Origin: Lebetimonas natsushimae | GTDB taxonomy: Bacteria > Campylobacterota > Campylobacteria > Campylobacterales > Nautiliaceae | NCBI RefSeq assembly: GCF_002335445.1 | Contig: NZ_BDME01000002.1 | Location: 372,001-436,000 of the forward strand | DNA length: 64,000 bases | Direction of reading: 5' to 3' | Shown here: positions 1 to 64,000 of the stretch, in pieces | Layout of the letters: the number at the start of each line of letters is the position of its first letter | Position numbering within the stretch: the stretch's first letter is position 1 | Made by a program: the position numbers and the translations under genes | Notes under the pieces: generated by a model | Seen by the model: only the letters and a program-made list of their open reading frames with translations | The model's database searches: none | What the model was told of the DNA's origin: nothing

Positions 1-1091
1 CAAAAAAGTTATTTTTAATTAATTTAAAAACATCAGATAATAAAAAAATTTTATATATAGATAAAAATACACAAATTAATTCATCAAATATAGGTGAGAT
101 TATAGTAACTAAATCAAATGTTAAAATTACTTTTAAATTTCCTTTTACAAAAAATTCTCTGACAAACATTCAAAAAATAAAAAAAATTGAGGATAAAACG
201 GGAAGCGTTACTTTAATATTTAAAGGTGGGGATTATTATATTGAAAATTTAATTGTAAATGACTATGATAAACAAAATTCTTTAAAAACAACTTTTAAAA
301 TAAAAACTCCAAATAACAGCAGAATATTTGTAAAAAATTGTGAAATAAAAAATTATAAAAATACTTCTTTTAATGTTGCTTTAAATAAAAATAATTATCC
401 AAATGCTTTATTGCTTTACAGTTTAAACAATTTTAAAATAGATATAAAAGGACAGTTGTTAGGAAATTTTTATTTTTACGGGTATAAGGATTTTTATTTA
501 AAAGCAAATCCGAATAGTTTAGTAAAAGGAGCAATTCATATTGATGGAAAATTTATTAATGATAAAGTAAAAATAAAATATATAAAACCAAAAGATATGT
601 ATAAACTTGTTGTATGCAATACCTTACCTCCTAGAGTGAATGAAAAAATAAATAATCAGACACTGCTTGGAATTGATGTAAATAATAACGGTATTAGGGA
701 TGATATTGAAAGGTGGGTAGTTAAAAATTATTCAAAAGCGAAATATTCTAAAGTCAAAATTGCAATTGCTCTGCAGTATGCTAAAGCAGCCCAGATAATT
801 ATTAAAAATCCTACATATGAGAATAGTAAATATTTGGATAATGCAATAGATTGTCAAACATACTTTGAATCTAAAAAAGCAAAAAAATTGAGGCTTAATG
901 GATATCAATTTATTAAATTTGCTTTAAAACATGATGTTATTACTTCAAAATTTAGAGATATTATTTTTAATACCAATAAAAGACTTAAGCAGTATTTTAA
1001 ATATAATGAAGAATGCAGCGGTCATGTTTTCGAATCTAATATAGATGACCCAAATGTATGTGTTATTGATATTGATAAATTGGAAGAATAA
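1..1091 (+). CDS. Hypothetical protein with EF-hand-like loop, 5' truncated by window edge
   Basis: The frame ending at the TAA of 1089-1091 is open without a stop back to base 3, so this is the 3' part of a gene whose start lies outside the window (at least 362 codons). An internal TTG at 411 is not a convincing start because coding-like sequence continues upstream of it. The N-terminal part looks like a beta-rich, Asn/Lys-rich exported region. Near bases 674-709 it encodes DVNNNGIRDDIE, which fits the 12-residue EF-hand calcium loop (D1, N3, N5, G6, D9, E12). The C-terminal part is helical with several Cys. I do not recognise the family. Calcium binding and a periplasmic or surface location are inference. 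Confidence 0.7.
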   Translation, partial: KKLFLINLKTSDNKKILYIDKNTQINSSNIGEIIVTKSNVKITFKFPFTKNSLTNIQKIKKIEDKTGSVTLIFKGGDYYIENLIVNDYDKQNSLKTTFKIKTPNNSRIFVKNCEIKNYKNTSFNVALNKNNYPNALLLYSLNNFKIDIKGQLLGNFYFYGYKDFYLKANPNSLVKGAIHIDGKFINDKVKIKYIKPKDMYKLVVCNTLPPRVNEKINNQTLLGIDVNNNGIRDDIERWVVKNYSKAKYSKVKIAIALQYAKAAQIIIKNPTYENSKYLDNAIDCQTYFESKKAKKLRLNGYQFIKFALKHDVITSKFRDIIFNTNKRLKQYFKYNEECSGHVFESNIDDPNVCVIDIDKLEE

Positions 1092-1102
1092 AAGGATTTA
1101 AA

Positions 1103-1780
1103 ATGGCATTAGAACTTTATTCAAAAGTGGAAGAACTGTTTTTAGACAGGGAAGCGGCGGAAATTTTATGGAATAAATTTGTTGAAATTTTTAAAGATTT
1201 GGGAATAAAAGAAGTTTTAGATATTGGATGCGGAAACGGAGATTTCTGTCTGCTCTCTAAAAAAAACGGAATTGATATTAAAGGTATTGATTTAAGTAAA
1301 GCCCAGGTTAAAAAGGCAATAAAAAAAGGTTGTGACTGCGAGGCTGTGGATGTATGTAAATTGGATAAAATTTATCATTCAGCATCAGCCGTTTTTGATG
1401 TTATTAATTATTTAAATGAAAAAGAGTTAAAAAGATTTTTTGGATGTGTTGAGAAAAGAATTGAAAAATATTTTATTTTCGATATAAATACCTATTATGC
1501 CATGGAGGATTTGGCAATTGGAACCCTGAAAGCGGAATCAAATGATAAATTTTCTGTTTTATATTCTGAATTTGAGAATCATACACTTATAACAGAAATA
1601 ACATTGTTTGAAAAAGAAAAAGATGATTGTTATAAAAAATATCAGAAAAAAATTGTTCAATATTATTACAGTGTGGAGGATTTGGAAAAAAACACATCTT
1701 TGAAATTAAAAGAGATTATTCCGATTTCTCTTTATGGAAGTGAAGAAGCGGAAAAACTGATTTTGGTCTTTGAAAAATAG
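1103..1780 (+). CDS. Class I SAM-dependent methyltransferase
   Basis: A 225-residue protein starting at an ATG preceded by AAAAGGA. The glycine-rich SAM-binding motif VLDIGCGNGD is at residues 38-47, followed by an acidic strand end (GIDLSKAQ) near residue 62, the usual layout of a small Rossmann-fold methyltransferase. No target-recognition domain is visible, so the substrate (small molecule, protein or RNA) cannot be read from the sequence. It lies 11 bases after the preceding hypothetical gene and may be co-transcribed with it. It ends 2 bases from the stop of the convergent nth gene, with no hairpin terminator between them. Confidence 0.8.
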   Translation: MALELYSKVEELFLDREAAEILWNKFVEIFKDLGIKEVLDIGCGNGDFCLLSKKNGIDIKGIDLSKAQVKKAIKKGCDCEAVDVCKLDKIYHSASAVFDVINYLNEKELKRFFGCVEKRIEKYFIFDINTYYAMEDLAIGTLKAESNDKFSVLYSEFENHTLITEITLFEKEKDDCYKKYQKKIVQYYYSVEDLEKNTSLKLKEIIPISLYGSEEAEKLILVFEK

Positions 1781-1782
1781 TT

Positions 1783-2427
1783 TTATCTTGCTTTAAAATT
1801 TTCTTTTGTAATGCAAAAATCGGTAACAAAGCATTTTTCACATTTTGGATTTTTTGCAGTGCATATATATCTTCCAAATAAAACAAATGCCTGATGCAGT
1901 TCGTTTAAGTCTGTTTTAAATGCTTTGATTAAATCTTTTTCAGTTTCTTTTACCGTTTTAGCATCTGTAATTCCAAGGCGGTGGACTACTCTAAAAACAT
2001 GCGTATCAACAGCCATTCTGTTTTCATTTTCCAGTTCTATTAAAAATACATTTGCGGTTTTGTTTCCGACTCCCGGAAGTTTGATAAGTTCTTTATGGTC
2101 TCTTGGAATTTTCCCTCCATATTCGTTTACTACTTTTTTTGCCATTTCAATTATGTTTTTTGCTTTATTATTATAAAAAGAACAGGATTTGATAAGCTCT
2201 TTTACATCATTAATATCCGCTTTGGCAAGACTTTGAACGTCAGGGTATTTTTTAAAAAGGGCAGGGGTTATCATATTTACCCTTTTATCGGTACACTGTG
2301 CTGAAAGTATGATATCTACCAGAAGTTCATAATCATTATGATAAACAAGTTCTGTTTTGCTACCTTTGTATCTTGCCAGAAATCTTTTTTTAATTTCCTC
2401 CAGTTCTTCAGGTGTCCTTAATACCAT
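1783..2427 (-). CDS. nth: Endonuclease III (DNA glycosylase/AP lyase)
   Basis: Base-excision repair enzyme that removes oxidised pyrimidines and cuts abasic sites. The product of 214 residues has the helix-hairpin-helix LPGVGNKTANVFL, which holds the catalytic Lys, the catalytic Asp in VDTHVFRVVHRLG, and a C-terminal 4Fe-4S ligand set spaced C-x6-C-x2-C-x5-C. I chose the ATG at 2427 (protein MVLRTPEEL). It has AAGGA upstream at a proper distance, while an upstream in-frame start at 2493 would add 22 residues atypical of the family and overlap the divergent yebC gene. The length matches bacterial Nth. Confidence 0.93.
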   Translation of the reverse strand: MVLRTPEELEEIKKRFLARYKGSKTELVYHNDYELLVDIILSAQCTDKRVNMITPALFKKYPDVQSLAKADINDVKELIKSCSFYNNKAKNIIEMAKKVVNEYGGKIPRDHKELIKLPGVGNKTANVFLIELENENRMAVDTHVFRVVHRLGITDAKTVKETEKDLIKAFKTDLNELHQAFVLFGRYICTAKNPKCEKCFVTDFCITKENFKAR

Positions 2428-2481
2428 TTTATAAGTCCTTTTTTTATAGTATAATAACAAATATTTTAGTAAAGGAGTAGA

Positions 2482-3198
2482 ATGGCTGGACATAATAAAT
2501 GGTCAAAAGTAAAACATATAAAAGCAAAAGAAGATGCTAAAAAAAGTAAAATTTTTACAAAACACGTCAGGGCTATTATGACAGCGGCAAGACAGGGTGG
2601 CGGTAATCCTGATAACAATCCTGCATTGCGTTTAGCAATTGATAGAGCTAGGGCAGATGCAATGCCTATGAGCAATATTCAAAGGGCTATTGATAAAGCC
2701 ACAGGTAATCTTGATGGAGTGACTTTAAGTGAAGTTACTTATGAAGGTTACGGACCGGGCGGTGTGGCTATTATGGTTGAATGTTTGACAGATAATAAAA
2801 ACAGAACTGTAGCAGCGGTAAGACATGCATTCACAAAAGCTGGTGGAAATCTTGGAACAAGTGGAAGCGTTGCCTGGATGTTTGAGAAAAAAGGTGTAAT
2901 TGTTGTAAACAGAAGCGACAAGGATGATGAGGTAATGGAAAAAGCAATTGAAGCCGGGGCTGAAGATATAAAAGAATTAGATGAAGTTTTGGTAATTGAA
3001 ACAGCACCGGAGGATTTCAATGCAGTTTTAGAAGCGGTAAATGGAATTGATGGAATTGAAATACTTGAAAGTAACGTTCAGTTGGTTGCTACAAATGAAA
3101 GTGATGTTGATGATGAAACAGCGGAAAAAGTAGAAAGACTTATAGAAGCTTTAGAAGAACTTGATGATGTTCAAAACGTTATTCATAATATGGCATAA
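2482..3198 (+). CDS. yebC: YebC/PmpR (TACO1) family protein
   Basis: Full-length member (238 residues) of the YebC/TACO1 family. It begins with the diagnostic [14 protein letters not shown] and has the conserved segment around residues 80-110 ([30 protein letters not shown]). Family members act as transcriptional regulators in some bacteria and as ribosome-associated factors that ease translation of difficult motifs. Which applies here cannot be seen. GGAG lies just upstream of the ATG. The gene is divergent from nth, with 54 bases between the two starts. Confidence 0.92.
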
Positions 3199-3220
3199 AA
3201 TATAAAATTAAGGAGAAATT

Positions 3221-4090
3221 ATGAAAAAATTAATTAGTTTAGGTTTAGTTGCAGGTGCATTAATGGCATTCCCGGGAATGGGTGGAAAAGGTATGATGGG
3301 AGCTGGCCTTGCGGGTGCTCCTATTAAGGGGCTTAAAGATTCAACAGTTTTGGCAACAGTTAACAATAAGAAAATAACAGTAAAAGATGTAAATATTTAT
3401 CTTCAGGGAATTACAGGAGATAAAAGAATAAGACTTCAGGATCTACCCGCACAGCATGTTAAACAGTTTGTTGATCAATATATTGAAACAATTGAACTTT
3501 ATCCAAAAGCAAAAGAAATTGAAAAAACTCCTCAGTTTAAAGCGCTTGAGAAAAAAATGGCTGTTGAAGCTTGGCTTAAAAATAAACTTGATTCAATAAA
3601 AGTAACAGAGGCAGAAGCAAAAAAATTTTATGAAAAAAACAAAGATATTTATTTTAAAACTACACCAAAAGTTAAAGCAAGACATATTTTGGTAAAAGAT
3701 GAAAAAACTGCTGAAAAATTAATAAATGAATTAAAAGGCCTAAAAGGTAAAGCACTCGAGGAAAAATTTGCCGAACTTGCTAAAAAATACTCAACTGGTC
3801 CTACAAAAGTAAATGGCGGAGAGCTTGGCTGGTTTGATCCAAAACAGATGGTGGCACCTTTTGCTGAAGCTGTAAAGAATATGAAACCAGGGCAAATTAC
3901 AACTAAACCTGTTAAAACAAGATTCGGTTGGCATGTAATTTTAGTTGAAGATAAAAATGAAAACGCTTATATTCCATTTGATAAAGTTAAACCTCAAATT
4001 ATTGGATATTTAAAAAGAGTTAAATTACAAAAAGAACTTCAAAAATTAAAATCACAATATAAAGTTAAATATTCAATCCCACAAAAATAA
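3221..4090 (+). CDS. Periplasmic PpiC-type peptidyl-prolyl isomerase (CBF2/PEB4-like)
   Basis: A 289-residue exported foldase. An N-terminal signal-like segment (MKKLISLGLVAGALMAFPG) is followed by an unusual Gly/Met-rich stretch to about residue 33, a SurA-like helical N domain, and a parvulin domain from about residue 143 (KARHILVKDEKTAEKL, GELGWFDPKQMVAPFAEAV, TRFGWHVILVED). The layout matches cell-binding factor 2 (PEB4) of Campylobacter, which helps outer membrane proteins fold. AGGAG precedes the ATG. The next gene is fba, 12 bases downstream; yebC, ppiC and fba look co-directional and possibly co-transcribed. Confidence 0.88.
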   Translation: MKKLISLGLVAGALMAFPGMGGKGMMGAGLAGAPIKGLKDSTVLATVNNKKITVKDVNIYLQGITGDKRIRLQDLPAQHVKQFVDQYIETIELYPKAKEIEKTPQFKALEKKMAVEAWLKNKLDSIKVTEAEAKKFYEKNKDIYFKTTPKVKARHILVKDEKTAEKLINELKGLKGKALEEKFAELAKKYSTGPTKVNGGELGWFDPKQMVAPFAEAVKNMKPGQITTKPVKTRFGWHVILVEDKNENAYIPFDKVKPQIIGYLKRVKLQKELQKLKSQYKVKYSIPQK

Positions 4091-4101
4091 AAGGAGGGGT
4101 T

Positions 4102-5166
4102 ATGTTTAGTGAATTTCCAAAAGGTGTATTAACCGGTAGAGAAGCTGCAAAACTTCTTGATATATGTAAAGAAAAGGGATTTGCTCTTCCTGCTATAAAT
4201 GTTGTAGGGACAAACTCTGTAAATGCAGTAATGGAAGCTGCACGAGATGTAAATATGCCGATAATTATTCAATTCAGCAATGGGGGAGCACATTTCTGGG
4301 CTGGAAAAGGACTTGATAATGAAGGGCAAAAAGCTGCAATTTTAGGTGCAATAGCGGGAGCTAAACATATCCATACTCTTGCAGAAGCTTATGGTATCAG
4401 TGTAATTCTTCATACAGACCACGCCGCAAGAAAACTTTTACCTTGGATTGACGGGTTAATTGAAGCTAATGCAAAACATAAAGAGAAATACGGCAGACCG
4501 TTGTTTTCATCTCATATGTTGGATTTAAGCGAAGAGCCGCTTGAAGAAAATGTAGCAACTTGTAAAGAATATCTTAAAAAATTAAGTGCTCTTGATATTA
4601 TGCTTGAAATCGAACTTGGTGTGACAGGCGGGGAAGAAGACGGGGTTGACAATACCGGAATTGACAATGCAAGACTTTATACCCAGCCAGAAGATGTTGC
4701 TTATGCATATAAGGAACTCAGCGAAGTGAGCGATTTGTTTACAATTGCAGCAAGTTTTGGTAATGTTCACGGTGTTTATAAACCGGGTAAAGTAAAACTT
4801 GAACCGATTATTCTTAAAAACTCTCAAGAATATGTAAAAGAAAAATTTAATCTTAATGTGGATAAACCTATCAGATTTGTATTCCACGGAGGAAGTGGAA
4901 GCGAACTGTCTAAAATTCACGAAGCAATTGATTACGGTGTTGTTAAAATGAATATTGATACAGATACTCAATGGGCATTCTGGTCAGGTGTGAAATCTTA
5001 TATTGAAAAATATCATGATTATCTGCAGTCTCAAATAGGTAACCCTGAAGGTGAAGACAAACCAAATAAAAAATATTATGATCCTAGAAAATGGCTAAGA
5101 GAGGGTGAAAAATCTATGAAAGAAAGAGTCATTAAAGCTTACAAAGATTTAAAAGCTATTAAATAG
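4102..5166 (+). CDS. fba: Class II fructose-bisphosphate aldolase
   Basis: Zinc-dependent aldolase that interconverts fructose-1,6-bisphosphate with dihydroxyacetone phosphate and glyceraldehyde-3-phosphate. In an autotroph it would serve gluconeogenesis. At 354 residues it matches the class IIA length. The zinc ligand region ILHTDHAARK, the acidic segment MLEIELGVTGGEEDGVDN and the phosphate-binding segments FVFHGGSGS and VVKMNIDTDTQWAF are all present. AAGGAGGGG precedes the ATG. A bidirectional hairpin terminator follows the stop. Confidence 0.95.
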   Translation: MFSEFPKGVLTGREAAKLLDICKEKGFALPAINVVGTNSVNAVMEAARDVNMPIIIQFSNGGAHFWAGKGLDNEGQKAAILGAIAGAKHIHTLAEAYGISVILHTDHAARKLLPWIDGLIEANAKHKEKYGRPLFSSHMLDLSEEPLEENVATCKEYLKKLSALDIMLEIELGVTGGEEDGVDNTGIDNARLYTQPEDVAYAYKELSEVSDLFTIAASFGNVHGVYKPGKVKLEPIILKNSQEYVKEKFNLNVDKPIRFVFHGGSGSELSKIHEAIDYGVVKMNIDTDTQWAFWSGVKSYIEKYHDYLQSQIGNPEGEDKPNKKYYDPRKWLREGEKSMKERVIKAYKDLKAIK

Positions 5167-5180
5167 AAATCTTCAATAAA

Positions 5181-5201
5181 AATCCGCTGTTTCTGCGGAT
5201 T
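5181..5201. terminator. Bidirectional rho-independent terminator between convergent genes
   Basis: The arms AATCCGC (5181-5187) and GCGGATT (5195-5201) form a 7-bp stem with loop TGTTTCT. The downstream strand is T-rich (TAATTATTTTCTTTT). On the minus strand AAAATT follows less cleanly. It lies between the fba stop and the stop of the convergent oxidoreductase gene, and its right arm touches that stop codon. Confidence 0.75.
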
Positions 5202-6726
5202 AATTATTTTCTTTTCTACAATCTTTTTGAATTATGTTTTTATACATTTCATCGAATATATATTTATGTGTAAAAAAGAAAAAGTACCAGTAAATATATG
5301 AAAAAACATTAATTGGCAGGAAATATGCAGTAAGGGAAAATTGAAAATGGGTTTCATCGATTTTTTTAATTTCTCCCTGTAACCAACCTACTCCCGGCAT
5401 TTTCATGGTTGATTTGAATCTTATTAATTTATGGTTTGGTGTGTCTTTAAGAGCCGTTACAACCCAAAAATCAAATTTATCACCCACTTTTAACCTTTCA
5501 GGTTTTATTATTCTGGCTCCAAGTCCCCTGCCGCCAAGCAGTCTGTCTATGAAAGCCCTTATTTTCCACATCCAGTTAGGAGAAAAATAGCCACAGTTTT
5601 TATAATTTAGGCTTTTTAGGTTATAAAACACTTTATCGACTTCTTCTTTTGAAATAATGTTGCTAACTATTTCTTTTAATAATTTATCATTTCTAAGTGC
5701 GGTGGAGAATTGTTTCATTTTGAATAGATTAAATACTGAATATTCATAAGGTGTGTTCCACATACATTCAAGCTCGCCTTTGTTTCTTCTTTCGCTGGCA
5801 ATTTTAATTGCGGTTGAAAAATCGGTCGGTTTTTCAATAATATCCGATTTGTTTCTTACCAAAGCGTTTGAATACAGGCTTTCAACCAAAGGTTTTATAA
5901 AATGTTTTTCAATTCCACTGATTCTTGATAGGATAAAAGATATTAGATTATAGTTTTTCAGTAATTTATCTTCTAAAAATTTTGGAAGTCTTATTGTTTT
6001 TATGTTTTTATTTAAAATTTCTTTTGCATATCTTTTTACCATTTCAGAATAACTGAGGACTTCGTCTGAAGCAATTTCGATTATTTTATTGTAATATTTT
6101 GGATTATCTAAAACTTTAATTAAAGCTTTAATTACATCATCAGCAAAAGTTATCTGACATTTTCCCTCATTTCTAAAATGGGGAATTACAGGTAAAATTT
6201 CAGCAGCCGTTCTTATAAGCTCAAAACTCATTGACCCGGCTCCTATAATTATGCCCGCTCTTATTTCCGTAACATTTGGATGGTATTTTCTTAAAAAATC
6301 CCCTGTATCCTGTCTTGAAATAAGGTGTTTTGAAATGGTGGGGTCGGTTCTGTCTCCAAAACCTCCAAGATAAATTATCTGTTTAACACCCGCGTCTTTG
6401 CATGCGCATGCCACGATTGAAGCCAGGTCGTTGTCTTTTTTTCTGTAATCCTGTTTAGTTTCACTGAGCGAGTGGATTAGATAATATGCAACATCCACAC
6501 CTTTTAAATTTTCTACAAGTTCTTTGTAATAAGCAGCTGCGATTTCCTGTTCGACAATGCAAATATTTGGTTTGTAACCGTTAAAAAGAGGGGAGTTTTT
6601 TATATATTCAAGTCTTCTTTTGTTTCTTGCAAATAAAACTAACTGATAATCTAAATTATATAAGGTACGGGTTAATTTTCTTCCAATATATCCGTTGCTT
6701 CCAAATATTGCTATTCTTGGTTTCAT
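5200..6726 (-). CDS. NAD(P)-binding SDR oxidoreductase with C-terminal DUF2867-like domain
   Basis: A 508-residue two-domain protein. The N-terminal half is an atypical short-chain dehydrogenase/NmrA-like Rossmann domain (nucleotide motif GSNGYIGRKL at residues 8-17, then AYYLIHSLSETKQDYRKKD). The C-terminal part from about residue 330 resembles DUF2867 (PNWMWKIRAFIDRLLGG, KVGDKFDFWVV, GVGWLQGEI). The ATG at 6726 (MKPRIAIFGSNG) places the Rossmann motif normally. An upstream in-frame start at 6753 would overlap the divergent gene. The substrate is unknown. Confidence 0.8.
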   Translation of the reverse strand: MKPRIAIFGSNGYIGRKLTRTLYNLDYQLVLFARNKRRLEYIKNSPLFNGYKPNICIVEQEIAAAYYKELVENLKGVDVAYYLIHSLSETKQDYRKKDNDLASIVACACKDAGVKQIIYLGGFGDRTDPTISKHLISRQDTGDFLRKYHPNVTEIRAGIIIGAGSMSFELIRTAAEILPVIPHFRNEGKCQITFADDVIKALIKVLDNPKYYNKIIEIASDEVLSYSEMVKRYAKEILNKNIKTIRLPKFLEDKLLKNYNLISFILSRISGIEKHFIKPLVESLYSNALVRNKSDIIEKPTDFSTAIKIASERRNKGELECMWNTPYEYSVFNLFKMKQFSTALRNDKLLKEIVSNIISKEEVDKVFYNLKSLNYKNCGYFSPNWMWKIRAFIDRLLGGRGLGARIIKPERLKVGDKFDFWVVTALKDTPNHKLIRFKSTMKMPGVGWLQGEIKKIDETHFQFSLTAYFLPINVFSYIYWYFFFFTHKYIFDEMYKNIIQKDCRKENN

Positions 6727-6765
6727 TGTTTTCTTTTTGTAAAATTGTATCAAAAAGGGTTATTT

Positions 6766-7611
6766 ATGCAAAATTCTCCAATTACTCCTTTTGAATTTAA
6801 AAGCGAATTTTTTCATATTAAAAGAGATGATTTACTTAGGCCTTTTGAGGGTAATAAGGCAAGAAAATTTTATTATTTTTACAAAAATGATTTTCCAAGT
6901 GTACAAACAGTTGTTTCTTTTGGAAGTAATCAGTCAAATGCAATGTATGCTTTGAGTGAATTATGCAAATTAAAAGGCTGGGAATTTGTATATTATACAA
7001 ACCATGTTCCTGAATTATTGAAAAAAAATCCGCAGGGTAATTATTTAGATGCTTTAAAAAACGGTGCTGAAATAGTTGAAATTAATTTAAACGGAGACGA
7101 ATTAAGAGAATATGTTTTAAGTTTGCAAAATGAAAAAACTTTAATAATAGAAGAGGGTGGGAGAATTAAAGAATCGGAATACGGAATTAAAATGTTGGCA
7201 GATGAAATAAAAGATTATGTTAAAAAAAATAATTTAAAAATTTTTTTGCCAAGCGGTACAGGTACAACCGCTTATTTTTTGGCCAAACATTTGAATACGG
7301 AGGTCTTGACTGTTCCCTGTGTGGGAGATGAAAAATATTTAAAAAAGCAGTTTGAGCTTTTAGGAGGTGGAAAAATTCCAACAATACTAAAACCTAGAAA
7401 AAAATATCATTTTGGAAAACTTTATAAAAATCTGTTTGAATTATGGAGTGAACTTAAAAATGCGGGAATCGAATTTGATTTGTTATATGATCCTATTGGA
7501 TGGGATACGGTGTTTTATTATGGATTAAAAAATATTTTATATATTCATCAGGGAGGCTTAAAAGGCAATGTTACAATGATTAAACGTTACAAAAGGAAAT
7601 ATGGGTTATAA
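6766..7611 (+). CDS. PLP-dependent ACC deaminase/D-cysteine desulfhydrase family protein
   Basis: A 281-residue fold-type II PLP enzyme. The start of the fold, HIKRDDLLRPFEGNKARKFYY, holds the Lys expected to bind PLP (GNK). It is followed by SFGSNQSNAMYALSELCK and the phosphate-binding loop LPSGTGTTAYFLAKHL. Relatives are 1-aminocyclopropane-1-carboxylate deaminases and D-cysteine desulfhydrases. The exact substrate is not certain. I chose the ATG at 6766 over a TTG at 6745 because AAAAGGG precedes it. The start is 39 bases from the divergent oxidoreductase. Confidence 0.8.
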   Translation: MQNSPITPFEFKSEFFHIKRDDLLRPFEGNKARKFYYFYKNDFPSVQTVVSFGSNQSNAMYALSELCKLKGWEFVYYTNHVPELLKKNPQGNYLDALKNGAEIVEINLNGDELREYVLSLQNEKTLIIEEGGRIKESEYGIKMLADEIKDYVKKNNLKIFLPSGTGTTAYFLAKHLNTEVLTVPCVGDEKYLKKQFELLGGGKIPTILKPRKKYHFGKLYKNLFELWSELKNAGIEFDLLYDPIGWDTVFYYGLKNILYIHQGGLKGNVTMIKRYKRKYGL

Positions 7612-7627
7612 ATTTTTTTTATAATTA

Positions 7628-7656
7628 TTGTAAATAAATATTCATTTATGTATAAT
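7628..7656 (+). promoter_or_regulatory. Promoter of the Ech hydrogenase operon
   Basis: TTGTAA (7628-7633), a 17-base spacer and TATAAT (7651-7656), about 30 bases upstream of the first hydrogenase gene, which has its own AAGGAG site. The spacer carries AT-rich partial symmetry (AAATAAATATTCATTTA), which could be an operator but is weak evidence. Confidence 0.6.
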
Positions 7657-7686
7657 TAAGGTAAATTTAATTTTTAAGGAGCTTTT

Positions 7687-9537
7687 ATGGGGTTATTAGT
7701 CTTTTTAAATATTGTAACTCCCTGGGTTTTGGCAGCTTTAATCTATTATGCCAAAAATGACAGAGTTACAAATATAACTGCATTTTCAGCTTTGCCGATA
7801 TTATTGGTTTTTTCTTATTTGATTTATATTAACCATACAACCTCTTTGATTCAAACACCGGAAATTGTTGATTATTTGATTACCATCTATGATTTCGGAC
7901 TTTTAGGCTATTTTTTATATCAGGGGATTGTTAAAAAATCCACATTGGTTACTTCTTTAGCAATAATACAAATTCTTTTTTTAATAATTGTTTTATTAAT
8001 GAAGATTCATTCAGATATACCGAATATTTATGTAGATAATTTAACAATTCTTTTTTATTTTATTGTGGCGCTTGTAGGTGTGCCTATTGCTATTTTTGCA
8101 ACAAAATATATGGAATTTGATGAAAGAGGCAAACATAAATTTGTGGCGATTGTTATCTGGTTTTTAGGTGTTATGAATTTTGCCGTAAGTGTTAATAATA
8201 TAGAATGGTTTTTTGCTTTATTTGAAACAACTACGCTTGCATCTTTTGTATTAATCGGTTTTAGAAAAGATGAAGAGGCTACAAATAATGCGGTTTTGGC
8301 TTTATGGATGAATCAAATCGGAGGAGTTGCTATTTTAATAGCTTTAATGGTGTTTATCCATATAAACGGATTTTATCATTTTACAGAACTTCTAAACCAT
8401 CCTTTGGAAGTTTCTTTGGCAGGGCTTGGATTTTTGTCTTTAAGTGCGCTTGTAAAAGGTGCCCAGATGCCGTTTCATAAATGGCTTCTTGGTGCAATGG
8501 TTGCTCCAACTCCCGTAAGTGCAATACTTCACTCAGCAACAATGGTAAAAATAGCCCCGTTTTTAATTCTTAGAATTTCTCCTGTAATTAAGGGAACACT
8601 TCTTGCAAAACTTTTAATAATTACCACAGGTTATGTTTTTGTGGTTGCGGCTATTATTGCACTGACTCAAAGTAATTTTAAAAGGATACTTGCATATTCC
8701 ACTATTTCACTTCTTGGTCTTATGATGCTTTCAGCCGCAGTAGGAACTCCTGTGGCGGTTGTTGCTAGTATTGTGCTTATAATTTTCCATGCATTTGCAA
8801 AAGGATTTTTATTTGTTGAAGCGGGTGTGCTTGAAAAAGTTTTTCATGTTAAATACATCGAACAGATGAGAAGATTAATTGAAAAGGCACCTCTTACACT
8901 TATGTTTATTTTCTTTGGATTTTTAAATATGACTTTTGTGCCGTTTGGAACATTTATTGGTAAATGGATGATGATTGAAGAGGCAAGCAAATTTTTGAGT
9001 CACGGCAGTTATATAATTCTGATTTTATATGTAGGTGCCGGCAGTGCATTTTTAAGTGTTTTATATATGAAAGTTTTGGGTGTTAGTGTAAGAAAAGCAC
9101 ACGGAATTTCAAATATTAAATTTTTTCCTTTACCTAAAAGATTTAATTTTGTATCCATCTGGTATTATGTGTGGCTTTTGGCTTTAACACTATTTATAGC
9201 TCCTTTTATTGCTGATTTTGTAGTGCCTATCGCAAATGGAATCACTGGTGAGAGTGCAAATATTGTTTCAAATCATTTAAGTTTATATGTTGGTAATTCT
9301 CCTCTTTATTTTTGGGAAATATTAGGTGCTTTAATAATTTTAAGTTTAATTCACGCACTTCCGTATTTTGTTAAATTTAAAGTTGATACAGTTCATCCGT
9401 ATAACTGCGGTGAAGTGTTTCCAAAATATATGGGTACTTTTAATTTTGAATGTGTAAAAAGATATGAAAATATACTTATTGCATTTTCTATAGCTTTATT
9501 TATTTTAGTTGTAGTTCTTGGAGGAGGTTTATTATGA
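7687..9537 (+). CDS. echA: Ech-type hydrogenase membrane subunit EchA (NuoL-like proton pump)
   Basis: A 616-residue, strongly hydrophobic antiporter-like subunit with about 14-16 membrane segments. The Proton_antipo_M core is visible as FALFETTTLASFVLIGFRK near residue 178 (with the Glu conserved in NuoL-like pumps) and KGAQMPFHKWLLGAMVAPTPV near residue 257 (with the conserved Lys and His). Family knowledge: it couples electron flow in the hydrogenase to H+ or Na+ movement. It is the first gene of a six-gene operon in the exact order NuoL-H-B-C-D-I, that of methanogen echABCDEF. Its stop overlaps the start of the next gene. Confidence 0.85.
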   Translation: MGLLVFLNIVTPWVLAALIYYAKNDRVTNITAFSALPILLVFSYLIYINHTTSLIQTPEIVDYLITIYDFGLLGYFLYQGIVKKSTLVTSLAIIQILFLIIVLLMKIHSDIPNIYVDNLTILFYFIVALVGVPIAIFATKYMEFDERGKHKFVAIVIWFLGVMNFAVSVNNIEWFFALFETTTLASFVLIGFRKDEEATNNAVLALWMNQIGGVAILIALMVFIHINGFYHFTELLNHPLEVSLAGLGFLSLSALVKGAQMPFHKWLLGAMVAPTPVSAILHSATMVKIAPFLILRISPVIKGTLLAKLLIITTGYVFVVAAIIALTQSNFKRILAYSTISLLGLMMLSAAVGTPVAVVASIVLIIFHAFAKGFLFVEAGVLEKVFHVKYIEQMRRLIEKAPLTLMFIFFGFLNMTFVPFGTFIGKWMMIEEASKFLSHGSYIILILYVGAGSAFLSVLYMKVLGVSVRKAHGISNIKFFPLPKRFNFVSIWYYVWLLALTLFIAPFIADFVVPIANGITGESANIVSNHLSLYVGNSPLYFWEILGALIILSLIHALPYFVKFKVDTVHPYNCGEVFPKYMGTFNFECVKRYENILIAFSIALFILVVVLGGGLL

Positions 9538-10364
9538 TAAATTGGATAATTTTTGCTTTTTTGGCTCCGATTTTAGGTGGATTAATTTACGGAATAGAAA
9601 GGGTGGTTAAAGCCAGAATGCAGGGAAGAATGGGGCCGCCTGTTATGCAGCCATTTTATGATTTTGCAAAACTTATGGATAAACGACCTTTAATGATTCA
9701 TTCTTTGCATGCTTTAATGGGTATTATGTATTTTGTGGCTGAATGGTTTTCACTGTTTGTATTATTTTTAGGTCATGATGTTTTAATAGCGGTATTTTTT
9801 CATGTATTAGCAGTTTTAGCCTTGGTAATAGGGGCTAGCAGTGTGAGAAGCCCTTATTCGGTGCTTGGGGCATTGAGAGAACTTATGCATATGATAAGTT
9901 ATGAGCCTTTTATGGTTTTAATGGTTGTAGGTTTTTATTTGGTTAGCGGCAGTTTTAGTATTAATGATATTTTACAAAGCGAGCCTTTAATTTATAAACT
10001 GCCTTTGGTGTTTATGGCGTTTTTATTTATCATCCCTATGATGCTTCAAAAATCTCCTTTTGACGTTGCAGAAGCCCATCAGGAAATAATTGGGGGACCT
10101 GAAATTGAATACAGCGGACCTTTTTATGAGGCCGTTTATACAGGTAAATGGATTGAATATATTTATGTGTTTTTCTTTATGTTTTTATTTGGTGGAAGAA
10201 ATTACATTTTAGGAGTTATTTTAGTAATTTTTGCATTTTTCTTTGTAAATCTGCTTGATAATGCCACAGCAAGACTTGATTTTAGGAAAATGGTTAAATT
10301 TTCATGGATATTTTTAATTCCGCTTGCGGCATTGAATATTATATTACTAGCTTTATGGAGGTAA
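9534..10364 (+). CDS. echB: Ech-type hydrogenase membrane subunit EchB (NuoH-like)
   Basis: A 276-residue, multi-span protein of the NuoH/HycD family, which forms the junction between the hydrophilic hydrogenase arm and the ion-pumping subunit. Diagnostic segments are ERVVKARMQGRMGPPVMQPF near residue 21, the loop SPFDVAEAHQEIIGGPEIEYSG near residues 178-200 (rich in conserved acidic residues) and YEAVYTGKWIEY. The start ATG overlaps the echA stop by 4 bases, indicating translational coupling. Confidence 0.88.
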   Translation: MINWIIFAFLAPILGGLIYGIERVVKARMQGRMGPPVMQPFYDFAKLMDKRPLMIHSLHALMGIMYFVAEWFSLFVLFLGHDVLIAVFFHVLAVLALVIGASSVRSPYSVLGALRELMHMISYEPFMVLMVVGFYLVSGSFSINDILQSEPLIYKLPLVFMAFLFIIPMMLQKSPFDVAEAHQEIIGGPEIEYSGPFYEAVYTGKWIEYIYVFFFMFLFGGRNYILGVILVIFAFFFVNLLDNATARLDFRKMVKFSWIFLIPLAALNIILLALWR

Positions 10365-10366
10365 TT

Positions 10367-10858
10367 ATGGGTATATTTAGTAAATTCAGAAAAAAATCCC
10401 CTTGGATATTGCATTACAATACCGGAGGGTGTAACGGGTGTGATATAGAAATTTTGGCTGCACTCGCTCCGAAATATGATATTGAAAGATTTGGTGCGCT
10501 TAATAAAGGAAATCCAAAGCAGGCTGATATTTTGCTTGTTACCGGTCCTGTTACCAAAAATTGTAAAGATGTCTTAAGAAGACTTTATCTTGAAATGCCA
10601 GAACCAAAAGTTGTGGTTGCAATGGGTGCTTGTGCACATGGAGGCGGAATTTTCAGAAATTTTTACCATGTGGAAAACGGCGTGGATAATGTAATTCCAG
10701 TAGATGTCTGGATTCCTGGATGTGCCCCGAGGGTTGAAGCATTGATTGACGGGATAGTGGAGGCTATTGAAATTTGGCAGCAAAAATCAAAAGAAAAAGA
10801 ATATATGAGAAATCATGAGGAAAATTATGAGAGATTAGGAGTAAAAGATGACAATTAA
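10367..10858 (+). CDS. echC: Ech-type hydrogenase small subunit EchC (NuoB-like, 4Fe-4S)
   Basis: A 163-residue electron-transfer subunit next to the NiFe centre. The expected four Cys for the proximal 4Fe-4S cluster are visible: C22 and C25 in NTGGCNGCDIE, C89 in AMGACAHGGG and C119 in WIPGCAPR. I chose the ATG at 10367 because GGAGG sits at 10357-10361. An in-frame ATG at 10304 would run 61 bases into echB. The last residues overlap the next gene by 11 bases. Confidence 0.93.
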   Translation: MGIFSKFRKKSPWILHYNTGGCNGCDIEILAALAPKYDIERFGALNKGNPKQADILLVTGPVTKNCKDVLRRLYLEMPEPKVVVAMGACAHGGGIFRNFYHVENGVDNVIPVDVWIPGCAPRVEALIDGIVEAIEIWQQKSKEKEYMRNHEENYERLGVKDDN

Positions 10859-11222
10859 TCCACAAATTAACATAAAAGAAGTAACGCTTGATAATGTTGT
10901 AGAGGAAATTAAAAATTTTTATGATGAAAATAGCTGGCATTATATAACGGTAAATGCTACGGATTTAGGTGGAAAACTTCAGATAGACTGGCTTTTTTCA
11001 AAATATAAAGATAAAAATATCATCCAGATCTTCAGAATTCCGGAAGTCAACTACGATGCAAAAATTCCTAGTATTGTAGGTATGATACCATCAGCGTGGC
11101 TTAGTGAATGGGAACTTGCAGATTTATTCGGACTTGATGTTGAAAATGCTGCAACAGGAGTGTTTATTGCGCCTGATGCACCTAAAGCTCCTCTTAGAAA
11201 GGATGGTTCATGGGAAAAATAG
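10848..11222 (+). CDS. echD: Ech-type hydrogenase subunit EchD (NuoC-like)
   Basis: A 124-residue soluble subunit related to the 30-kDa NuoC family. The C-terminal part has the typical IVGMIPSAWLSEWELADLFG and then PDAPKAPLRKDGSWEK. In energy-converting hydrogenases this protein packs against the large and small subunits and carries no metal. Weak N-terminal conservation is normal for the family. It overlaps echC upstream and echE downstream (13 bases), so the stoichiometry is probably set by translational coupling. Confidence 0.88.
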   Translation: MTINPQINIKEVTLDNVVEEIKNFYDENSWHYITVNATDLGGKLQIDWLFSKYKDKNIIQIFRIPEVNYDAKIPSIVGMIPSAWLSEWELADLFGLDVENAATGVFIAPDAPKAPLRKDGSWEK

Positions 11223-12292
11223 TAGTGCCGTTTGGTTCGCAACATGTGGCTTTGCCGGAGCCTGTGAGTTTTTTATTTGAAACTCAAAATGAAATAATTA
11301 CAAAAGTGGAAACCCATATAGGATATGTTCACAGAGGTATAGAGAAAGCTGCCGTTACAAAATTTGAATATAATCAATTACCATATCTTACCGCGAGGGT
11401 TTGCGGACTTTGTTCTATAACCCATGCCGGGGCTGTGGTACACGGGCTTGAAAAACTAATGGGAATTGAGGTTAACAAAAGAATTGATTATTTAAGAATG
11501 CTGGTAGTTGAACTTGACAGGATTCATTCACATATGTTAGCAAACGGACACGTGGCTGAAGTTGTCGGATATGAAAATCTTTTTATGCAGACATTCAGGG
11601 CAAGAGAAGATGTAATGGATATTCTTGAGAGAATTACAGGAAACAGGGTTCAGTATGATTATCAGGTAATAGGGGGAGTCAGCAGGGATATTGACACTGA
11701 AACAGTTGAATTTGCCAAGAAAAAATTGAAAAAATTAAAAGATAATGTATTAAAAGTGATGGAATTTCACGACAGTGACTATACTTTCGGTCTTAAAACA
11801 AAAGGGGTAGGGACTATTTCAAAAGAGATGGCTGCTAAATATAATGTGGCTGGACCAATTGCCAGGGCAAGCGGTCTTGAAACTGACGCAAGGGCTGAAT
11901 TTGATTATCTGCCTTTTGAAGAAATAGGGTATAAAATGCAATTAAGAACTGAAGGTGATGTATGGGCCAGAAATATGGTAAGGTTTGATGAGGTTTTAAA
12001 TTCAATTGAAATGTGTGAAAATATTTTGGATAATCTGCCTGAGGGTGAACATAAGGTAAAAGTAAAAGGCAGACCAAACGGTGAAACTGTTGTAAGGGTT
12101 GAAGCTCCAAGGGGTGAATGTTTTTATTATCTAAAAGGCAGCAATAAAAAATTAATGGATAGGGTAAGAATAAGGGTACCTACATACGCCAATATTCCTA
12201 TTTTAAAAGAATTGTTTTTAGGGGCTAAATATTCAGATGCTCAGGCAATAGTTTTAAGTTTTGACCCTTGTATGAGCTGCACCGCAAGATAA
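11210..12292 (+). CDS. echE: Ech-type [NiFe] hydrogenase large subunit EchE (group 4)
   Basis: A 360-residue catalytic subunit. Both NiFe-binding motifs are intact: RVCGLCSITH (C65, C68, H72) near the N terminus and DPCMSCTAR (C354, C357) at the very C terminus. All four Cys ligands distinguish it from NuoD of complex I. The protein ends three residues after the last Cys, so it has no cleavable C-terminal peptide, as is known for CooH and EchE. Maturation should therefore not need a HycI-type endopeptidase. The start MGKIVVPFGSQHVALPEP is canonical. Confidence 0.95.
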   Translation: MGKIVVPFGSQHVALPEPVSFLFETQNEIITKVETHIGYVHRGIEKAAVTKFEYNQLPYLTARVCGLCSITHAGAVVHGLEKLMGIEVNKRIDYLRMLVVELDRIHSHMLANGHVAEVVGYENLFMQTFRAREDVMDILERITGNRVQYDYQVIGGVSRDIDTETVEFAKKKLKKLKDNVLKVMEFHDSDYTFGLKTKGVGTISKEMAAKYNVAGPIARASGLETDARAEFDYLPFEEIGYKMQLRTEGDVWARNMVRFDEVLNSIEMCENILDNLPEGEHKVKVKGRPNGETVVRVEAPRGECFYYLKGSNKKLMDRVRIRVPTYANIPILKELFLGAKYSDAQAIVLSFDPCMSCTAR

Positions 12293-12302
12293 AGGAGCTG
12301 TA

Positions 12303-12809
12303 ATGGTTAAAATGTTTATTGAATCTGTGAAAAATCTTGTTTCAGAGCCTGAAACTATAAAATATCCTTTTGAGCCTTCGCCTGAACCGAAAGGATACAG
12401 GGGATTAATTATTTATAATGAGGAATTTTGTATTTTTTGCGACAAATGCGAAAATATCTGTCCTCCCGGTGCAATTAAATTTGAGGTGGTTGATGTTGAA
12501 AGCGGAAAAAAACAGTATAACTATAATCCTTATTTGTGTATTTACTGTGGGGCTTGTGTGAGTGTCTGTCCAAAGGCCGAGGAGGCTTTGGCTCAGTCTG
12601 AAAAAAGAATGCCGCCGCTTGGAAGAAGTATTTATAAAGAAAAAGGACTTGGATATTTTATTAACGAAATAAACAATCCAAAAGAACTTGAAAAAAAATG
12701 GGGGGAACTTGAAATCAGGGCAAAAGAGTCAAGAGAAAAATTAGCTGAATATAAAAAACAGCAGAGATTAAAAAAACAGGCTGCAAAAAAACAGGAACCT
12801 TCTTCTTAA
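12303..12809 (+). CDS. echF: Ech-type hydrogenase ferredoxin subunit EchF (2x 4Fe-4S)
   Basis: A 168-residue polyferredoxin of the NuoI type. Two clusters are visible: C43, C46, C49 with C53 (CIFCDKCENICPP) and C79, C82, C85 with C89 (CIYCGACVSVCP). It passes electrons between soluble ferredoxin and the small subunit. A charged Lys/Gln-rich tail of about 50 residues follows the second cluster. AAGGAG precedes the ATG. It is the last gene of the operon; no hyp or other maturation genes and no hairpin terminator follow. Confidence 0.92.
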   Translation: MVKMFIESVKNLVSEPETIKYPFEPSPEPKGYRGLIIYNEEFCIFCDKCENICPPGAIKFEVVDVESGKKQYNYNPYLCIYCGACVSVCPKAEEALAQSEKRMPPLGRSIYKEKGLGYFINEINNPKELEKKWGELEIRAKESREKLAEYKKQQRLKKQAAKKQEPSS

Positions 12810-13042
12810 TTTCTTTTTTTTTTAATATTAATTAACATTGATAAAATAAAAAAATATTTCAAAGATAAAAAAATTACATACAAGAGTCATTTTACTAACA
12901 TATTCTTCTAATTTTGCTAAAAATTGCAAACTGCCCATAGTTCTTAGAATTTGGTGCATTTTTTTTAATAAAAAATTTTATTAAATTCCAGAGTGTCAAT
13001 ATTTTTACTTTTCAGTTATTTAATCAGTGTCAATTTTTTTTA
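12810..13042. other. AT-rich intergenic stretch with repeated GTGTCAAT boxes
   Basis: There is no gene between echF and the dehydrogenase gene (289 bases including its promoter). The sequence is AT-rich with homopolymer tracts. It contains GTGTCAAT twice in direct orientation (12993-13000 and 13027-13034), 34 bases apart start to start. The second copy is followed by its inverted copy ATTGACAC (13042-13049), which overlaps the -35 box of the next promoter. This suggests a regulator-binding site. No terminator hairpin for the hydrogenase operon is evident. Confidence 0.45.
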
Positions 13043-13088
13043 TTGACACAGATTATTTTTAGAGTTATAATATGAATACCTATTCATA
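13043..13088 (+). promoter_or_regulatory. Consensus sigma70 promoter with palindromic operator candidate
   Basis: TTGACA (13043-13048), a 17-base spacer and TATAAT (13066-13071) are a perfect match to the sigma70 consensus. The sequence from 13071 to 13088 is a perfect inverted repeat, TATGAAT-ACCT-ATTCATA, which overlaps the -10 box and the likely transcription start. That is a classic repressor position, and the half-site resembles ArsR/SmtB-family operators (inference). GGAGGGG follows just before the ATG at 13099. Confidence 0.75.
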
Positions 13089-13098
13089 AGGAGGGGAT

Positions 13099-14031
13099 AT
13101 GAAAATCGGGTTTTTTGAAATAAAAGAGGAGGAAAAAGAGTTTTTTGAGAAAAATCTAAAAAATTACAATGTTGAACTGCATTTTTATACAGAAACAGTA
13201 AATGAAATTAATGAAAATGATTTTGATGTTATAAGTATTTTTATTAATTCAAAAATAGATAAAAATGTTTTGGATAAATTTCAGAATTTAAAATATATTC
13301 AGACACGCTCAACCGGATATGACCATATTGATTTGGTGGAATGTTATAAAAGGGGGATTAAAGTCAGCAATGTAAGGGGGTATGCAGGGCCTGCCGTTGG
13401 GGAGTTTGCTTATGGGCTTTTGCTTGAAGCAATTAGAAAAATTTATGCAGCAATTGAAAGATTAAAAAAGGGAAATACATATTATAAAGATTTAAAAGGT
13501 ATGGAGATTGAGGGTAAAAATATAGGGATTTTGGGACTTGGGACAATAGGGCTTCAGATTGCTAAAATAGCAAAAGGTTTTGGTGCCAAAATTTACGGAT
13601 TTTCAAGGACAAAAAAAGATATTTATGGTGAGCTTGGTATTAATTTTTGCTCATTGGAATATGTTTTAAAAAAGAGTGATTATCTTTTTATTGCCCTGCC
13701 TCTAACTCCCCAGACTAAAAATTTGATTAATAAAAATAATATAAAGCAATTTAGAGGAAATGTAATAATAAATCCCGCAAGGGCTGAGATTATTCAAAAA
13801 GAAGTTTATGAAAATTTTAAAGGAATAATTGCTGCCGATGTATTGCCTGATTGGAATTTGGCAAAAAAAGAAAATATTATTGCAACTCCTCATATGGCTT
13901 ATTATACAAAAGAGGCTCTTTTTAGAATAATGCAAATAAGTCTTGATAATTTAATTGACTTTTTAAATGGTAAAACACCGAGATTTTGTTTAAAAGAAGA
14001 ATGTAAAAAGGATTATAAGGAGTGCAAATGA
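13099..14031 (+). CDS. D-isomer-specific 2-hydroxyacid dehydrogenase
   Basis: A 310-residue NAD-dependent dehydrogenase (D-lactate/glycerate family). The catalytic domain holds QTRSTGYDHIDL, and the Rossmann motif GLGTIG is at residues 146-151. The catalytic Arg is in NPARAE (about residue 228) and the His in ATPHMAYYT (about residue 265). The C terminus is unusual, ending in a Lys/Cys-rich tail with C297, C302 and C309. The substrate is not determined by sequence; D-lactate is a reasonable guess. The stop overlaps the start of a tetraheme cytochrome gene in an ATGA arrangement. Confidence 0.88.
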   Translation: MKIGFFEIKEEEKEFFEKNLKNYNVELHFYTETVNEINENDFDVISIFINSKIDKNVLDKFQNLKYIQTRSTGYDHIDLVECYKRGIKVSNVRGYAGPAVGEFAYGLLLEAIRKIYAAIERLKKGNTYYKDLKGMEIEGKNIGILGLGTIGLQIAKIAKGFGAKIYGFSRTKKDIYGELGINFCSLEYVLKKSDYLFIALPLTPQTKNLINKNNIKQFRGNVIINPARAEIIQKEVYENFKGIIAADVLPDWNLAKKENIIATPHMAYYTKEALFRIMQISLDNLIDFLNGKTPRFCLKEECKKDYKECK

Positions 14032-14363
14032 AAAAGACAATCCTTTTTATAGGGGCTATTTTATTTGCATGCAGCAGTGATTGTCTGCAGTGTCACCCGA
14101 AACTTAAAAATATGGAAAATAATCCAAAAAACAGATATTATAAAGAACATCATTTTTTAAAAACATGTACTAAATGTCATCCTAATCATCCTGAAAAAGG
14201 CATGGACAAATGCGGGGCTGACTGTTTTGACTGTCACAGTAGGGAAAAATTAACCAATACCCCAATACCTGAGCATCAAAAATTAAAGACCTGTACTAAA
14301 TGTCATAAAGAGAGTGTAAATGATATTTTAAATGAAGATAATAATTTTATTTTTAAAAAATAA
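14028..14363 (+). CDS. Small periplasmic tetraheme cytochrome c
   Basis: A 111-residue exported protein. After a short signal-like segment (MKKTILFIGAILFACSSD) there are four CxxCH heme-binding motifs: CLQCH (19-23), CTKCH (47-51), CFDCH (66-70) and CTKCH (89-93). There are also many extra His that could serve as distal ligands, and two extra Cys (C62, C16). I chose the ATG at 14028, with AAGGAG upstream, over a GTG at 14022. It is co-transcribed with the dehydrogenase. The family resembles small NapC/NrfH- or c7-like carriers, but I cannot assign a named one. Confidence 0.85.
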   Translation: MKKTILFIGAILFACSSDCLQCHPKLKNMENNPKNRYYKEHHFLKTCTKCHPNHPEKGMDKCGADCFDCHSREKLTNTPIPEHQKLKTCTKCHKESVNDILNEDNNFIFKK

Positions 14364-14397
14364 ATTTAAAAAAACTCTTCAATTTCTTTAATTTCTA

Positions 14398-14426
14398 TTG
14401 ACATTACTTACTTTTTTTCTTATAAT
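14398..14426 (+). promoter_or_regulatory. Promoter of the tRNA cluster
   Basis: TTGACA (14398-14403), 17 bases, TATAAT (14421-14426): a perfect sigma70 consensus suited to stable RNA. Between it and the first tRNA, CACAAC (14434-14439) and GTTGTG (14445-14450) form a small leader hairpin that ends 2 bases before tRNA-Lys. Confidence 0.85.
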
Positions 14427-14452
14427 TTCAGTCCACAACAACAAGTTGTGAT

Positions 14453-14528
14453 GACCCGTTAGCTCAGTCGGTAGAGCATCTGCCTTTTAAGCAGAGGGCC
14501 GCTGGTTCGAATCCAGCACGGGTCACCA
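14453..14528 (+). tRNA. tRNA-Lys (TTT)
   Basis: The acceptor arms GACCCGT and ACGGGTC pair fully. The anticodon stem TCTGC/GCAGA encloses loop CTTTTAA with anticodon TTT. The T-arm GGTTCGAATCC is standard and CCA is encoded at 14526-14528. It is first of four tandem tRNA genes. Confidence 0.97.
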
Positions 14529-14532
14529 TCAA

Positions 14533-14608
<76 letters not shown>

Positions 14609-14615
14609 TTAATAT

Positions 14616-14691
14616 GGTCGCTTAGCTCAGTTGGGAGAGCACCAGCCTTACAAGCTGGGGGTCGCAGGTTCGAGCCCTGCAGCGACCACCA
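14616..14691 (+). tRNA. tRNA-Val (TAC)
   Basis: The acceptor GGTCGCT pairs with AGCGACC. The anticodon stem CCAGC/GCTGG encloses CTTACAA with anticodon TAC. The D-arm and T-arm are standard, and encoded CCA ends at 14691. Confidence 0.97.
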
Positions 14692-14700
14692 TTTAAAAAT

Positions 14701-14777
<77 letters not shown>

Positions 14778-14865
14778 TTTATTAATATAAAATATAAATT
14801 TTAAAAAATAAGCGACTGACACTTAAATACAAACCTCTGCTATTAAGTTTTTGCTTTTTTATATT

Positions 14866-15420
14866 TTACAAATTAAAAATTTTTAAATTTTTATAAGAAG
14901 ATTGAATTAAGTTATTATAAAATTCATTTTGATATTTAATTTTATATATTTTAATATTGTTTATTTTTGTCAAATATGTTAATTTTTGATTTTTAATCCA
15001 ATTATTTGTTTTTTCTAATTTTTCTTCTATGTTTACTATTCTTTTATCATAAAATTTTGAATTTTTAAATTCTTTAATGCTAAGAGGCAGATTTTCCCCT
15101 TTAATTCCAATTCCGTCACAGGATAAATCTAAAATAACTTCTCCGTACCATGGACTGAAAGGATATATTTTGCATGCCGGAGGTCTATGTTCATAAAGTG
15201 AGCATTTATTGTCTTTAAGATAAGGGCAGTTTTTATTTAGTGAAAGCGGAATTACCAGTTTTGGGTTTGGTATAAATATTATAAAAATTGGAAAAAATTT
15301 ATATACTTTTTTAATATCTTCTAAAATTAAAGGGGCAAACATTTTGTTTTCACAGCATTTGGTGCAGTTTTGGCAGTTGTTAAATTTTAAATTTTTTAAA
15401 TGTTTAATATTAACATACAT
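14866..15420 (-). CDS. YkgJ-like CxxCxxCC cysteine-cluster protein
   Basis: A 184-residue protein with the signature CQNCTKCC at residues 16-23, then CPYLKDNKCSLYEHRPPACKIYPF around residues 65-88. This pattern belongs to the YkgJ family (putative zinc or Fe-S chelate domain). The biochemical function is unknown even for the family. A Lys/Asn-rich C-terminal extension follows. It is the last gene of the long minus-strand operon, and its start overlaps the peptidase gene upstream by 11 bases. Confidence 0.8.
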   Translation of the reverse strand: MYVNIKHLKNLKFNNCQNCTKCCENKMFAPLILEDIKKVYKFFPIFIIFIPNPKLVIPLSLNKNCPYLKDNKCSLYEHRPPACKIYPFSPWYGEVILDLSCDGIGIKGENLPLSIKEFKNSKFYDKRIVNIEEKLEKTNNWIKNQKLTYLTKINNIKIYKIKYQNEFYNNLIQSSYKNLKIFNL

Positions 15421-16246
15421 TATTTTCCCCTAAAATTTTATAAGTATCTATTTTATAAAAAGTTTTTAATTCTTTATAAATATCAGGAAAATGTTTTTTT
15501 AGAAGTGCAGGTCTTATAAAAAAATATTCACTCATAACGGCAAAAAATTCTGCTTTGTTTGTTGTTGCATATTTGTTTATCAGGTGATATTTTCCTAAAA
15601 ATCTGCCTTTAATTGTCTTTTCTTTAAATTTTTCGTATTCTCTGAACATTATTTTTGCAAATTCTTTTGATTTTTCACTATCAAGAGGAGGTAAACCATC
15701 TATATTACCATCTGAATAATCAATTTCATGTGCAAATTCATGAACTATCACATTTCCTCTACAAGACTTTATTTCTTTTTTTGCATCATTCCAGGCAATT
15801 AAGACAGTGTCATAAGTTGCTTCTCCTTCAATTAATATTTCCTGGTTGGCAAAATATTTTTCTATTTCTTTTTTTACAATTGTACTCGGATATACAAAAA
15901 TATATTCTACATTTGGATAACAGAAATATTTAGCATACAGTGTTAAAAGGCATGCATAAAATGCAATATTTATTTTTATTTCATCAGTAATGTTTATTTT
16001 TATCCCAATAAATTTTTTTTCATTTAAAAATATTTGAATTTTAAAATTCATAACTTTTTTAAGATTTTTAGGTAAAAGGGTGTAATATTTAATATTGTTT
16101 AAAATATCTAGAATTTTTTTTGGGGGAGGCTTTTTTTCTATTTCTTTTAACCAATTTTTATATTTAATATATTCTACTAGTTGAATGAATAAAAAAATAA
16201 AAAATAAGAACCATAAAAAGGCTAAAAATAAAGCAAATTTATCCAT
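15410..16246 (-). CDS. MtfA-like zinc metallopeptidase (M90 family), membrane anchored
   Basis: A 278-residue protein with one N-terminal membrane segment (residues 4-26, FALFLAFLWFLFFIFLFIQL). The zinc motif HEFAHEID near residue 169 is followed by a downstream Asp/Glu-rich segment (DGNIDGLPPL) and a third metal-ligand region (NKAEFFAVMSEYFF). Family knowledge: MtfA binds the Mlc repressor and has peptidase activity in E. coli. Mlc is not seen here, so the role is open. It overlaps crcB by one base. Confidence 0.82.
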   Translation of the reverse strand: MDKFALFLAFLWFLFFIFLFIQLVEYIKYKNWLKEIEKKPPPKKILDILNNIKYYTLLPKNLKKVMNFKIQIFLNEKKFIGIKINITDEIKINIAFYACLLTLYAKYFCYPNVEYIFVYPSTIVKKEIEKYFANQEILIEGEATYDTVLIAWNDAKKEIKSCRGNVIVHEFAHEIDYSDGNIDGLPPLDSEKSKEFAKIMFREYEKFKEKTIKGRFLGKYHLINKYATTNKAEFFAVMSEYFFIRPALLKKHFPDIYKELKTFYKIDTYKILGENNVC

Positions 16247-16632
16247 TATTTAAAGATAGCCTCTATTCCTTTGAAACCTGCAGCCGCAAGTAAAATACTT
16301 CCTATGACATTAAGTAATATATATGAAAGTGATTCAAAAATGAGTCCATTTTTTATAAGGAAAAAACTCTCAACCGCAAATGTTGAAAAGGTCGTAAAAG
16401 CTCCCATCATTCCAGTTGTAAGAAGTGATTTTATATGAGCGTTTTGAATTATACCGTATTGGATAAGACCAATAAAAATTCCAAGCAAAAAACTTCCTAT
16501 AAGATTGACGCTCAGTGTTCCAAAAGGGATGTCATGTTTAAAAGCATTATTTACAAGACCAGCTGTGTAAGCTCTGAGTATTGCACCTATAAAACCACCG
16601 ATACCAATAGCAAGCATTGTGTCAAATTTCAT
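16246..16632 (-). CDS. crcB: Fluoride ion transporter CrcB
   Basis: A 128-residue, four-span protein of the CrcB/Fluc family, which exports fluoride as an antiparallel dimer. Conserved features are GGFIGAILRAY at the N terminus, FGTLSVNLIGSFLLG (with the conserved Asn) and TGMMGAFTTFSTF with the Phe/Thr/Ser track. The start follows the plsC stop by 2 bases. No fluoride riboswitch-like sequence is visible; the gene simply sits inside the operon. Confidence 0.92.
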   Translation of the reverse strand: MKFDTMLAIGIGGFIGAILRAYTAGLVNNAFKHDIPFGTLSVNLIGSFLLGIFIGLIQYGIIQNAHIKSLLTTGMMGAFTTFSTFAVESFFLIKNGLIFESLSYILLNVIGSILLAAAGFKGIEAIFK

Positions 16633-16634
16633 TT

Positions 16635-17336
16635 TTATCCTTTTGTATTATTATATTCTTTATCTAAAATTTCCTGCATTTTTTTTCTCATATCTTCATA
16701 CCAGTTTGGATTGTCTTTTGGATAAAAAGACGGTAAAAATATTACTTTTATGGTTTGTTTTTCTATTCTAAAAGGTTTGTTTTTAAATGCAAAAGGTAAA
16801 TTTATTATAACAAACGGCTGAACTTTTAAATTTAATTTTTCAACTACGCCTTTTAATCCTTTTTTAAAAGGTAACAGTTTTGTCGGGTCTTTTTTATTTC
16901 TTGTACCTTCAGGAAAAGCGGCAATTTTTAAATTTCTTTTTATCCTCTCTTTTATTTCCCTTATCATTTTGATAGTAGAAGCTTTATTTGTCCTGTCTAC
17001 TAAAATCATATCTGTTTTTGTAACCATATATTTTACAACCGGAATTTTACCAAGTTCTGCTTTTGCAATCCAAATAATTTTTTCATCTATAACAGATTCA
17101 AGTAATGCAATATCAAGGTTATTTGTATGATTGCCTAAAAATATATTTGCATTTTTATCTATTTCACCTTCTATGATTATTTCTTTTGCGATCATATCTG
17201 TTAGAATATGCGAGCATTTTTTTCTGTATTTTAATTCATTTTTCGGGTCTATTCCGCATAATGCACCTGTTATAAAAATGCAAATAGCCCCCTTTAATAA
17301 TTTAAAATAAGAAACTAAACTATTCAAGATTTTCAT
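16635..17336 (-). CDS. plsC: 1-acyl-sn-glycerol-3-phosphate acyltransferase
   Basis: A 233-residue membrane acyltransferase that makes phosphatidic acid from lysophosphatidic acid. Motif I is NHTNNLD (H-x4-D) near residue 71. Motif III is FPEGTRNKKDPTKLLPFKKG near residue 137. An N-terminal hydrophobic segment (LLKGAICIFITGALCGI) anchors it. The start overlaps the upstream SH3-like gene by 17 bases. Confidence 0.9.
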   Translation of the reverse strand: MKILNSLVSYFKLLKGAICIFITGALCGIDPKNELKYRKKCSHILTDMIAKEIIIEGEIDKNANIFLGNHTNNLDIALLESVIDEKIIWIAKAELGKIPVVKYMVTKTDMILVDRTNKASTIKMIREIKERIKRNLKIAAFPEGTRNKKDPTKLLPFKKGLKGVVEKLNLKVQPFVIINLPFAFKNKPFRIEKQTIKVIFLPSFYPKDNPNWYEDMRKKMQEILDKEYNNTKG

Positions 17337-18276
17337 TTTTTACCCATCCTATTTTCCCATCGATTTTTATTTTCGTGTAATTTTTGGTTTTATTTAAAAT
17401 TTTAACTTTGGTATCTACTATCGGTCTATAGAATATTGTCGAATTTTGTGTAGGTAAAATTTTAACTGGCGAATCTTTTTTTAAAATTTTTTCACCTTTT
17501 GGTAAAACAGTTAATATTAAATAAGCCGATAGAATAATAGGTATTATTAATATTAAAATATTTTGATAAATTAAAAATATTATTATAAAAAAAGCAATTA
17601 TAACTAATATTAATATATTAAACGGTGTAAAAAAAGTTTTTTCTTCAGGATTTATATCTGTTTGAGTGCTTATTGTTTCTTCTTTTAAAACGATCGGAAC
17701 AGTTATTTTTTTGTAATTTTCATCTAGTGTATTAAAATAATAAAAAGTAAATTTTTTAGTGTTTATTGGCAAATATGTATAATAAGTTGCTTCATCATTA
17801 TTTATAACGGTTAAATTTTCATCATTATTTATTTTAAAATCTTTTAAATTGCCATTTACAGTTTTGATTGTAAAAGATAATAAAATTCTGTTATCGGTTA
17901 AAGTCGAAATTGGATTATAAATTTTTAATTTGTCTGCAATTACATTACAAAAATTTGGAATTTTATCGATTGTTTTTGTTTGAAACAGATTATTTAATTT
18001 TATTGTTTTATTGAAATCTCTGGATAACAGAGTTAATGAATTATTTAAATCATTTTTAAATTTTATGTTTAATAAATAAATATAAGGCTGTTTGGTTATA
18101 TTTAATTCCCCTTTATTTAAAGAAAAATTTATTTCATCATTTTTAGGTGTAAGTATTTTTATTTGTAAGTTTACGATCTGATTTTTATAATAATATTTTT
18201 TTAAATTTGGATATGTAATTATTAAATTGTTAGCCCAAAGGTTTATAAAAAAAATTAAAAAAAGAAGAAATCTCAT
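17320..18276 (-). CDS. Exported protein with transmembrane hairpin and C-terminal SH3-like domain
   Basis: A 318-residue protein. It starts with a signal peptide (MRFLLFLIFFINLWA), followed by a beta-rich periplasmic region of about 200 residues. Two adjacent membrane segments lie around residues 213-255, and a C-terminal bacterial SH3-like domain follows (SPVKILPTQNSTIFYRP, TKIKIDGKIGWVKNENLE). The layout is reminiscent of BatD-like proteins, but I do not recognise it firmly. Sitting next to an M23 peptidase, an SH3 domain suggests a peptidoglycan-related role (inference). Confidence 0.65.
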   Translation of the reverse strand: MRFLLFLIFFINLWANNLIITYPNLKKYYYKNQIVNLQIKILTPKNDEINFSLNKGELNITKQPYIYLLNIKFKNDLNNSLTLLSRDFNKTIKLNNLFQTKTIDKIPNFCNVIADKLKIYNPISTLTDNRILLSFTIKTVNGNLKDFKINNDENLTVINNDEATYYTYLPINTKKFTFYYFNTLDENYKKITVPIVLKEETISTQTDINPEEKTFFTPFNILILVIIAFFIIIFLIYQNILILIIPIILSAYLILTVLPKGEKILKKDSPVKILPTQNSTIFYRPIVDTKVKILNKTKNYTKIKIDGKIGWVKNENLE

Positions 18277-19373
18277 TTTAAAGCGATGTTGTTTTCTTTG
18301 GAAAATTTATTGATATATGCTAAAAATTTTTTTCTTTGCTTACCATAAAGAGTGATTTTAACGTTATGTTTTAATTTTAAAGGGTTTATCCATTTTCCGT
18401 TATGCATAACTCCAAAATGAAGATGCGGTCCGGTTGAAAGTCCACTATTGCCAAGATATCCTATAACTGTTCCTTGTTTTACCCATTTACCCACATAAAT
18501 TCCTCTTGGCCATCCGTGAAGATGTGCATATAATGTAATATAACCGTTTTTGTGTCTTATTTTAACACTTCTTCCATATCCTCTGATCCAGCCTTTATAT
18601 ATTATTTTTCCATCAGCCACTGCATGAATCGGGGTTCCTATTTTGTTTACAAAATCTACTCCGTCATGCATTCTCCATTTGTGTAAAATAGGATGAAACC
18701 TCATTCCAAATTTTGATGAAATCCTTTTATATCTCAGAGGTGCTTTTAAAAACATTCCTTTTAGACTTTTTCCTTTTTCATCATAATATCTTCCGTCATA
18801 AGGATTTAAAAAAGCATTAATTGTATAAAAATTATTTTTTATCTGGGCATATAATATTTTTACATCTTTAATTTCTGAAAATCTTTTTTTGGCATTATAT
18901 ACAACTGTAATGGTTGTACCTTTAGGAAGAGTTCTGAAATTAACTCTGTCATTAAAAATATCAATTATTTTATTGGTTAAAATACTAAGATGAGTTGCTT
19001 TGTATAAATCATAACTTAAATAGTTATCTATTGTAACCTGAACTTCTTTTCTTTCTTCATTATAAATTATAGGAATAATTTTTGTATTATATTTATTGTC
19101 TGTTTTTATTATCTGAAGCTGTTTTTCACTGTTTATAGGAATAAGGGCTTCTTTAAAATCGTTGTTTTCTTTTAATAAGAAAATTGTTTCATTTTGTGGA
19201 ATAAATCTTACGTATCTTTTCAGATTTATAGGTAGATTATAATATATTGACAGCGGAAGATTGTTTTGTTTTAAGAAATTATAAAAGGTTTTATAACTTT
19301 TCCATTTTTGTATATCCACTTTATAAGCAAAAAGTATAAAAGGAATGAATAAAAGAATAAAAAATTTTTTCAC
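18273..19373 (-). CDS. M23 zinc metallopeptidase, Csd3/HdpA-like
   Basis: A 366-residue exported peptidoglycan hydrolase: signal peptide MKKFFILLFIPFILFAYK, an N-terminal inhibitory-type region, then a LytM (M23) domain. Zinc ligands are visible in GMRFHPILHKWRMHDGVDF (H and D) and GLSTGPHLHFGVMHNGKWINP (HxH). The layout and length resemble Helicobacter Csd3 (HdpA), a DD-endopeptidase/carboxypeptidase that affects cell shape. It overlaps its neighbours by 4 bases on both sides. Confidence 0.85.
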   Translation of the reverse strand: MKKFFILLFIPFILFAYKVDIQKWKSYKTFYNFLKQNNLPLSIYYNLPINLKRYVRFIPQNETIFLLKENNDFKEALIPINSEKQLQIIKTDNKYNTKIIPIIYNEERKEVQVTIDNYLSYDLYKATHLSILTNKIIDIFNDRVNFRTLPKGTTITVVYNAKKRFSEIKDVKILYAQIKNNFYTINAFLNPYDGRYYDEKGKSLKGMFLKAPLRYKRISSKFGMRFHPILHKWRMHDGVDFVNKIGTPIHAVADGKIIYKGWIRGYGRSVKIRHKNGYITLYAHLHGWPRGIYVGKWVKQGTVIGYLGNSGLSTGPHLHFGVMHNGKWINPLKLKHNVKITLYGKQRKKFLAYINKFSKENNIALK

Positions 19374-20035
19374 TTTAAAAATCCTTCAAGCATTTTTATT
19401 CCGTCAACTCCGCCCAATATACTTTCCATTGCTCTTTCTGGATGGGGCATCAGACCGAATACATTTTTATTTTCATTACAGATTCCGGCAATTGAGTCAA
19501 TACTTCCGTTTGGATTTAGTTCGTTTCCGTTTTTATCACAGTATTTAAGTAAAACCTGTCCATTGTCATACATTTTTTTAAGAGTCTCTTCATCTACTTT
19601 ATAATTTCCCTCGGCATGGGCTATAGGAATATTTATAATATCCCCCACTTCAAAATTTTGTAAAAATTTATTGTTATTATCAATTACTTTTAAATGATGA
19701 AATTTTGATATAAAATGCAAATTTTCATTTCTTGTCATTGCGCCTGGAAGTAAGTGTGACTCAAGTAAAATTTGAAACCCGTTACAAATTCCTAAAACGT
19801 ATCCACCTTTTTTTGCATATTCTGTAACATCCTGCATAATGGGAGAAAATCTCGCAATCGCTCCACTTCTTAAATAATCCCCATAACTGAAACCGCCAGG
19901 GAGCACCACTAAATCATAATCTTTTAATTTATCTGTATGCCATATAAATTCTGCTTTGGCCCCGATTCTTTCAAATGCCCATTTTGTGTCTCTGTCGCAG
20001 TTTGTTCCTGGAAAAACAACAACTCCTACTAACAT
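19370..20035 (-). CDS. purQ: Phosphoribosylformylglycinamidine synthase, glutaminase subunit
   Basis: A 221-residue class I glutamine amidotransferase that supplies ammonia for FGAM synthesis in the purine pathway. The nucleophile Cys lies in GGYVLGICNGFQILLE (near residue 84) and the His-Glu pair in GLMPHPERAME near the C terminus. GGFSYGDYLRSGAIA is diagnostic for PurQ. The start overlaps the purS stop by one base. The purL large subunit is not in the window. Confidence 0.95.
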   Translation of the reverse strand: MLVGVVVFPGTNCDRDTKWAFERIGAKAEFIWHTDKLKDYDLVVLPGGFSYGDYLRSGAIARFSPIMQDVTEYAKKGGYVLGICNGFQILLESHLLPGAMTRNENLHFISKFHHLKVIDNNNKFLQNFEVGDIINIPIAHAEGNYKVDEETLKKMYDNGQVLLKYCDKNGNELNPNGSIDSIAGICNENKNVFGLMPHPERAMESILGGVDGIKMLEGFLK

Positions 20036-20274
20036 TATTTTACCTCAATTTCATAATTTTCAATTACTGGGTTTGCAAGTAATTCGTCTGCCATTTTTTT
20101 TGCTTCTTCAATTGCTTTTTTTTTGTCTGCGGTATCAATATCTATTATAATCTGTTTTCCAACCCTTACATCTTTTACATCTGTAAATCCGAGAGTTTCA
20201 AGTGCATGTAATACCGCTTTTCCCTGAGGATCCAAAACTCCCTTTTTTAAATGAACATTTACAGCTATTTTCAT
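20035..20274 (-). CDS. purS: Phosphoribosylformylglycinamidine synthase subunit PurS
   Basis: A 79-residue small subunit that bridges PurL and PurQ. The sequence opens VNVHLKKGVLDPQGKAVLHALETLGF, followed by VRVGKQIIIDID, which is standard for the family. The length matches. The start overlaps the purC stop by 4 bases, so the purC-purS-purQ chain is translationally coupled. Confidence 0.94.
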   Translation of the reverse strand: MKIAVNVHLKKGVLDPQGKAVLHALETLGFTDVKDVRVGKQIIIDIDTADKKKAIEEAKKMADELLANPVIENYEIEVK

Positions 20275-20978
20275 TTTACTTCCTTTAATCTTTTTAATAT
20301 TTCGGTATACGCTTCTTTTATATCACCTAAATCAAATCTAAAAAGGTCTTTATCCATTTTTTTTCCTGTTTTTTTGTCCCATAATCTGCAACTATCAGGT
20401 GTAATTTCATCAGCTAAAATTATATGCCCGTCTTTATCTTTTCCAAATTCCACTTTGAAATCTACTAATGTAAGTCCAATTTTATCAAAAAATTTAGTTA
20501 AAAATTCATTTATTTTTCTTCCATATTCTCTTAGAATATCAAGTTCTTTTCTGTCATTTACTAAATTAAGTATCATTGCATGGTCATCATTAATTAAAGG
20601 ATCGTTTAAATCATCATTTTTATAATAAAATTCAACAATTGTAAATGGTAATTTCTCCCCTTCTTTAAGTCCCAATCTTTTTGATAAACTTCCCGCCGCA
20701 ATATTTCTTACGACCACTTCTATAGGAATTATATCGACTTTTTTAACAAGCAATTTAGTACTATCTATCTGTTTAATTAAATGTGTCGGGATTCCTTCTT
20801 TTTCAAGAGCTTTGAAAATAAGAGTGGTAATTGCACAGTTTAATTCGCCTTTTCCGCTTTCACTTGCCGCTTTTTCTCCGTTAAAAGCCGTAAGTGAATC
20901 TTTAAATTCGCATATTACTTCATTTGGATTATCAGCTTCATAAATTTTTTTTGCTTTTCCTTCATATAAAAGTTTCAT
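20271..20978 (-). CDS. purC: SAICAR synthetase
   Basis: A 235-residue phosphoribosylaminoimidazole-succinocarboxamide synthase of purine biosynthesis. It has LLYEGKAKKIYEAD at the N terminus, KKVDIIPIEVVVRNIAAGSL near residue 74 and ILADEITPDSCRLWD near residue 187 for ATP and substrate binding. The length is typical. It starts 1 base after the ctp stop. Confidence 0.96.
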   Translation of the reverse strand: MKLLYEGKAKKIYEADNPNEVICEFKDSLTAFNGEKAASESGKGELNCAITTLIFKALEKEGIPTHLIKQIDSTKLLVKKVDIIPIEVVVRNIAAGSLSKRLGLKEGEKLPFTIVEFYYKNDDLNDPLINDDHAMILNLVNDRKELDILREYGRKINEFLTKFFDKIGLTLVDFKVEFGKDKDGHIILADEITPDSCRLWDKKTGKKMDKDLFRFDLGDIKEAYTEILKRLKEVK

Positions 20979-22226
20979 TTATTCTCCTTGTTTGGCTATT
21001 ATTAATGCTTTTAAAATATTAGCACCGGTTAAAAGTTGTAAATCATTGTCCAATTTTTTAATTTTTTGATTATATTTTGTTTTTTTAGTTTTTTTATTTT
21101 TGTTAAGTTCAGCTCTTAAATGATTTTTAAGTTCAGATTCTTTAATTAAAGCATTTTCATTTTTTTCTTTTTCAATTTTTGCAGGATGAACTATTATATC
21201 GGGAACAACACCTTTTGCCTGAATTGTTCTGCCGCTAGGAAGATAATATCTTGCGACAGTGAGCCTAACCGCTTCATTTTTATTTATAGGTAAAATCGCC
21301 TGAACACTTCCTTTTCCAAAGGTTGTTTCACCTACGATTACAGCCCTTTTATGATCCTGCAGTGCTCCGCTTACTATTTCACTAGCACTCGCACTTCCGC
21401 CATTTACTAATACTACAATAGGTATATTCTTATAAGTTCCGCTTGAATGTGCATAAAACACCTGATTTTCGCTTGAAACTCTTCCTTTTTGAGAAACTAA
21501 AACACCTTTATCGATAAATAGATCAAGAGTTCCAACTGCCTGGTTTAAAAGACCTCCCGGATTGTTTCTAAGGTCAATTATAATACCTTTTTTATGATAT
21601 TTTTTAAGATTTTTAAGTGCTTTTTTTAATGAACTTACTACATTTTTATCAAAACTGCTTATTCTGATATATTCAATTTCTGGATAATTTTGTAAAGCAT
21701 AGGTTTTTACTGATTTTATTTTTATGATAGCCCTTGTAATGGTTACATCAAATGTTTTACCGCCCCTTACGATTGTAAGTGTTACTTTTGTTCCAGGTTT
21801 TCCCCTCATTAAGTTAACATCTTCATCCAATGTTAAATCAAGTGTGGCTTTTCCATTTATTTTTAAAATAATATCTCCGGCTTTTAAACCAGCTTTGTAT
21901 GCAGGAGTGTCATCAATAGGTGAAATAACGGTTAAAACACCATTTCTTATCCCTATTACAACTCCCAGTCCTCCAAATTCACCTGTTGTTTGAACTTTTA
22001 AATCTTCATAAGCTTTTTTGTCCAAATAGCTTGAATGAGGGTCAAGATTTGGCAGAAGACCTTTTAGAGCTTTATTTATAATAGTAGTAGTATTTAATTC
22101 ATCTACATAATAAGCTTCAATAATATTTACTACTTTTACAAATTTTTCATAAGCTGCAAGACGGGTTTCTTTAGTTTCAGCAAATAAGGAAACTATCATA
22201 AAAACAGATAGTAAAAATTTTTTCAT
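20979..22226 (-). CDS. ctpA: Carboxy-terminal processing protease (S41)
   Basis: A 415-residue periplasmic serine protease: signal peptide MKKFLLSVFMIVSLFA, a PDZ domain around residues 80-160 (FGGLGVVIGIRNGV, AGLKAGDIILKING), then the S41 catalytic core with Ser in NGGSASASEIV (residues 285-295) and Lys in TTFGKGSVQ (about K315). I chose the ATG at 22226 because it gives a proper signal peptide with AAGGAA upstream; an earlier in-frame start adds 16 unlikely residues. It is the first gene of the ten-gene minus-strand operon and is divergent from clpB. Confidence 0.92.
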   Translation of the reverse strand: MKKFLLSVFMIVSLFAETKETRLAAYEKFVKVVNIIEAYYVDELNTTTIINKALKGLLPNLDPHSSYLDKKAYEDLKVQTTGEFGGLGVVIGIRNGVLTVISPIDDTPAYKAGLKAGDIILKINGKATLDLTLDEDVNLMRGKPGTKVTLTIVRGGKTFDVTITRAIIKIKSVKTYALQNYPEIEYIRISSFDKNVVSSLKKALKNLKKYHKKGIIIDLRNNPGGLLNQAVGTLDLFIDKGVLVSQKGRVSSENQVFYAHSSGTYKNIPIVVLVNGGSASASEIVSGALQDHKRAVIVGETTFGKGSVQAILPINKNEAVRLTVARYYLPSGRTIQAKGVVPDIIVHPAKIEKEKNENALIKESELKNHLRAELNKNKKTKKTKYNQKIKKLDNDLQLLTGANILKALIIAKQGE

Positions 22227-22365
22227 TAAATTCCTTTTTATTGGAATTCTATTATATTTGTTAATAAATTTCAATTAAAAATAAAATTTAAAAATAAAAA
22301 GCACTCAATCATGATTTTATTAATAAAAAAAAAGTTAAAAAAATAAAAATTTTTTAATTAAAAAA

Positions 22366-22396
22366 CTTGACACAAAGACACTCAATTTGATATAAT
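22366..22396 (+). promoter_or_regulatory. clpB promoter with HAIR-like (HspR) operator
   Basis: TTGACA (22367-22372), an 18-base spacer and TATAAT (22391-22396). The -35 box is embedded in CTTGACA-N7-ACTCAAT (22366-22386), which matches 11 of 14 positions of the HspR-associated inverted repeat CTTGAGT-N7-ACTCAAG. HspR repression of clpB is known in Campylobacter and Helicobacter relatives. HspR control here is inference. Confidence 0.7.
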
Positions 22397-22427
22397 AACA
22401 GTAACTAAAACTTTTAAGGAGGAGAAT

Positions 22428-25040
22428 ATGGAAAAACTATTCGAAAAATTAACAAATCAAATGATGGAGGCAATTGAGAGCGGGCTAAGTCTAGCACTTC
22501 ATAATAAAAACCCGGAGGTACACCCATTACATGTGGTTTGGGGACTTATTACAAATACAAATACAGTTTTAAACCAAGCGTTTAATAAGATGGGTGTAGA
22601 TAAAACCGCAATAGAACTTGAAATAAAAAGTGCTGTTGATAATTTGCCAAAAGTAGACAATATTACAAAAGAATCGATAAGAATCGGAAGAGAACTTATT
22701 CAAAGTTTACAAAATGCAGAAGCACTTGCTACAAGATTTGGAGATAAATATATAGCTGTTGATACTTGGTTAATTGCAAACCTAGACAGTTTCAAAGACA
22801 CAATTGGAAAATACGTAGACATATTTGAGCTTAAAAAAACACTTGAAGCTATAAGAGGGGATAAAAAAATTGAAAGTAAAAGTGCGGATGAAAATCTTGA
22901 TGCACTTAACAAATACGGAATTGATTTGACTGCAAAAGCAAGAGCAGGTGAACTTGACCCAGTAATCGGTAGAGATGAAGAAATAAACAGAATGACTCAA
23001 ATTTTAATTAGAAAAACCAAAAACAATCCGATTTTGCTCGGAGAACCTGGTGTTGGTAAAACAGCTCTTGTAGAAGGTTTGGCTCAAAGAATTGTAAAAA
23101 AAGAAGTGCCGACAAGTTTACAAAACAGAAGGATTATTGCACTTGACATGACTGCATTAATTGCCGGGGCAAAATACAGAGGTGAATTTGAAGATAGACT
23201 TAAAGCTGTTGTGGATGAGGTAAAAGCAAATCCGGATGTAATTTTATTCATAGATGAAATTCATACCATTGTAGGGGCAGGGGCTAGTGAAGGTAGCATG
23301 GATGCGGCAAATATTTTAAAACCAGCACTTGCAAGAGGAGAGCTTAGAACTATCGGTGCTACAACACTTAAAGAATATAGAAAATATTTTGAAAAAGATG
23401 CAGCTCTTCAAAGAAGATTCCAGCCAGTAATGGTAAATGAACCAAGTGTAAATGAAGCAATCAGAATCTTAAGAGGTCTTAAAGAAAGGCTAGAAGCACA
23501 CCATCAGGTGTTGATTAAAGATGAAGCACTGGTTGCTGCTGCGAAATTAACAGACAGATATATTTCTGATAGATTTTTACCGGACAAAGCAATTGATGCA
23601 ATTGATGAAGCTGCGGCAGAAATTAGAATGCAGATTGAATCTGAGCCATTTGAACTTGCAAAAATTAAAAGAGAAATAGAACAGTTAATGGTTGAAAAAG
23701 AAGCGCTTCAACTTGAAATTGAAAGCAGTAGCAATAAAGAAAAAATTCAAAAGAGATTACAAGAGATAGAGAAAGAACTTGCAAATCTTGAAGAAGAAAA
23801 AAGAAAACTTGAAAGCAAATTTGAAGAGGAAAAAAGAGTATTAAAATCAATAGCAGAAACCAAAGAAGAAATTGAAAAGCTTAAAACTCAGGCTGAAATT
23901 GCAAAAAGAGAAGGCGACTTTACAAAAGCTGCCGAAATTGAATACGGAAAAATCGTAGAACTCAGAAAAAAAGTGGAAGAGCTTGAGAAAAAATGGGAAG
24001 AAATGCAAAAAGAGGGAACACTTCTTAAAAATGCGGTTGATGAAGAAGCGGTTGCCGATGTTGTTAGTAAATGGACAGGAATTCCTGTTAGTAAGATGTT
24101 ACAAAGCGAACTTGAAAAAATACTTCATATTGAAGATGAGCTTAAAAAATGGGTTGTTGGTCAGGATGAGGCTATTAAAGCTGTTGCTAGAGCAATTAAG
24201 AGAAACAAAGCAGGTCTTGGAGATCCAAACAGACCAATTGGTAGCTTTATGTTCTTAGGACCAACTGGGGTTGGTAAGACTGAGACAGCAAAAACATTAG
24301 CAAGATTTTTATTTGATGATGAAAAAGCAATGATAAGATTTGATATGAGTGAATATATGGATAAAATAAGTGTATCAAAATTAATCGGTGCTGCTCCTGG
24401 ATATGTAGGATATGAAGAAGGCGGACAGTTAACAGAAGCTGTGAGAAGAAGACCTTACAGCGTTATTTTATTTGACGAAATTGAAAAAGCACACCCTGAT
24501 GTATTTAACATATTATTACAGGTGCTTGATGACGGAAGACTTACAGATAATAAAGGTGTAACAGTCGATTTTAAAAATACTATTATTATCTTAACAAGTA
24601 ACATTGCAAGCGATATTATTATGGAAATCAAAGATCCAGAAGCAAGAAAAGAAGCTGTTTGGGCAGAACTTAAAAGAAGAATGAAACCAGAATTCTTAAA
24701 CAGACTTGATGATGTAGTTGTATTTAATCCACTAGGAAAAGAACAGGTTAAAGAAATTGTTGAAATATTACTTAGAAAAATTAAAGCAAGACTTGCTGAA
24801 AGAGATATTGATTTAGAATTAAGCGAAAATGCAAAAGATTTTATCGCAGAAGTCGGATTTGACCCGGTATTTGGTGCAAGACCATTAAAAAGAGCAATGG
24901 CTGAAGTTATTGAAGATACATTGGCAGAACTTATTCTTGAAGGAAAAGTTAAAGACGGAGATAAAATAGAATTTGATATAGACGGAGATTTCGTAGTAGT
25001 TAAATCAAATGGTCAGGAAGTAGGAAGATACCACAAATAA
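22428..25040 (+). CDS. clpB: ATP-dependent chaperone ClpB
   Basis: An 870-residue disaggregase. It has a Clp N domain (residues 1-145), a first AAA domain with Walker A GEPGVGKT (205-212) and Walker [10 protein letters not shown], and the long coiled-coil middle domain (about residues 405-530, Glu/Lys-rich). The second AAA domain has Walker A GPTGVGKT (611-618) and a C-terminal D2-small domain ([14 protein letters not shown]). The length is standard for ClpB. GGAGGAG precedes the ATG. It stands alone behind a heat-shock-type promoter and ahead of a terminator. Confidence 0.97.
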
Positions 25041-25045
25041 TTTTA

Positions 25046-25060
25046 ACCCCTCTGCGGGGT
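25046..25060 (+). terminator. Hairpin terminator after clpB
   Basis: ACCCC (25046-25050) pairs with GGGGT (25056-25060) around the loop TCTGC, 6 bases after the clpB stop. The T-rich part (TTAATTTTTTG) comes some 13 bases later, so the terminator is imperfect. Confidence 0.6.
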
Positions 25061-25180
25061 ATATGAAATAGTTAATTTTTTGTAAATTTTCCTCTGTTTT
25101 TTCATTCTTTTTCTTGAAATGAATAAATGTTTACTTTTGGTGTTATTTTTGTTAATATAACCTTAAAAAAGGCTTGGAAA

Positions 25181-25543
25181 ATGTACTATTTTTTATACGG
25201 GCTACACATTGTATTATTCTTCAGTTACGGAGTATTTTTTCTGCAATTTATTAAATCTTTACAGTCGAATTTTCAAACAAAATTATTTGCAATTTTGAGT
25301 ATTGTTTTTATGCTGCTCCTTTTAATTGACGGTACCAAACTTATATTATTAAATCCTGTTGTCGCAAAAAGCGGTGTTTGGCTTCATGTAAAACTTTCTG
25401 TTTTTATATTTGTAATGCTTGAAAATGTTTATTTAATTTTTACAAAAAAAAGATTTTCATTAAAATTTTATGAAATTTTGTATTTTTTAAATTATATTTT
25501 GTTTATAATTATGATTGTACTAGCAGTATTTAAACCGTTTTAA
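25181..25543 (+). CDS. Four-span inner membrane protein, unknown
   Basis: A 120-residue, very hydrophobic protein with four predicted membrane helices (about residues 2-24, 34-56, 66-86 and 96-117) and short polar loops. The overall pattern resembles CopD- or SirB-like small membrane domains, but no diagnostic residues allow a name. I chose the ATG at 25181 (MYYFLYGLHIV) with AAGG upstream; an earlier in-frame ATG at 25127 is possible. It lies 13 bases before the PAS protein gene, so a link to the taxis pair is possible. Confidence 0.6.
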   Translation: MYYFLYGLHIVLFFSYGVFFLQFIKSLQSNFQTKLFAILSIVFMLLLLIDGTKLILLNPVVAKSGVWLHVKLSVFIFVMLENVYLIFTKKRFSLKFYEILYFLNYILFIIMIVLAVFKPF

Positions 25544-25556
25544 GAAGGAATAAAAA

Positions 25557-26138
25557 ATGAGTGAAGAGAGAATAAAAGAGAAGCTAAATGCCGGTAAAAG
25601 GCTCAGCAAATTAGATGCGCCCAAAAATCTGATCAATAAAGAATATGTGTTAAAAGATGATGATTTTATTGTAAGTAAAACCGATACAAAAGGTTATATT
25701 ACCTACTGTAACAGAATTTTCGTGGAAGCGGCAGGCTGGAACAGATTTGAACTGATTGGAGCCAATCATAATATTATCAGACATCCCCATATGCCAAAAA
25801 TTGCTTTTAAAATACTCTGGGATTTAATTCAAAGTGGAAAAGAATTTTTCGGATTTGTAAAAAATTTGAGAAAAGACGGTGGATTTTACTGGGTGCTTGC
25901 ATATATTACCCCTGATTTTGATTTAAATGGAAGAATTGTGGGATATACATCTTTTAGAAAAAAGCCTAGCAGAAGGGGAATTGAATTTTTAGAACCAATC
26001 TATCTGCAACTGGTAGAAGCCGAGAAAAGCGGAGGTATGGCTGCAAGTTATGAGTTGTTAAAAGAAATATTAAATGCTGATGATGAGAATGTAATAGAAA
26101 AATATCATAAATTAGTTTTTGAATTGCAAAAGGATTAA
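25557..26138 (+). CDS. PAS-domain energy-taxis sensor, CetB/Aer-like
   Basis: A 193-residue soluble protein with a single Aer-type PAS domain at residues 38-145 (SKTDTKGYITYCNRIFVEAAGW, GANHNIIRHPHMPKIAF, LRKDGGFYWVLAYI). The IRHPHMP motif is typical of FAD-binding Aer/CetB PAS domains. A helical C-terminal part follows. The next gene, 3 bases on, encodes a chemoreceptor, the same split arrangement as Campylobacter CetB and CetA, where the PAS protein senses redox state and signals through the receptor. FAD binding is inferred from the family. Confidence 0.82.
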   Translation: MSEERIKEKLNAGKRLSKLDAPKNLINKEYVLKDDDFIVSKTDTKGYITYCNRIFVEAAGWNRFELIGANHNIIRHPHMPKIAFKILWDLIQSGKEFFGFVKNLRKDGGFYWVLAYITPDFDLNGRIVGYTSFRKKPSRRGIEFLEPIYLQLVEAEKSGGMAASYELLKEILNADDENVIEKYHKLVFELQKD

Positions 26139-26141
26139 ATA

Positions 26142-27599
26142 ATGAATAAAATAAAAGAAATAACCGCGACAATTGTATCAGTTTTATTAGCCGTTTATTT
26201 AGCATATAGAGGGGAATATATCGCATCTGTTGTAGCTGTTATTGTAAGTATGTTTTTTTGGCTGCCAAAACAGGAAAAAAGCCATTCTAATGAAGAACTT
26301 GAGAAAATAAATAATATTGTCGAAAAAGCATATAATGGAGAGCTTTATCACAGGATAATTTTGGAAGATGATAAAACTTTGGAAGAAAAAATCGGTTGGA
26401 ATATAAACGAAATGTTGGACCAGATTGAAGATTTGCTCAGAGAATCAGAAAATACAATAAAAGCAATTATAAACGGGGATGATTATAGATATGTAATGCC
26501 AAACGGCCTTCATGGAGAATTTAAAAAAGTTGCACTTGAATTTGAAAAAGCTATAGAATCTCTTAAAATATCCAAAAAAGTGGAAATGGTGGCGAGTCTG
26601 GGGGAAAAATTTACGAAAATCGACGGCGGTGTTCCTGCCAATTTGCAAAGAGTTGCAAATAATGTGTTAACAATTGATAAGGCATTTAAAGAAATAGCAG
26701 ATAAAGTCCAGCAATCTACAAATAATGCCAATGAAACTTATCAAATTATGCAGAAAACAAGGGGTGATTTTGATGAGCTTTCTGTAAAAGTTGAAGAAAC
26801 AAGCAGGGAAATTAGGGAGATGTCTGAACATATAAGCTCGATTTCAAATATTGTAGAACTTATTAAAGATATTGCGGATCAGACTAATTTATTAGCTCTG
26901 AATGCAGCAATAGAAGCTGCAAGGGCAGGGGAGCACGGCAGAGGTTTTGCCGTTGTTGCCGATAATGTTAGAGAACTTGCGGAAAAAACTCAAAAAGCCA
27001 CAAATGAGATTGCCATTACAATCCAGACACTTCAACAGCAGTTTATGAATATTTCAGAAAATACTGAGCAGGTTGTTAATATTTCATCTAAATCTCACGA
27101 AACTTTAGTAAAATTTGAAGAATTAATTAATATATTGCAAAAAGATTTAAATGAAGTCGATCTGATTTCAGAAGAAAACGCTCTTAAAATTTTGTTTATT
27201 TCTTTTGTAATTCACCATATTGTATATAAATCAAATTTGTATGCGTCTGTTACAAGAGAAAAAATCTTAGACGGTTTAAAAAATATAAATGCACATAATT
27301 GTATTTTAGGTAAATGGCTTGATAATTCTAAAATTAAATCAGTAATTGAAAAATGCAAAAATTACAAAGCAATTATTGAATATCACCAAAAAATGCATGA
27401 ATTGGGTGAAAAAGTGGTTGAAAAAATTGAAAAAGAAGGCGTTACAAAAGAAAATAGCGATTGGTATTATAATAAATTATTAAATGTTGAGCAAAATGCC
27501 AGAAAACTGTTTGAAGAATTTAATAAATTGGCTGAATGTATCATAGAAAACAAAGAAGTAAAAGAAATATTGATTTTTAGCGAAGAAATTTTAGATTAA
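26142..27599 (+). CDS. Methyl-accepting chemotaxis protein with C-terminal CZB domain (CetA-like)
   Basis: A 485-residue receptor. Two short membrane helices near the N terminus (about residues 8-24 and 28-44) leave almost no periplasmic loop, so sensing must be internal. A HAMP-like helical region follows, then the signalling tip ([20 protein letters not shown]) near residue 245. The C-terminal CZB domain carries [18 protein letters not shown] and YHQKMHELG, with the His/Cys residues expected to bind zinc. The gene pairs with the upstream PAS gene. Confidence 0.87.
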
Positions 27600-27607
27600 G
27601 GAGATTT

Positions 27608-28909
27608 ATGTTAAGATTTGCGCCAAGTCCGACAGGAGATATGCATATAGGAAATTTAAGAGTTGCAATATTTAATTATATAGTTGCAAAACAAAAAGGC
27701 GAAAAATATTTAATCAGAATAGAAGATACCGATAAGCAGAGGAATATTGAAGGCAAAGATAAAGAAATACTTGAAATTTTGAATCTTTTTGGAATCGAAT
27801 ATGATGAGGTGGTTTATCAGTCAAATAATTTTCATTTGCATAGGGAAATGGCAAATAAGCTTTTAAAAGAAAAAAAAGCTTTTGCATGTTTTTGCAGTGA
27901 AGAAGATATAAAATTTGAAAGAGAAAAAGCGAAAATAGAAAAAAGACCATATAGATATTCCGGAAAATGTGAATATTTGGATGAAAAAACCTTAAGAAAA
28001 TATATTGCTGAAAATAAAGAATATGTAGTTAGAATAAAAAAACCGGAAAATAATATAAAATTTAATGATTTAATAAAAGGTGAAATGGAATTTTCTCCGT
28101 TTGAAGTTGACAGTTTTATAATTTTAAGAGCTGATAAAACTCCGACATATAATTTTGCTTGTGCAATTGATGATATGATTTATGATATTTCTTTGGTTAT
28201 AAGAGGTGAAGACCATTTAAGTAATACCCCAAAACAAATTCATATCAGAAAATTACTTGGTTATGATAAAGAAATAGAGTATGCCCATTTGCCTATTATT
28301 TTAAATGAAGAGGGTAAAAAAATGAGTAAAAGGGATAATGCAAGCAGTGTCAAATGGTTGCTTAATGAGGGTTTTTTACCTGAGGCAATTGCAAATTACT
28401 TAATACTTCTTGGAAACAGTTTTGAAAAAGAAATTTTTACTTTAGAAGAAGCAATTGATTTTTTTGATTTGACTAAAATTTCAAAGGCCCCTGCCAAATT
28501 TGATATAGAAAAGCTTAAATTTATAAACAAAGAGCATTTGAAAAAAATAAATAATTTATCAAAAATTTTAGGAGTAAATGAGATTTATGAAGATTTGCTT
28601 AAAATTTTAAGAGATGAAAGTTCCACTTTAAAAGAGATAAAAGAAAAATTTGATAAAATCTTTCAAAGAAGCGGAGATGAAGAATTTAAAAATGAAAGAG
28701 ATATTTTAAAAGAAGAAATTTTAAATTCTGAATTGGAAGAAAATTATGATGATTTTAAAAAACGCCTTATGAAAAACACTTCTCTAAAAGGTAAAAAATT
28801 GTTTATGCCACTTAGGGAATTATTAATAAATGAAAAGCATGGCCCTGAAATTAAAGATTTATATGACACAATGAAGCCGTATCTTAAAGAGATAATAAAA
28901 AGGAGATAA
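27608..28909 (+). CDS. gltX: Glutamyl-tRNA synthetase (short, GltX2-like)
   Basis: A 433-residue class I aminoacyl-tRNA synthetase. The HIGH-type motif is [14 protein letters not shown] at residues 5-18, and the KMSKR-type motif is KKMSKRDN near residue 238. Campylobacterota usually carry two GltX paralogues, of which the shorter charges tRNA-Gln with Glu for later amidation. The length and N terminus fit the short one, but the assignment is inference. AAGGAG precedes the ATG. yggT follows at 1 base. Confidence 0.9.
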
Positions 28910-28910
28910 T

Positions 28911-29186
28911 TTGAATGCAATTTTGATATCTATTTTACAATTCATTAATCTAATAATCAGTATTTATATTTGGGTTGTTATTATAGCTGCACTTATTACA
29001 TGGGTTCAGCCAAATCCGTATAATCCCATAGTTCAGTTTTTATGGAATGTGACAGAACCTGTATACAGATGGATAAGACGCTATATACCAACCCGCTTCG
29101 GAGGGTTTGATATTGCCCCTATTATTTTAATATTAGCTTTGGAATTTTTGCAAATTCTCATAAATAATATAATTATAAGCTTATGA
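28911..29186 (+). CDS. YggT-family membrane protein
   Basis: A 91-residue, two-span protein of the YggT family. The conserved central segment is ITWVQPNPYNPIVQFLWNVTEPV followed by RYIPTRFGGFDIAPIILI. The only in-frame start is a TTG at 28911, supported by AAAAGGAG at proper spacing; the nearby ATG at 28915 is out of frame. The family is linked to membrane and osmotic homeostasis, without a firm function. Confidence 0.85.
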   Translation: MNAILISILQFINLIISIYIWVVIIAALITWVQPNPYNPIVQFLWNVTEPVYRWIRRYIPTRFGGFDIAPIILILALEFLQILINNIIISL

Positions 29187-30664
29187 TTTTTTTAATTGTT
29201 CCCCTTTTTCTTTTTTCCTTAAATCTTTCAACTATTTTAACCCATCCCAAAAGTTATGTAAGAGATTTTTATCTGACAGAATTTATGAAAGAAACAAATT
29301 CCACTGTTTTAGCCTATAAAGCATATAATTCTTTGTATAAACCAAAACCTTTTTTGCATTTAAAAATATTAGCCAAAAAAAATTCAATGTTTGAAAACAT
29401 TTATAAATGCATAAATGTAAAAAAAGAATATTTAAACGAGGTTGATATTTCCTGTATTCAAGACGGTGGTCTGTCGCTTAAAACTATTTCAAAACTTGAT
29501 AAAAAGAGATTAATAAATTTATATACAAAATTACCTAACGGAAAAATAAAAGAAGCGATAAAATGTTTTATTGACAATGATTTTTCAACTGTTTTTAAAA
29601 ACAGGGATTTGGGATATTATTTTATTTTGCAATTTCCCGATAAAAGAATTGATCAAAAAATTAAAGATTTTTCTATTTTTGAAGACAGATATTTTTACCT
29701 GTTTGTAAAACAGGCTGTATTAAACAATTTACGAAAAATTTCAAAGTCTCTTTTAAATATCGATTATAAAAAATTTGATGACAAAACCAAATGGTGGCTG
29801 TTTTTAAATGCTATAAAACAAAACCGAGTAAAACTTGCAGTTAATATTTTAGAAAATATGAAAAAAACTTCTAAAACAGATTTTTGGCTTTGGCTTTTAA
29901 CAAAAGAGAAAAAATATTTAAATGCCTTGCTTAAAAGGAATAGAATTGATTTTTACACTCTTTGGGTATATGAGATGGTAAATAAAAAATTTTTTATAAA
30001 AAATAAAATAATTTATAATTCAGCAAAAATAATTGAATATAATGAATCCAATCCATGGGATGTATTAAGGTTTTTTGATGATTTGAAAAAACAAAAGGAT
30101 TTGTTTAAATTTGCAAAAAAACTCGACAATAAAAATGAAGTTGCCCTGAAAGCACTTGTTTTGGATAAAGCTTTTCATTATAAAGTCAACATTTTTATAA
30201 CCCCTGATATTTATAATGATAAAAATACCAGTTTTAAATCTTTTGTTTATTCAATCGCAAGGCAGGAGAGCAGATTTATTCCGGCAGTTGTCAGCAGAAG
30301 CTATGCACTGGGGACTATGCAAATAATGCCGTTTTTAATCAGGTCAATGGAAGGGAATGTTTTTAACCAGTTTGATTATAATGAAAATATAAGACTTGGG
30401 GTTAAACATTTAAAATGGCTTTTTTCAAAATTAAACAATCCATTAATGGTCGCTTATGCTTATAACGGGGGAATAGGCTTTGTAAAAAGAAAAGTAATGC
30501 CAAATTTTACATATGAGGGAGAGTATGAACCGTTTTTAAGTATGGAGCTTGTGCCTTATGATGAGTCAAGGGAATACGGAAAAAAAGTTATTACCAATTA
30601 TATAATTTATTCCCATATTTTTGGAGATAAAAACATATCTTTACATAAACTTTTTAAAAGATAA
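29183..30664 (+). CDS. slt: Soluble lytic transglycosylase (Slt-like)
   Basis: A 493-residue exported murein transglycosylase: signal peptide MIFLIVPLFLFSL, a helical superhelix-like domain of about 330 residues, then the catalytic domain with SIARQESRF (catalytic Glu in ARQES), AVSRSYALG-type GTMQIMPF and YAYNGGIG. The gene starts inside the yggT stop (4-base overlap). Its 3' end overlaps the convergent lipoprotein gene by 11 bases. Confidence 0.9.
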   Translation: MIFLIVPLFLFSLNLSTILTHPKSYVRDFYLTEFMKETNSTVLAYKAYNSLYKPKPFLHLKILAKKNSMFENIYKCINVKKEYLNEVDISCIQDGGLSLKTISKLDKKRLINLYTKLPNGKIKEAIKCFIDNDFSTVFKNRDLGYYFILQFPDKRIDQKIKDFSIFEDRYFYLFVKQAVLNNLRKISKSLLNIDYKKFDDKTKWWLFLNAIKQNRVKLAVNILENMKKTSKTDFWLWLLTKEKKYLNALLKRNRIDFYTLWVYEMVNKKFFIKNKIIYNSAKIIEYNESNPWDVLRFFDDLKKQKDLFKFAKKLDNKNEVALKALVLDKAFHYKVNIFITPDIYNDKNTSFKSFVYSIARQESRFIPAVVSRSYALGTMQIMPFLIRSMEGNVFNQFDYNENIRLGVKHLKWLFSKLNNPLMVAYAYNGGIGFVKRKVMPNFTYEGEYEPFLSMELVPYDESREYGKKVITNYIIYSHIFGDKNISLHKLFKR

Positions 30665-31097
30665 GTTTTGTTTCTCCCCAGTGCTTACTTTTATATTCCA
30701 AAGTATAAGGTTTGTTTGTTTTTGGAAATTCAACAATATAATATGTCATCCAGGAGTTATAAAACGGAAAATTTTTATATAAGATAAAATCAGGTATTTT
30801 TTTAGAAATCTTAATAGGTTTTTGCTGGTTTAAAGTTATTGAAAATTCATTGTTTGTTAATTGATTGTCAAAGTCATTATATACACCTATTAAAAATGTT
30901 GGATTTGAAAATTTGTTTTTATACAGATTGTTTAAATAAACTGAATCAATTAATGCTTTTGTTTCGAGTGAATTAATTATTTGTCCTTTTTGCGTATATT
31001 TTAATGTTTTTTCATAAAAAGGATCATGTTTAAAAGCCGACTTTATTGAACAACCGCTGAATAAAATTATCATTAATACAAACAATATCTTTTTCAT
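30654..31097 (-). CDS. Putative lipoprotein, unknown
   Basis: A 147-residue protein with a lipoprotein signal (MKKILFVLMIILFSGC; lipobox FSGC, acylated Cys16). The mature part is beta-rich and ends with EYKSKHWGETKLIF. I do not recognise a family. It is convergent with slt, with overlapping 3' ends, and divergent from the DUF3293-like gene. Confidence 0.65.
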   Translation of the reverse strand: MKKILFVLMIILFSGCSIKSAFKHDPFYEKTLKYTQKGQIINSLETKALIDSVYLNNLYKNKFSNPTFLIGVYNDFDNQLTNNEFSITLNQQKPIKISKKIPDFILYKNFPFYNSWMTYYIVEFPKTNKPYTLEYKSKHWGETKLIF

Positions 31098-31192
31098 TAT
31101 TAACTCCGTTTATGAATTATTGTTATGAATTATATCATATTGATAAAATAAAAAAAATTGAGTAAAATGAAAAAAAACTATGAAAGGTTAAA

Positions 31193-31729
31193 ATGCGTTT
31201 TAATGTAATAGGGATAGGAGATTATAAAGGGAAATGTATTTATGATGAAGCCGAGGACGCATTAATGGTAGATGATGAAATTGTACTTGATTTTAAAAGA
31301 AAATATAAAGATTACCTTAAATACACTAAGTTTTTAATTAATTCAATAGAAGGCAGGAAATGGATATCTTTTCAGTTTATCCCGGATGATTATGATTTAT
31401 TAAAAAGAAAATTTGCAATCATTACAGCACATAATCCGAAGGATTTGATTTTAAATGATTTTTTAAATTTTTTGAAAAACACAGAATTGGAAGTTATTAT
31501 AAAAAGTTTCGGATATGAATATTATTCCAGTATAGGAGAATTATTTCATCATAGTGAATATTCTTTTATTGTTTATGATATAGAGAAAAAAGATGCGATT
31601 AATATTGCAAAAGAATTTGACCAGCATTCAATTTTTTACAATTCAGGAGAATATATTTCAATTACAGAATGTGAAAATAAACAGGATCTATTAAAATATA
31701 ATTACTTAATTCATTTTAAAGGGGAATAA
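31193..31729 (+). CDS. DUF3293-like protein
   Basis: A 178-residue soluble protein. The C-terminal half has the pattern FAIITAHNPKDLILNDFLNFL, then HHSEYSFIVYDI, then AKEFDQHSIFYNSGE, which resembles DUF3293 (unknown function). The N-terminal half of about 60 residues looks separate. Its stop overlaps the start of the next small membrane protein by one base. No enzyme motif is visible. Confidence 0.65.
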   Translation: MRFNVIGIGDYKGKCIYDEAEDALMVDDEIVLDFKRKYKDYLKYTKFLINSIEGRKWISFQFIPDDYDLLKRKFAIITAHNPKDLILNDFLNFLKNTELEVIIKSFGYEYYSSIGELFHHSEYSFIVYDIEKKDAINIAKEFDQHSIFYNSGEYISITECENKQDLLKYNYLIHFKGE

Positions 31730-31941
31730 TGGATGATTACAAAAATAGAAAATTGACAAAAGGTGAAAAACTGGGAGTCAGTGCGGCTTTAATTATGTTT
31801 TTTTCAATAGGTATGATAATGGGAGGCACCAGTGCCGGAAATGACAGACTTGTTTTAATTGGGGGGTTGATATTTAGTATCGGTGCGGCAATAGCCCTTT
31901 ATCTTTTATTTAAACATAAACCAAAGGACGAAGATTTTTAA
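31729..31941 (+). CDS. Small two-span membrane protein, unknown
   Basis: A 70-residue protein with two hydrophobic helices (about residues 16-33 and 41-60) joined by a Gly-rich turn (GGTSAGNDRLVLIGG). It is coupled to the preceding gene by a one-base overlap. I do not recognise a family. Confidence 0.6.
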   Translation: MDDYKNRKLTKGEKLGVSAALIMFFSIGMIMGGTSAGNDRLVLIGGLIFSIGAAIALYLLFKHKPKDEDF

Positions 31942-31945
31942 ATGT

Positions 31946-32488
31946 TTGATTTGTAAGAATTTCAGTTTTGAGGTCATTTGTAAAAATTGTCAAAAACAAT
32001 TTTTAAAACCGGAAATAAAAATAAAAGATAATATTGTTAGTTTTTATGAATACGAAGAAATAGAATGGCTTATAAAATTTAAATATGAAAAATTTGGAGA
32101 TAAGATATTTAAAATATTAGCAAATAATTCATTTAAAATTTTTGCCAAAACCATTTCTGAAAAATTTTTTGTAATTCCGATTGATGATAATATTGAAAAA
32201 GGCTTTTCACATACCGCTATTTTGGCCAATTCAATGAAAACTGAATTTTTGACACCTATTTTTAATTCCCTGCAGTCCACCAATAAAGTAAAATATGCCG
32301 GAAAATCACTTGAATTTAGATTAAATAACCCTAGAAATTTTAAATATAAGGGAGAGGAAAAAATTGATGTAATTTTAGTTGATGATATTAAAACCACAGG
32401 TACAACTTTAAATGAAGCAAAAGAAGTTTTATCAAAATATGGTGTTAATGTATATTTAAGTGTTGTTTTAGCAAATTTATGCCATTAA
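31946..32488 (+). CDS. ComF-like phosphoribosyltransferase
   Basis: A 180-residue ComF/amidophosphoribosyltransferase-family protein. The PRPP-binding loop VILVDDIKTTGTTLNEA lies near residue 141, and a Cys pair (VICKNCQ) lies near the N terminus. The only usable start is a TTG at 31946. In the same frame the upstream bases encode K-C before L-I-C, which would complete the usual zinc-binding Cys pair. The ATG at 31942 is out of frame and hits a stop at once. ComF proteins support DNA uptake. Confidence 0.72.
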   Translation: MICKNFSFEVICKNCQKQFLKPEIKIKDNIVSFYEYEEIEWLIKFKYEKFGDKIFKILANNSFKIFAKTISEKFFVIPIDDNIEKGFSHTAILANSMKTEFLTPIFNSLQSTNKVKYAGKSLEFRLNNPRNFKYKGEEKIDVILVDDIKTTGTTLNEAKEVLSKYGVNVYLSVVLANLCH

Positions 32489-32491
32489 ATT

Positions 32492-32500
32492 TGGTATAAT
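32492..32500 (+). promoter_or_regulatory. Extended -10 promoter of gyrA
   Basis: TGGTATAAT (32492-32500) is an extended -10 element about 22 bases upstream of the gyrA ATG. It lies just after the comF-like stop. No strong -35 box is visible. Confidence 0.6.
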
Positions 32501-32522
32501 CTTAATTAAAAAAAGGATATGA

Positions 32523-34961
32523 ATGCAAATTATTCCTGTAAGTATTGAAGATACTCTCGCAAAAAGCTATTTAGAATATTCTATGAGCGTAATTGTTGGA
32601 AGGGCTCTTCCTGATGTAAGAGACGGGCTCAAGCCTGTTCATAGAAGAATTCTTTATGCAATGTATAAAATGGGAATTACTTCAAATTCAGCTTATAAAA
32701 AATCTGCAAGAATTGTAGGGGACGTTATAGGTAAATATCATCCTCACGGAGACAGTGCGGTTTATGAAGCACTTGTAAGGATGGCTCAGCCTTTTTCTAT
32801 GAGAATGCCTTTAATTGACGGACAGGGTAACTTCGGTAGCATAGACGGTGACAATGCCGCAGCTATGAGATATACTGAAGCTAGACTTACAAAAATTGCA
32901 GAAGAATTACTTAAAGACATAGATAAAGACACGGTTGATTTTGTGCCAAATTATGACGGCAGCGAAAAAGAACCTGTTGTTTTACCTGCAAGATTTCCAA
33001 ATCTTTTAGTTAATGGGAGCAGTGGTATTGCAGTCGGTATGGCTACAAATATTCCTCCACATAATTTAAGTGAACTTATTGATGCCTTAATTTATATGAT
33101 CGATAATAAAGAAGCTGATCTTGAAGATATTTTACAATTTGTAAAAGGTCCTGATTTTCCAACAGGTGGAATTATATTTGGAAGAGGCGGAATTATTGAA
33201 GCTTACAAAACCGGAAGAGGCAGTATTAAAATCAGGGCAAAACACCATATAGAACATAAAGGGAATAAAGAAGTCATTGTAATTGATGAAATTCCTTATC
33301 AGGTAAATAAAGCTAAATTAATTGAAAAAATAAGTGAACTGGTTAAAGATAAAATAATTGACGGAATCAGTGAAGTGAGAGATGAAAGCGACAGAGAAGG
33401 AATTAGGGTAGTAATTGAGCTTAAAAAAGATGCAATGAGTGAAATTATTTTAAACAATTTATACAAGCACACTCAAATGCAGGTTAGTTTTGGGGTAAAT
33501 ATGCTTGGAATTTATGATAAACAGCCAAAACTTTTTAATCTTTTTGAACTTCTTGATATTTTTATTAAACATAGAAAAACAGTGGTAATAAGAAGAACAA
33601 TTTATGAACTTGAAGAGGCAAAAAGAAGAGCGCATATATTAGAAGGTTTAAGAATTGCGCTTGCAAATATTGATGAAGTGGTTGAGCTTATTAAAAAATC
33701 CGCTGATACAAAAGAAGCAAAAGAAAATTTAATCAACAGATTTGAACTTAGTGATATTCAAGCCCAAGCTATCCTTGATATGAAACTTTCACGTTTAACT
33801 TCCCTTGAAATAGAAAAGCTTGAAAAAGAATACAAAGAACTGATGGAAAAAATAGAATATTTAAATTCTATTTTAAAAAGTGAAGAGGTTTTGAACGGTG
33901 TTATCAAAGATGAACTTCTTGAAATTAAAAAGAAATATCCCACACCTAGACTTACTGAAATAGTTGACGATTATGATGAAATTGATATAGAAGATTTGAT
34001 TCCAAATGAAGAAATGGTGGTAACTATTACTCACAGGGGTTATGTAAAAAGAGTGCCTCTTAAAATTTACGAAAGACAAAACAGGGGAGGTAAAGGTAAA
34101 AAAGCTTTAACTACATACGAAGATGATTTTATAGAAGATTTTTATGTGGCTAAAGCACACGATACTCTCATGATTATTACAAATAAAGGTCAATTACACT
34201 GGCTTAAAGTTTATAGAATACCTGAAGGCAGCAGAACCAGTAAAGGTAAGGCAATTGTAAACCTGATAAACCTTGATAAAGATGAGAGAATTCAAACAAT
34301 TATAAAAACAAGTGATTTTGATGAAAATAAATCATTGGCATTTTTTACCAAAAACGGAGTGGTAAAAAGAACAAATCTGAGTGAATTTAAAAATGTAAGA
34401 AGTACAGGTATAAGGGCTATTACTATAGATGAAAATGATGAACTTGTCACAGCCAAAATAGTAAAACCTGAGGATAAAGAACTCTTTATCGTAACCAAAA
34501 AAGGTATGGCTATCAGGTTTCCTGTGGATACAGTAAGAGAAATGGGAAGAAGTGCAAGAGGTGTTAAAGGAATTACATTTAAAATAGAAGGTGATGAAGT
34601 GGTGGGAGCATTGGCACTCAAAGACGAATATCAGGAAATTTTGACTGTCAGTGAAAAAGGTTTTGGCAAAAGAACAGAAGCTAATTTATACCGTTTGACA
34701 AACAGAGGCGGTAAAGGTGTAATTGCCATGAAACTGACTAATAAAACAGGCGATTTAGTAGGTGTTGTAGCAACAGAAGAAAATCATGATTTAATGGTTT
34801 TGACAAGTAGTGGAAAAATGATTAGGGTTAGCATTGATTCTATATCTAAAACAGGAAAGAATACTCAAGGTGTAAGAATAGTCAAACTTGATAATGAAGA
34901 CAAAGTGGTGAGTATTGCAAAAACACCTAGTGAAAAAATGGAAAATTTAGAAGAAAATTAA
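32523..34961 (+). CDS. gyrA: DNA gyrase subunit A
   Basis: An 812-residue catalytic subunit. The winged-helix core starts [19 protein letters not shown], and the active-site Tyr is Y117 in [10 protein letters not shown]. The quinolone-determining segment reads [17 protein letters not shown], with Ser78 and Glu82 at the positions of E. coli Ser83 and Asp87. The C-terminal beta-pinwheel includes the GyrA box variant QNRGGKGK near residue 520 that supports DNA wrapping. The length is normal for the subunit. Confidence 0.97.
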
Positions 34962-35006
34962 AGTTTTTCTTTTTTTTTCCGATTTTGAAAACAAAAAAGG
35001 TTAAAA

Positions 35007-35522
35007 ATGATTAAAAAAATCATTATCACAGTATCTTTGATATTTTTGGGATGTGCTTCTAATCAAGTGGAAAAAAAACCACCTGCATATACTAAAACAG
35101 CCCCTGATTGTAATGTTTCTTCTAAAAAAGAAATATCTAAAAAGACTGAATATAGTGAAAATATTATTTTAAATAAACCCGAAAAAAAACATAACACAGT
35201 TTTAACTTTATATGTAGTTGGAGAAGGTGTTGCCCCTGTAGATGCCGTTAATGCCGCACAGGCTAAAATATTAGCAAGACGTGCCGCTATTGCAGATGGA
35301 TACAGACAGCTGGCAGAAAAAATGTACGGTGTAAAAGTTACAGCAAAAGAGACTGTAAAAGATTTAATGCTTAAAAATTCAGATGTTAACACATATGTAG
35401 AGGGATTGATCAGAGGGGCGGATATTCAGGCGGAAAAATTCGAAGATGGAATTTATTATGTTACTATGAATTTAAAACTTGATGTAAGGATGTGGAATAA
35501 ATTTATTAATAATAATAATTAG
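35007..35522 (+). CDS. LPP20-family lipoprotein
   Basis: A 171-residue lipoprotein: signal MIKKIIITVSLIFLGC with lipobox FLGC, a Lys/Thr-rich linker, then an LPP20 domain (AVNAAQAKILARRAAIADGY, QLAEKMYGVKVTAKETVKDL, YVEGLIRGADIQ). LPP20 is a surface antigen of Helicobacter pylori and is common in Campylobacterota. The function is unknown. AAAGG precedes the ATG. A short open frame overlaps its 3' end. Confidence 0.85.
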   Translation: MIKKIIITVSLIFLGCASNQVEKKPPAYTKTAPDCNVSSKKEISKKTEYSENIILNKPEKKHNTVLTLYVVGEGVAPVDAVNAAQAKILARRAAIADGYRQLAEKMYGVKVTAKETVKDLMLKNSDVNTYVEGLIRGADIQAEKFEDGIYYVTMNLKLDVRMWNKFINNNN

Positions 35523-35850
35523 TTTTCCTCTTTTTCTTTTCGGTGATTATTATATATCTGTTCAATTATCTTCTGATAATTTAATTCTTCAAAAATATAT
35601 TCTTAACTGTTCAAAGGCTTTAACATCTGTAAATTCATCTGAAAAACTGCTTTTTAAAATAAAAACTAATGAAAAAAATGTGTTAAAGATATGTAAAAGA
35701 GAGAGTAATAATATTATGTTAAATCTTTTTAAATATAAAGTTTTTTTATATTCAAAAAACAATAAAATAAAACTTACCTTTATTCCCAAAAGGTTTGATG
35801 TTATTATAAAAAACGGTTATGCATATTTTTACTTAAAAGATGAAAAATGA
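35512..35850 (+). CDS. Small putative exported protein without a standard start codon
   Basis: An open frame runs from a stop at 35485 to TGA at 35848-35850 and fills the gap between the LPP20 gene and cas6. The translation begins with a hydrophobic signal-like stretch (IISFPLFLFGDYYISVQL), followed by a charged mature part ending FIPKRFDVIIKNGYAYFYL. There is no ATG, GTG or TTG near the front. ATA codons (35509-35517) or the ATT at 35518 would have to serve, coupled to the lipoprotein stop at 35520. An internal ATG at 35716 would give only 44 residues. It overlaps the cas6 ATG. Alternatively it is a decayed gene. Confidence 0.45.
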   Translation: MIISFPLFLFGDYYISVQLSSDNLILQKYILNCSKALTSVNSSEKLLFKIKTNEKNVLKICKRESNNIMLNLFKYKVFLYSKNNKIKLTFIPKRFDVIIKNGYAYFYLKDEK

Positions 35851-36539
35851 AATTTTATGAAATAAATATACAAACTGCTTTAAAATCCCCAATTCATTTT
35901 CAAAAATCACCTGAGGCTATTTCAAAACTTATATCAACTGCTTTAATTAATGGAGGATATACTCTTCATAAAGAAAATATTCCAAAAAATCATGTTTTCT
36001 CAAATCTTGGAAAAGCAAATAGCAAAGGATTTTTTGAAAAAGAAGGAAAAATTATTTTTAGAAGTTTTCAAAAAGATTTAGTAGAAAAATTAGCTAAAAA
36101 TTTGTTTTTCTACGAAGATAATATCTTTAAGATTGAAGGTATTAAATTTAAAGAGGTTAAATATAAACCCATAAAAGAGATGATATCTCTTAATCCGGTG
36201 TTTATTAAGATGAAAAGTGGTGATTTTTGGAGTTTTCAAAAAAGTGGAGATTTAGGTGTTTTATTATCTGCACTGCAGGATAATCTGCTTAGAAAATATG
36301 AAATGATTTATAATGAAAAATTAAATCCGGAGAATAATTTTATCGAATATTTTCAAATAAAAAACAATAAACCTCAAACTTTTTTTTATAAAAATGTTAA
36401 GTTTTTTGGATGGAAACTTTATATAATCCCCCGAAATGATGAAATCTCCCAAAAACTAGCATTTGTCTCGCTTGGAAGCGGCCTTGGACATAAAAACAGC
36501 ACTATTGGAGGCGGATTTTTGAAGTATAAATTTGAATAA
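35847..36539 (+). CDS. cas6: CRISPR pre-crRNA endonuclease Cas6
   Basis: A 230-residue RAMP-fold RNase that cuts the repeat and leaves the 8-nt 5' handle on crRNA. The diagnostic Gly-rich loop GSGLGHKNSTIGGGF is at the C terminus, and an N-terminal His in LKSPIHFQKS could be catalytic. It is the first cas gene of a type I-B locus and is separated from cas8b by 68 bases containing a second promoter, so crRNA processing can be expressed apart from the Cascade operon. Confidence 0.92.
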   Translation: MKFYEINIQTALKSPIHFQKSPEAISKLISTALINGGYTLHKENIPKNHVFSNLGKANSKGFFEKEGKIIFRSFQKDLVEKLAKNLFFYEDNIFKIEGIKFKEVKYKPIKEMISLNPVFIKMKSGDFWSFQKSGDLGVLLSALQDNLLRKYEMIYNEKLNPENNFIEYFQIKNNKPQTFFYKNVKFFGWKLYIIPRNDEISQKLAFVSLGSGLGHKNSTIGGGFLKYKFE

Positions 36540-36570
36540 TTCTAAATAGACAAAAAGTGACTTGTAAAAG

Positions 36571-36579
36571 TGATATAAT
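36571..36579 (+). promoter_or_regulatory. Extended -10 promoter of the cas8b operon
   Basis: TGATATAAT (36571-36579) is an extended -10 element 28 bases before the cas8b ATG, with AGGGG as ribosome site. No good -35 box is visible. It would drive cas8b through cas2, including the inserted restriction/OLD block. Confidence 0.6.
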
Positions 36580-36607
36580 ATTAAAGTTTCATTAAATAGG
36601 GGATGTG

Positions 36608-39815
<3,208 letters not shown>

Positions 39816-39825
39816 AGGAAGTTAA

Positions 39826-42039
39826 ATGCAAGAAATTTTAAATCAATATTTTAAAAGAGATGAAAAAAATGAGTTAGTTCCAATTGAGGAAAATGGAAAA
39901 ATCTTTGCAATTTTAAAAAATAAATGGCTGGAAGCAAAACCAGAAGAAATAATAAGGCAAAAATTTATAGCGAAACTTATAGAGGAGTATGGATACGTAT
40001 CAGAACAAATGGCACAAGAAGTAAAAGTTAGTAACTCAAAAAGAGGTTCAGGAAAAGCACAAGCTGATATAGTAGTATGGAAAACAAAAGAAGATAAAAT
40101 TAATCAAAAAAATGCTTTTTTAGTTATTGAATGTAAAGCACCTACTATAAAATTAAAACTTGAAGATTGTTATCAAGGGATGAATTATGCTACTTGGTCA
40201 AGGGCTAAAATTTTTGCAATTTATAATGACAATGAAATGCAAGTTTATAAAATTGATGAAAGTAAAATTCCTATTTTATCAGATTCATTTAAGCCTATAA
40301 ATGATATTCCAAAAGCGAATGAAATTTTAGATGAAAATAAATTAGAAAAATTTTTACAAAAAACAAAAGAGTTTAAAGGAGATGAATTTGCACGCCTTCT
40401 TCATAAATGTCATAATATTATAAGAAATAATGACAAACTTTCTCCAGAAGCGGCATTTGATGAAATTAGTAAAGTTTTGTTTATAAAAATTATGTATGAA
40501 AGAAGTCCCAAACAAGAAGGTATTTTTTCTTTACAACAATTTAAAAAATTAAAAAGTGCTTGGGAACTTGCAAGGGGAAAAAGCGATAAGGCTGAAAGTT
40601 ATATGCAAAAACTTTTTGAAGATGTTAAAGAAGAATTTAAAAATGATGGGATTTTTGAAGATAATGAAAAAATAAAATTAAAAGAAAGTACATTTGAAGC
40701 AATTGTAAAAGAGCTAGAAATTTATAATCTTACAAAAACAGGAGCTGATGTAAAGGGTATTGCATTTGAAAAATTTTTAAGTAAAACTTTTAGAGGTCAA
40801 CTTGGTCAGTTTTTTACTCCAAGGACAATTGTTGATTTTATGGTTGATTTTATTAATCCAAAAGAAAATGAATTAATTTGTGATCCTTGTGTTGGAAGTG
40901 GTGGTTTTATAATTAAGGCATTTGAAAAAATTAAAGAAAATATAGAAAATGAATATAAGTTTAAGAAATTCGAATTACAAAAAAAAATATTTGGAGAAAA
41001 TCAGGAGTATTTAGATAATAAAGAAAAACAAAAAGAATTTGAAAAAATTTTAAGCAAATTAAATAATGAAGAACAAATGAGATTAAAACAATTATCCTGT
41101 TGTGCTATATATGGGACGGATGCAAATCCAAGAATGGCAAGAGTTGCAAAAATTAATATGATTATGCATGGAGATGGACATAGTGGAATTCATCATCATG
41201 ATGGATTGCTTAATATTAATGGAATTTTTAGAAACAGGTTTGATGTGATTTTGACTAATCCTCCTTTTGGAATTACTTATAATAACGATTTACCAAAAGT
41301 TCAAGAAGATGATAAATTTAAAGATGAAAGATTAATAGAAGAATATAAAAAAAAATATGGTGAAATTTATGAAGAAGAATTAAAGCAAGTTACGGATAAT
41401 ATAGGTAAGCCAATTAGAAATCTTTTTGAAGTTGGAAAATATACAGGAAAGAGCGAAGTATTATTTATTGAAAGATGTTTAGACTTATTGAAGCCAAAAG
41501 GTAGGATGGGAATAGTTTTGCCAGAAGGTGTTTTAAATAGTAGTGACTTAGAAAAGGCGAGGGAACTTTTTGAGGGAAGAGCTAAAATAAAATTGATAGT
41601 TTCATTACCGGATGAAGTATTTTTAAGTGCTGGAGCTACAGTAAAAACAAGTTTAGTATTTTTACAAAAATATTCTGAAGAAGAAAAAAATGAATTTGAA
41701 AAAATTAAACAAGAATGTGAAAATGAATTGAAAGAAAAATTAAAAATTTATGAAAAAGAAAATCAATTATCAATAATAAAAAAGAATTTGAGAAATAAAA
41801 AATTAGAAAAAGAAATAAAAGAGAAATTAAGAAAAAATAAAAAAGAAATAGAAAAAGAATTAAAACAATTATATAAATACTTAGAAACTAAATTAATGCC
41901 TTGTGTAAGAGAAAATTTTGATTATGAAATATTGGTAGCCGATATTAAAAAAGCTGGTATTACTTCTACGGGAGATATGACAGATAATGAACTTATTGAA
42001 TTATTAAAAGAATTAAAATCAATTAAGGTTTGGGAATGA
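39826..42039 (+). CDS. Restriction nuclease-N6-adenine methyltransferase fusion (HsdR-N + HsdM, BcgI-A-like)
   Basis: A 737-residue fusion. Residues 40-145 form an HsdR-N-type PD-(D/E)XK nuclease domain with D81 (AQADIVVW) and E102-C-K104 (VIECKAP). Residues 165-540 form an HsdM-like adenine methyltransferase with GQFFTPRTIVDFM (327-339), the SAM motif DPCVGSGGF (353-361) and the catalytic NPPF (479-482). A Lys/Glu-rich coiled coil follows, around residues 620-690. Both activities in one chain plus a separate S subunit match the type IIB/IIG BcgI-A plan rather than type I, because no HsdR helicase gene is present. AAGGAAG precedes the ATG. Confidence 0.85.
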   Translation: MQEILNQYFKRDEKNELVPIEENGKIFAILKNKWLEAKPEEIIRQKFIAKLIEEYGYVSEQMAQEVKVSNSKRGSGKAQADIVVWKTKEDKINQKNAFLVIECKAPTIKLKLEDCYQGMNYATWSRAKIFAIYNDNEMQVYKIDESKIPILSDSFKPINDIPKANEILDENKLEKFLQKTKEFKGDEFARLLHKCHNIIRNNDKLSPEAAFDEISKVLFIKIMYERSPKQEGIFSLQQFKKLKSAWELARGKSDKAESYMQKLFEDVKEEFKNDGIFEDNEKIKLKESTFEAIVKELEIYNLTKTGADVKGIAFEKFLSKTFRGQLGQFFTPRTIVDFMVDFINPKENELICDPCVGSGGFIIKAFEKIKENIENEYKFKKFELQKKIFGENQEYLDNKEKQKEFEKILSKLNNEEQMRLKQLSCCAIYGTDANPRMARVAKINMIMHGDGHSGIHHHDGLLNINGIFRNRFDVILTNPPFGITYNNDLPKVQEDDKFKDERLIEEYKKKYGEIYEEELKQVTDNIGKPIRNLFEVGKYTGKSEVLFIERCLDLLKPKGRMGIVLPEGVLNSSDLEKARELFEGRAKIKLIVSLPDEVFLSAGATVKTSLVFLQKYSEEEKNEFEKIKQECENELKEKLKIYEKENQLSIIKKNLRNKKLEKEIKEKLRKNKKEIEKELKQLYKYLETKLMPCVRENFDYEILVADIKKAGITSTGDMTDNELIELLKELKSIKVWE

Positions 42040-43319
42040 TTTTAAAGAAAATTAGATATAAAGATTTAAATAATTGGAGTGTGAAATTTTTAATAAGCAC
42101 TTCTATTTCTAGTAAATATTTTATAGATAGATTACAAAATTATATTGAAGAAAAAAAGTGCAAAATATCTCCTTATAATTATCCTGATAAAAAGTTTAAA
42201 ATCTTAGGAGTTAATAATAAAGTGGGTCTTTTTGATAATGAAATAAAATTAGGGAGAGAAATTAATCAAGATTATAAAATAGTAAGATTTAATTATTTTG
42301 CATTCAATCCATATCGTATAAATGTAGGTTCAATTGGATTAAAAACAAAAGAAAATAAATATAGATATATTAGTCCAGCTTATATTGTTTTTAGGATAAA
42401 AAATAAAAGGAAATTATTACCAGAATATTTGTTTTTACTTTTTAAAACTAATATTTTTTTAAATGTAATTAGAAATAATACAAAAGGAAGTGTTAGACAG
42501 ATATTATCTTATGATATTTTAGAAAATCTAAAAATACCTATTCCAGACATTGATATTCAAAAAAAATTAATTTTTAAATATTTTAATATAAAAGAAAGAT
42601 TAAAAAAATTAAAAGAAGAATATTTTGTTTTATTAAAAGAATTTGAAAAAGCTTTATTTATCAGTGAAAAAAATAAAAATAAATTTCTTTTAAATAAAAT
42701 AAGATATAAAGATTTAGATAGTTGGAGTGTTAATATATTGATGGAAAATTTGATTAAGTCATCATATCCTTTAAAGCCCTTTAAAGAAGTATTATCGAAA
42801 GCTGATATAAAGAAAATAAATATTGAAGATGATAAAAAATATAAAATATTAGGTGTAAAAAGCTTTGGTAGAGGAGTTTATATAAATAGGGAAGTAATAG
42901 GTAAAAATTTAAAAATGAAAAAATATCAACTAGCAAAAAAAAATCATTTGTTTTGGTGTAAAGTAGATACTAAAAATGGTGCATTTGGGATTATTACTGA
43001 AGAGTTTGAAGGTACTATAGCATCTTCAAATATGACATTTGCTAAAATAGATACTAATAAAATTAATTTATTTTATTTACAATTATTATTTCAATTAACG
43101 ATATTCAATAAATATATGGATAATAAAGTTACTGGAACTACAAATAGAAAATATATTAAATTTGATGAATTATTAAATAATACAAAAATTCCTCTACCCG
43201 ATATTAAAACTCAAAAAAAATTAGTTGAAAAATTAGAAATAAATTTGAAAGAACAAAGAAAATTGGAAAAGGAATTAAAAAAAACTTTAGAAAAATTTGA
43301 AAATGAAATTTTTGAGTGA
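42036..43319 (+). CDS. HsdS-like DNA specificity subunit with two recognition domains
   Basis: A 427-residue specificity subunit with two halves of similar plan. Each begins with a related element (KIRYKDLNNWSVKFL near residue 4, KIRYKDLDSWSVNIL near residue 223), contains a target-recognition domain and ends with a Lys/Glu coiled coil after IPIPDIDIQKKL or IPLPDIKTQKKL. Two different target domains imply a bipartite recognition site. The ATG at 42036 overlaps the fusion gene's stop (ATGA), so the pair forms one restriction-modification unit. Confidence 0.87.
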   Translation: MILKKIRYKDLNNWSVKFLISTSISSKYFIDRLQNYIEEKKCKISPYNYPDKKFKILGVNNKVGLFDNEIKLGREINQDYKIVRFNYFAFNPYRINVGSIGLKTKENKYRYISPAYIVFRIKNKRKLLPEYLFLLFKTNIFLNVIRNNTKGSVRQILSYDILENLKIPIPDIDIQKKLIFKYFNIKERLKKLKEEYFVLLKEFEKALFISEKNKNKFLLNKIRYKDLDSWSVNILMENLIKSSYPLKPFKEVLSKADIKKINIEDDKKYKILGVKSFGRGVYINREVIGKNLKMKKYQLAKKNHLFWCKVDTKNGAFGIITEEFEGTIASSNMTFAKIDTNKINLFYLQLLFQLTIFNKYMDNKVTGTTNRKYIKFDELLNNTKIPLPDIKTQKKLVEKLEINLKEQRKLEKELKKTLEKFENEIFE

Positions 43320-44340
43320 TTTTTTTAAATATATTAAAAAACTTTTAACAAAATGGTTTTTTTATATGGGTTTTTTACCTACAATTTATGATTATATTTC
43401 TGTATATTTACCTAAAAAATGGAATGTAATTAAAATTCCGTCTTTTATAAATTATATGTTTTTAGTATTATTTTTTATAGCTTCTTCTTTTGTTTTATGG
43501 CTAGAGGAGAAGAAACAAAAAGAAGAAGTAATTAATAAATTGAAAGAGTATTTAAATACTTTACCAAATTATAAAATAAAGTTAATTTTGAAAAAATATG
43601 AATTACAAGAAATTAAAGATTTTAGATTAGAAAAAGAAAAATTATTAAAAAAAGCATTAAAACAATTAGAATTTTTAAAAGATAAAGGACAATTAGATAC
43701 TTTAAAGGGTTATGAAATTGAAGAATTGTTTGATTTTATACCTATTGAATCTGAATATGATTTAAATAAATATATATCTGATTTAAAAAATTTTATTACA
43801 AAAATTAAATCTTTAAAGATTGATAAAAATATTGAAAATATCCAAATTTATGAAGCAACTGTTGAAATAAGCAATATAGGTTTGAAATCTGATGAAAATA
43901 TATATTGTAAAATAGAATTAGGAAAAGAAAATGTTGCTTTTAAATATGTAGAGGATTTTGAAGATAAATTGAAAGAAATTATTAAAGAAAAAATACCAAT
44001 TCTGCCGGAATTTCCTAAACCTGTAAAAATAAATAAATCAAAAGAAACATTTTATGAAATGAATAAAATAATAAACTTTTCAAAATCTACTTTAATATCT
44101 CCTATAGAAAAAATAGATACTAAATTTTTAAGATTATCTGAAAACAGACATCCTCCTTATTTTTTTGTAGATGAACATCAAATTATAATTAAAGATTTGA
44201 ATTTAAATACAGGAATGACTCATAGTAGAAATTTTTATCTAATTTTAAATAATAAAGATAATATTAAATACTATATTACTTCAAGAAATTTACCAAGACC
44301 TATACAAGGAATATTAAAGGAGATTATTTATGAAATTTAA
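43303..44340 (+). CDS. Membrane-anchored protein of unknown function, partner of OLD-like ATPase
   Basis: A 345-residue protein that I do not recognise. It has a hydrophobic, possibly re-entrant segment at about residues 17-36, a clear membrane helix at 47-66 (INYMFLVLFFIASSFVLWL), then a Lys/Glu coiled coil (67-130). A beta-rich C-terminal half follows (IYEATVEISNIGLKS, YFFVDEHQIIIKDLNLNTG). The start is the ATG at 43303, inside the HsdS stop region (17-base overlap), and its end overlaps the ATPase gene by 11 bases. This tight coupling suggests that it works with the ATPase, perhaps as a membrane sensor or effector. Confidence 0.7.
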   Translation: MKFLSDFFKYIKKLLTKWFFYMGFLPTIYDYISVYLPKKWNVIKIPSFINYMFLVLFFIASSFVLWLEEKKQKEEVINKLKEYLNTLPNYKIKLILKKYELQEIKDFRLEKEKLLKKALKQLEFLKDKGQLDTLKGYEIEELFDFIPIESEYDLNKYISDLKNFITKIKSLKIDKNIENIQIYEATVEISNIGLKSDENIYCKIELGKENVAFKYVEDFEDKLKEIIKEKIPILPEFPKPVKINKSKETFYEMNKIINFSKSTLISPIEKIDTKFLRLSENRHPPYFFVDEHQIIIKDLNLNTGMTHSRNFYLILNNKDNIKYYITSRNLPRPIQGILKEIIYEI

Positions 44341-45970
44341 ATTTATTAAAATAAAAGGTTATAAAAATTTAGATTTTGAAATGAAATTTCCAGATGACGG
44401 AGTAGCTGTTTTTATCGGGAATAACGGAAGTGGAAAAAGTAATCTTTTAGAAGCTATAAGTTTAATATTTGGATATTATTATAATATTAATTTAATAAAT
44501 AAGCTAAATTTTGAATATGTTATTAGATATGAAAAGAATAATGAAGAAATAGTATTGACTAATAATAGAGAATATATAGATGAAACTAAATTACCTGATA
44601 AGATAATATGTTATTATAGTGGAGAAGAAGCAAGATTGTGGAATGATATTTATAAAAAGTTTTATGAAATAGAAAATAAAAAGTTTATTAATAATAGTTT
44701 TCCTCGTTTGCCTAGTTTATTATTTCTAAATAAATATTATTGGAAAATAGCATTAATAATGTTAGTTTTAAATAATAAAAATGAAAAAGAAATAAATTTA
44801 TTTAATTATTTCGATTTAAATGAAGTTAAATATAAAATATTTAAAAATAATAGTAATTTATCTAAGTGGAAATCAAATGCAATAAGTCAATTTATAAATA
44901 ATTTTCCAGAGGAAGGTATGATAAAAGATATAAATTTTGGAGATTTAAAAGAATTTTTTTTTAAATTGTATTTTTCTTATATACCTAAAAATAGTAAATT
45001 TATTGATAATATTCAGATCTTTGATATTAAAAAAAATAAAGTGTTATTATCATTTATTGATTTAAGTGAGGGAGAAAAAAGATTTATTTTATATAAATTT
45101 ATAATTGAATTATTAGCAACTCAAGATACATTATTATTGTTTGATGAAATTGATAATAATATACATCCTGCAAATAAAAAATATTTAAAAAAAATTTTAT
45201 TTGAAAATTTTATCGATTTAGATAAAAATATAATTTTTACTACTCATTCTCCTACTTTAACTACAATTTTTGAGACAAAAAATAATTTTATGTTAGATAG
45301 TGGAAAAATTATTAGTTATGATAAAAAGCAAATAATTAAAAAATTAACTGAAAATAAATGGAGCTATTTTGAAATTAATGAACTTTTAACTACTAATGAA
45401 GATATTGTATTGGTTGAAGGTTCAACAGATGTTCTTTATTTGGAAGAAACATTAAAATTATTTAAGAATAAAGGTAAATTTAAAAATTTAAGTTTAAAAT
45501 TTATACCTGCAGGAGGAGCAAATAATGATATGGAATTTTTTATAAAAAATTTAACAGTAAAAGAAAATCAAAAAATATTTGTATTATTAGATAATGATGA
45601 AGCAGGTAAAAAGGCTTTTAAAAAATTAGAAAAAGATTTTTCAAATCAAAAGTATTTACATATTTTAAATTTGCCAAAGCCAGTGCAAAATTTTACTGAA
45701 AATGATTATTGGGAAATAGAAGATTTCTTTGATAAAAAATTAGTAAAAGAAATTGCAAAAGAAAATTTTAAAAAACAAATAGAAAATAATTTAATTTCTT
45801 TTCCTAAATTAGGAAAGAATACAGTTTCGAAATCAAGTATAAAAGGAATGATAAAGGATGAATTTGATAAATTTAAAAAAAATGAAAGAAGTTTAATTGA
45901 AGAAGAACATTTATCTGATTTTGAAAAAATATTTAAATTAATAGAAAAAGTAAAGAATGAACCAGTTTGA
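44330..45970 (+). CDS. OLD-like AAA/ABC ATPase with C-terminal TOPRIM nuclease domain
   Basis: A 546-residue ATPase. Walker A is GNNGSGKS (30-37), the ABC signature LSEGEK is at 245-250, Walker B LLLFDE is at 268-273 with DNNIHP, and the switch His is in TTHSP (H306). A TOPRIM domain follows, with the Glu in LVEGSTD (E363), a Gly-rich turn GGANND and the acidic DND of LLDNDEAG (421-423). This domain order is that of OLD-family nucleases and GajA-like defence proteins. AAGGAG precedes the ATG. No UvrD-like helicase follows, so it is not a standard Gabija. The last 14 bases overlap cas3. Confidence 0.85.
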   Translation: MKFKFIKIKGYKNLDFEMKFPDDGVAVFIGNNGSGKSNLLEAISLIFGYYYNINLINKLNFEYVIRYEKNNEEIVLTNNREYIDETKLPDKIICYYSGEEARLWNDIYKKFYEIENKKFINNSFPRLPSLLFLNKYYWKIALIMLVLNNKNEKEINLFNYFDLNEVKYKIFKNNSNLSKWKSNAISQFINNFPEEGMIKDINFGDLKEFFFKLYFSYIPKNSKFIDNIQIFDIKKNKVLLSFIDLSEGEKRFILYKFIIELLATQDTLLLFDEIDNNIHPANKKYLKKILFENFIDLDKNIIFTTHSPTLTTIFETKNNFMLDSGKIISYDKKQIIKKLTENKWSYFEINELLTTNEDIVLVEGSTDVLYLEETLKLFKNKGKFKNLSLKFIPAGGANNDMEFFIKNLTVKENQKIFVLLDNDEAGKKAFKKLEKDFSNQKYLHILNLPKPVQNFTENDYWEIEDFFDKKLVKEIAKENFKKQIENNLISFPKLGKNTVSKSSIKGMIKDEFDKFKKNERSLIEEEHLSDFEKIFKLIEKVKNEPV

Positions 45971-48287
45971 TATCTTCTCCCACCTTCATCCCTCAAAACC
46001 TCCTGAATTGTTAGAAGAGCATAAAAAATTAGTGAGTGATTATTTTGAAAAGATTGTTAGATTTAAAAATATTGATTTAGATAAACTGGCTGAATGTTTT
46101 GAGATAAAAGATAAGTGTTTTGTAAAAAAACTGATAAAAGAAGTAGTTGTTTTGCACGATGAGGGAAAAGTTAATCCGGGGTTTCAGTATATTAAAATGA
46201 AAAATGAGGCTTTTAAAGACGCTTATGAAAATATGGAGATAAAAACTTCAAAGCATTCTTTCCCTGGGGCGGTTTTATTTTTTGAGAGATTTATTGAGGA
46301 AGTGGATAGTGAAAATGATGATGAAGAGTTTAATAAAAAGCTTTTTTTATTGGTTGCTTTTTCTTTTCTTATAGCAAAACATCATTCAAAACTTGATAAT
46401 TTTGAAAGATTTGTAGATGAATTAAAGGATGCTTTAAGCGAGAGGAATTCTCCTTATGTTCCGTTTTATTTAAATTTTAATTATTTAGATATTAAAAAGT
46501 TTGTTGCAATAAAATTTATTTTTTCATTGATTATTAGTAGTGATTATTATGCAACGCTTGAATATATGGCTGATTTAAAAATAGATGATTTTGGAAAACT
46601 TGATGTTAAAATGGCAAAAGAGGAATTTGAAGATTTTGAAATTATAAAAAATATAAGAAATAAAATTTATAAAAAGCCTATTGACAGGTTAAGAAGCGAA
46701 ATGTTTTTAGAGGCAGAGAAAAATTTGGATGTTTCAAAAAATATTTTTTATCTGCAAGCTCCAACCGGCGGGGGAAAAACGATAATTTCTTTAAATTTGG
46801 CCCTAAATCTTAATCCTACTAAAATTTTTTATGTTTTTCCATTTAATACTTTGGTTGAGCAGACTGAAAGTAAAATAAAAGAGATTTTTAAAAATTTAGA
46901 TTTTGCAGTGGTTAATTCAATAACCCCTATTACAGATGAGGAAGATGATAAAAATCAATATGAAAAAGTTTATATTAACAGACTTTTTTATCAAAAGGAA
47001 CTTATTTTAACTACACACGTAAATTTTTTTGATATTTTGTTTGGGATTAATAAAGAGGGTAATTTTGCTTTGTGGCAACTTTATGGAAGTGTAATTATTT
47101 TAGATGAAATACAGAGTTATAATAACAATTTGTGGTGGTATATGGCTGAGTTTTTCAGTGCTTTTAGCGAGGTTTTAAATTTAAAAATTATTATAATGAG
47201 TGCAACTTTGCCAAAAATAGATAAACTTCTTGAAAATAAAAATGAGTTTTTTAATTTGCTTGACAGCAAAAAATATTTTCAAAATCCTTTGTTTAAAGAA
47301 AGGGTTGAAGTTGATTTTAGTTTGATTGATGAAGAGTTTAGTTTTGAAGAAATTAAAAAAAGAATTGTAAATTATAAAAGGATTTTAATAGAATTTATTA
47401 AAAAAGACTCTGCGAGGGAATTTTATGAATATATTAAAGATTTGGAAGATTATGAAGTTTATGAGTTAAACGGGGATGACAATAAAATTTTTAGGGATTT
47501 TGTAATTAAACGGACAAAAGAGGCTGAAAAAATTATAGTGGTTTCAACTCAGGTAATTGAAGCCGGGGTTGATATAGATATGGAAGTCGGTTTTAAAGAT
47601 ATTGCAACGATTGACAGTGACGAACAGTTTATAGGGAGAATAAACAGAAATTCTTTACAGAAAGGGAAAGCCTATTTTTTTGATAATGATGATGAGAGTG
47701 ATATTTATAAAAAAGATAACAGAATTGGAATAAGTCTTAGGGATGAGAAATATAGAAAAATTTTTTTGAATAAAGAGTTTGAATTGTATTATGATGAGGT
47801 GTTAAAAAGAATAAAAGAAAAAGGAAAAAGTTTTAACGGAGTTGAAACAAATATTGAGAGTTTTAAAAAAGCTGTAAAAAGACTTGATTTCAATGCTGTC
47901 AATAGATTGATGAAATTGATAGATGATGCCAGTGTTACGGTATTTTTTCCATATAAGATTAAATTAAAAGGAATTTATGAGCTTGATTTTGTGGATGAAA
48001 AATTTATAAATGACGGTTTTTTTGACGGTTGTTTGGTTTGGAAGGCATTTAAGGAATTGAATGAAATAAAAAATTTTGCAAAAAGGGAAATTGAAAAATC
48101 AAAACTTAATTATTTAATGCAGTTTTTTACATTTAATCTGCCTTTTGTTAAAAAGCTTAATATTTATGATGATGAATGTTGCGGTATTTATTTGATTGAG
48201 GATTATGAAAATTATATTGATGAAAATTTTAAATTTGACAGAAGAGTTTTTTTAGATAATCAAAAAAGGGAATATAATTTTTTATGA
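45957..48287 (+). CDS. cas3: CRISPR helicase-nuclease Cas3 (type I-B)
   Basis: A 776-residue effector. The N-terminal HD nuclease domain has H22, H67-D68 (VVLHDEGK), H100, H142-H143 (AKHHSK) and D196. The SF2 helicase has Walker A APTGGGKT (268-275), DEIQ (383-386), SAT (415-417) and STQVIEAGVDIDM with FIGRINR for motifs V and VI. The start ATG lies inside the OLD-like gene, 14 bases before that gene's end, with only a weak ribosome site. Translation is therefore probably coupled to the inserted gene. Confidence 0.94.
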   Translation: MNQFDIFSHLHPSKPPELLEEHKKLVSDYFEKIVRFKNIDLDKLAECFEIKDKCFVKKLIKEVVVLHDEGKVNPGFQYIKMKNEAFKDAYENMEIKTSKHSFPGAVLFFERFIEEVDSENDDEEFNKKLFLLVAFSFLIAKHHSKLDNFERFVDELKDALSERNSPYVPFYLNFNYLDIKKFVAIKFIFSLIISSDYYATLEYMADLKIDDFGKLDVKMAKEEFEDFEIIKNIRNKIYKKPIDRLRSEMFLEAEKNLDVSKNIFYLQAPTGGGKTIISLNLALNLNPTKIFYVFPFNTLVEQTESKIKEIFKNLDFAVVNSITPITDEEDDKNQYEKVYINRLFYQKELILTTHVNFFDILFGINKEGNFALWQLYGSVIILDEIQSYNNNLWWYMAEFFSAFSEVLNLKIIIMSATLPKIDKLLENKNEFFNLLDSKKYFQNPLFKERVEVDFSLIDEEFSFEEIKKRIVNYKRILIEFIKKDSAREFYEYIKDLEDYEVYELNGDDNKIFRDFVIKRTKEAEKIIVVSTQVIEAGVDIDMEVGFKDIATIDSDEQFIGRINRNSLQKGKAYFFDNDDESDIYKKDNRIGISLRDEKYRKIFLNKEFELYYDEVLKRIKEKGKSFNGVETNIESFKKAVKRLDFNAVNRLMKLIDDASVTVFFPYKIKLKGIYELDFVDEKFINDGFFDGCLVWKAFKELNEIKNFAKREIEKSKLNYLMQFFTFNLPFVKKLNIYDDECCGIYLIEDYENYIDENFKFDRRVFLDNQKREYNFL

Positions 48288-48766
48288 TTACCGGTACTAT
48301 GATTAATTATTATATCCATTGCAAGACTCAGCTTTGGCTTTTTTACCATAACATAAACCTTGAAGATAACAGCGAGGATGTAAGAATTGGTAAAGTTTTG
48401 CACGGAATAAGCGATGAAAAAGTAGATGAGGTAAGTTTAGAAAATATTAAGGTGGATAAAATTACAAGGGATTATGTTATTGAAATTAAAAAAAGCGATA
48501 GTGACATTGAAGCGGCAAAATGGCAATTGTTGTATTATCTTTACAGACTTAAACAAAAAGGAATTTATAAAAAAGGAAGGCTTGAAGTCTTTGAAAAACG
48601 AAAACAGGATAAGAAAAGAATAGTTATTGAACTTAATGAAGAAAATGAAAAGAGACTTTTGGAAATAATTGAAGATATTGAAAAAATAATAAATTCTCCT
48701 ATGCCGGAGCCTGTGTTTGAAAGTAAATGCAGAAAATGTGCATATTATGAATTTTGTTTTTTGTAA
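48284..48766 (+). CDS. cas4: CRISPR adaptation exonuclease Cas4
   Basis: A 160-residue RecB-type nuclease with a 4Fe-4S cluster. Cysteine ligands are C13 (YYIHCKTQ), and C149, C152 and C158 (CRKCAYYEFC). The nuclease core includes GKVLHG, VIEIKKSDSD and AAKWQLLYYLYRL. It trims prespacers to select PAM-proximal ends. The start overlaps the cas3 stop by 4 bases, and cas1 follows after 8 bases. Confidence 0.92.
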   Translation: MITGTMINYYIHCKTQLWLFYHNINLEDNSEDVRIGKVLHGISDEKVDEVSLENIKVDKITRDYVIEIKKSDSDIEAAKWQLLYYLYRLKQKGIYKKGRLEVFEKRKQDKKRIVIELNEENEKRLLEIIEDIEKIINSPMPEPVFESKCRKCAYYEFCFL

Positions 48767-48774
48767 GGAAAGAG

Positions 48775-49755
48775 ATGAAAACTCAGTATATTTTTTCAAT
48801 GGGTGAGATTAAAAGAAAAGATAATTCCATTGCTTTTAGAAATGAAAAAGGCTGGAAATATATCCCGGTTGAAATGGTAAGAGAACTTTATTTTATGAAT
48901 GAAGTCAGTTTAAATTCAAAATTTTTGGATTTTTGTGCAAAAGCCGGGATAGTTTTACATTTTTTTAATTATTTTGGAAATTACAGCGGAAGTTTTTATC
49001 CAAAACGAAAATATATAAGCGGAAATCTGACAATCGCTCAGGTAAAAGCGTATGAAAATGATAGATTAACTATTGCGAAAGCAATTGTTTTAGGAATAGC
49101 CGAAAATATTTATGAAGTTTTGTATCATTATTACAGACACGGAAAAAGTGAGCTTAAAAATTTTTTAACATATTTAAGAGAGGATATTCCAAAATTTATT
49201 GAAAAAGCAGACAATATAAATAAACTGCTTTTTATTGAGGGAAATATTTGGGCCGGATTTTATGATAATTTTAAATATTTTCTGCCGGAAGACTTTTTGT
49301 TTAATAAAAGGGTAAAAAGACCTCCCGATAATCCGATGAATGCACTAATTTCTTTTGGAAATACTTTGCTTTATACAAAAACAATTACGGCAATTTACCA
49401 GACACATTTAGACCAGTCTATAAATTTTTTTGCATTTACCAAGTGAGAGCAGGTTTAGTTTGAGTTTGGATTTAAGCGAAGCTTTTAAGCCTGTTATTGT
49501 ATTTAGAACGATTTTTGATTTGGTAAACAGGAAAAAATTAAAAGTTGAAAAACATTTTGAAAAAAATTTAATTATGCACTTTTAAATGAAGAAGGCAAAA
49601 AAATTTTTATAGCTGCTTTTGAAGAGAGATTAAATGAAAAATTTAAACACTCAACCTTAAAAAGAATGGTAAGTTATAACAGTGCAATAAAACTTGACGG
49701 ATATAAACTTATAAAATTTTTGATTCAAAAAAGCCTTTTAAACCATATAGCCTGA
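48775..49755 (+). pseudogene. cas1: cas1 integrase gene with two compensating frameshifts
   Basis: The frame from ATG 48775 (MKTQYIFSMGEIK) matches Cas1 up to TITAIYQTHLDQSI, including the catalytic Glu in LLFIEGNIWAGFYDN, then stops at 49446. The next frame continues with Cas1 sequence ([35 protein letters not shown]) from about 49427 to 49560, and the original frame resumes ([20 protein letters not shown] ... LLNHIA) to TGA at 49753-49755. Together they give a full-length Cas1 of about 326 residues. The shifts fall at a T7 tract (49425-49431, one extra T) and near an A7 tract (49560-49566, one base missing). As read, the product lacks the catalytic His and Asp. Confidence 0.88.
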
Positions 49756-49762
49756 AAGATAA

Positions 49763-50065
<303 letters not shown>

Positions 50066-50216
50066 TTTCCAACCTCATTTTTATTGATATCCTTTAAAAA
50101 TCCCGATACAATGGCAAAAATAAAGAGTTGATTGATAATTTTTTGTTTTTTTAATTTTGATTGGAAAAAGTCGAAATTTTGGGACTGCATCTTTAAAAAA
50201 GCCCGAAATTCAATGT
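50066..50216 (+). promoter_or_regulatory. CRISPR leader
   Basis: A 151-base AT-rich non-coding stretch lies between cas2 and the first repeat. It is the leader by position, because the decayed repeats are at the opposite end and the repeat polarity (3' end ATTGAAAC) implies plus-strand transcription. No strong -35/-10 pair is clear. The sequence CCGATACA near 50103 matches an internal piece of the repeat. Confidence 0.65.
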
Positions 50217-51102
50217 GTTTAACCGATACATTTAGTGTATTGAAACGCTTCTTTTTTATTCCTAAATAATTCAACCCGATTTGTTTAACCGATACATTTA
50301 GTGTATTGAAACATACAACGAGCTTTTTTTAACTCCTCAGCAACAATTGTTTAACCGATACATTTAGTGTATTGAAACTTTAATACCTTAATATAACTTT
50401 TATAATCATTTAAAAGTTTAACCGATACATTTAGTGTATTGAAACATCTCTTCTTTTGGGTAATATTTGCCTTTTTCAAGTTTAACCGATACATTTAGTG
50501 TATTGAAACTCAATAAAAATTTGACCTTTTATTATTGCTTTCTCGTTTAACCGATACATTTAGTGTATTGAAACTTATTATTCTTTTGATTATTTGTTTT
50601 TAAATTAATGTTTAACCGATACATTTAGTGTATTGAAACCGTCTTAGATAAAGTTTTTCCCATTCAATTTCTTCACCGGTTTAACCGATACATTTAGTGT
50701 ATTGAAACAAAGCAACAAACCCACTAATCATAACGCTTATAGGGTTTAACCGATACATTTAGTGTATTGAAACTTAGTGTTGTTATAAGAGAAAGTTTGT
50801 GATACTTCATGTTTAACCGATACATTTAGTGTATTGAAACAAATCTTTTAATTGTATAAATCGTGAATCCATTTGGTTTAACCGATACATTTAGTGTATT
50901 GAAACATATTATTAGAACCAGAATTTGAATTAGAAGAACCGTTTAACCGATACATTTAGTGTATTGAAACAAATCGCTTTTCTCCAAAATATACTTATGC
51001 AATGCACATTTAACCGATACATTTAGTGTATTGAAATAAAATATTATTTGGACAAGGTTTTATCTGATCTTGATTTAATTGATACATTTAGTATACAAAG
51101 AT
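50217..51102 (+). CRISPR. Type I-B CRISPR array, 14 repeats and 13 spacers
   Basis: The repeat is 30 bases, starting GTTTAACC and ending ATTGAAAC, with an internal hairpin ATACA-TTTAG-TGTAT. Twelve identical copies start at 50217, 50283, 50349, 50416, 50480, 50545, 50610, 50679, 50744, 50811, 50876 and 50941. Copy 13 (51008-51037) differs at its first and last base. Copy 14 (51073-51102) is degenerate, mainly in the 3' third. Spacers are 34-39 bases, mostly 35-37. The ATTGAAAC end is the typical 8-nt crRNA handle left by Cas6. The distal decay places the active end near cas2. Confidence 0.97.
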
Positions 51103-51108
51103 ATCTAT

Positions 51109-51137
51109 TTGACTACCTTTTAAATTTTCTTTATAAT
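51109..51137 (+). promoter_or_regulatory. Promoter of the FlgR-like regulator gene
   Basis: TTGACT (51109-51114), 17 bases, TATAAT (51132-51137), starting 7 bases after the last degenerate CRISPR repeat. It is followed by GAGGGGAG and a GTG start at 51160. Confidence 0.75.
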
Positions 51138-51159
51138 TTGTAAAAAAGAGGGGAGATAG

Positions 51160-52275
51160 GTGAAAATAGCGGTTGTTGAAGATGATATAAATATGAGAAA
51201 GTCCTTATCGCTTGCTCTTAAATCCGAAGGATATGAAGTTGTTGAATTTAGAAATGCTATTGATGCATTAAAAAAACTTGATAATTCTGTTGATCTGATA
51301 ATTTCTGATATTACAATGCCGAGAATGGATGGGATTGATTTTGTAAAAGAATTAAACGGTAAATATGAGGTGATTTTAATTACCGGAAACGCCACTTTAA
51401 ACAGAGCGATTGAAGCACTGAGGCTAGGGGTAAAGGATTTTTTGACAAAACCGTTTGAGATTGAAGATTTAATAACTGCAATTGAACGAAACAGGAAAGT
51501 GGTAACTAAAACAAATGGTAAAAAAGTTTCTGTTAAGCCTTCTTTTATAGCCGAAGATGAAAAGACAAAAGAAGTTTTGGAAATAGCCAAAAAAGTAGCT
51601 CCTACAACTGCTAGTGTAATGCTTTTAGGTGAGAGCGGGGTTGGAAAAGAAGAGTTTGCAAAGTTTATCCACGAAAACAGCGGAAGAAGCGGAAAATTTA
51701 TTGCCATCAATATGAGTGCAATACCTGAAAATTTGATAGAAAGTGAGCTTTTTGGATTTGAAAAAGGCGCTTTTACAGATGCGAGTTCTTCTAAACCCGG
51801 ACTTTTTGAATTGGCGGAAGGTGGAACTCTTTTTTTGGATGAGATAGGTGAAATGCCTTTTAATCTTCAGGCAAAACTCCTCAGGGTTCTTCAGGAAAAA
51901 GAAATTTATAGACTTGGAAGCACAAAAGCAAAAAAAATAGATGTAAGAATTATAAGTGCCACAAACCAAAATATCGATGAACTTATTAAAAACAATAAAT
52001 TCAGGGAAGATTTATATTACAGACTTGCTACAATTCCAATTAAAATTCCACCTCTAAGAGAGAGAAAAAAGGATATAATTCCAATTGCAGAAGATATTTT
52101 GACAAAAACTATAAAAGAATATAATTTAGAAGAAAAAATATTAAGTGAAGAAGCGAAAGAAACCCTTTTGAATTATGAATTCAGAGGTAATATAAGAGAG
52201 CTTATCAATATTATTGAAAGAGCGGCAATTTTGAGTGGTAAAGTGATAACAAAAGAAAATTTATTTTTATTATAA
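51160..52275 (+). CDS. NtrC-family response regulator without DNA-binding domain (FlgR-like)
   Basis: A 371-residue regulator. The receiver domain (residues 1-115) has DD at 8-9, phospho-acceptor D50 (LIISDITMPRMDG) and K87 (LTKPF). The sigma54-interacting AAA domain has Walker A GESGVGKE (157-164), GAFTDASSSKPGLFELAEGG and EIGEMPFNLQAKLLRVLQE. It ends at ITKENLFLL with no Fis-type helix-turn-helix. Helicobacter FlgR, which activates sigma54 flagellar genes, also lacks this domain. The start is GTG at 51160, supported by GAGGGGAG. Confidence 0.85.
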   Translation: MKIAVVEDDINMRKSLSLALKSEGYEVVEFRNAIDALKKLDNSVDLIISDITMPRMDGIDFVKELNGKYEVILITGNATLNRAIEALRLGVKDFLTKPFEIEDLITAIERNRKVVTKTNGKKVSVKPSFIAEDEKTKEVLEIAKKVAPTTASVMLLGESGVGKEEFAKFIHENSGRSGKFIAINMSAIPENLIESELFGFEKGAFTDASSSKPGLFELAEGGTLFLDEIGEMPFNLQAKLLRVLQEKEIYRLGSTKAKKIDVRIISATNQNIDELIKNNKFREDLYYRLATIPIKIPPLRERKKDIIPIAEDILTKTIKEYNLEEKILSEEAKETLLNYEFRGNIRELINIIERAAILSGKVITKENLFLL

Positions 52276-52284
52276 GGAGAATAA

Positions 52285-53340
52285 ATGTATAATGTAGCGA
52301 TTGTGGGAGCGACAGGAGCTGTTGGAGAAGAATTTTTAAGGGTTTTGGAAGAATATGATTTTCCAATTAAAAAACTTGTGCCTCTTGCAAGTGCGAGAAG
52401 TGTTGGAAAAGAAGTTGAATTTAGGGGTGAGAGTCTAAAAGTAAAAGAATTAACCTGTGATGTATTTAAAGAAGAAGAAATTGATATAGCATTTTTTAGT
52501 GCGGGCGGAAGTGTAAGTGCAAAATTTGCGCCATGTGCAGTAGAAGCCGGGGCAGTTGTTATTGACAATACAAGCCATTTTAGAATGGACCCTGACGTGC
52601 CTTTGGTTGTTCCTGAAGTAAATCCGGATGATATAGCATTATGGAATAAAAAAGGAATAATTGCAAATCCTAACTGTTCCACTATTCAAATGGTAATTTC
52701 CCTTGCTCCGCTTCACAGAGAATTTAATATTAAAAGAGTAGACGTTGCAACATATCAGGCTGTAAGCGGAGCCGGTAAAAAAGGGATGGAAGAGCTGTTT
52801 GAACAGATGAGGGCTATATTTAATTTTAAACTTGATAAAAAAGTTGAAGAAAGAGAAGTTTTTCAATATCAAATTGCCCTAAATGTAATTCCACATATTG
52901 ACAAATTTATGGACGGTGGATGGAGTAGGGAAGAGCTTAAAATGGTAAATGAAACTAATAAAATTATGCATTCAAAAATAAAAGTTGCAGCAACCTGTGT
53001 GAGGGTTCCTGTTCTTAGAAGCCACAGTGAGGCTATTAGCATTTATTGTGAAAAACCGGTAAATGTGGAGAGAGCCAGAGAAGTTTTGGCAAATTTTCAA
53101 GATGTAAAAGTAATTGACAATCCTGAGAAAAATGAATATCCAATGCCTATCATTGCAACTGATACCGATTATGTATATGTAGGTAGAATTAGAAAAGATT
53201 TATATGATGACAATGTACTTCATTTCTTTAATGTTGCAGACCAATTAAGAGTCGGAGCGGCTACAAATGCCGTAAGAATTGGCCTTAAATGGATAGAAAT
53301 GGAAGGCGAAGCCTTTTTAAAGGGTAAATATGGAAAATAA
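52285..53340 (+). CDS. asd: Aspartate-semialdehyde dehydrogenase
   Basis: A 351-residue NADP-dependent enzyme on the Lys/Met/Thr/diaminopimelate route. The Rossmann motif is GATGAVG (8-14), and the catalytic Cys is C131 in NPNCSTIQM. The C-terminal half has the substrate His region LRSHSEAISI. AAGGAG precedes the ATG. It overlaps the next gene by 11 bases. Confidence 0.96.
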   Translation: MYNVAIVGATGAVGEEFLRVLEEYDFPIKKLVPLASARSVGKEVEFRGESLKVKELTCDVFKEEEIDIAFFSAGGSVSAKFAPCAVEAGAVVIDNTSHFRMDPDVPLVVPEVNPDDIALWNKKGIIANPNCSTIQMVISLAPLHREFNIKRVDVATYQAVSGAGKKGMEELFEQMRAIFNFKLDKKVEEREVFQYQIALNVIPHIDKFMDGGWSREELKMVNETNKIMHSKIKVAATCVRVPVLRSHSEAISIYCEKPVNVERAREVLANFQDVKVIDNPEKNEYPMPIIATDTDYVYVGRIRKDLYDDNVLHFFNVADQLRVGAATNAVRIGLKWIEMEGEAFLKGKYGK

Positions 53341-53857
53341 AAGAGGATTAATAGAAACTATTTTTGAAAGTACTTTATGGAATAGCAGGCTTATAGTGAT
53401 TTTGGCTGTGATTTTCGGTATGTTTGGAGGAATTGCTCTGTTTTTTATTGCAAGTTATGATATTTGGGAGATGATGGTTGAAACTTATAAATTCTTTTTT
53501 ACTCATTACCATCCGGAGCACTTCCATGCAAAAATAATAAGCGGAATAATTGGTGCTGTTGATTTATATCTGATTGCCGTTGTTATGCTTTTATTTTCAT
53601 TTGGTTTGTATGAACTTTTTATTTCAAAAATTGATGATGCGGAAAATAGCGAATCCGGAAGTAAAATTTTAGCTATACACAATTTGGATGAGCTTAAAGA
53701 CAAGCTTGGAAAAGTTGTTGTAATGGTTTTAATTGTAAGTTTTTTTAAAAAAGTTATAAATATGGATTTTTCTACACCTCTTGAGATGATGTATTTAGCA
53801 GGGAGTATTTTAGCGCTTGCCTTAGCACTTTATTATATGCATAAAGGCGCTCATTAA
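53330..53857 (+). CDS. YqhA-like (UPF0114) membrane protein
   Basis: A 175-residue protein with four membrane helices. The start FESTLWNSRLIVILAVIFG and the central VDLYLIAVVMLLFSFGLYELF are typical of UPF0114/YqhA. The function is unknown in the family. It is coupled to asd by an 11-base overlap. Confidence 0.85.
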   Translation: MENKRGLIETIFESTLWNSRLIVILAVIFGMFGGIALFFIASYDIWEMMVETYKFFFTHYHPEHFHAKIISGIIGAVDLYLIAVVMLLFSFGLYELFISKIDDAENSESGSKILAIHNLDELKDKLGKVVVMVLIVSFFKKVINMDFSTPLEMMYLAGSILALALALYYMHKGAH

Positions 53858-53879
53858 AAAAATTAAAAAAAAGGTTAAT

Positions 53880-54782
53880 ATGAAATATATATTCGGCCCT
53901 GTGGCTTCCCGCCGCTTTGGAATGAGCTTAGGAATTGATTTAAGTCCTGATAAAAAAAGGTGCAATTTTGATTGTATCTACTGTGAATTAGAACCGGCTA
54001 AGCCAATTATGGAATATGATAATCCTCCCAAAGTTGATGATATTTTTGAAGAAGTAAAAGAGGCTGTGGGGAAATTCGAATTTGATGTATTGACTATTAC
54101 AAGTAACGGTGAGCCTACCCTTTATCCAAATTTAAATGAATTGATTGATAAATTAAAAACACTCAATAAAAAACTTTTAATTCTCAGTAATTCCTCTACA
54201 ATTATGAAAAAAGATATTCAAAATGCCCTAAAAAAACTCGATATTGTGAAACTTTCCCTTGATGCGGTAACCCCGTCTGTTTTTAAAAAAATTGATAGAC
54301 CTGCAAAAGGTATAAATATAGAAAAAATAATAAATGGAATTATTGAATTTCGAAAAATTTATAATGGTGAGCTTATTATTGAAACTTTAGTGGTTAAAGG
54401 TATTAATGATAGAGTTGATGAATTTAAGAATCTAAATGAAGTTTTAGCAAAAATAAATCCTGATAGGGTGGATATTTCCACAATAGACAGACCACCTGCA
54501 TACAGGGTTGAGGGTGTAAGTATTGAGAGACTTTTTGAACTTGCTGAATATATAAAAAATCAAAATATTTTTATCCCAACACGTGAGAAAATAAATTATA
54601 AAATTGAAAATCTGACAAAAGAAGAACTTCTTGAAACTCTTAAAAGAAGACCTTTTAGCGAAAGTGATGTGAAAAATATTTTAGATGAGCATACTTTAAA
54701 ACTTTTTAATGATTTGGAAAAAGAAAAATTACTAGAAGAAATTTGGGTGGGGGGAGTTAAATTTTATAAGGCTTTGGTATGA
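53880..54782 (+). CDS. Radical SAM protein (COG0731 type)
   Basis: A 300-residue radical SAM enzyme. The cluster motif is CNFDCIYC near residues 25-32, preceded by FGPVASRRFGMSLGIDLSP, which is typical of COG0731 (wyosine-synthetase-like). SNGEPTLYP follows as the SAM-binding GGEP-type motif. The C-terminal winged-helix-like extension (LLETLKRRPFSESDVKNILD) looks regulatory or nucleic-acid binding. The substrate is unknown. Its stop overlaps the next ATG. Confidence 0.82.
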   Translation: MKYIFGPVASRRFGMSLGIDLSPDKKRCNFDCIYCELEPAKPIMEYDNPPKVDDIFEEVKEAVGKFEFDVLTITSNGEPTLYPNLNELIDKLKTLNKKLLILSNSSTIMKKDIQNALKKLDIVKLSLDAVTPSVFKKIDRPAKGINIEKIINGIIEFRKIYNGELIIETLVVKGINDRVDEFKNLNEVLAKINPDRVDISTIDRPPAYRVEGVSIERLFELAEYIKNQNIFIPTREKINYKIENLTKEELLETLKRRPFSESDVKNILDEHTLKLFNDLEKEKLLEEIWVGGVKFYKALV

Positions 54783-55273
54783 GGGAATTTTTTAATATTT
54801 TTAAGATATTAATTGCCGTAGATGTCGGCATTATTGTTTTTTGTTTTTTAGAACATAATCTTTTGTGGCTTTATAATAGCCAGATAGCGTTCTTTTCAAC
54901 TTCACTTATTATTTTGGGTAGTTTTATCGGATATGCTGGAATGGTTAGGAGAAATTTAGAAAATGGAAACGTAGGAGAAGATGTTTTAAAAAAATATGAA
55001 GACCCTTATAATTTGGATGATGAAGAAGAAGTTGAAATTAAAAAAATAAAAAAAGAAAAATTAAAATGGTATGAGGCAGTTTTACTTAATTTTAAAGGTG
55101 GAATGAATATAATAAGGATTTTAGGTTATGTTTTTTTGGTTGCCGGGTTTTTATATCTAGCTAAAACAAACAGATTTGATACTTTAAGTTTTCTTTTTGG
55201 AGTAACTATTGTTCCTGCTGTGACCTTTATTTATCTTTTATTTTATAAGAAAAAACTTAGTAAACTTGATTGA
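54779..55273 (+). CDS. Four-span membrane protein, unknown
   Basis: A 164-residue protein with hydrophobic segments at about residues 8-26, 34-52, 110-128 and 136-155. An acidic/basic cytoplasmic loop (YEDPYNLDDEEEVEIKKIKK) lies between helices 2 and 3. I do not recognise a family. It overlaps the radical SAM gene by 4 bases. Its last codons overlap the HAIR-like operator of the next gene. Confidence 0.6.
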   Translation: MREFFNIFKILIAVDVGIIVFCFLEHNLLWLYNSQIAFFSTSLIILGSFIGYAGMVRRNLENGNVGEDVLKKYEDPYNLDDEEEVEIKKIKKEKLKWYEAVLLNFKGGMNIIRILGYVFLVAGFLYLAKTNRFDTLSFLFGVTIVPAVTFIYLLFYKKKLSKLD

Positions 55274-55299
55274 CAATCCTTCAAGGATTATTATATAAT
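55265..55299 (+). promoter_or_regulatory. Promoter with HAIR-like operator
   Basis: TTGACA (55270-55275), 18 bases, TATAAT (55294-55299). The -35 box is enclosed by CTTGATT-N7-CTTCAAG (55265-55285), which matches 11 of 14 positions of the HspR repeat consensus and has the CTTGA-N11-TCAA spacing seen at clpB. CTTGAAGG (55313-55320) forms a further inverted copy near the ribosome site. Confidence 0.65.
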
Positions 55300-55328
55300 A
55301 ACAATAATAATACTTGAAGGAGGGGATG

Positions 55329-56411
55329 ATGGCTAGAATTTATGGAAAAGTTGAAGATATTAAAGATATAAGCAGGATTAACTGTATTATTAGAGATGAA
55401 ATGTTAAAAGTGGAAGATGAAGCGGAATTAAGCGAGCTTAAAAAAAGAAGCGACTATTTATGTACTCTTACATATTCTCCTTTCTGGCAAAAAAAATTTG
55501 AAAATGAAATAGATAAATTAAGAGAAGCTGCTATTGAAGAAAACAGGATTACTGTAAAAACAGCAAATATAATTGCCAAATATAAGGGATTCGATAAAGA
55601 ATATTTTCCTTGGAAAAAAGAAATAGATATTGAACATCAATTAAAACAGATTCCTCAAACTGTAATTGACGAATTAACAAAAAATATTTTTTCATTAAAA
55701 TTAAGTCTTGATATTTTAGAGGATTTAAGGGAAGAATTTTGTGATATCAGAAAAGCAATGGTTTTATGTGAAAATGTTGAATGTTTGAATAAATTGAAAA
55801 ATGCAGTTGATATTTTATCAATACTTCCTTATTTGGAAAGTTTTAATTCTCATTTTGATGAAGGTATTTTGGCTGCAATTGATAAATTGATACTAGCCGA
55901 AAAAGAAAGAAGTGTAAAACTTGCTAATATTATTGCTGAGGTTAACGGATTTGATGTTTATTACCAAAGTGTAAGTGTTAATGATTTTGAATTTAAAAAT
56001 AATGAAGAAATTAATACATATATGAAAAAACTATTGGTAGAAGAAAAAAAATCTGAAACCTATATTCCAACCGAGGCTAAATATGAAAAAGGTGCAAAAG
56101 TTTACTGGCTTGTATATTATTTGCCAAAAAGGAAAAGAGATTATGCAAAAAGAATATATTTACCTGAGAAAATAAGAAATGTTAAAATTGTAGGCCCTGA
56201 TTATTTTGTAAACAGATTTGGAAACAAGGTTTGGGGTATTAAAATAGAGTATGAAAATGAAGTAAGAGAGGCTGATATTGTAATTAGAGGTAAAAAAATT
56301 CATCTTCCAACAAGATGGATTAAAAGAGAAAAAATTGTACCTGTTCCGAAAGATGCAGAAAATATCAGAATAACAGAGGAAAAACCAAAAAGCGCTATGG
56401 ATATTGCATAG
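55329..56411 (+). CDS. Unknown protein with internal duplication, heat-shock-type promoter
   Basis: A 360-residue soluble protein that I do not recognise. Residues 60-92 and 180-212 contain a repeated motif (TVKTANIIAKYKGFDKEY and SVKLANIIAEVNGFDVYY), each at the end of a helical unit of about 80 residues, which points to a tandem duplication. The C-terminal part (250-345) is beta-rich and basic (KGAKVYWLVYYLPKRKRDYA, VWGIKIEYENEVREADIVI). I chose the ATG at 55329 for its spacing from AAGGAGG; the ATG at 55326 is an alternative. A stress role is inferred only from the promoter. Confidence 0.65.
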   Translation: MARIYGKVEDIKDISRINCIIRDEMLKVEDEAELSELKKRSDYLCTLTYSPFWQKKFENEIDKLREAAIEENRITVKTANIIAKYKGFDKEYFPWKKEIDIEHQLKQIPQTVIDELTKNIFSLKLSLDILEDLREEFCDIRKAMVLCENVECLNKLKNAVDILSILPYLESFNSHFDEGILAAIDKLILAEKERSVKLANIIAEVNGFDVYYQSVSVNDFEFKNNEEINTYMKKLLVEEKKSETYIPTEAKYEKGAKVYWLVYYLPKRKRDYAKRIYLPEKIRNVKIVGPDYFVNRFGNKVWGIKIEYENEVREADIVIRGKKIHLPTRWIKREKIVPVPKDAENIRITEEKPKSAMDIA

Positions 56412-57186
56412 TGCTTTTATAAGCAAAGAAACTACTGAAAAATGTAAAATAAGTTAAAAATGTAGTAATACCTACGAAAACGGGTATTACTACTAAAGTT
56501 ATATTCGGATTATTAAATATTGTAGGAAAAATATAAAATAGATATGCAAATGAAAGAATTGAATATATAACTGATAAAATAATTGACCATATCAAATAAA
56601 TTAAAAAATATTTTAAATTGAATGTTTTTATCCAGAATTTAAAATCAATTAAAGAACTTAAAATTGACAGAAAAGCCCCTTTGAAATCTTCTTTGTCTAA
56701 TGCTTCTCCCAGTTTTCCCAAATATATGTAACTGAAAAATAAAAAATAAATTAAATATATTCCAAGCATAATCTGGGCTATAAATGATGCGTTTTGTATA
56801 TTTAATAAAAATGAATGGGGATCTGCAAGCAGATATACGCTACCGCTGAAATTTAAAATTATTACAAATAAAAACATCCAGAAAGAAATTATTATAAAAT
56901 TGCCAAGAAGTATTCCGGTTGCTGTTGGAATAAAATGAAATAAAAAACTGCTGAGAGGCTGAATTTTTAAATTATGGAAATATTCATCAATATTTGCTGT
57001 ATTTTTAACCAAATATATTAAAAATCCCCCTATACTTAAATAAATCATTTTTTCCAAAATAAACGCAACTATACTGATTACCGGATATGCTTCAATGAGT
57101 GTGAAAATGGATACAAGTAAAATTACAATCAATAATTTTTTCCATTCCGCAAAAGTTGTAAATGTGTATTGAAAAATTTCTTTCAT
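56395..57186 (-). CDS. Multi-span membrane protein, unknown
   Basis: A 263-residue protein with about six membrane helices (near residues 16-38, 40-60, 84-112, 130-155, 190-218 and 225-255). It has no charged motif that would suggest a transporter family, and I do not recognise it. It is convergent with the duplicated unknown gene (17-base overlap) and divergent from asnB. Confidence 0.6.
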   Translation of the reverse strand: MKEIFQYTFTTFAEWKKLLIVILLVSIFTLIEAYPVISIVAFILEKMIYLSIGGFLIYLVKNTANIDEYFHNLKIQPLSSFLFHFIPTATGILLGNFIIISFWMFLFVIILNFSGSVYLLADPHSFLLNIQNASFIAQIMLGIYLIYFLFFSYIYLGKLGEALDKEDFKGAFLSILSSLIDFKFWIKTFNLKYFLIYLIWSIILSVIYSILSFAYLFYIFPTIFNNPNITLVVIPVFVGITTFLTYFTFFSSFFAYKSTMQYP

Positions 57187-57227
57187 TTAAGCCCTTTTTG
57201 TTAGAATTCTATCAAAAAAGGCTACTT

Positions 57228-58928
57228 TTGTGTGCAATATTTGGAATTATTGGAAAATATGATTTAAAAAAAGTAAGATATGTCCTTGATTTAATGATAC
57301 ACAGAGGCAGTGATTATCAAAATATTGTGGAATTTAAAGATGGCGTTTTTGGATTTAACCGTTTGGCAATTGAAAATATAGATAAAAATTTACAGCCTTT
57401 AAAAATCGGAAATAGAGTTTTTGTATTTAACGGGGAGATTTATAATTATAAAGATTTGATAAAGCAATATAATCTGAATGTAAAAACAGAAATAGAGGTA
57501 ATTGCTGGGTTGTGGGAGAGACTTGGAGTGGATTTTGTTAAAAAACTTGATGGAATGTTTGCTATTGCAATTTTTGATAAAAAGTTATATTTATTTCGGG
57601 ATGAATTTGGCAAAAAACCACTTTATTTTACAAAATCAGGAATTTTTGCAAGTGAAATTAAAGCAATTTTGCCTTTTATTGAAAAAAAATTAAATTTTGA
57701 TGCATTGGCCGAGTATCTTGCCTACAATTCTTCTATTGCACCAAATACGATTTATAACAGTATCTATAAACTTCCTGCGGGATGTTTTTATGACGGAGAG
57801 ATAAAAAGGTGGTGTGATTTTGAAAGAATTGAAAATGAAAAATGGACAAAGGATAATGTTTGTAATGAATTTGAAAAATTACTGACAGAGAGTATAAAAA
57901 AGAGGCTTCAGGGTGAAGTTGAAATAGGTTCGCTTCTTAGCGGCGGGGTTGACAGCAGTTTAATTGCCTCCGTTACTTCAAAATTTAGAAAGTTAAAAAC
58001 TTTTTCAATCGGTTACGAGGGATATGATAATTATGATGAGAGAAAATATGCGAGGGTTGTTGCTAATCATATAGATTCAGAACATTTTGAAGTAAATTTT
58101 ACTAAAAAAGATTTTTTTGACGAATTTGAAAATGTGCTTTTTTATATGGATGAACCGATTGGTGACAGCAGTTTTTTTGCCGCAAAATTTCTTGCAAAAC
58201 ATATTCCTTTAAAAGTTGTTTTAAGCGGTGAAGGAAGTGATGAACTGTTTTTGGGATACAGGCGTTATAATGAATATTTAGGGTTTTTGGATGCATATTT
58301 GCCAAATAAAATGTGGCTTAAAAAATATCTTGAGAGACATTATGAAGATATAAAAGAGTGGGAGGTTTTTAGGAGGTTTTTTGCAAATGAAGAGGTTTTC
58401 AGGGGAATAAATGAAATTTTTTTTCAAAGACAGATAAATAAAGTTTTAAAAGTAAAAGCTAAGGAAGTTGATTATAAAAGATTTTTAAAAGGTTGGAGAA
58501 GTTTTGATTTTACCTATTTTGATTTAAAAGTCTGGGTTGGGGAAGTGCTTTTAATGAAACTTGATAAAATGTTTATGTCAAATAGCATTGAAGCTAGAAG
58601 CCCTTTTTTGGATAGAAGTTTGGTACAATTCGTTTTTTCTCTGCCGGAAGTTGTCAGAGGTAAAAATAAATGGATTGTTAAAGAGACGGCTAAAAAATAT
58701 CTGCCAATTAGTATAATAAACAGAAGAAAAAAAGGATTTGCCTTTCCATTTTATGAATGGTTAAAAGAAGAGAATGAATTAAAAAGAATTGTTGATATAA
58801 ATAGAAAAAGCAGAATTTTTAATGAAGAGTATTTAAAAGAAATAATTAAAACAGGGCATAAAAGATATAAACAGCATTTATGGAGTTTATATCTTTTTAG
58901 CAGATGGTGTGAGAAGGAATTTTTATGA
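57228..58928 (+). CDS. asnB: Asparagine synthetase (glutamine-hydrolysing)
   Basis: A 566-residue enzyme with an N-terminal class II glutaminase domain and a C-terminal ATP-pyrophosphatase synthetase domain. The TTG at 57228 is the right start, since it puts the nucleophile Cys at position 2 (MCAIFGIIGKYD) and has AAAAAGG upstream. Also present are HRGSDYQN, FNGEIYNYKDL, the PP-loop LLSGGVDSSLIAS near residue 244 and LSGEGSDELFLGY near residue 335. The protein is slightly shorter than typical AsnB. Confidence 0.92.
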   Translation: MCAIFGIIGKYDLKKVRYVLDLMIHRGSDYQNIVEFKDGVFGFNRLAIENIDKNLQPLKIGNRVFVFNGEIYNYKDLIKQYNLNVKTEIEVIAGLWERLGVDFVKKLDGMFAIAIFDKKLYLFRDEFGKKPLYFTKSGIFASEIKAILPFIEKKLNFDALAEYLAYNSSIAPNTIYNSIYKLPAGCFYDGEIKRWCDFERIENEKWTKDNVCNEFEKLLTESIKKRLQGEVEIGSLLSGGVDSSLIASVTSKFRKLKTFSIGYEGYDNYDERKYARVVANHIDSEHFEVNFTKKDFFDEFENVLFYMDEPIGDSSFFAAKFLAKHIPLKVVLSGEGSDELFLGYRRYNEYLGFLDAYLPNKMWLKKYLERHYEDIKEWEVFRRFFANEEVFRGINEIFFQRQINKVLKVKAKEVDYKRFLKGWRSFDFTYFDLKVWVGEVLLMKLDKMFMSNSIEARSPFLDRSLVQFVFSLPEVVRGKNKWIVKETAKKYLPISIINRRKKGFAFPFYEWLKEENELKRIVDINRKSRIFNEEYLKEIIKTGHKRYKQHLWSLYLFSRWCEKEFL

Positions 58929-59695
58929 AATTTAATATAAACAAATATTTAATTGATGATATTGAAAATAAAGACCATCCGAGTGATTTTGAGATTCAAA
59001 ACAATATGGCTGTCTTAATTTTAAGACTTCCTTTTATTGATGTTAAAAAAGAAAAAATTGAAATTGTGTCTTATGCTTTTTTAATAAAAGAAAAAGTTTA
59101 TATTTATAACAGGGAAAAGAAAGAATTTGAAATATTAGGCGATTTTGATGATTTGCATAAATTTTTGGATATAAGGCTTGATAAAATTTTAGCCAAACTT
59201 AACAGACTCCATATAAAAATTGCAAAAATGGAAGACGATTTATATGAAAACAAAAAAGAGGATTTTTCAAAGATATGGCTTGAATGTAAAAAAGATTTGG
59301 TTTTAATAGAAAGATTAATAGGCCATGCGATGGTTGCATATGAAAGATTTTTGAGACATTTTAAAGAAAAATTGGAAAATAATTACGGTTTTTTAGATTT
59401 AAAAGAACATTTTGAAAGGGCTTTTCGTTTTTCACATCAGGCTATTGAGAAAGTCGATTATTTGTATGATTTTTATAAAACCCGCCAGGATGAGAAAATG
59501 AATAATATAATGTTTGTTTTGACTTTAATTTCAGGTATTTTTTTACCGCTTACATTAATAACAGGATTTTTTGGAATGAATACAGGGGGTCTTCCGCTTG
59601 CCAACGATCCAAACGGAACGTTAAAAGCTGTGATAATAGGAGTTGTTTTAGAAATTCCGGTTGTTTATATTATCTGGAAAATGATGAAGAGTTAA
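58925..59695 (+). CDS. CorA-like magnesium/metal ion channel
   Basis: A 256-residue member of the CorA superfamily. A helical cytoplasmic domain leads to the first membrane helix (MNNIMFVLTLISGIFLPLTL), then the signature GMN in GFFGMNTGGLP, then the second helix (AVIIGVVLEIPVVYIIWKM). It is shorter than E. coli CorA (316 residues). The start overlaps the asnB stop by 4 bases. The 3' end overlaps the convergent pdxJ. Confidence 0.85.
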   Translation: MKFNINKYLIDDIENKDHPSDFEIQNNMAVLILRLPFIDVKKEKIEIVSYAFLIKEKVYIYNREKKEFEILGDFDDLHKFLDIRLDKILAKLNRLHIKIAKMEDDLYENKKEDFSKIWLECKKDLVLIERLIGHAMVAYERFLRHFKEKLENNYGFLDLKEHFERAFRFSHQAIEKVDYLYDFYKTRQDEKMNNIMFVLTLISGIFLPLTLITGFFGMNTGGLPLANDPNGTLKAVIIGVVLEIPVVYIIWKMMKS

Positions 59696-60468
59696 TTTAT
59701 TAACTCCCTCATTTTTATAACAGCCTCTTTAAGACCTATAAAAACAGCATTGGCAATTATACTGTGTCCTATATTTAATTCCGTAATTTCAGGAATTTTA
59801 GCAATTTCAGTAACATTTTGATAATTGAGCCCATGCCCTGCTGCAACTTCCAAATCTAAATCTTTTGCTAATTTTGAGGCGTCTTTTATTAAGTTAATTT
59901 CAAGTTCCAGTTCTTTTTTAAGTGTTTTTCTATCCATTTGTTTAAAAATTTTGTTAGGTGTGTGATTAAGATTGCTAAAAAGGGCTAAATGTAAATTTGC
60001 ATATTTTCCTGTATGCAGTTCTATCATTTCCGCTTTCATCTCTTTTGCTTTTTTAATTTGAGCAAAATCTGGATCTATAAACAGTGAAACTTCAATATCA
60101 TTTTTGTGAAGTTTGTCTATTGCATTTAAGATTCTTTTTTCGTTTTTAAATAAATCAAGTCCGCCCTCAGTTGTCACCTCTTCTCTTTTTTCAGGGACCA
60201 ATGTTGCACGGAAAGGTTTTAAATTACAGATAATGTCAATAATTTCTTCATTTATACTGCATTCCATATTTACGGGCAGGAAACTGCTTTCAATTATTCT
60301 TTTCGCATCAAAATCATTTATATGTCTTCTGTCTTCTCTTAAATGTGTTGTAACTTGGTCTGCTCCCGCTTCTTTTAAAATCTCAAGTGCCATTAAAGGG
60401 TCTGGTTCGTTTATTTTTCTGGCTTCCCTTATGGTTGCAATATGGTCTATATTTACTCCAAGTTTCAT
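59692..60468 (-). CDS. pdxJ: Pyridoxine 5'-phosphate synthase
   Basis: A 258-residue TIM-barrel enzyme that condenses 1-deoxyxylulose-5-phosphate with 3-amino-2-oxopropyl phosphate. Diagnostic segments are KLGVNIDHIATIREAR at the N terminus, DQVTTHLREDRRHI (residues 36-49), VPEKREEVTTEGGLD and ELNIGHSIIANAVFIGL. The length is typical, with a lineage-typical Lys-rich insert near residues 165-180. AAGGAA precedes the ATG. It is divergent from rpiB. Confidence 0.95.
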   Translation of the reverse strand: MKLGVNIDHIATIREARKINEPDPLMALEILKEAGADQVTTHLREDRRHINDFDAKRIIESSFLPVNMECSINEEIIDIICNLKPFRATLVPEKREEVTTEGGLDLFKNEKRILNAIDKLHKNDIEVSLFIDPDFAQIKKAKEMKAEMIELHTGKYANLHLALFSNLNHTPNKIFKQMDRKTLKKELELEINLIKDASKLAKDLDLEVAAGHGLNYQNVTEIAKIPEITELNIGHSIIANAVFIGLKEAVIKMRELIN

Positions 60469-60481
60469 TTTATTCCTTTTT

Positions 60482-60490
60482 TGTTATAAT
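60482..60490 (+). promoter_or_regulatory. Extended -10 promoter of rpiB
   Basis: TGTTATAAT (60482-60490) is an extended -10 element 19 bases before the rpiB ATG at 60510, in the 41-base divergent gap with pdxJ. No clear -35 box is visible. Confidence 0.5.
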
Positions 60491-60509
60491 TTTATCAAAA
60501 AGGACGTTT

Positions 60510-60938
60510 ATGAAGTATTTTATCGGAACGGATCATGCCGGATTTGAAGTTAAACCTTTTGTAATTGATTATTTACAAAAAAAGGGGCTTGAAGTAGAGG
60601 ATTTGGGGTGTTATTCATCTGAAAGTGTAGATTATCCGGACTTTGCTCATAAAGTTGCCGAAGCGGTTTTAGCAAATCCTGGGACTAAGGGGATTTTAAT
60701 TTGCGGCAGCGGAATTGGAATGAGTCTTGCTGCTAATAAACATAAAGGTATAAGAGCCGCGCTTTGCCATGATTACTATACTGCATCGATGGCCAGACGT
60801 CATAATGATGCAAATATTTTGTGTTTTGGTGCAAGAATTGTGGGGCTGGGTGAGATTGAATCAATTCTTGAAGCATGGTTAACGCATGAATTTGAAGGTG
60901 GAAGACACGAAAGAAGGGTGAAAAAAATTGATATTTAA
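60510..60938 (+). CDS. rpiB: Ribose 5-phosphate isomerase B
   Basis: A 142-residue RpiB/LacA-B-type isomerase interconverting ribose-5-phosphate and ribulose-5-phosphate. It has GTDHAGFEVK at the N terminus and the catalytic Cys65 in ILICGSGIGMSLAANK. LCHDYYTASMARRHNDAN follows. I chose the ATG at 60510 with AAGGACG upstream. Longer in-frame starts would run into pdxJ on the other strand. Confidence 0.95.
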   Translation: MKYFIGTDHAGFEVKPFVIDYLQKKGLEVEDLGCYSSESVDYPDFAHKVAEAVLANPGTKGILICGSGIGMSLAANKHKGIRAALCHDYYTASMARRHNDANILCFGARIVGLGEIESILEAWLTHEFEGGRHERRVKKIDI

Positions 60939-61260
60939 TTGGATTTTTTTATCATTAATTATATTATTAACACTTTTTTTGACTTTCAAAATGTTTTATT
61001 ATAAACATTTTTGGGAAAAATCTTATGAAAATGAAAAACTGTTAAAAGAAAATCTTAATGAAGCTGAATTGCTAATTAAAAAATATCAAATTCAGCTTCA
61101 AAGGGCTCTTGGAAATTTGTCTTTGCTTGAAGATGAAATAAATAAATTAAAAAATGACTTAAAAGCTGTAAAAAACAGAAATGCTCAATATAGAATAGAA
61201 AATGAACAGCTTAAAAAGAAAATAAAAGAGCTTGAAAATAAAATTGAAGCATTACTCTAA
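60928..61260 (+). CDS. Membrane-anchored coiled-coil protein, unknown
   Basis: A 110-residue protein with one N-terminal membrane helix (residues 2-22) followed by an almost continuous heptad-rich coiled coil (about 33-110, Lys/Glu/Leu pattern). The start is TTG at 60928, overlapping the rpiB stop by 11 bases, with AGAAGGG upstream. The topology resembles FtsB/FtsL-like or scaffold proteins, but no family is certain. The 3' end overlaps the convergent gene by 9 bases. Confidence 0.6.
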   Translation: MIFNWIFLSLIILLTLFLTFKMFYYKHFWEKSYENEKLLKENLNEAELLIKKYQIQLQRALGNLSLLEDEINKLKNDLKAVKNRNAQYRIENEQLKKKIKELENKIEALL

Positions 61261-61995
61261 TTTAATTTTGTGTAATATATATAAAAACAATAAAGGTATG
61301 ATTAAAATACTAATTATTAATTTTGTGATAAAAATTGCTGCAATATTTAAAAGAGAAAATATAATTTTATCCGAATTCTGTAAATAATATTTGACTTCTT
61401 TTTTTATTTTATTTATAGAGCTGCTGTTTAATGTGTTGTTTTGTGCGGTATATTTAATTATGTTTAGATTTTGATTGATCTGGGGTATGAAATAGCTTTT
61501 TTCTAAATAATGAAATATTAAAGCCGAAACCGGCATGTAAATTCTTAAAAACAAAAGAATTAAAATAAGTCTTTTAAGAATAGAACTGTTAATAAAAATG
61601 TTTAAAAATGCCAATATAAGAATTAAAATTACAAATCCCCATAATTTAGAAAGTTCATATAAAACTTTTTCACTTCCAAGAACCCATAACGCATTTGTAA
61701 GTAATGTAGAAAACCTTTCAACGGCGTCATTAATCGGATCCACCACTTCTCCAAGTGCCACATTTCCGCTGACAAATGCGCCGGCTTCTATTGACGAATT
61801 TTTGATAACAGATATTCCTGCATTAAGGGATCGGGCTAGAGCGTAAGTAATTAAAGAGGATTTAAGAGATTCGTTAATATAATTTTTTGTAAATTTGTCA
61901 TATAAAGGAAAAGAAAAAAGAATAATTACAGCAGAAAAGAAAATGATTAAATTCTGTTTATTTTTTTTTAGGTCTAAAAGCGCTTTTGCTTTCAA
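61252..61995 (-). CDS. Membrane protein, unknown
   Basis: A 247-residue protein with hydrophobic segments near residues 18-33, 116-150 (one or two helices) and 215-243. The stretch between residues 45 and 110 is less hydrophobic and probably periplasmic (SIEAGAFVSGNVALGEVVDP). I do not recognise it. It overlaps the mog gene by 38 bases, an unusually long overlap that suggests coupled expression or a slightly later start. Confidence 0.55.
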   Translation of the reverse strand: MKAKALLDLKKNKQNLIIFFSAVIILFSFPLYDKFTKNYINESLKSSLITYALARSLNAGISVIKNSSIEAGAFVSGNVALGEVVDPINDAVERFSTLLTNALWVLGSEKVLYELSKLWGFVILILILAFLNIFINSSILKRLILILLFLRIYMPVSALIFHYLEKSYFIPQINQNLNIIKYTAQNNTLNSSSINKIKKEVKYYLQNSDKIIFSLLNIAAIFITKLIISILIIPLLFLYILHKIKLE

Positions 61996-62470
61996 TATAA
62001 TCTCCTCCTATTAAATCAACTGTATAAGGAATGGCCGCCCATACTGCTTCCAGATTTTCTTTTATTGCCTTTGGAGAGCCTGGCAGATTTAATATAAAAG
62101 TGTTTTTTACCACACCTGCAGTGCCTCTGGCAAGTATTGAAGTCGGTACGTATTTTAATGAATGCATTCTCATAAGTTCCCCAAATCCTGGTAATTCTTT
62201 TTCGATCACCATACGAGTGGCTTCTGGAGTTACGTCTCTTGGGGCAGGTCCTGTGCCGCCGGTAGTTAAAATTAAAGAACATTTCTTTTCTGCTAGTTCT
62301 TTTAAAGTTTTTACAATTTCATCAAATTCATCAGGTATTAATTTATAAACAGTTTCAAATTTATTTTCAATATTTTCATTTAAGAATTTTTCTATTTCTT
62401 TTCCGCTTTTATCTTCATAAATTCCTGCACTAGCTCTATCTGAAATTGTAACAATACCAATTTTTAACAT
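61958..62470 (-). CDS. mog: Molybdopterin adenylyltransferase (Mog/MoaB family)
   Basis: A 170-residue enzyme of molybdenum cofactor synthesis that activates molybdopterin with AMP. It has IGIVTISDRASAGIYEDKSG at the N terminus and the diagnostic LILTTGGTGPAPRDVTPEAT near residues 64-83. NLPGSPKAIKENLEAVW follows. The length matches Mog. An extended -10 promoter lies upstream. Confidence 0.92.
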   Translation of the reverse strand: MLKIGIVTISDRASAGIYEDKSGKEIEKFLNENIENKFETVYKLIPDEFDEIVKTLKELAEKKCSLILTTGGTGPAPRDVTPEATRMVIEKELPGFGELMRMHSLKYVPTSILARGTAGVVKNTFILNLPGSPKAIKENLEAVWAAIPYTVDLIGGDYIESKSAFRPKKK

Positions 62471-62488
62471 TTAAATCCTTTTTGGAAA

Positions 62489-62497
62489 ATTATATCA
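62489..62497 (-). promoter_or_regulatory. Extended -10 promoter of mog
   Basis: On the minus strand the sequence reads TGATATAAT (62497 down to 62489), an extended -10 element about 18 bases before the mog ATG at 62470. AAAGGA serves as the ribosome site. Confidence 0.5.
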
Positions 62498-62821
62498 ATT
62501 TTTAGAAGAAGTATGGAAAAAAGGTTTAACTAAATAACAAAAAAGTAAAAATATTACAGTATTGCGGAATTTAATGAAAAGTTTGCGTTAAAAAATTGCA
62601 TTTAACCTATAACGGCTGTAAGCGTAGAAAATGAAAATTCGCACAAATTCACCGCTTGAAGTTAAAAATGACAAGCAGTTGCCATTTTATTAACAGCCCT
62701 TTTGTTTGTAATTTTTAATAAAATTTGAATGGAATGCTAGGAAAGTGAAGTATCAGTTGTAATATTTTTTTCTTTGAAGTGGATATTTGGTAATGAGTAT
62801 ATGGAAGAAAAAGAAAAAGAA
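62498..62821. other. Unexplained 324-base intergenic stretch, possibly structured RNA
   Basis: No open frame of convincing length is present on either strand. Its middle (about 62565-62700) is less AT-rich than other gaps. It has nested inverted repeats: GGCTGT (62614-62619) with ACAGCC (62693-62698), enclosing GCTTG (62654-62658) with CAAGC (62672-62676). It could be a small RNA, the 3' UTR of the malic enzyme gene, or a remnant of a lost gene. I see no match to 6S, tmRNA, SRP or RNase P cores. Confidence 0.35.
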
Positions 62822-64000
62822 TTATTCAGCGTAATAATCGATTCCTTCTTTTTCTTTTAACATATTAATTAGGTGATTTTTATACCCTTCTACCCATTTA
62901 TCAACATCGTCAACTTTAATTCTTGCAACTCCGCTTTCAATTGCGGCTCTTGCAACTGCTACTGATTCATCAACAAATACTCTTCTGTCAAACGGTTTAG
63001 GTAAAATATAGTCTTTTCCAAATTTCAAATCAGCTCCATTGTACGCATCTTTTACGTATTGAGGAACCGGTTTTTGAGCAAGGTCTGCTAATGCATAACA
63101 AGCTGCAATTTTCATTTCCATGTTTACGGCTTTTGCTCTAGTATCAAGCGCACCTCTGAAAATATAAGGGAATCCCAAAACATTGTTAATTTGGTTTGGA
63201 TAGTCACTTCTTCCTGTTCCTATGATTAAATCATCTCTGACTTCCAAAGCAAGTTCCGGTTTGATTTCCGGATCAGGGTTTGCCATAACAAAAAGCATAG
63301 CATTTGGAGCAAGGGTTTTTACCATATCCTGAGTAATACAGTTTGCTACAGAGTTTCCAACTACCACGTCAGCACCTTTTAGGGCATCAGCTAAAGTTTC
63401 AATGTCTTCATCTACTGCCCAAGGCTGTTTATATTTATTTAAATCGGTCCTTTTTGTTGTAATTGCACCCTTACTGTCAGTTACTACGATGTTTTTAATT
63501 CCAAGCGCTTTATACATTTCACACGCAGCAAGTCCTGCGGCACCTGCTCCTATAACCACAACTCTTAAATCTTCAAGTTTTTTACCAGTTAGTCTTGCAC
63601 CGTTAATGATAGCTGCACCTGAGATGATAGCTGTTCCGTGTTGGTCATCGTGGAAAATAGGAATATCGCATTTTTCCTGAAGTTTTTTTTCTATATCAAA
63701 ACATTTTGGTGCTTTAATATCTTCAAGATTAATTCCTCCAAATGTCGGAGCCATTGCCCAGCTGACATTTACAATTTCATCAATATCATGTACCTGAAGC
63801 TCAATATCAAAAGCATCAACATATGCAAATTTTTTAAATAATACTGATTTACCCTCCATTACGGGTTTACCTGCAACAGGTTTTAAAGTTCCTAGTCCCA
63901 AAACAGCAGTTGAATCTGATATTACCGCTACAAGATTTGCTTTGTTTGTATATTCGTATGCCAAGTTTTCATCTTTATCTATTTCAAGACATGGGATAGC
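62822..64000 (-). CDS. Malic enzyme, 5' truncated by window edge
   Basis: An oxidative decarboxylase of malate to pyruvate. The frame is open to base 64000, so at least the start of the gene is missing. An in-frame TTG at 63964 lies within conserved sequence and is not the true start. Visible elements are [16 protein letters not shown] near the left of the fragment, the metal-binding [16 protein letters not shown], the Rossmann motif [11 protein letters not shown] and [15 protein letters not shown] with [15 protein letters not shown]. The fragment is about 392 residues and has no phosphotransacetylase extension (it ends GIDYYAE), so it is the short form. Confidence 0.93.

Follow-up and report, generated by a model that had tools for sequence, protein, structure and literature searches.

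Does Lebetimonas natsushimae still acquire new CRISPR spacers? The question is raised by the only cas1 gene of its genome, which as assembled does not form one open frame. The gene lies in the window that we analysed, the whole stretch of 64,000 nucleotides from positions 372,001 to 436,000 of contig NZ_BDME01000002.1, and the coordinates given here are positions in this window unless another sequence is named. The locus is organized as cas6-cas8b-cas7-cas5, a block of nested genes, cas3-cas4-cas1-cas2 and a repeat array, with the cas genes and the array on the + strand. The effector module of cas6, cas8b, cas7 and cas5 (35847..39815) is intact, as judged by profile matches and by orthologues of its genes in relatives. 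Cas8b (E 4e-116) and Cas3b (E 2e-227) were recognized together with Cas5h, which was above the cut-off, and with Cas7/Csh2 and Cas6, whose matches were weaker and below it; this is the composition of a type I-B effector. Also intact are cas3 (HD and helicase, 45957..48287), cas4 (48284..48766) and cas2 (99 aa, 49766..50065). The array (50217..51038) has 13 repeats (GTTTAACCGATACATTTAGTGTATTGAAAC), the last of which is degenerate, and 12 spacers of 34-39 nt. An adaptation module of cas4-cas1-cas2 beside a repeat array is thus present, but its cas1 is not open.

As read, cas1 starts at the ATG at 48775 and runs in frame 1 to the TGA at 49444-49446, giving a protein of 223 aa. This 5' part (48775..49446) encodes the catalytic Glu (EGN), and its residues 1-219 match the N-terminal part of type I-B Cas1 (TIGR03641, cas1_HMARI or Cas1b; also TIGR00287). 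Past a T7 run at 49425-49431 the Cas1 homology moves to frame 2 (...VEKHFEK), and after an A7 run at 49560-49566 it is found in frame 1 again. The middle part (49432..49559, + strand) carries conserved motifs with His (FLH) and Asp (SLDLSE), which we take to be catalytic residues. The motif of this stretch is shared by sister sequences and aligns with solved Cas1 structures, among them 4wj0, 4xtk and 7ei1. The 3' part in frame 1 (49567..49726, + strand) is likewise conserved. A functional integrase is encoded by a single open frame that includes the Glu, the His, the Asp and a C-terminal domain, and the protein as read is not of this kind because the stretch with His and Asp lies in another frame and beyond the stop. 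The gene resembles type I-B cas1 in the order cas3-cas4-cas1-cas2-array and in the catalytic motifs still present in the DNA, but it is spread over several frames, and its product as read has neither the His and Asp nor the C-terminal part.

In the DNA alignment, the T7 run is one base longer than in every alignable relative. The truncated cas1 of one relative, which reaches this tract only, likewise lacks the additional base. The A7 run is one base shorter than in every alignable full-length relative. One row of the alignment (L010) represented a wrong ORF and was left out of the comparison. A third lesion was found in an A6 run at 49727-49732 (+ strand), which is one base shorter than in the full-length relatives. 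The first-pass annotation had described the two tracts with their frame changes and the loss of His and Asp, and the sequence bears this out, as does the comparison with relatives. It had also regarded the two changes as compensating, with a net shift of zero and an intact 3' end. However, the three length changes (+1, -1 and -1) add up to -1, and the C-terminal tail is altered. The tail as read is ...LIQKSLLNHIA before a stop at 49753-49755, whereas the third frame matches the EEFKPFSLKEKR with which the sister's protein ends, and its stop overlaps the start of cas2. The TGA at 49444-49446 sits between the two tracts, and the second change therefore restores nothing in translation. Compensation is ruled out by this stop and by the third lesion, which would alter the C-terminus even if the tracts proved to be T6 and A8, a state in which cas1 had been expected to be intact.

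No second cas1 that could stand in was found in the genome. No match to a second copy of the strain's cas1 was found in viral contigs, and a search of genome and plasmid collections for it returned distant relatives only. Because Cas1 and Cas2 integrate spacers and there is no second cas1, adaptation should be off in this strain if the lesions are real. Interference may persist, since Cascade, Cas3 and the array of 12 spacers are intact. Judged from the sequence, new spacers would not be integrated, and the 12 existing spacers would still be processed and used. The searches for spacer targets gave no sign of when a spacer was last gained: no convincing target was found in 456 kb of the own genome, in 800 kb of the sister genome or in phage or plasmid records, and two spacers searched exactly against viral contigs had no match.

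We give about an even chance to the reading that we favour, in which the strain has genuinely and recently lost the ability to acquire spacers and has kept interference. The only cas1 would then be a very young broken gene, with three one-base changes of A/T runs in its 3' third. Most likely, replication slippage would have produced the first change, and the others would have followed under relaxed selection. We infer that the lesions are present in the cells and that they lead to the phenotype outlined above. Real loss is supported by the difference of the lesions from every alignable relative, by the presence of a single cas1 in the genome, by the lack of comparable disruption in the other genes compared with the sister and by the full length of the other cas genes. 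It is also supported by the ease with which cas genes are lost, as in one relative (L160), in the same-genus sister (G001) and in Shigella.

The remainder of cas1 has been kept under strong constraint. Across 308 codons that lie away from the tracts, comparison with the sister gave a dN of 0.071 and a dS of 0.824 (dN/dS about 0.09). Both values were alike in all three segments of the gene and similar to those of intact pairs. A single replacement unique to L. natsushimae was found in the scored columns (192 of the 308 were invariant in five relatives), and a further change, from Ser to Asn, lies beside the T tract. The relaxed constraint and the accumulated missense and nonsense changes of an old pseudogene were thus absent from cas1. 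By a rough Poisson estimate, in which the branch was assumed to be half of dS, any time without constraint took up at most about 3% of the branch that leads from the split with the sister. Given this constraint, the inactivation, if real, must have been very recent, and the view put forward at first, that the event is recent or the sequence in error and that the gene has not decayed over a long time, is upheld. A gene that drifts neutrally should gather more point substitutions than indels. Three homopolymer indels with no visible excess of missense changes therefore sit awkwardly with real loss.

A sequencing patch would leave just this pattern of run-length changes with no missense damage. 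Some 310 bp of low coverage, or a consensus taken from a single read, could have led to the miscalling of three A/T runs in a gene that is intact in the organism. All lesions are one-base changes of run length with mixed sign, they are tightly clustered, constraint is normal across the remaining cas1, and the overlap of stop and start with cas2 is kept in the original frame. We regard such a local artefact as a serious possibility, at somewhat less than even chances; to place real loss ahead of it is a matter of judgement and not of calculation. Against the artefact, cas1 is far from the contig end (421 kb of a 480 kb contig), and the patch would by chance have had to strike one of the few gene classes that are readily lost. 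In addition, the assembly is clean elsewhere, including its longer runs.

The quality of the assembly was examined by comparing genes of the sister with 856 kb of the L. natsushimae genome, taken in stretches. Among 354 genes of contig 2 (339-343 kb), internal disruption was found in cas1 only. The other flags on this contig were differences in the start region or, at C2:118 kb, a difference in the tail, which we attribute to the sister, a generally noisy sequence. A few flags were left among 313 genes of contig 1 (269 kb), and at most 2-3 of these were single-base differences that could be of either genome. The sister showed about 20 apparent frameshifts against the L. natsushimae genome and contained N bases, which suggests that its assembly is noisy. 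Altogether, no disruption comparable to that of cas1 was found in 667 other genes over 608 kb aligned with the sister, and the 856 kb scanned contain over 650 runs of at least 8. A uniformly error-prone assembly, in which frameshifts would be expected at A/T runs throughout, is therefore excluded. If lesions were placed uniformly among the roughly 6,700 runs of at least 6, three would fall within 310 bp with a probability of roughly 1e-6. Because the lesions are clustered and nothing comparable is found elsewhere, they share a local cause. If the cause is a sequencing patch, the locus is a warning that one gene of an otherwise clean assembly can be miscalled as lost.

The good preservation of cas1 could also be expected if slippage during transcription or translation of the runs restored some full-length Cas1. 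Rescue of this kind was described in Blochmannia and Buchnera for frameshifts in poly(A) (PMC3017870), where the changes are likewise of one base in poly-A/T runs and the genes are otherwise well kept. A moderate stem was predicted downstream of the T7 run (z = -2.0). However, the sequence after the A7 run has no more structure than expected by chance, and intact relatives have one open frame, so nothing of the frame change is conserved. Moreover, rescue would take three slips, and these would be of two kinds. The runs measure 7, 7 and 6 nt, less than the 9 nt from which selection against slippage can usually be recognized (PMC1088944). The frequency of insertion errors grows exponentially as a run lengthens (PMC5574713). 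The cas1 runs are also shorter than those of Blochmannia and Buchnera, and three of them fall in one gene. We therefore consider it improbable that slippage rescues Cas1. The locus has neither a conserved frame change nor a run of about 9 or more, and programmed recoding was rejected on the single open frame of the relatives, the short runs, the moderate stem after T7 and the absence of one after A7.

A reversible change of run length in the DNA had been another suggestion. Slippage would then switch adaptation on and off within the population in a heritable manner. The cells in the off state would keep their immunity and avoid the cost of acquiring spacers from their own genome, and slippage would regenerate acquirers. 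All that speaks for such a switch is the position of the runs itself. The runs are short, more than one of them must be in phase together, the second site is not purely A in the sister, and the genome has many runs at least as long that have no such use. We think phase variation highly unlikely here, and a heritable switch of this kind just as unlikely. The earlier suggestion of reversible slippage is not supported, given runs of only 7, 7 and 6 nt, the lack of such a frame shift in relatives and the need for three slips.

If real loss is correct, the strain carries a frozen CRISPR memory in which the interference genes are intact and adaptation was lost very recently. Adaptation and interference would then be cleanly uncoupled in a natural strain, with the reverse in the sister, where the adaptation genes are intact and the effector genes have decayed. 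In the sister (G001, C1 at about 252-258 kb, reverse strand), the open frames of cas7 and cas3 are lost, their pieces being broken into three frames, and cas1 and cas2 are intact beside a long array with a different repeat. The relative L160 has also lost Cas1 next to a long array. Its cas1 was broken by an insert of about 270 bp with inverted repeats, whereas that of L. natsushimae was broken by changes in run length. The insert (L160:1927-2196) is a MITE-like element with inverted ends of 32 bp, which interrupts cas1 just after the catalytic region, and the interrupted gene adjoins an array of 18 repeats. The decay of cas genes is well known, and the biology at this locus, whether the lesions are real or an artefact, is of a known kind. 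Cas loci with frameshifts have been described in Shigella, and the degraded loci of Shigella and E. coli likewise contain frameshifted or truncated cas genes beside arrays that were kept (PMC2886076). In L. natsushimae, however, cas1 alone is affected and the effector genes are intact.

The varied defence-like genes nested in the cas operons of this family are of more interest than the loss of cas1. The nested block of L. natsushimae (39826-45970) encodes HsdM, HsdS, a 347-aa protein and an OLD/TOPRIM-type ATPase. Its type I methyltransferase and specificity genes (39826-43319) have no recognisable restriction subunit gene adjacent to them in the block. In the I-B operons of the family, the accessory genes at the cas5-cas3 junction vary. 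A SIR2-nSTAND-like protein is encoded there in one relative (G006). In another (G002), the protein encoded at this junction is NERD-like and has a SEC-C motif, and a protein with a metallo-beta-lactamase fold is encoded between cas8b and cas7. Outside L. natsushimae, the nested genes were located at L152:15777-18164, L155:12213-14549 and 16145-17323, L158:4707-5393, L159:3496-4461 and L160:2922-3893. The pattern suggests a slot that is used repeatedly for defence cargo. Across the family and the order, the cas5-cas3 and cas4-cas1 gaps are the most frequent sites of the predicted defence or accessory genes, and more distant relatives carry Fic or RhuM-type genes at other junctions.
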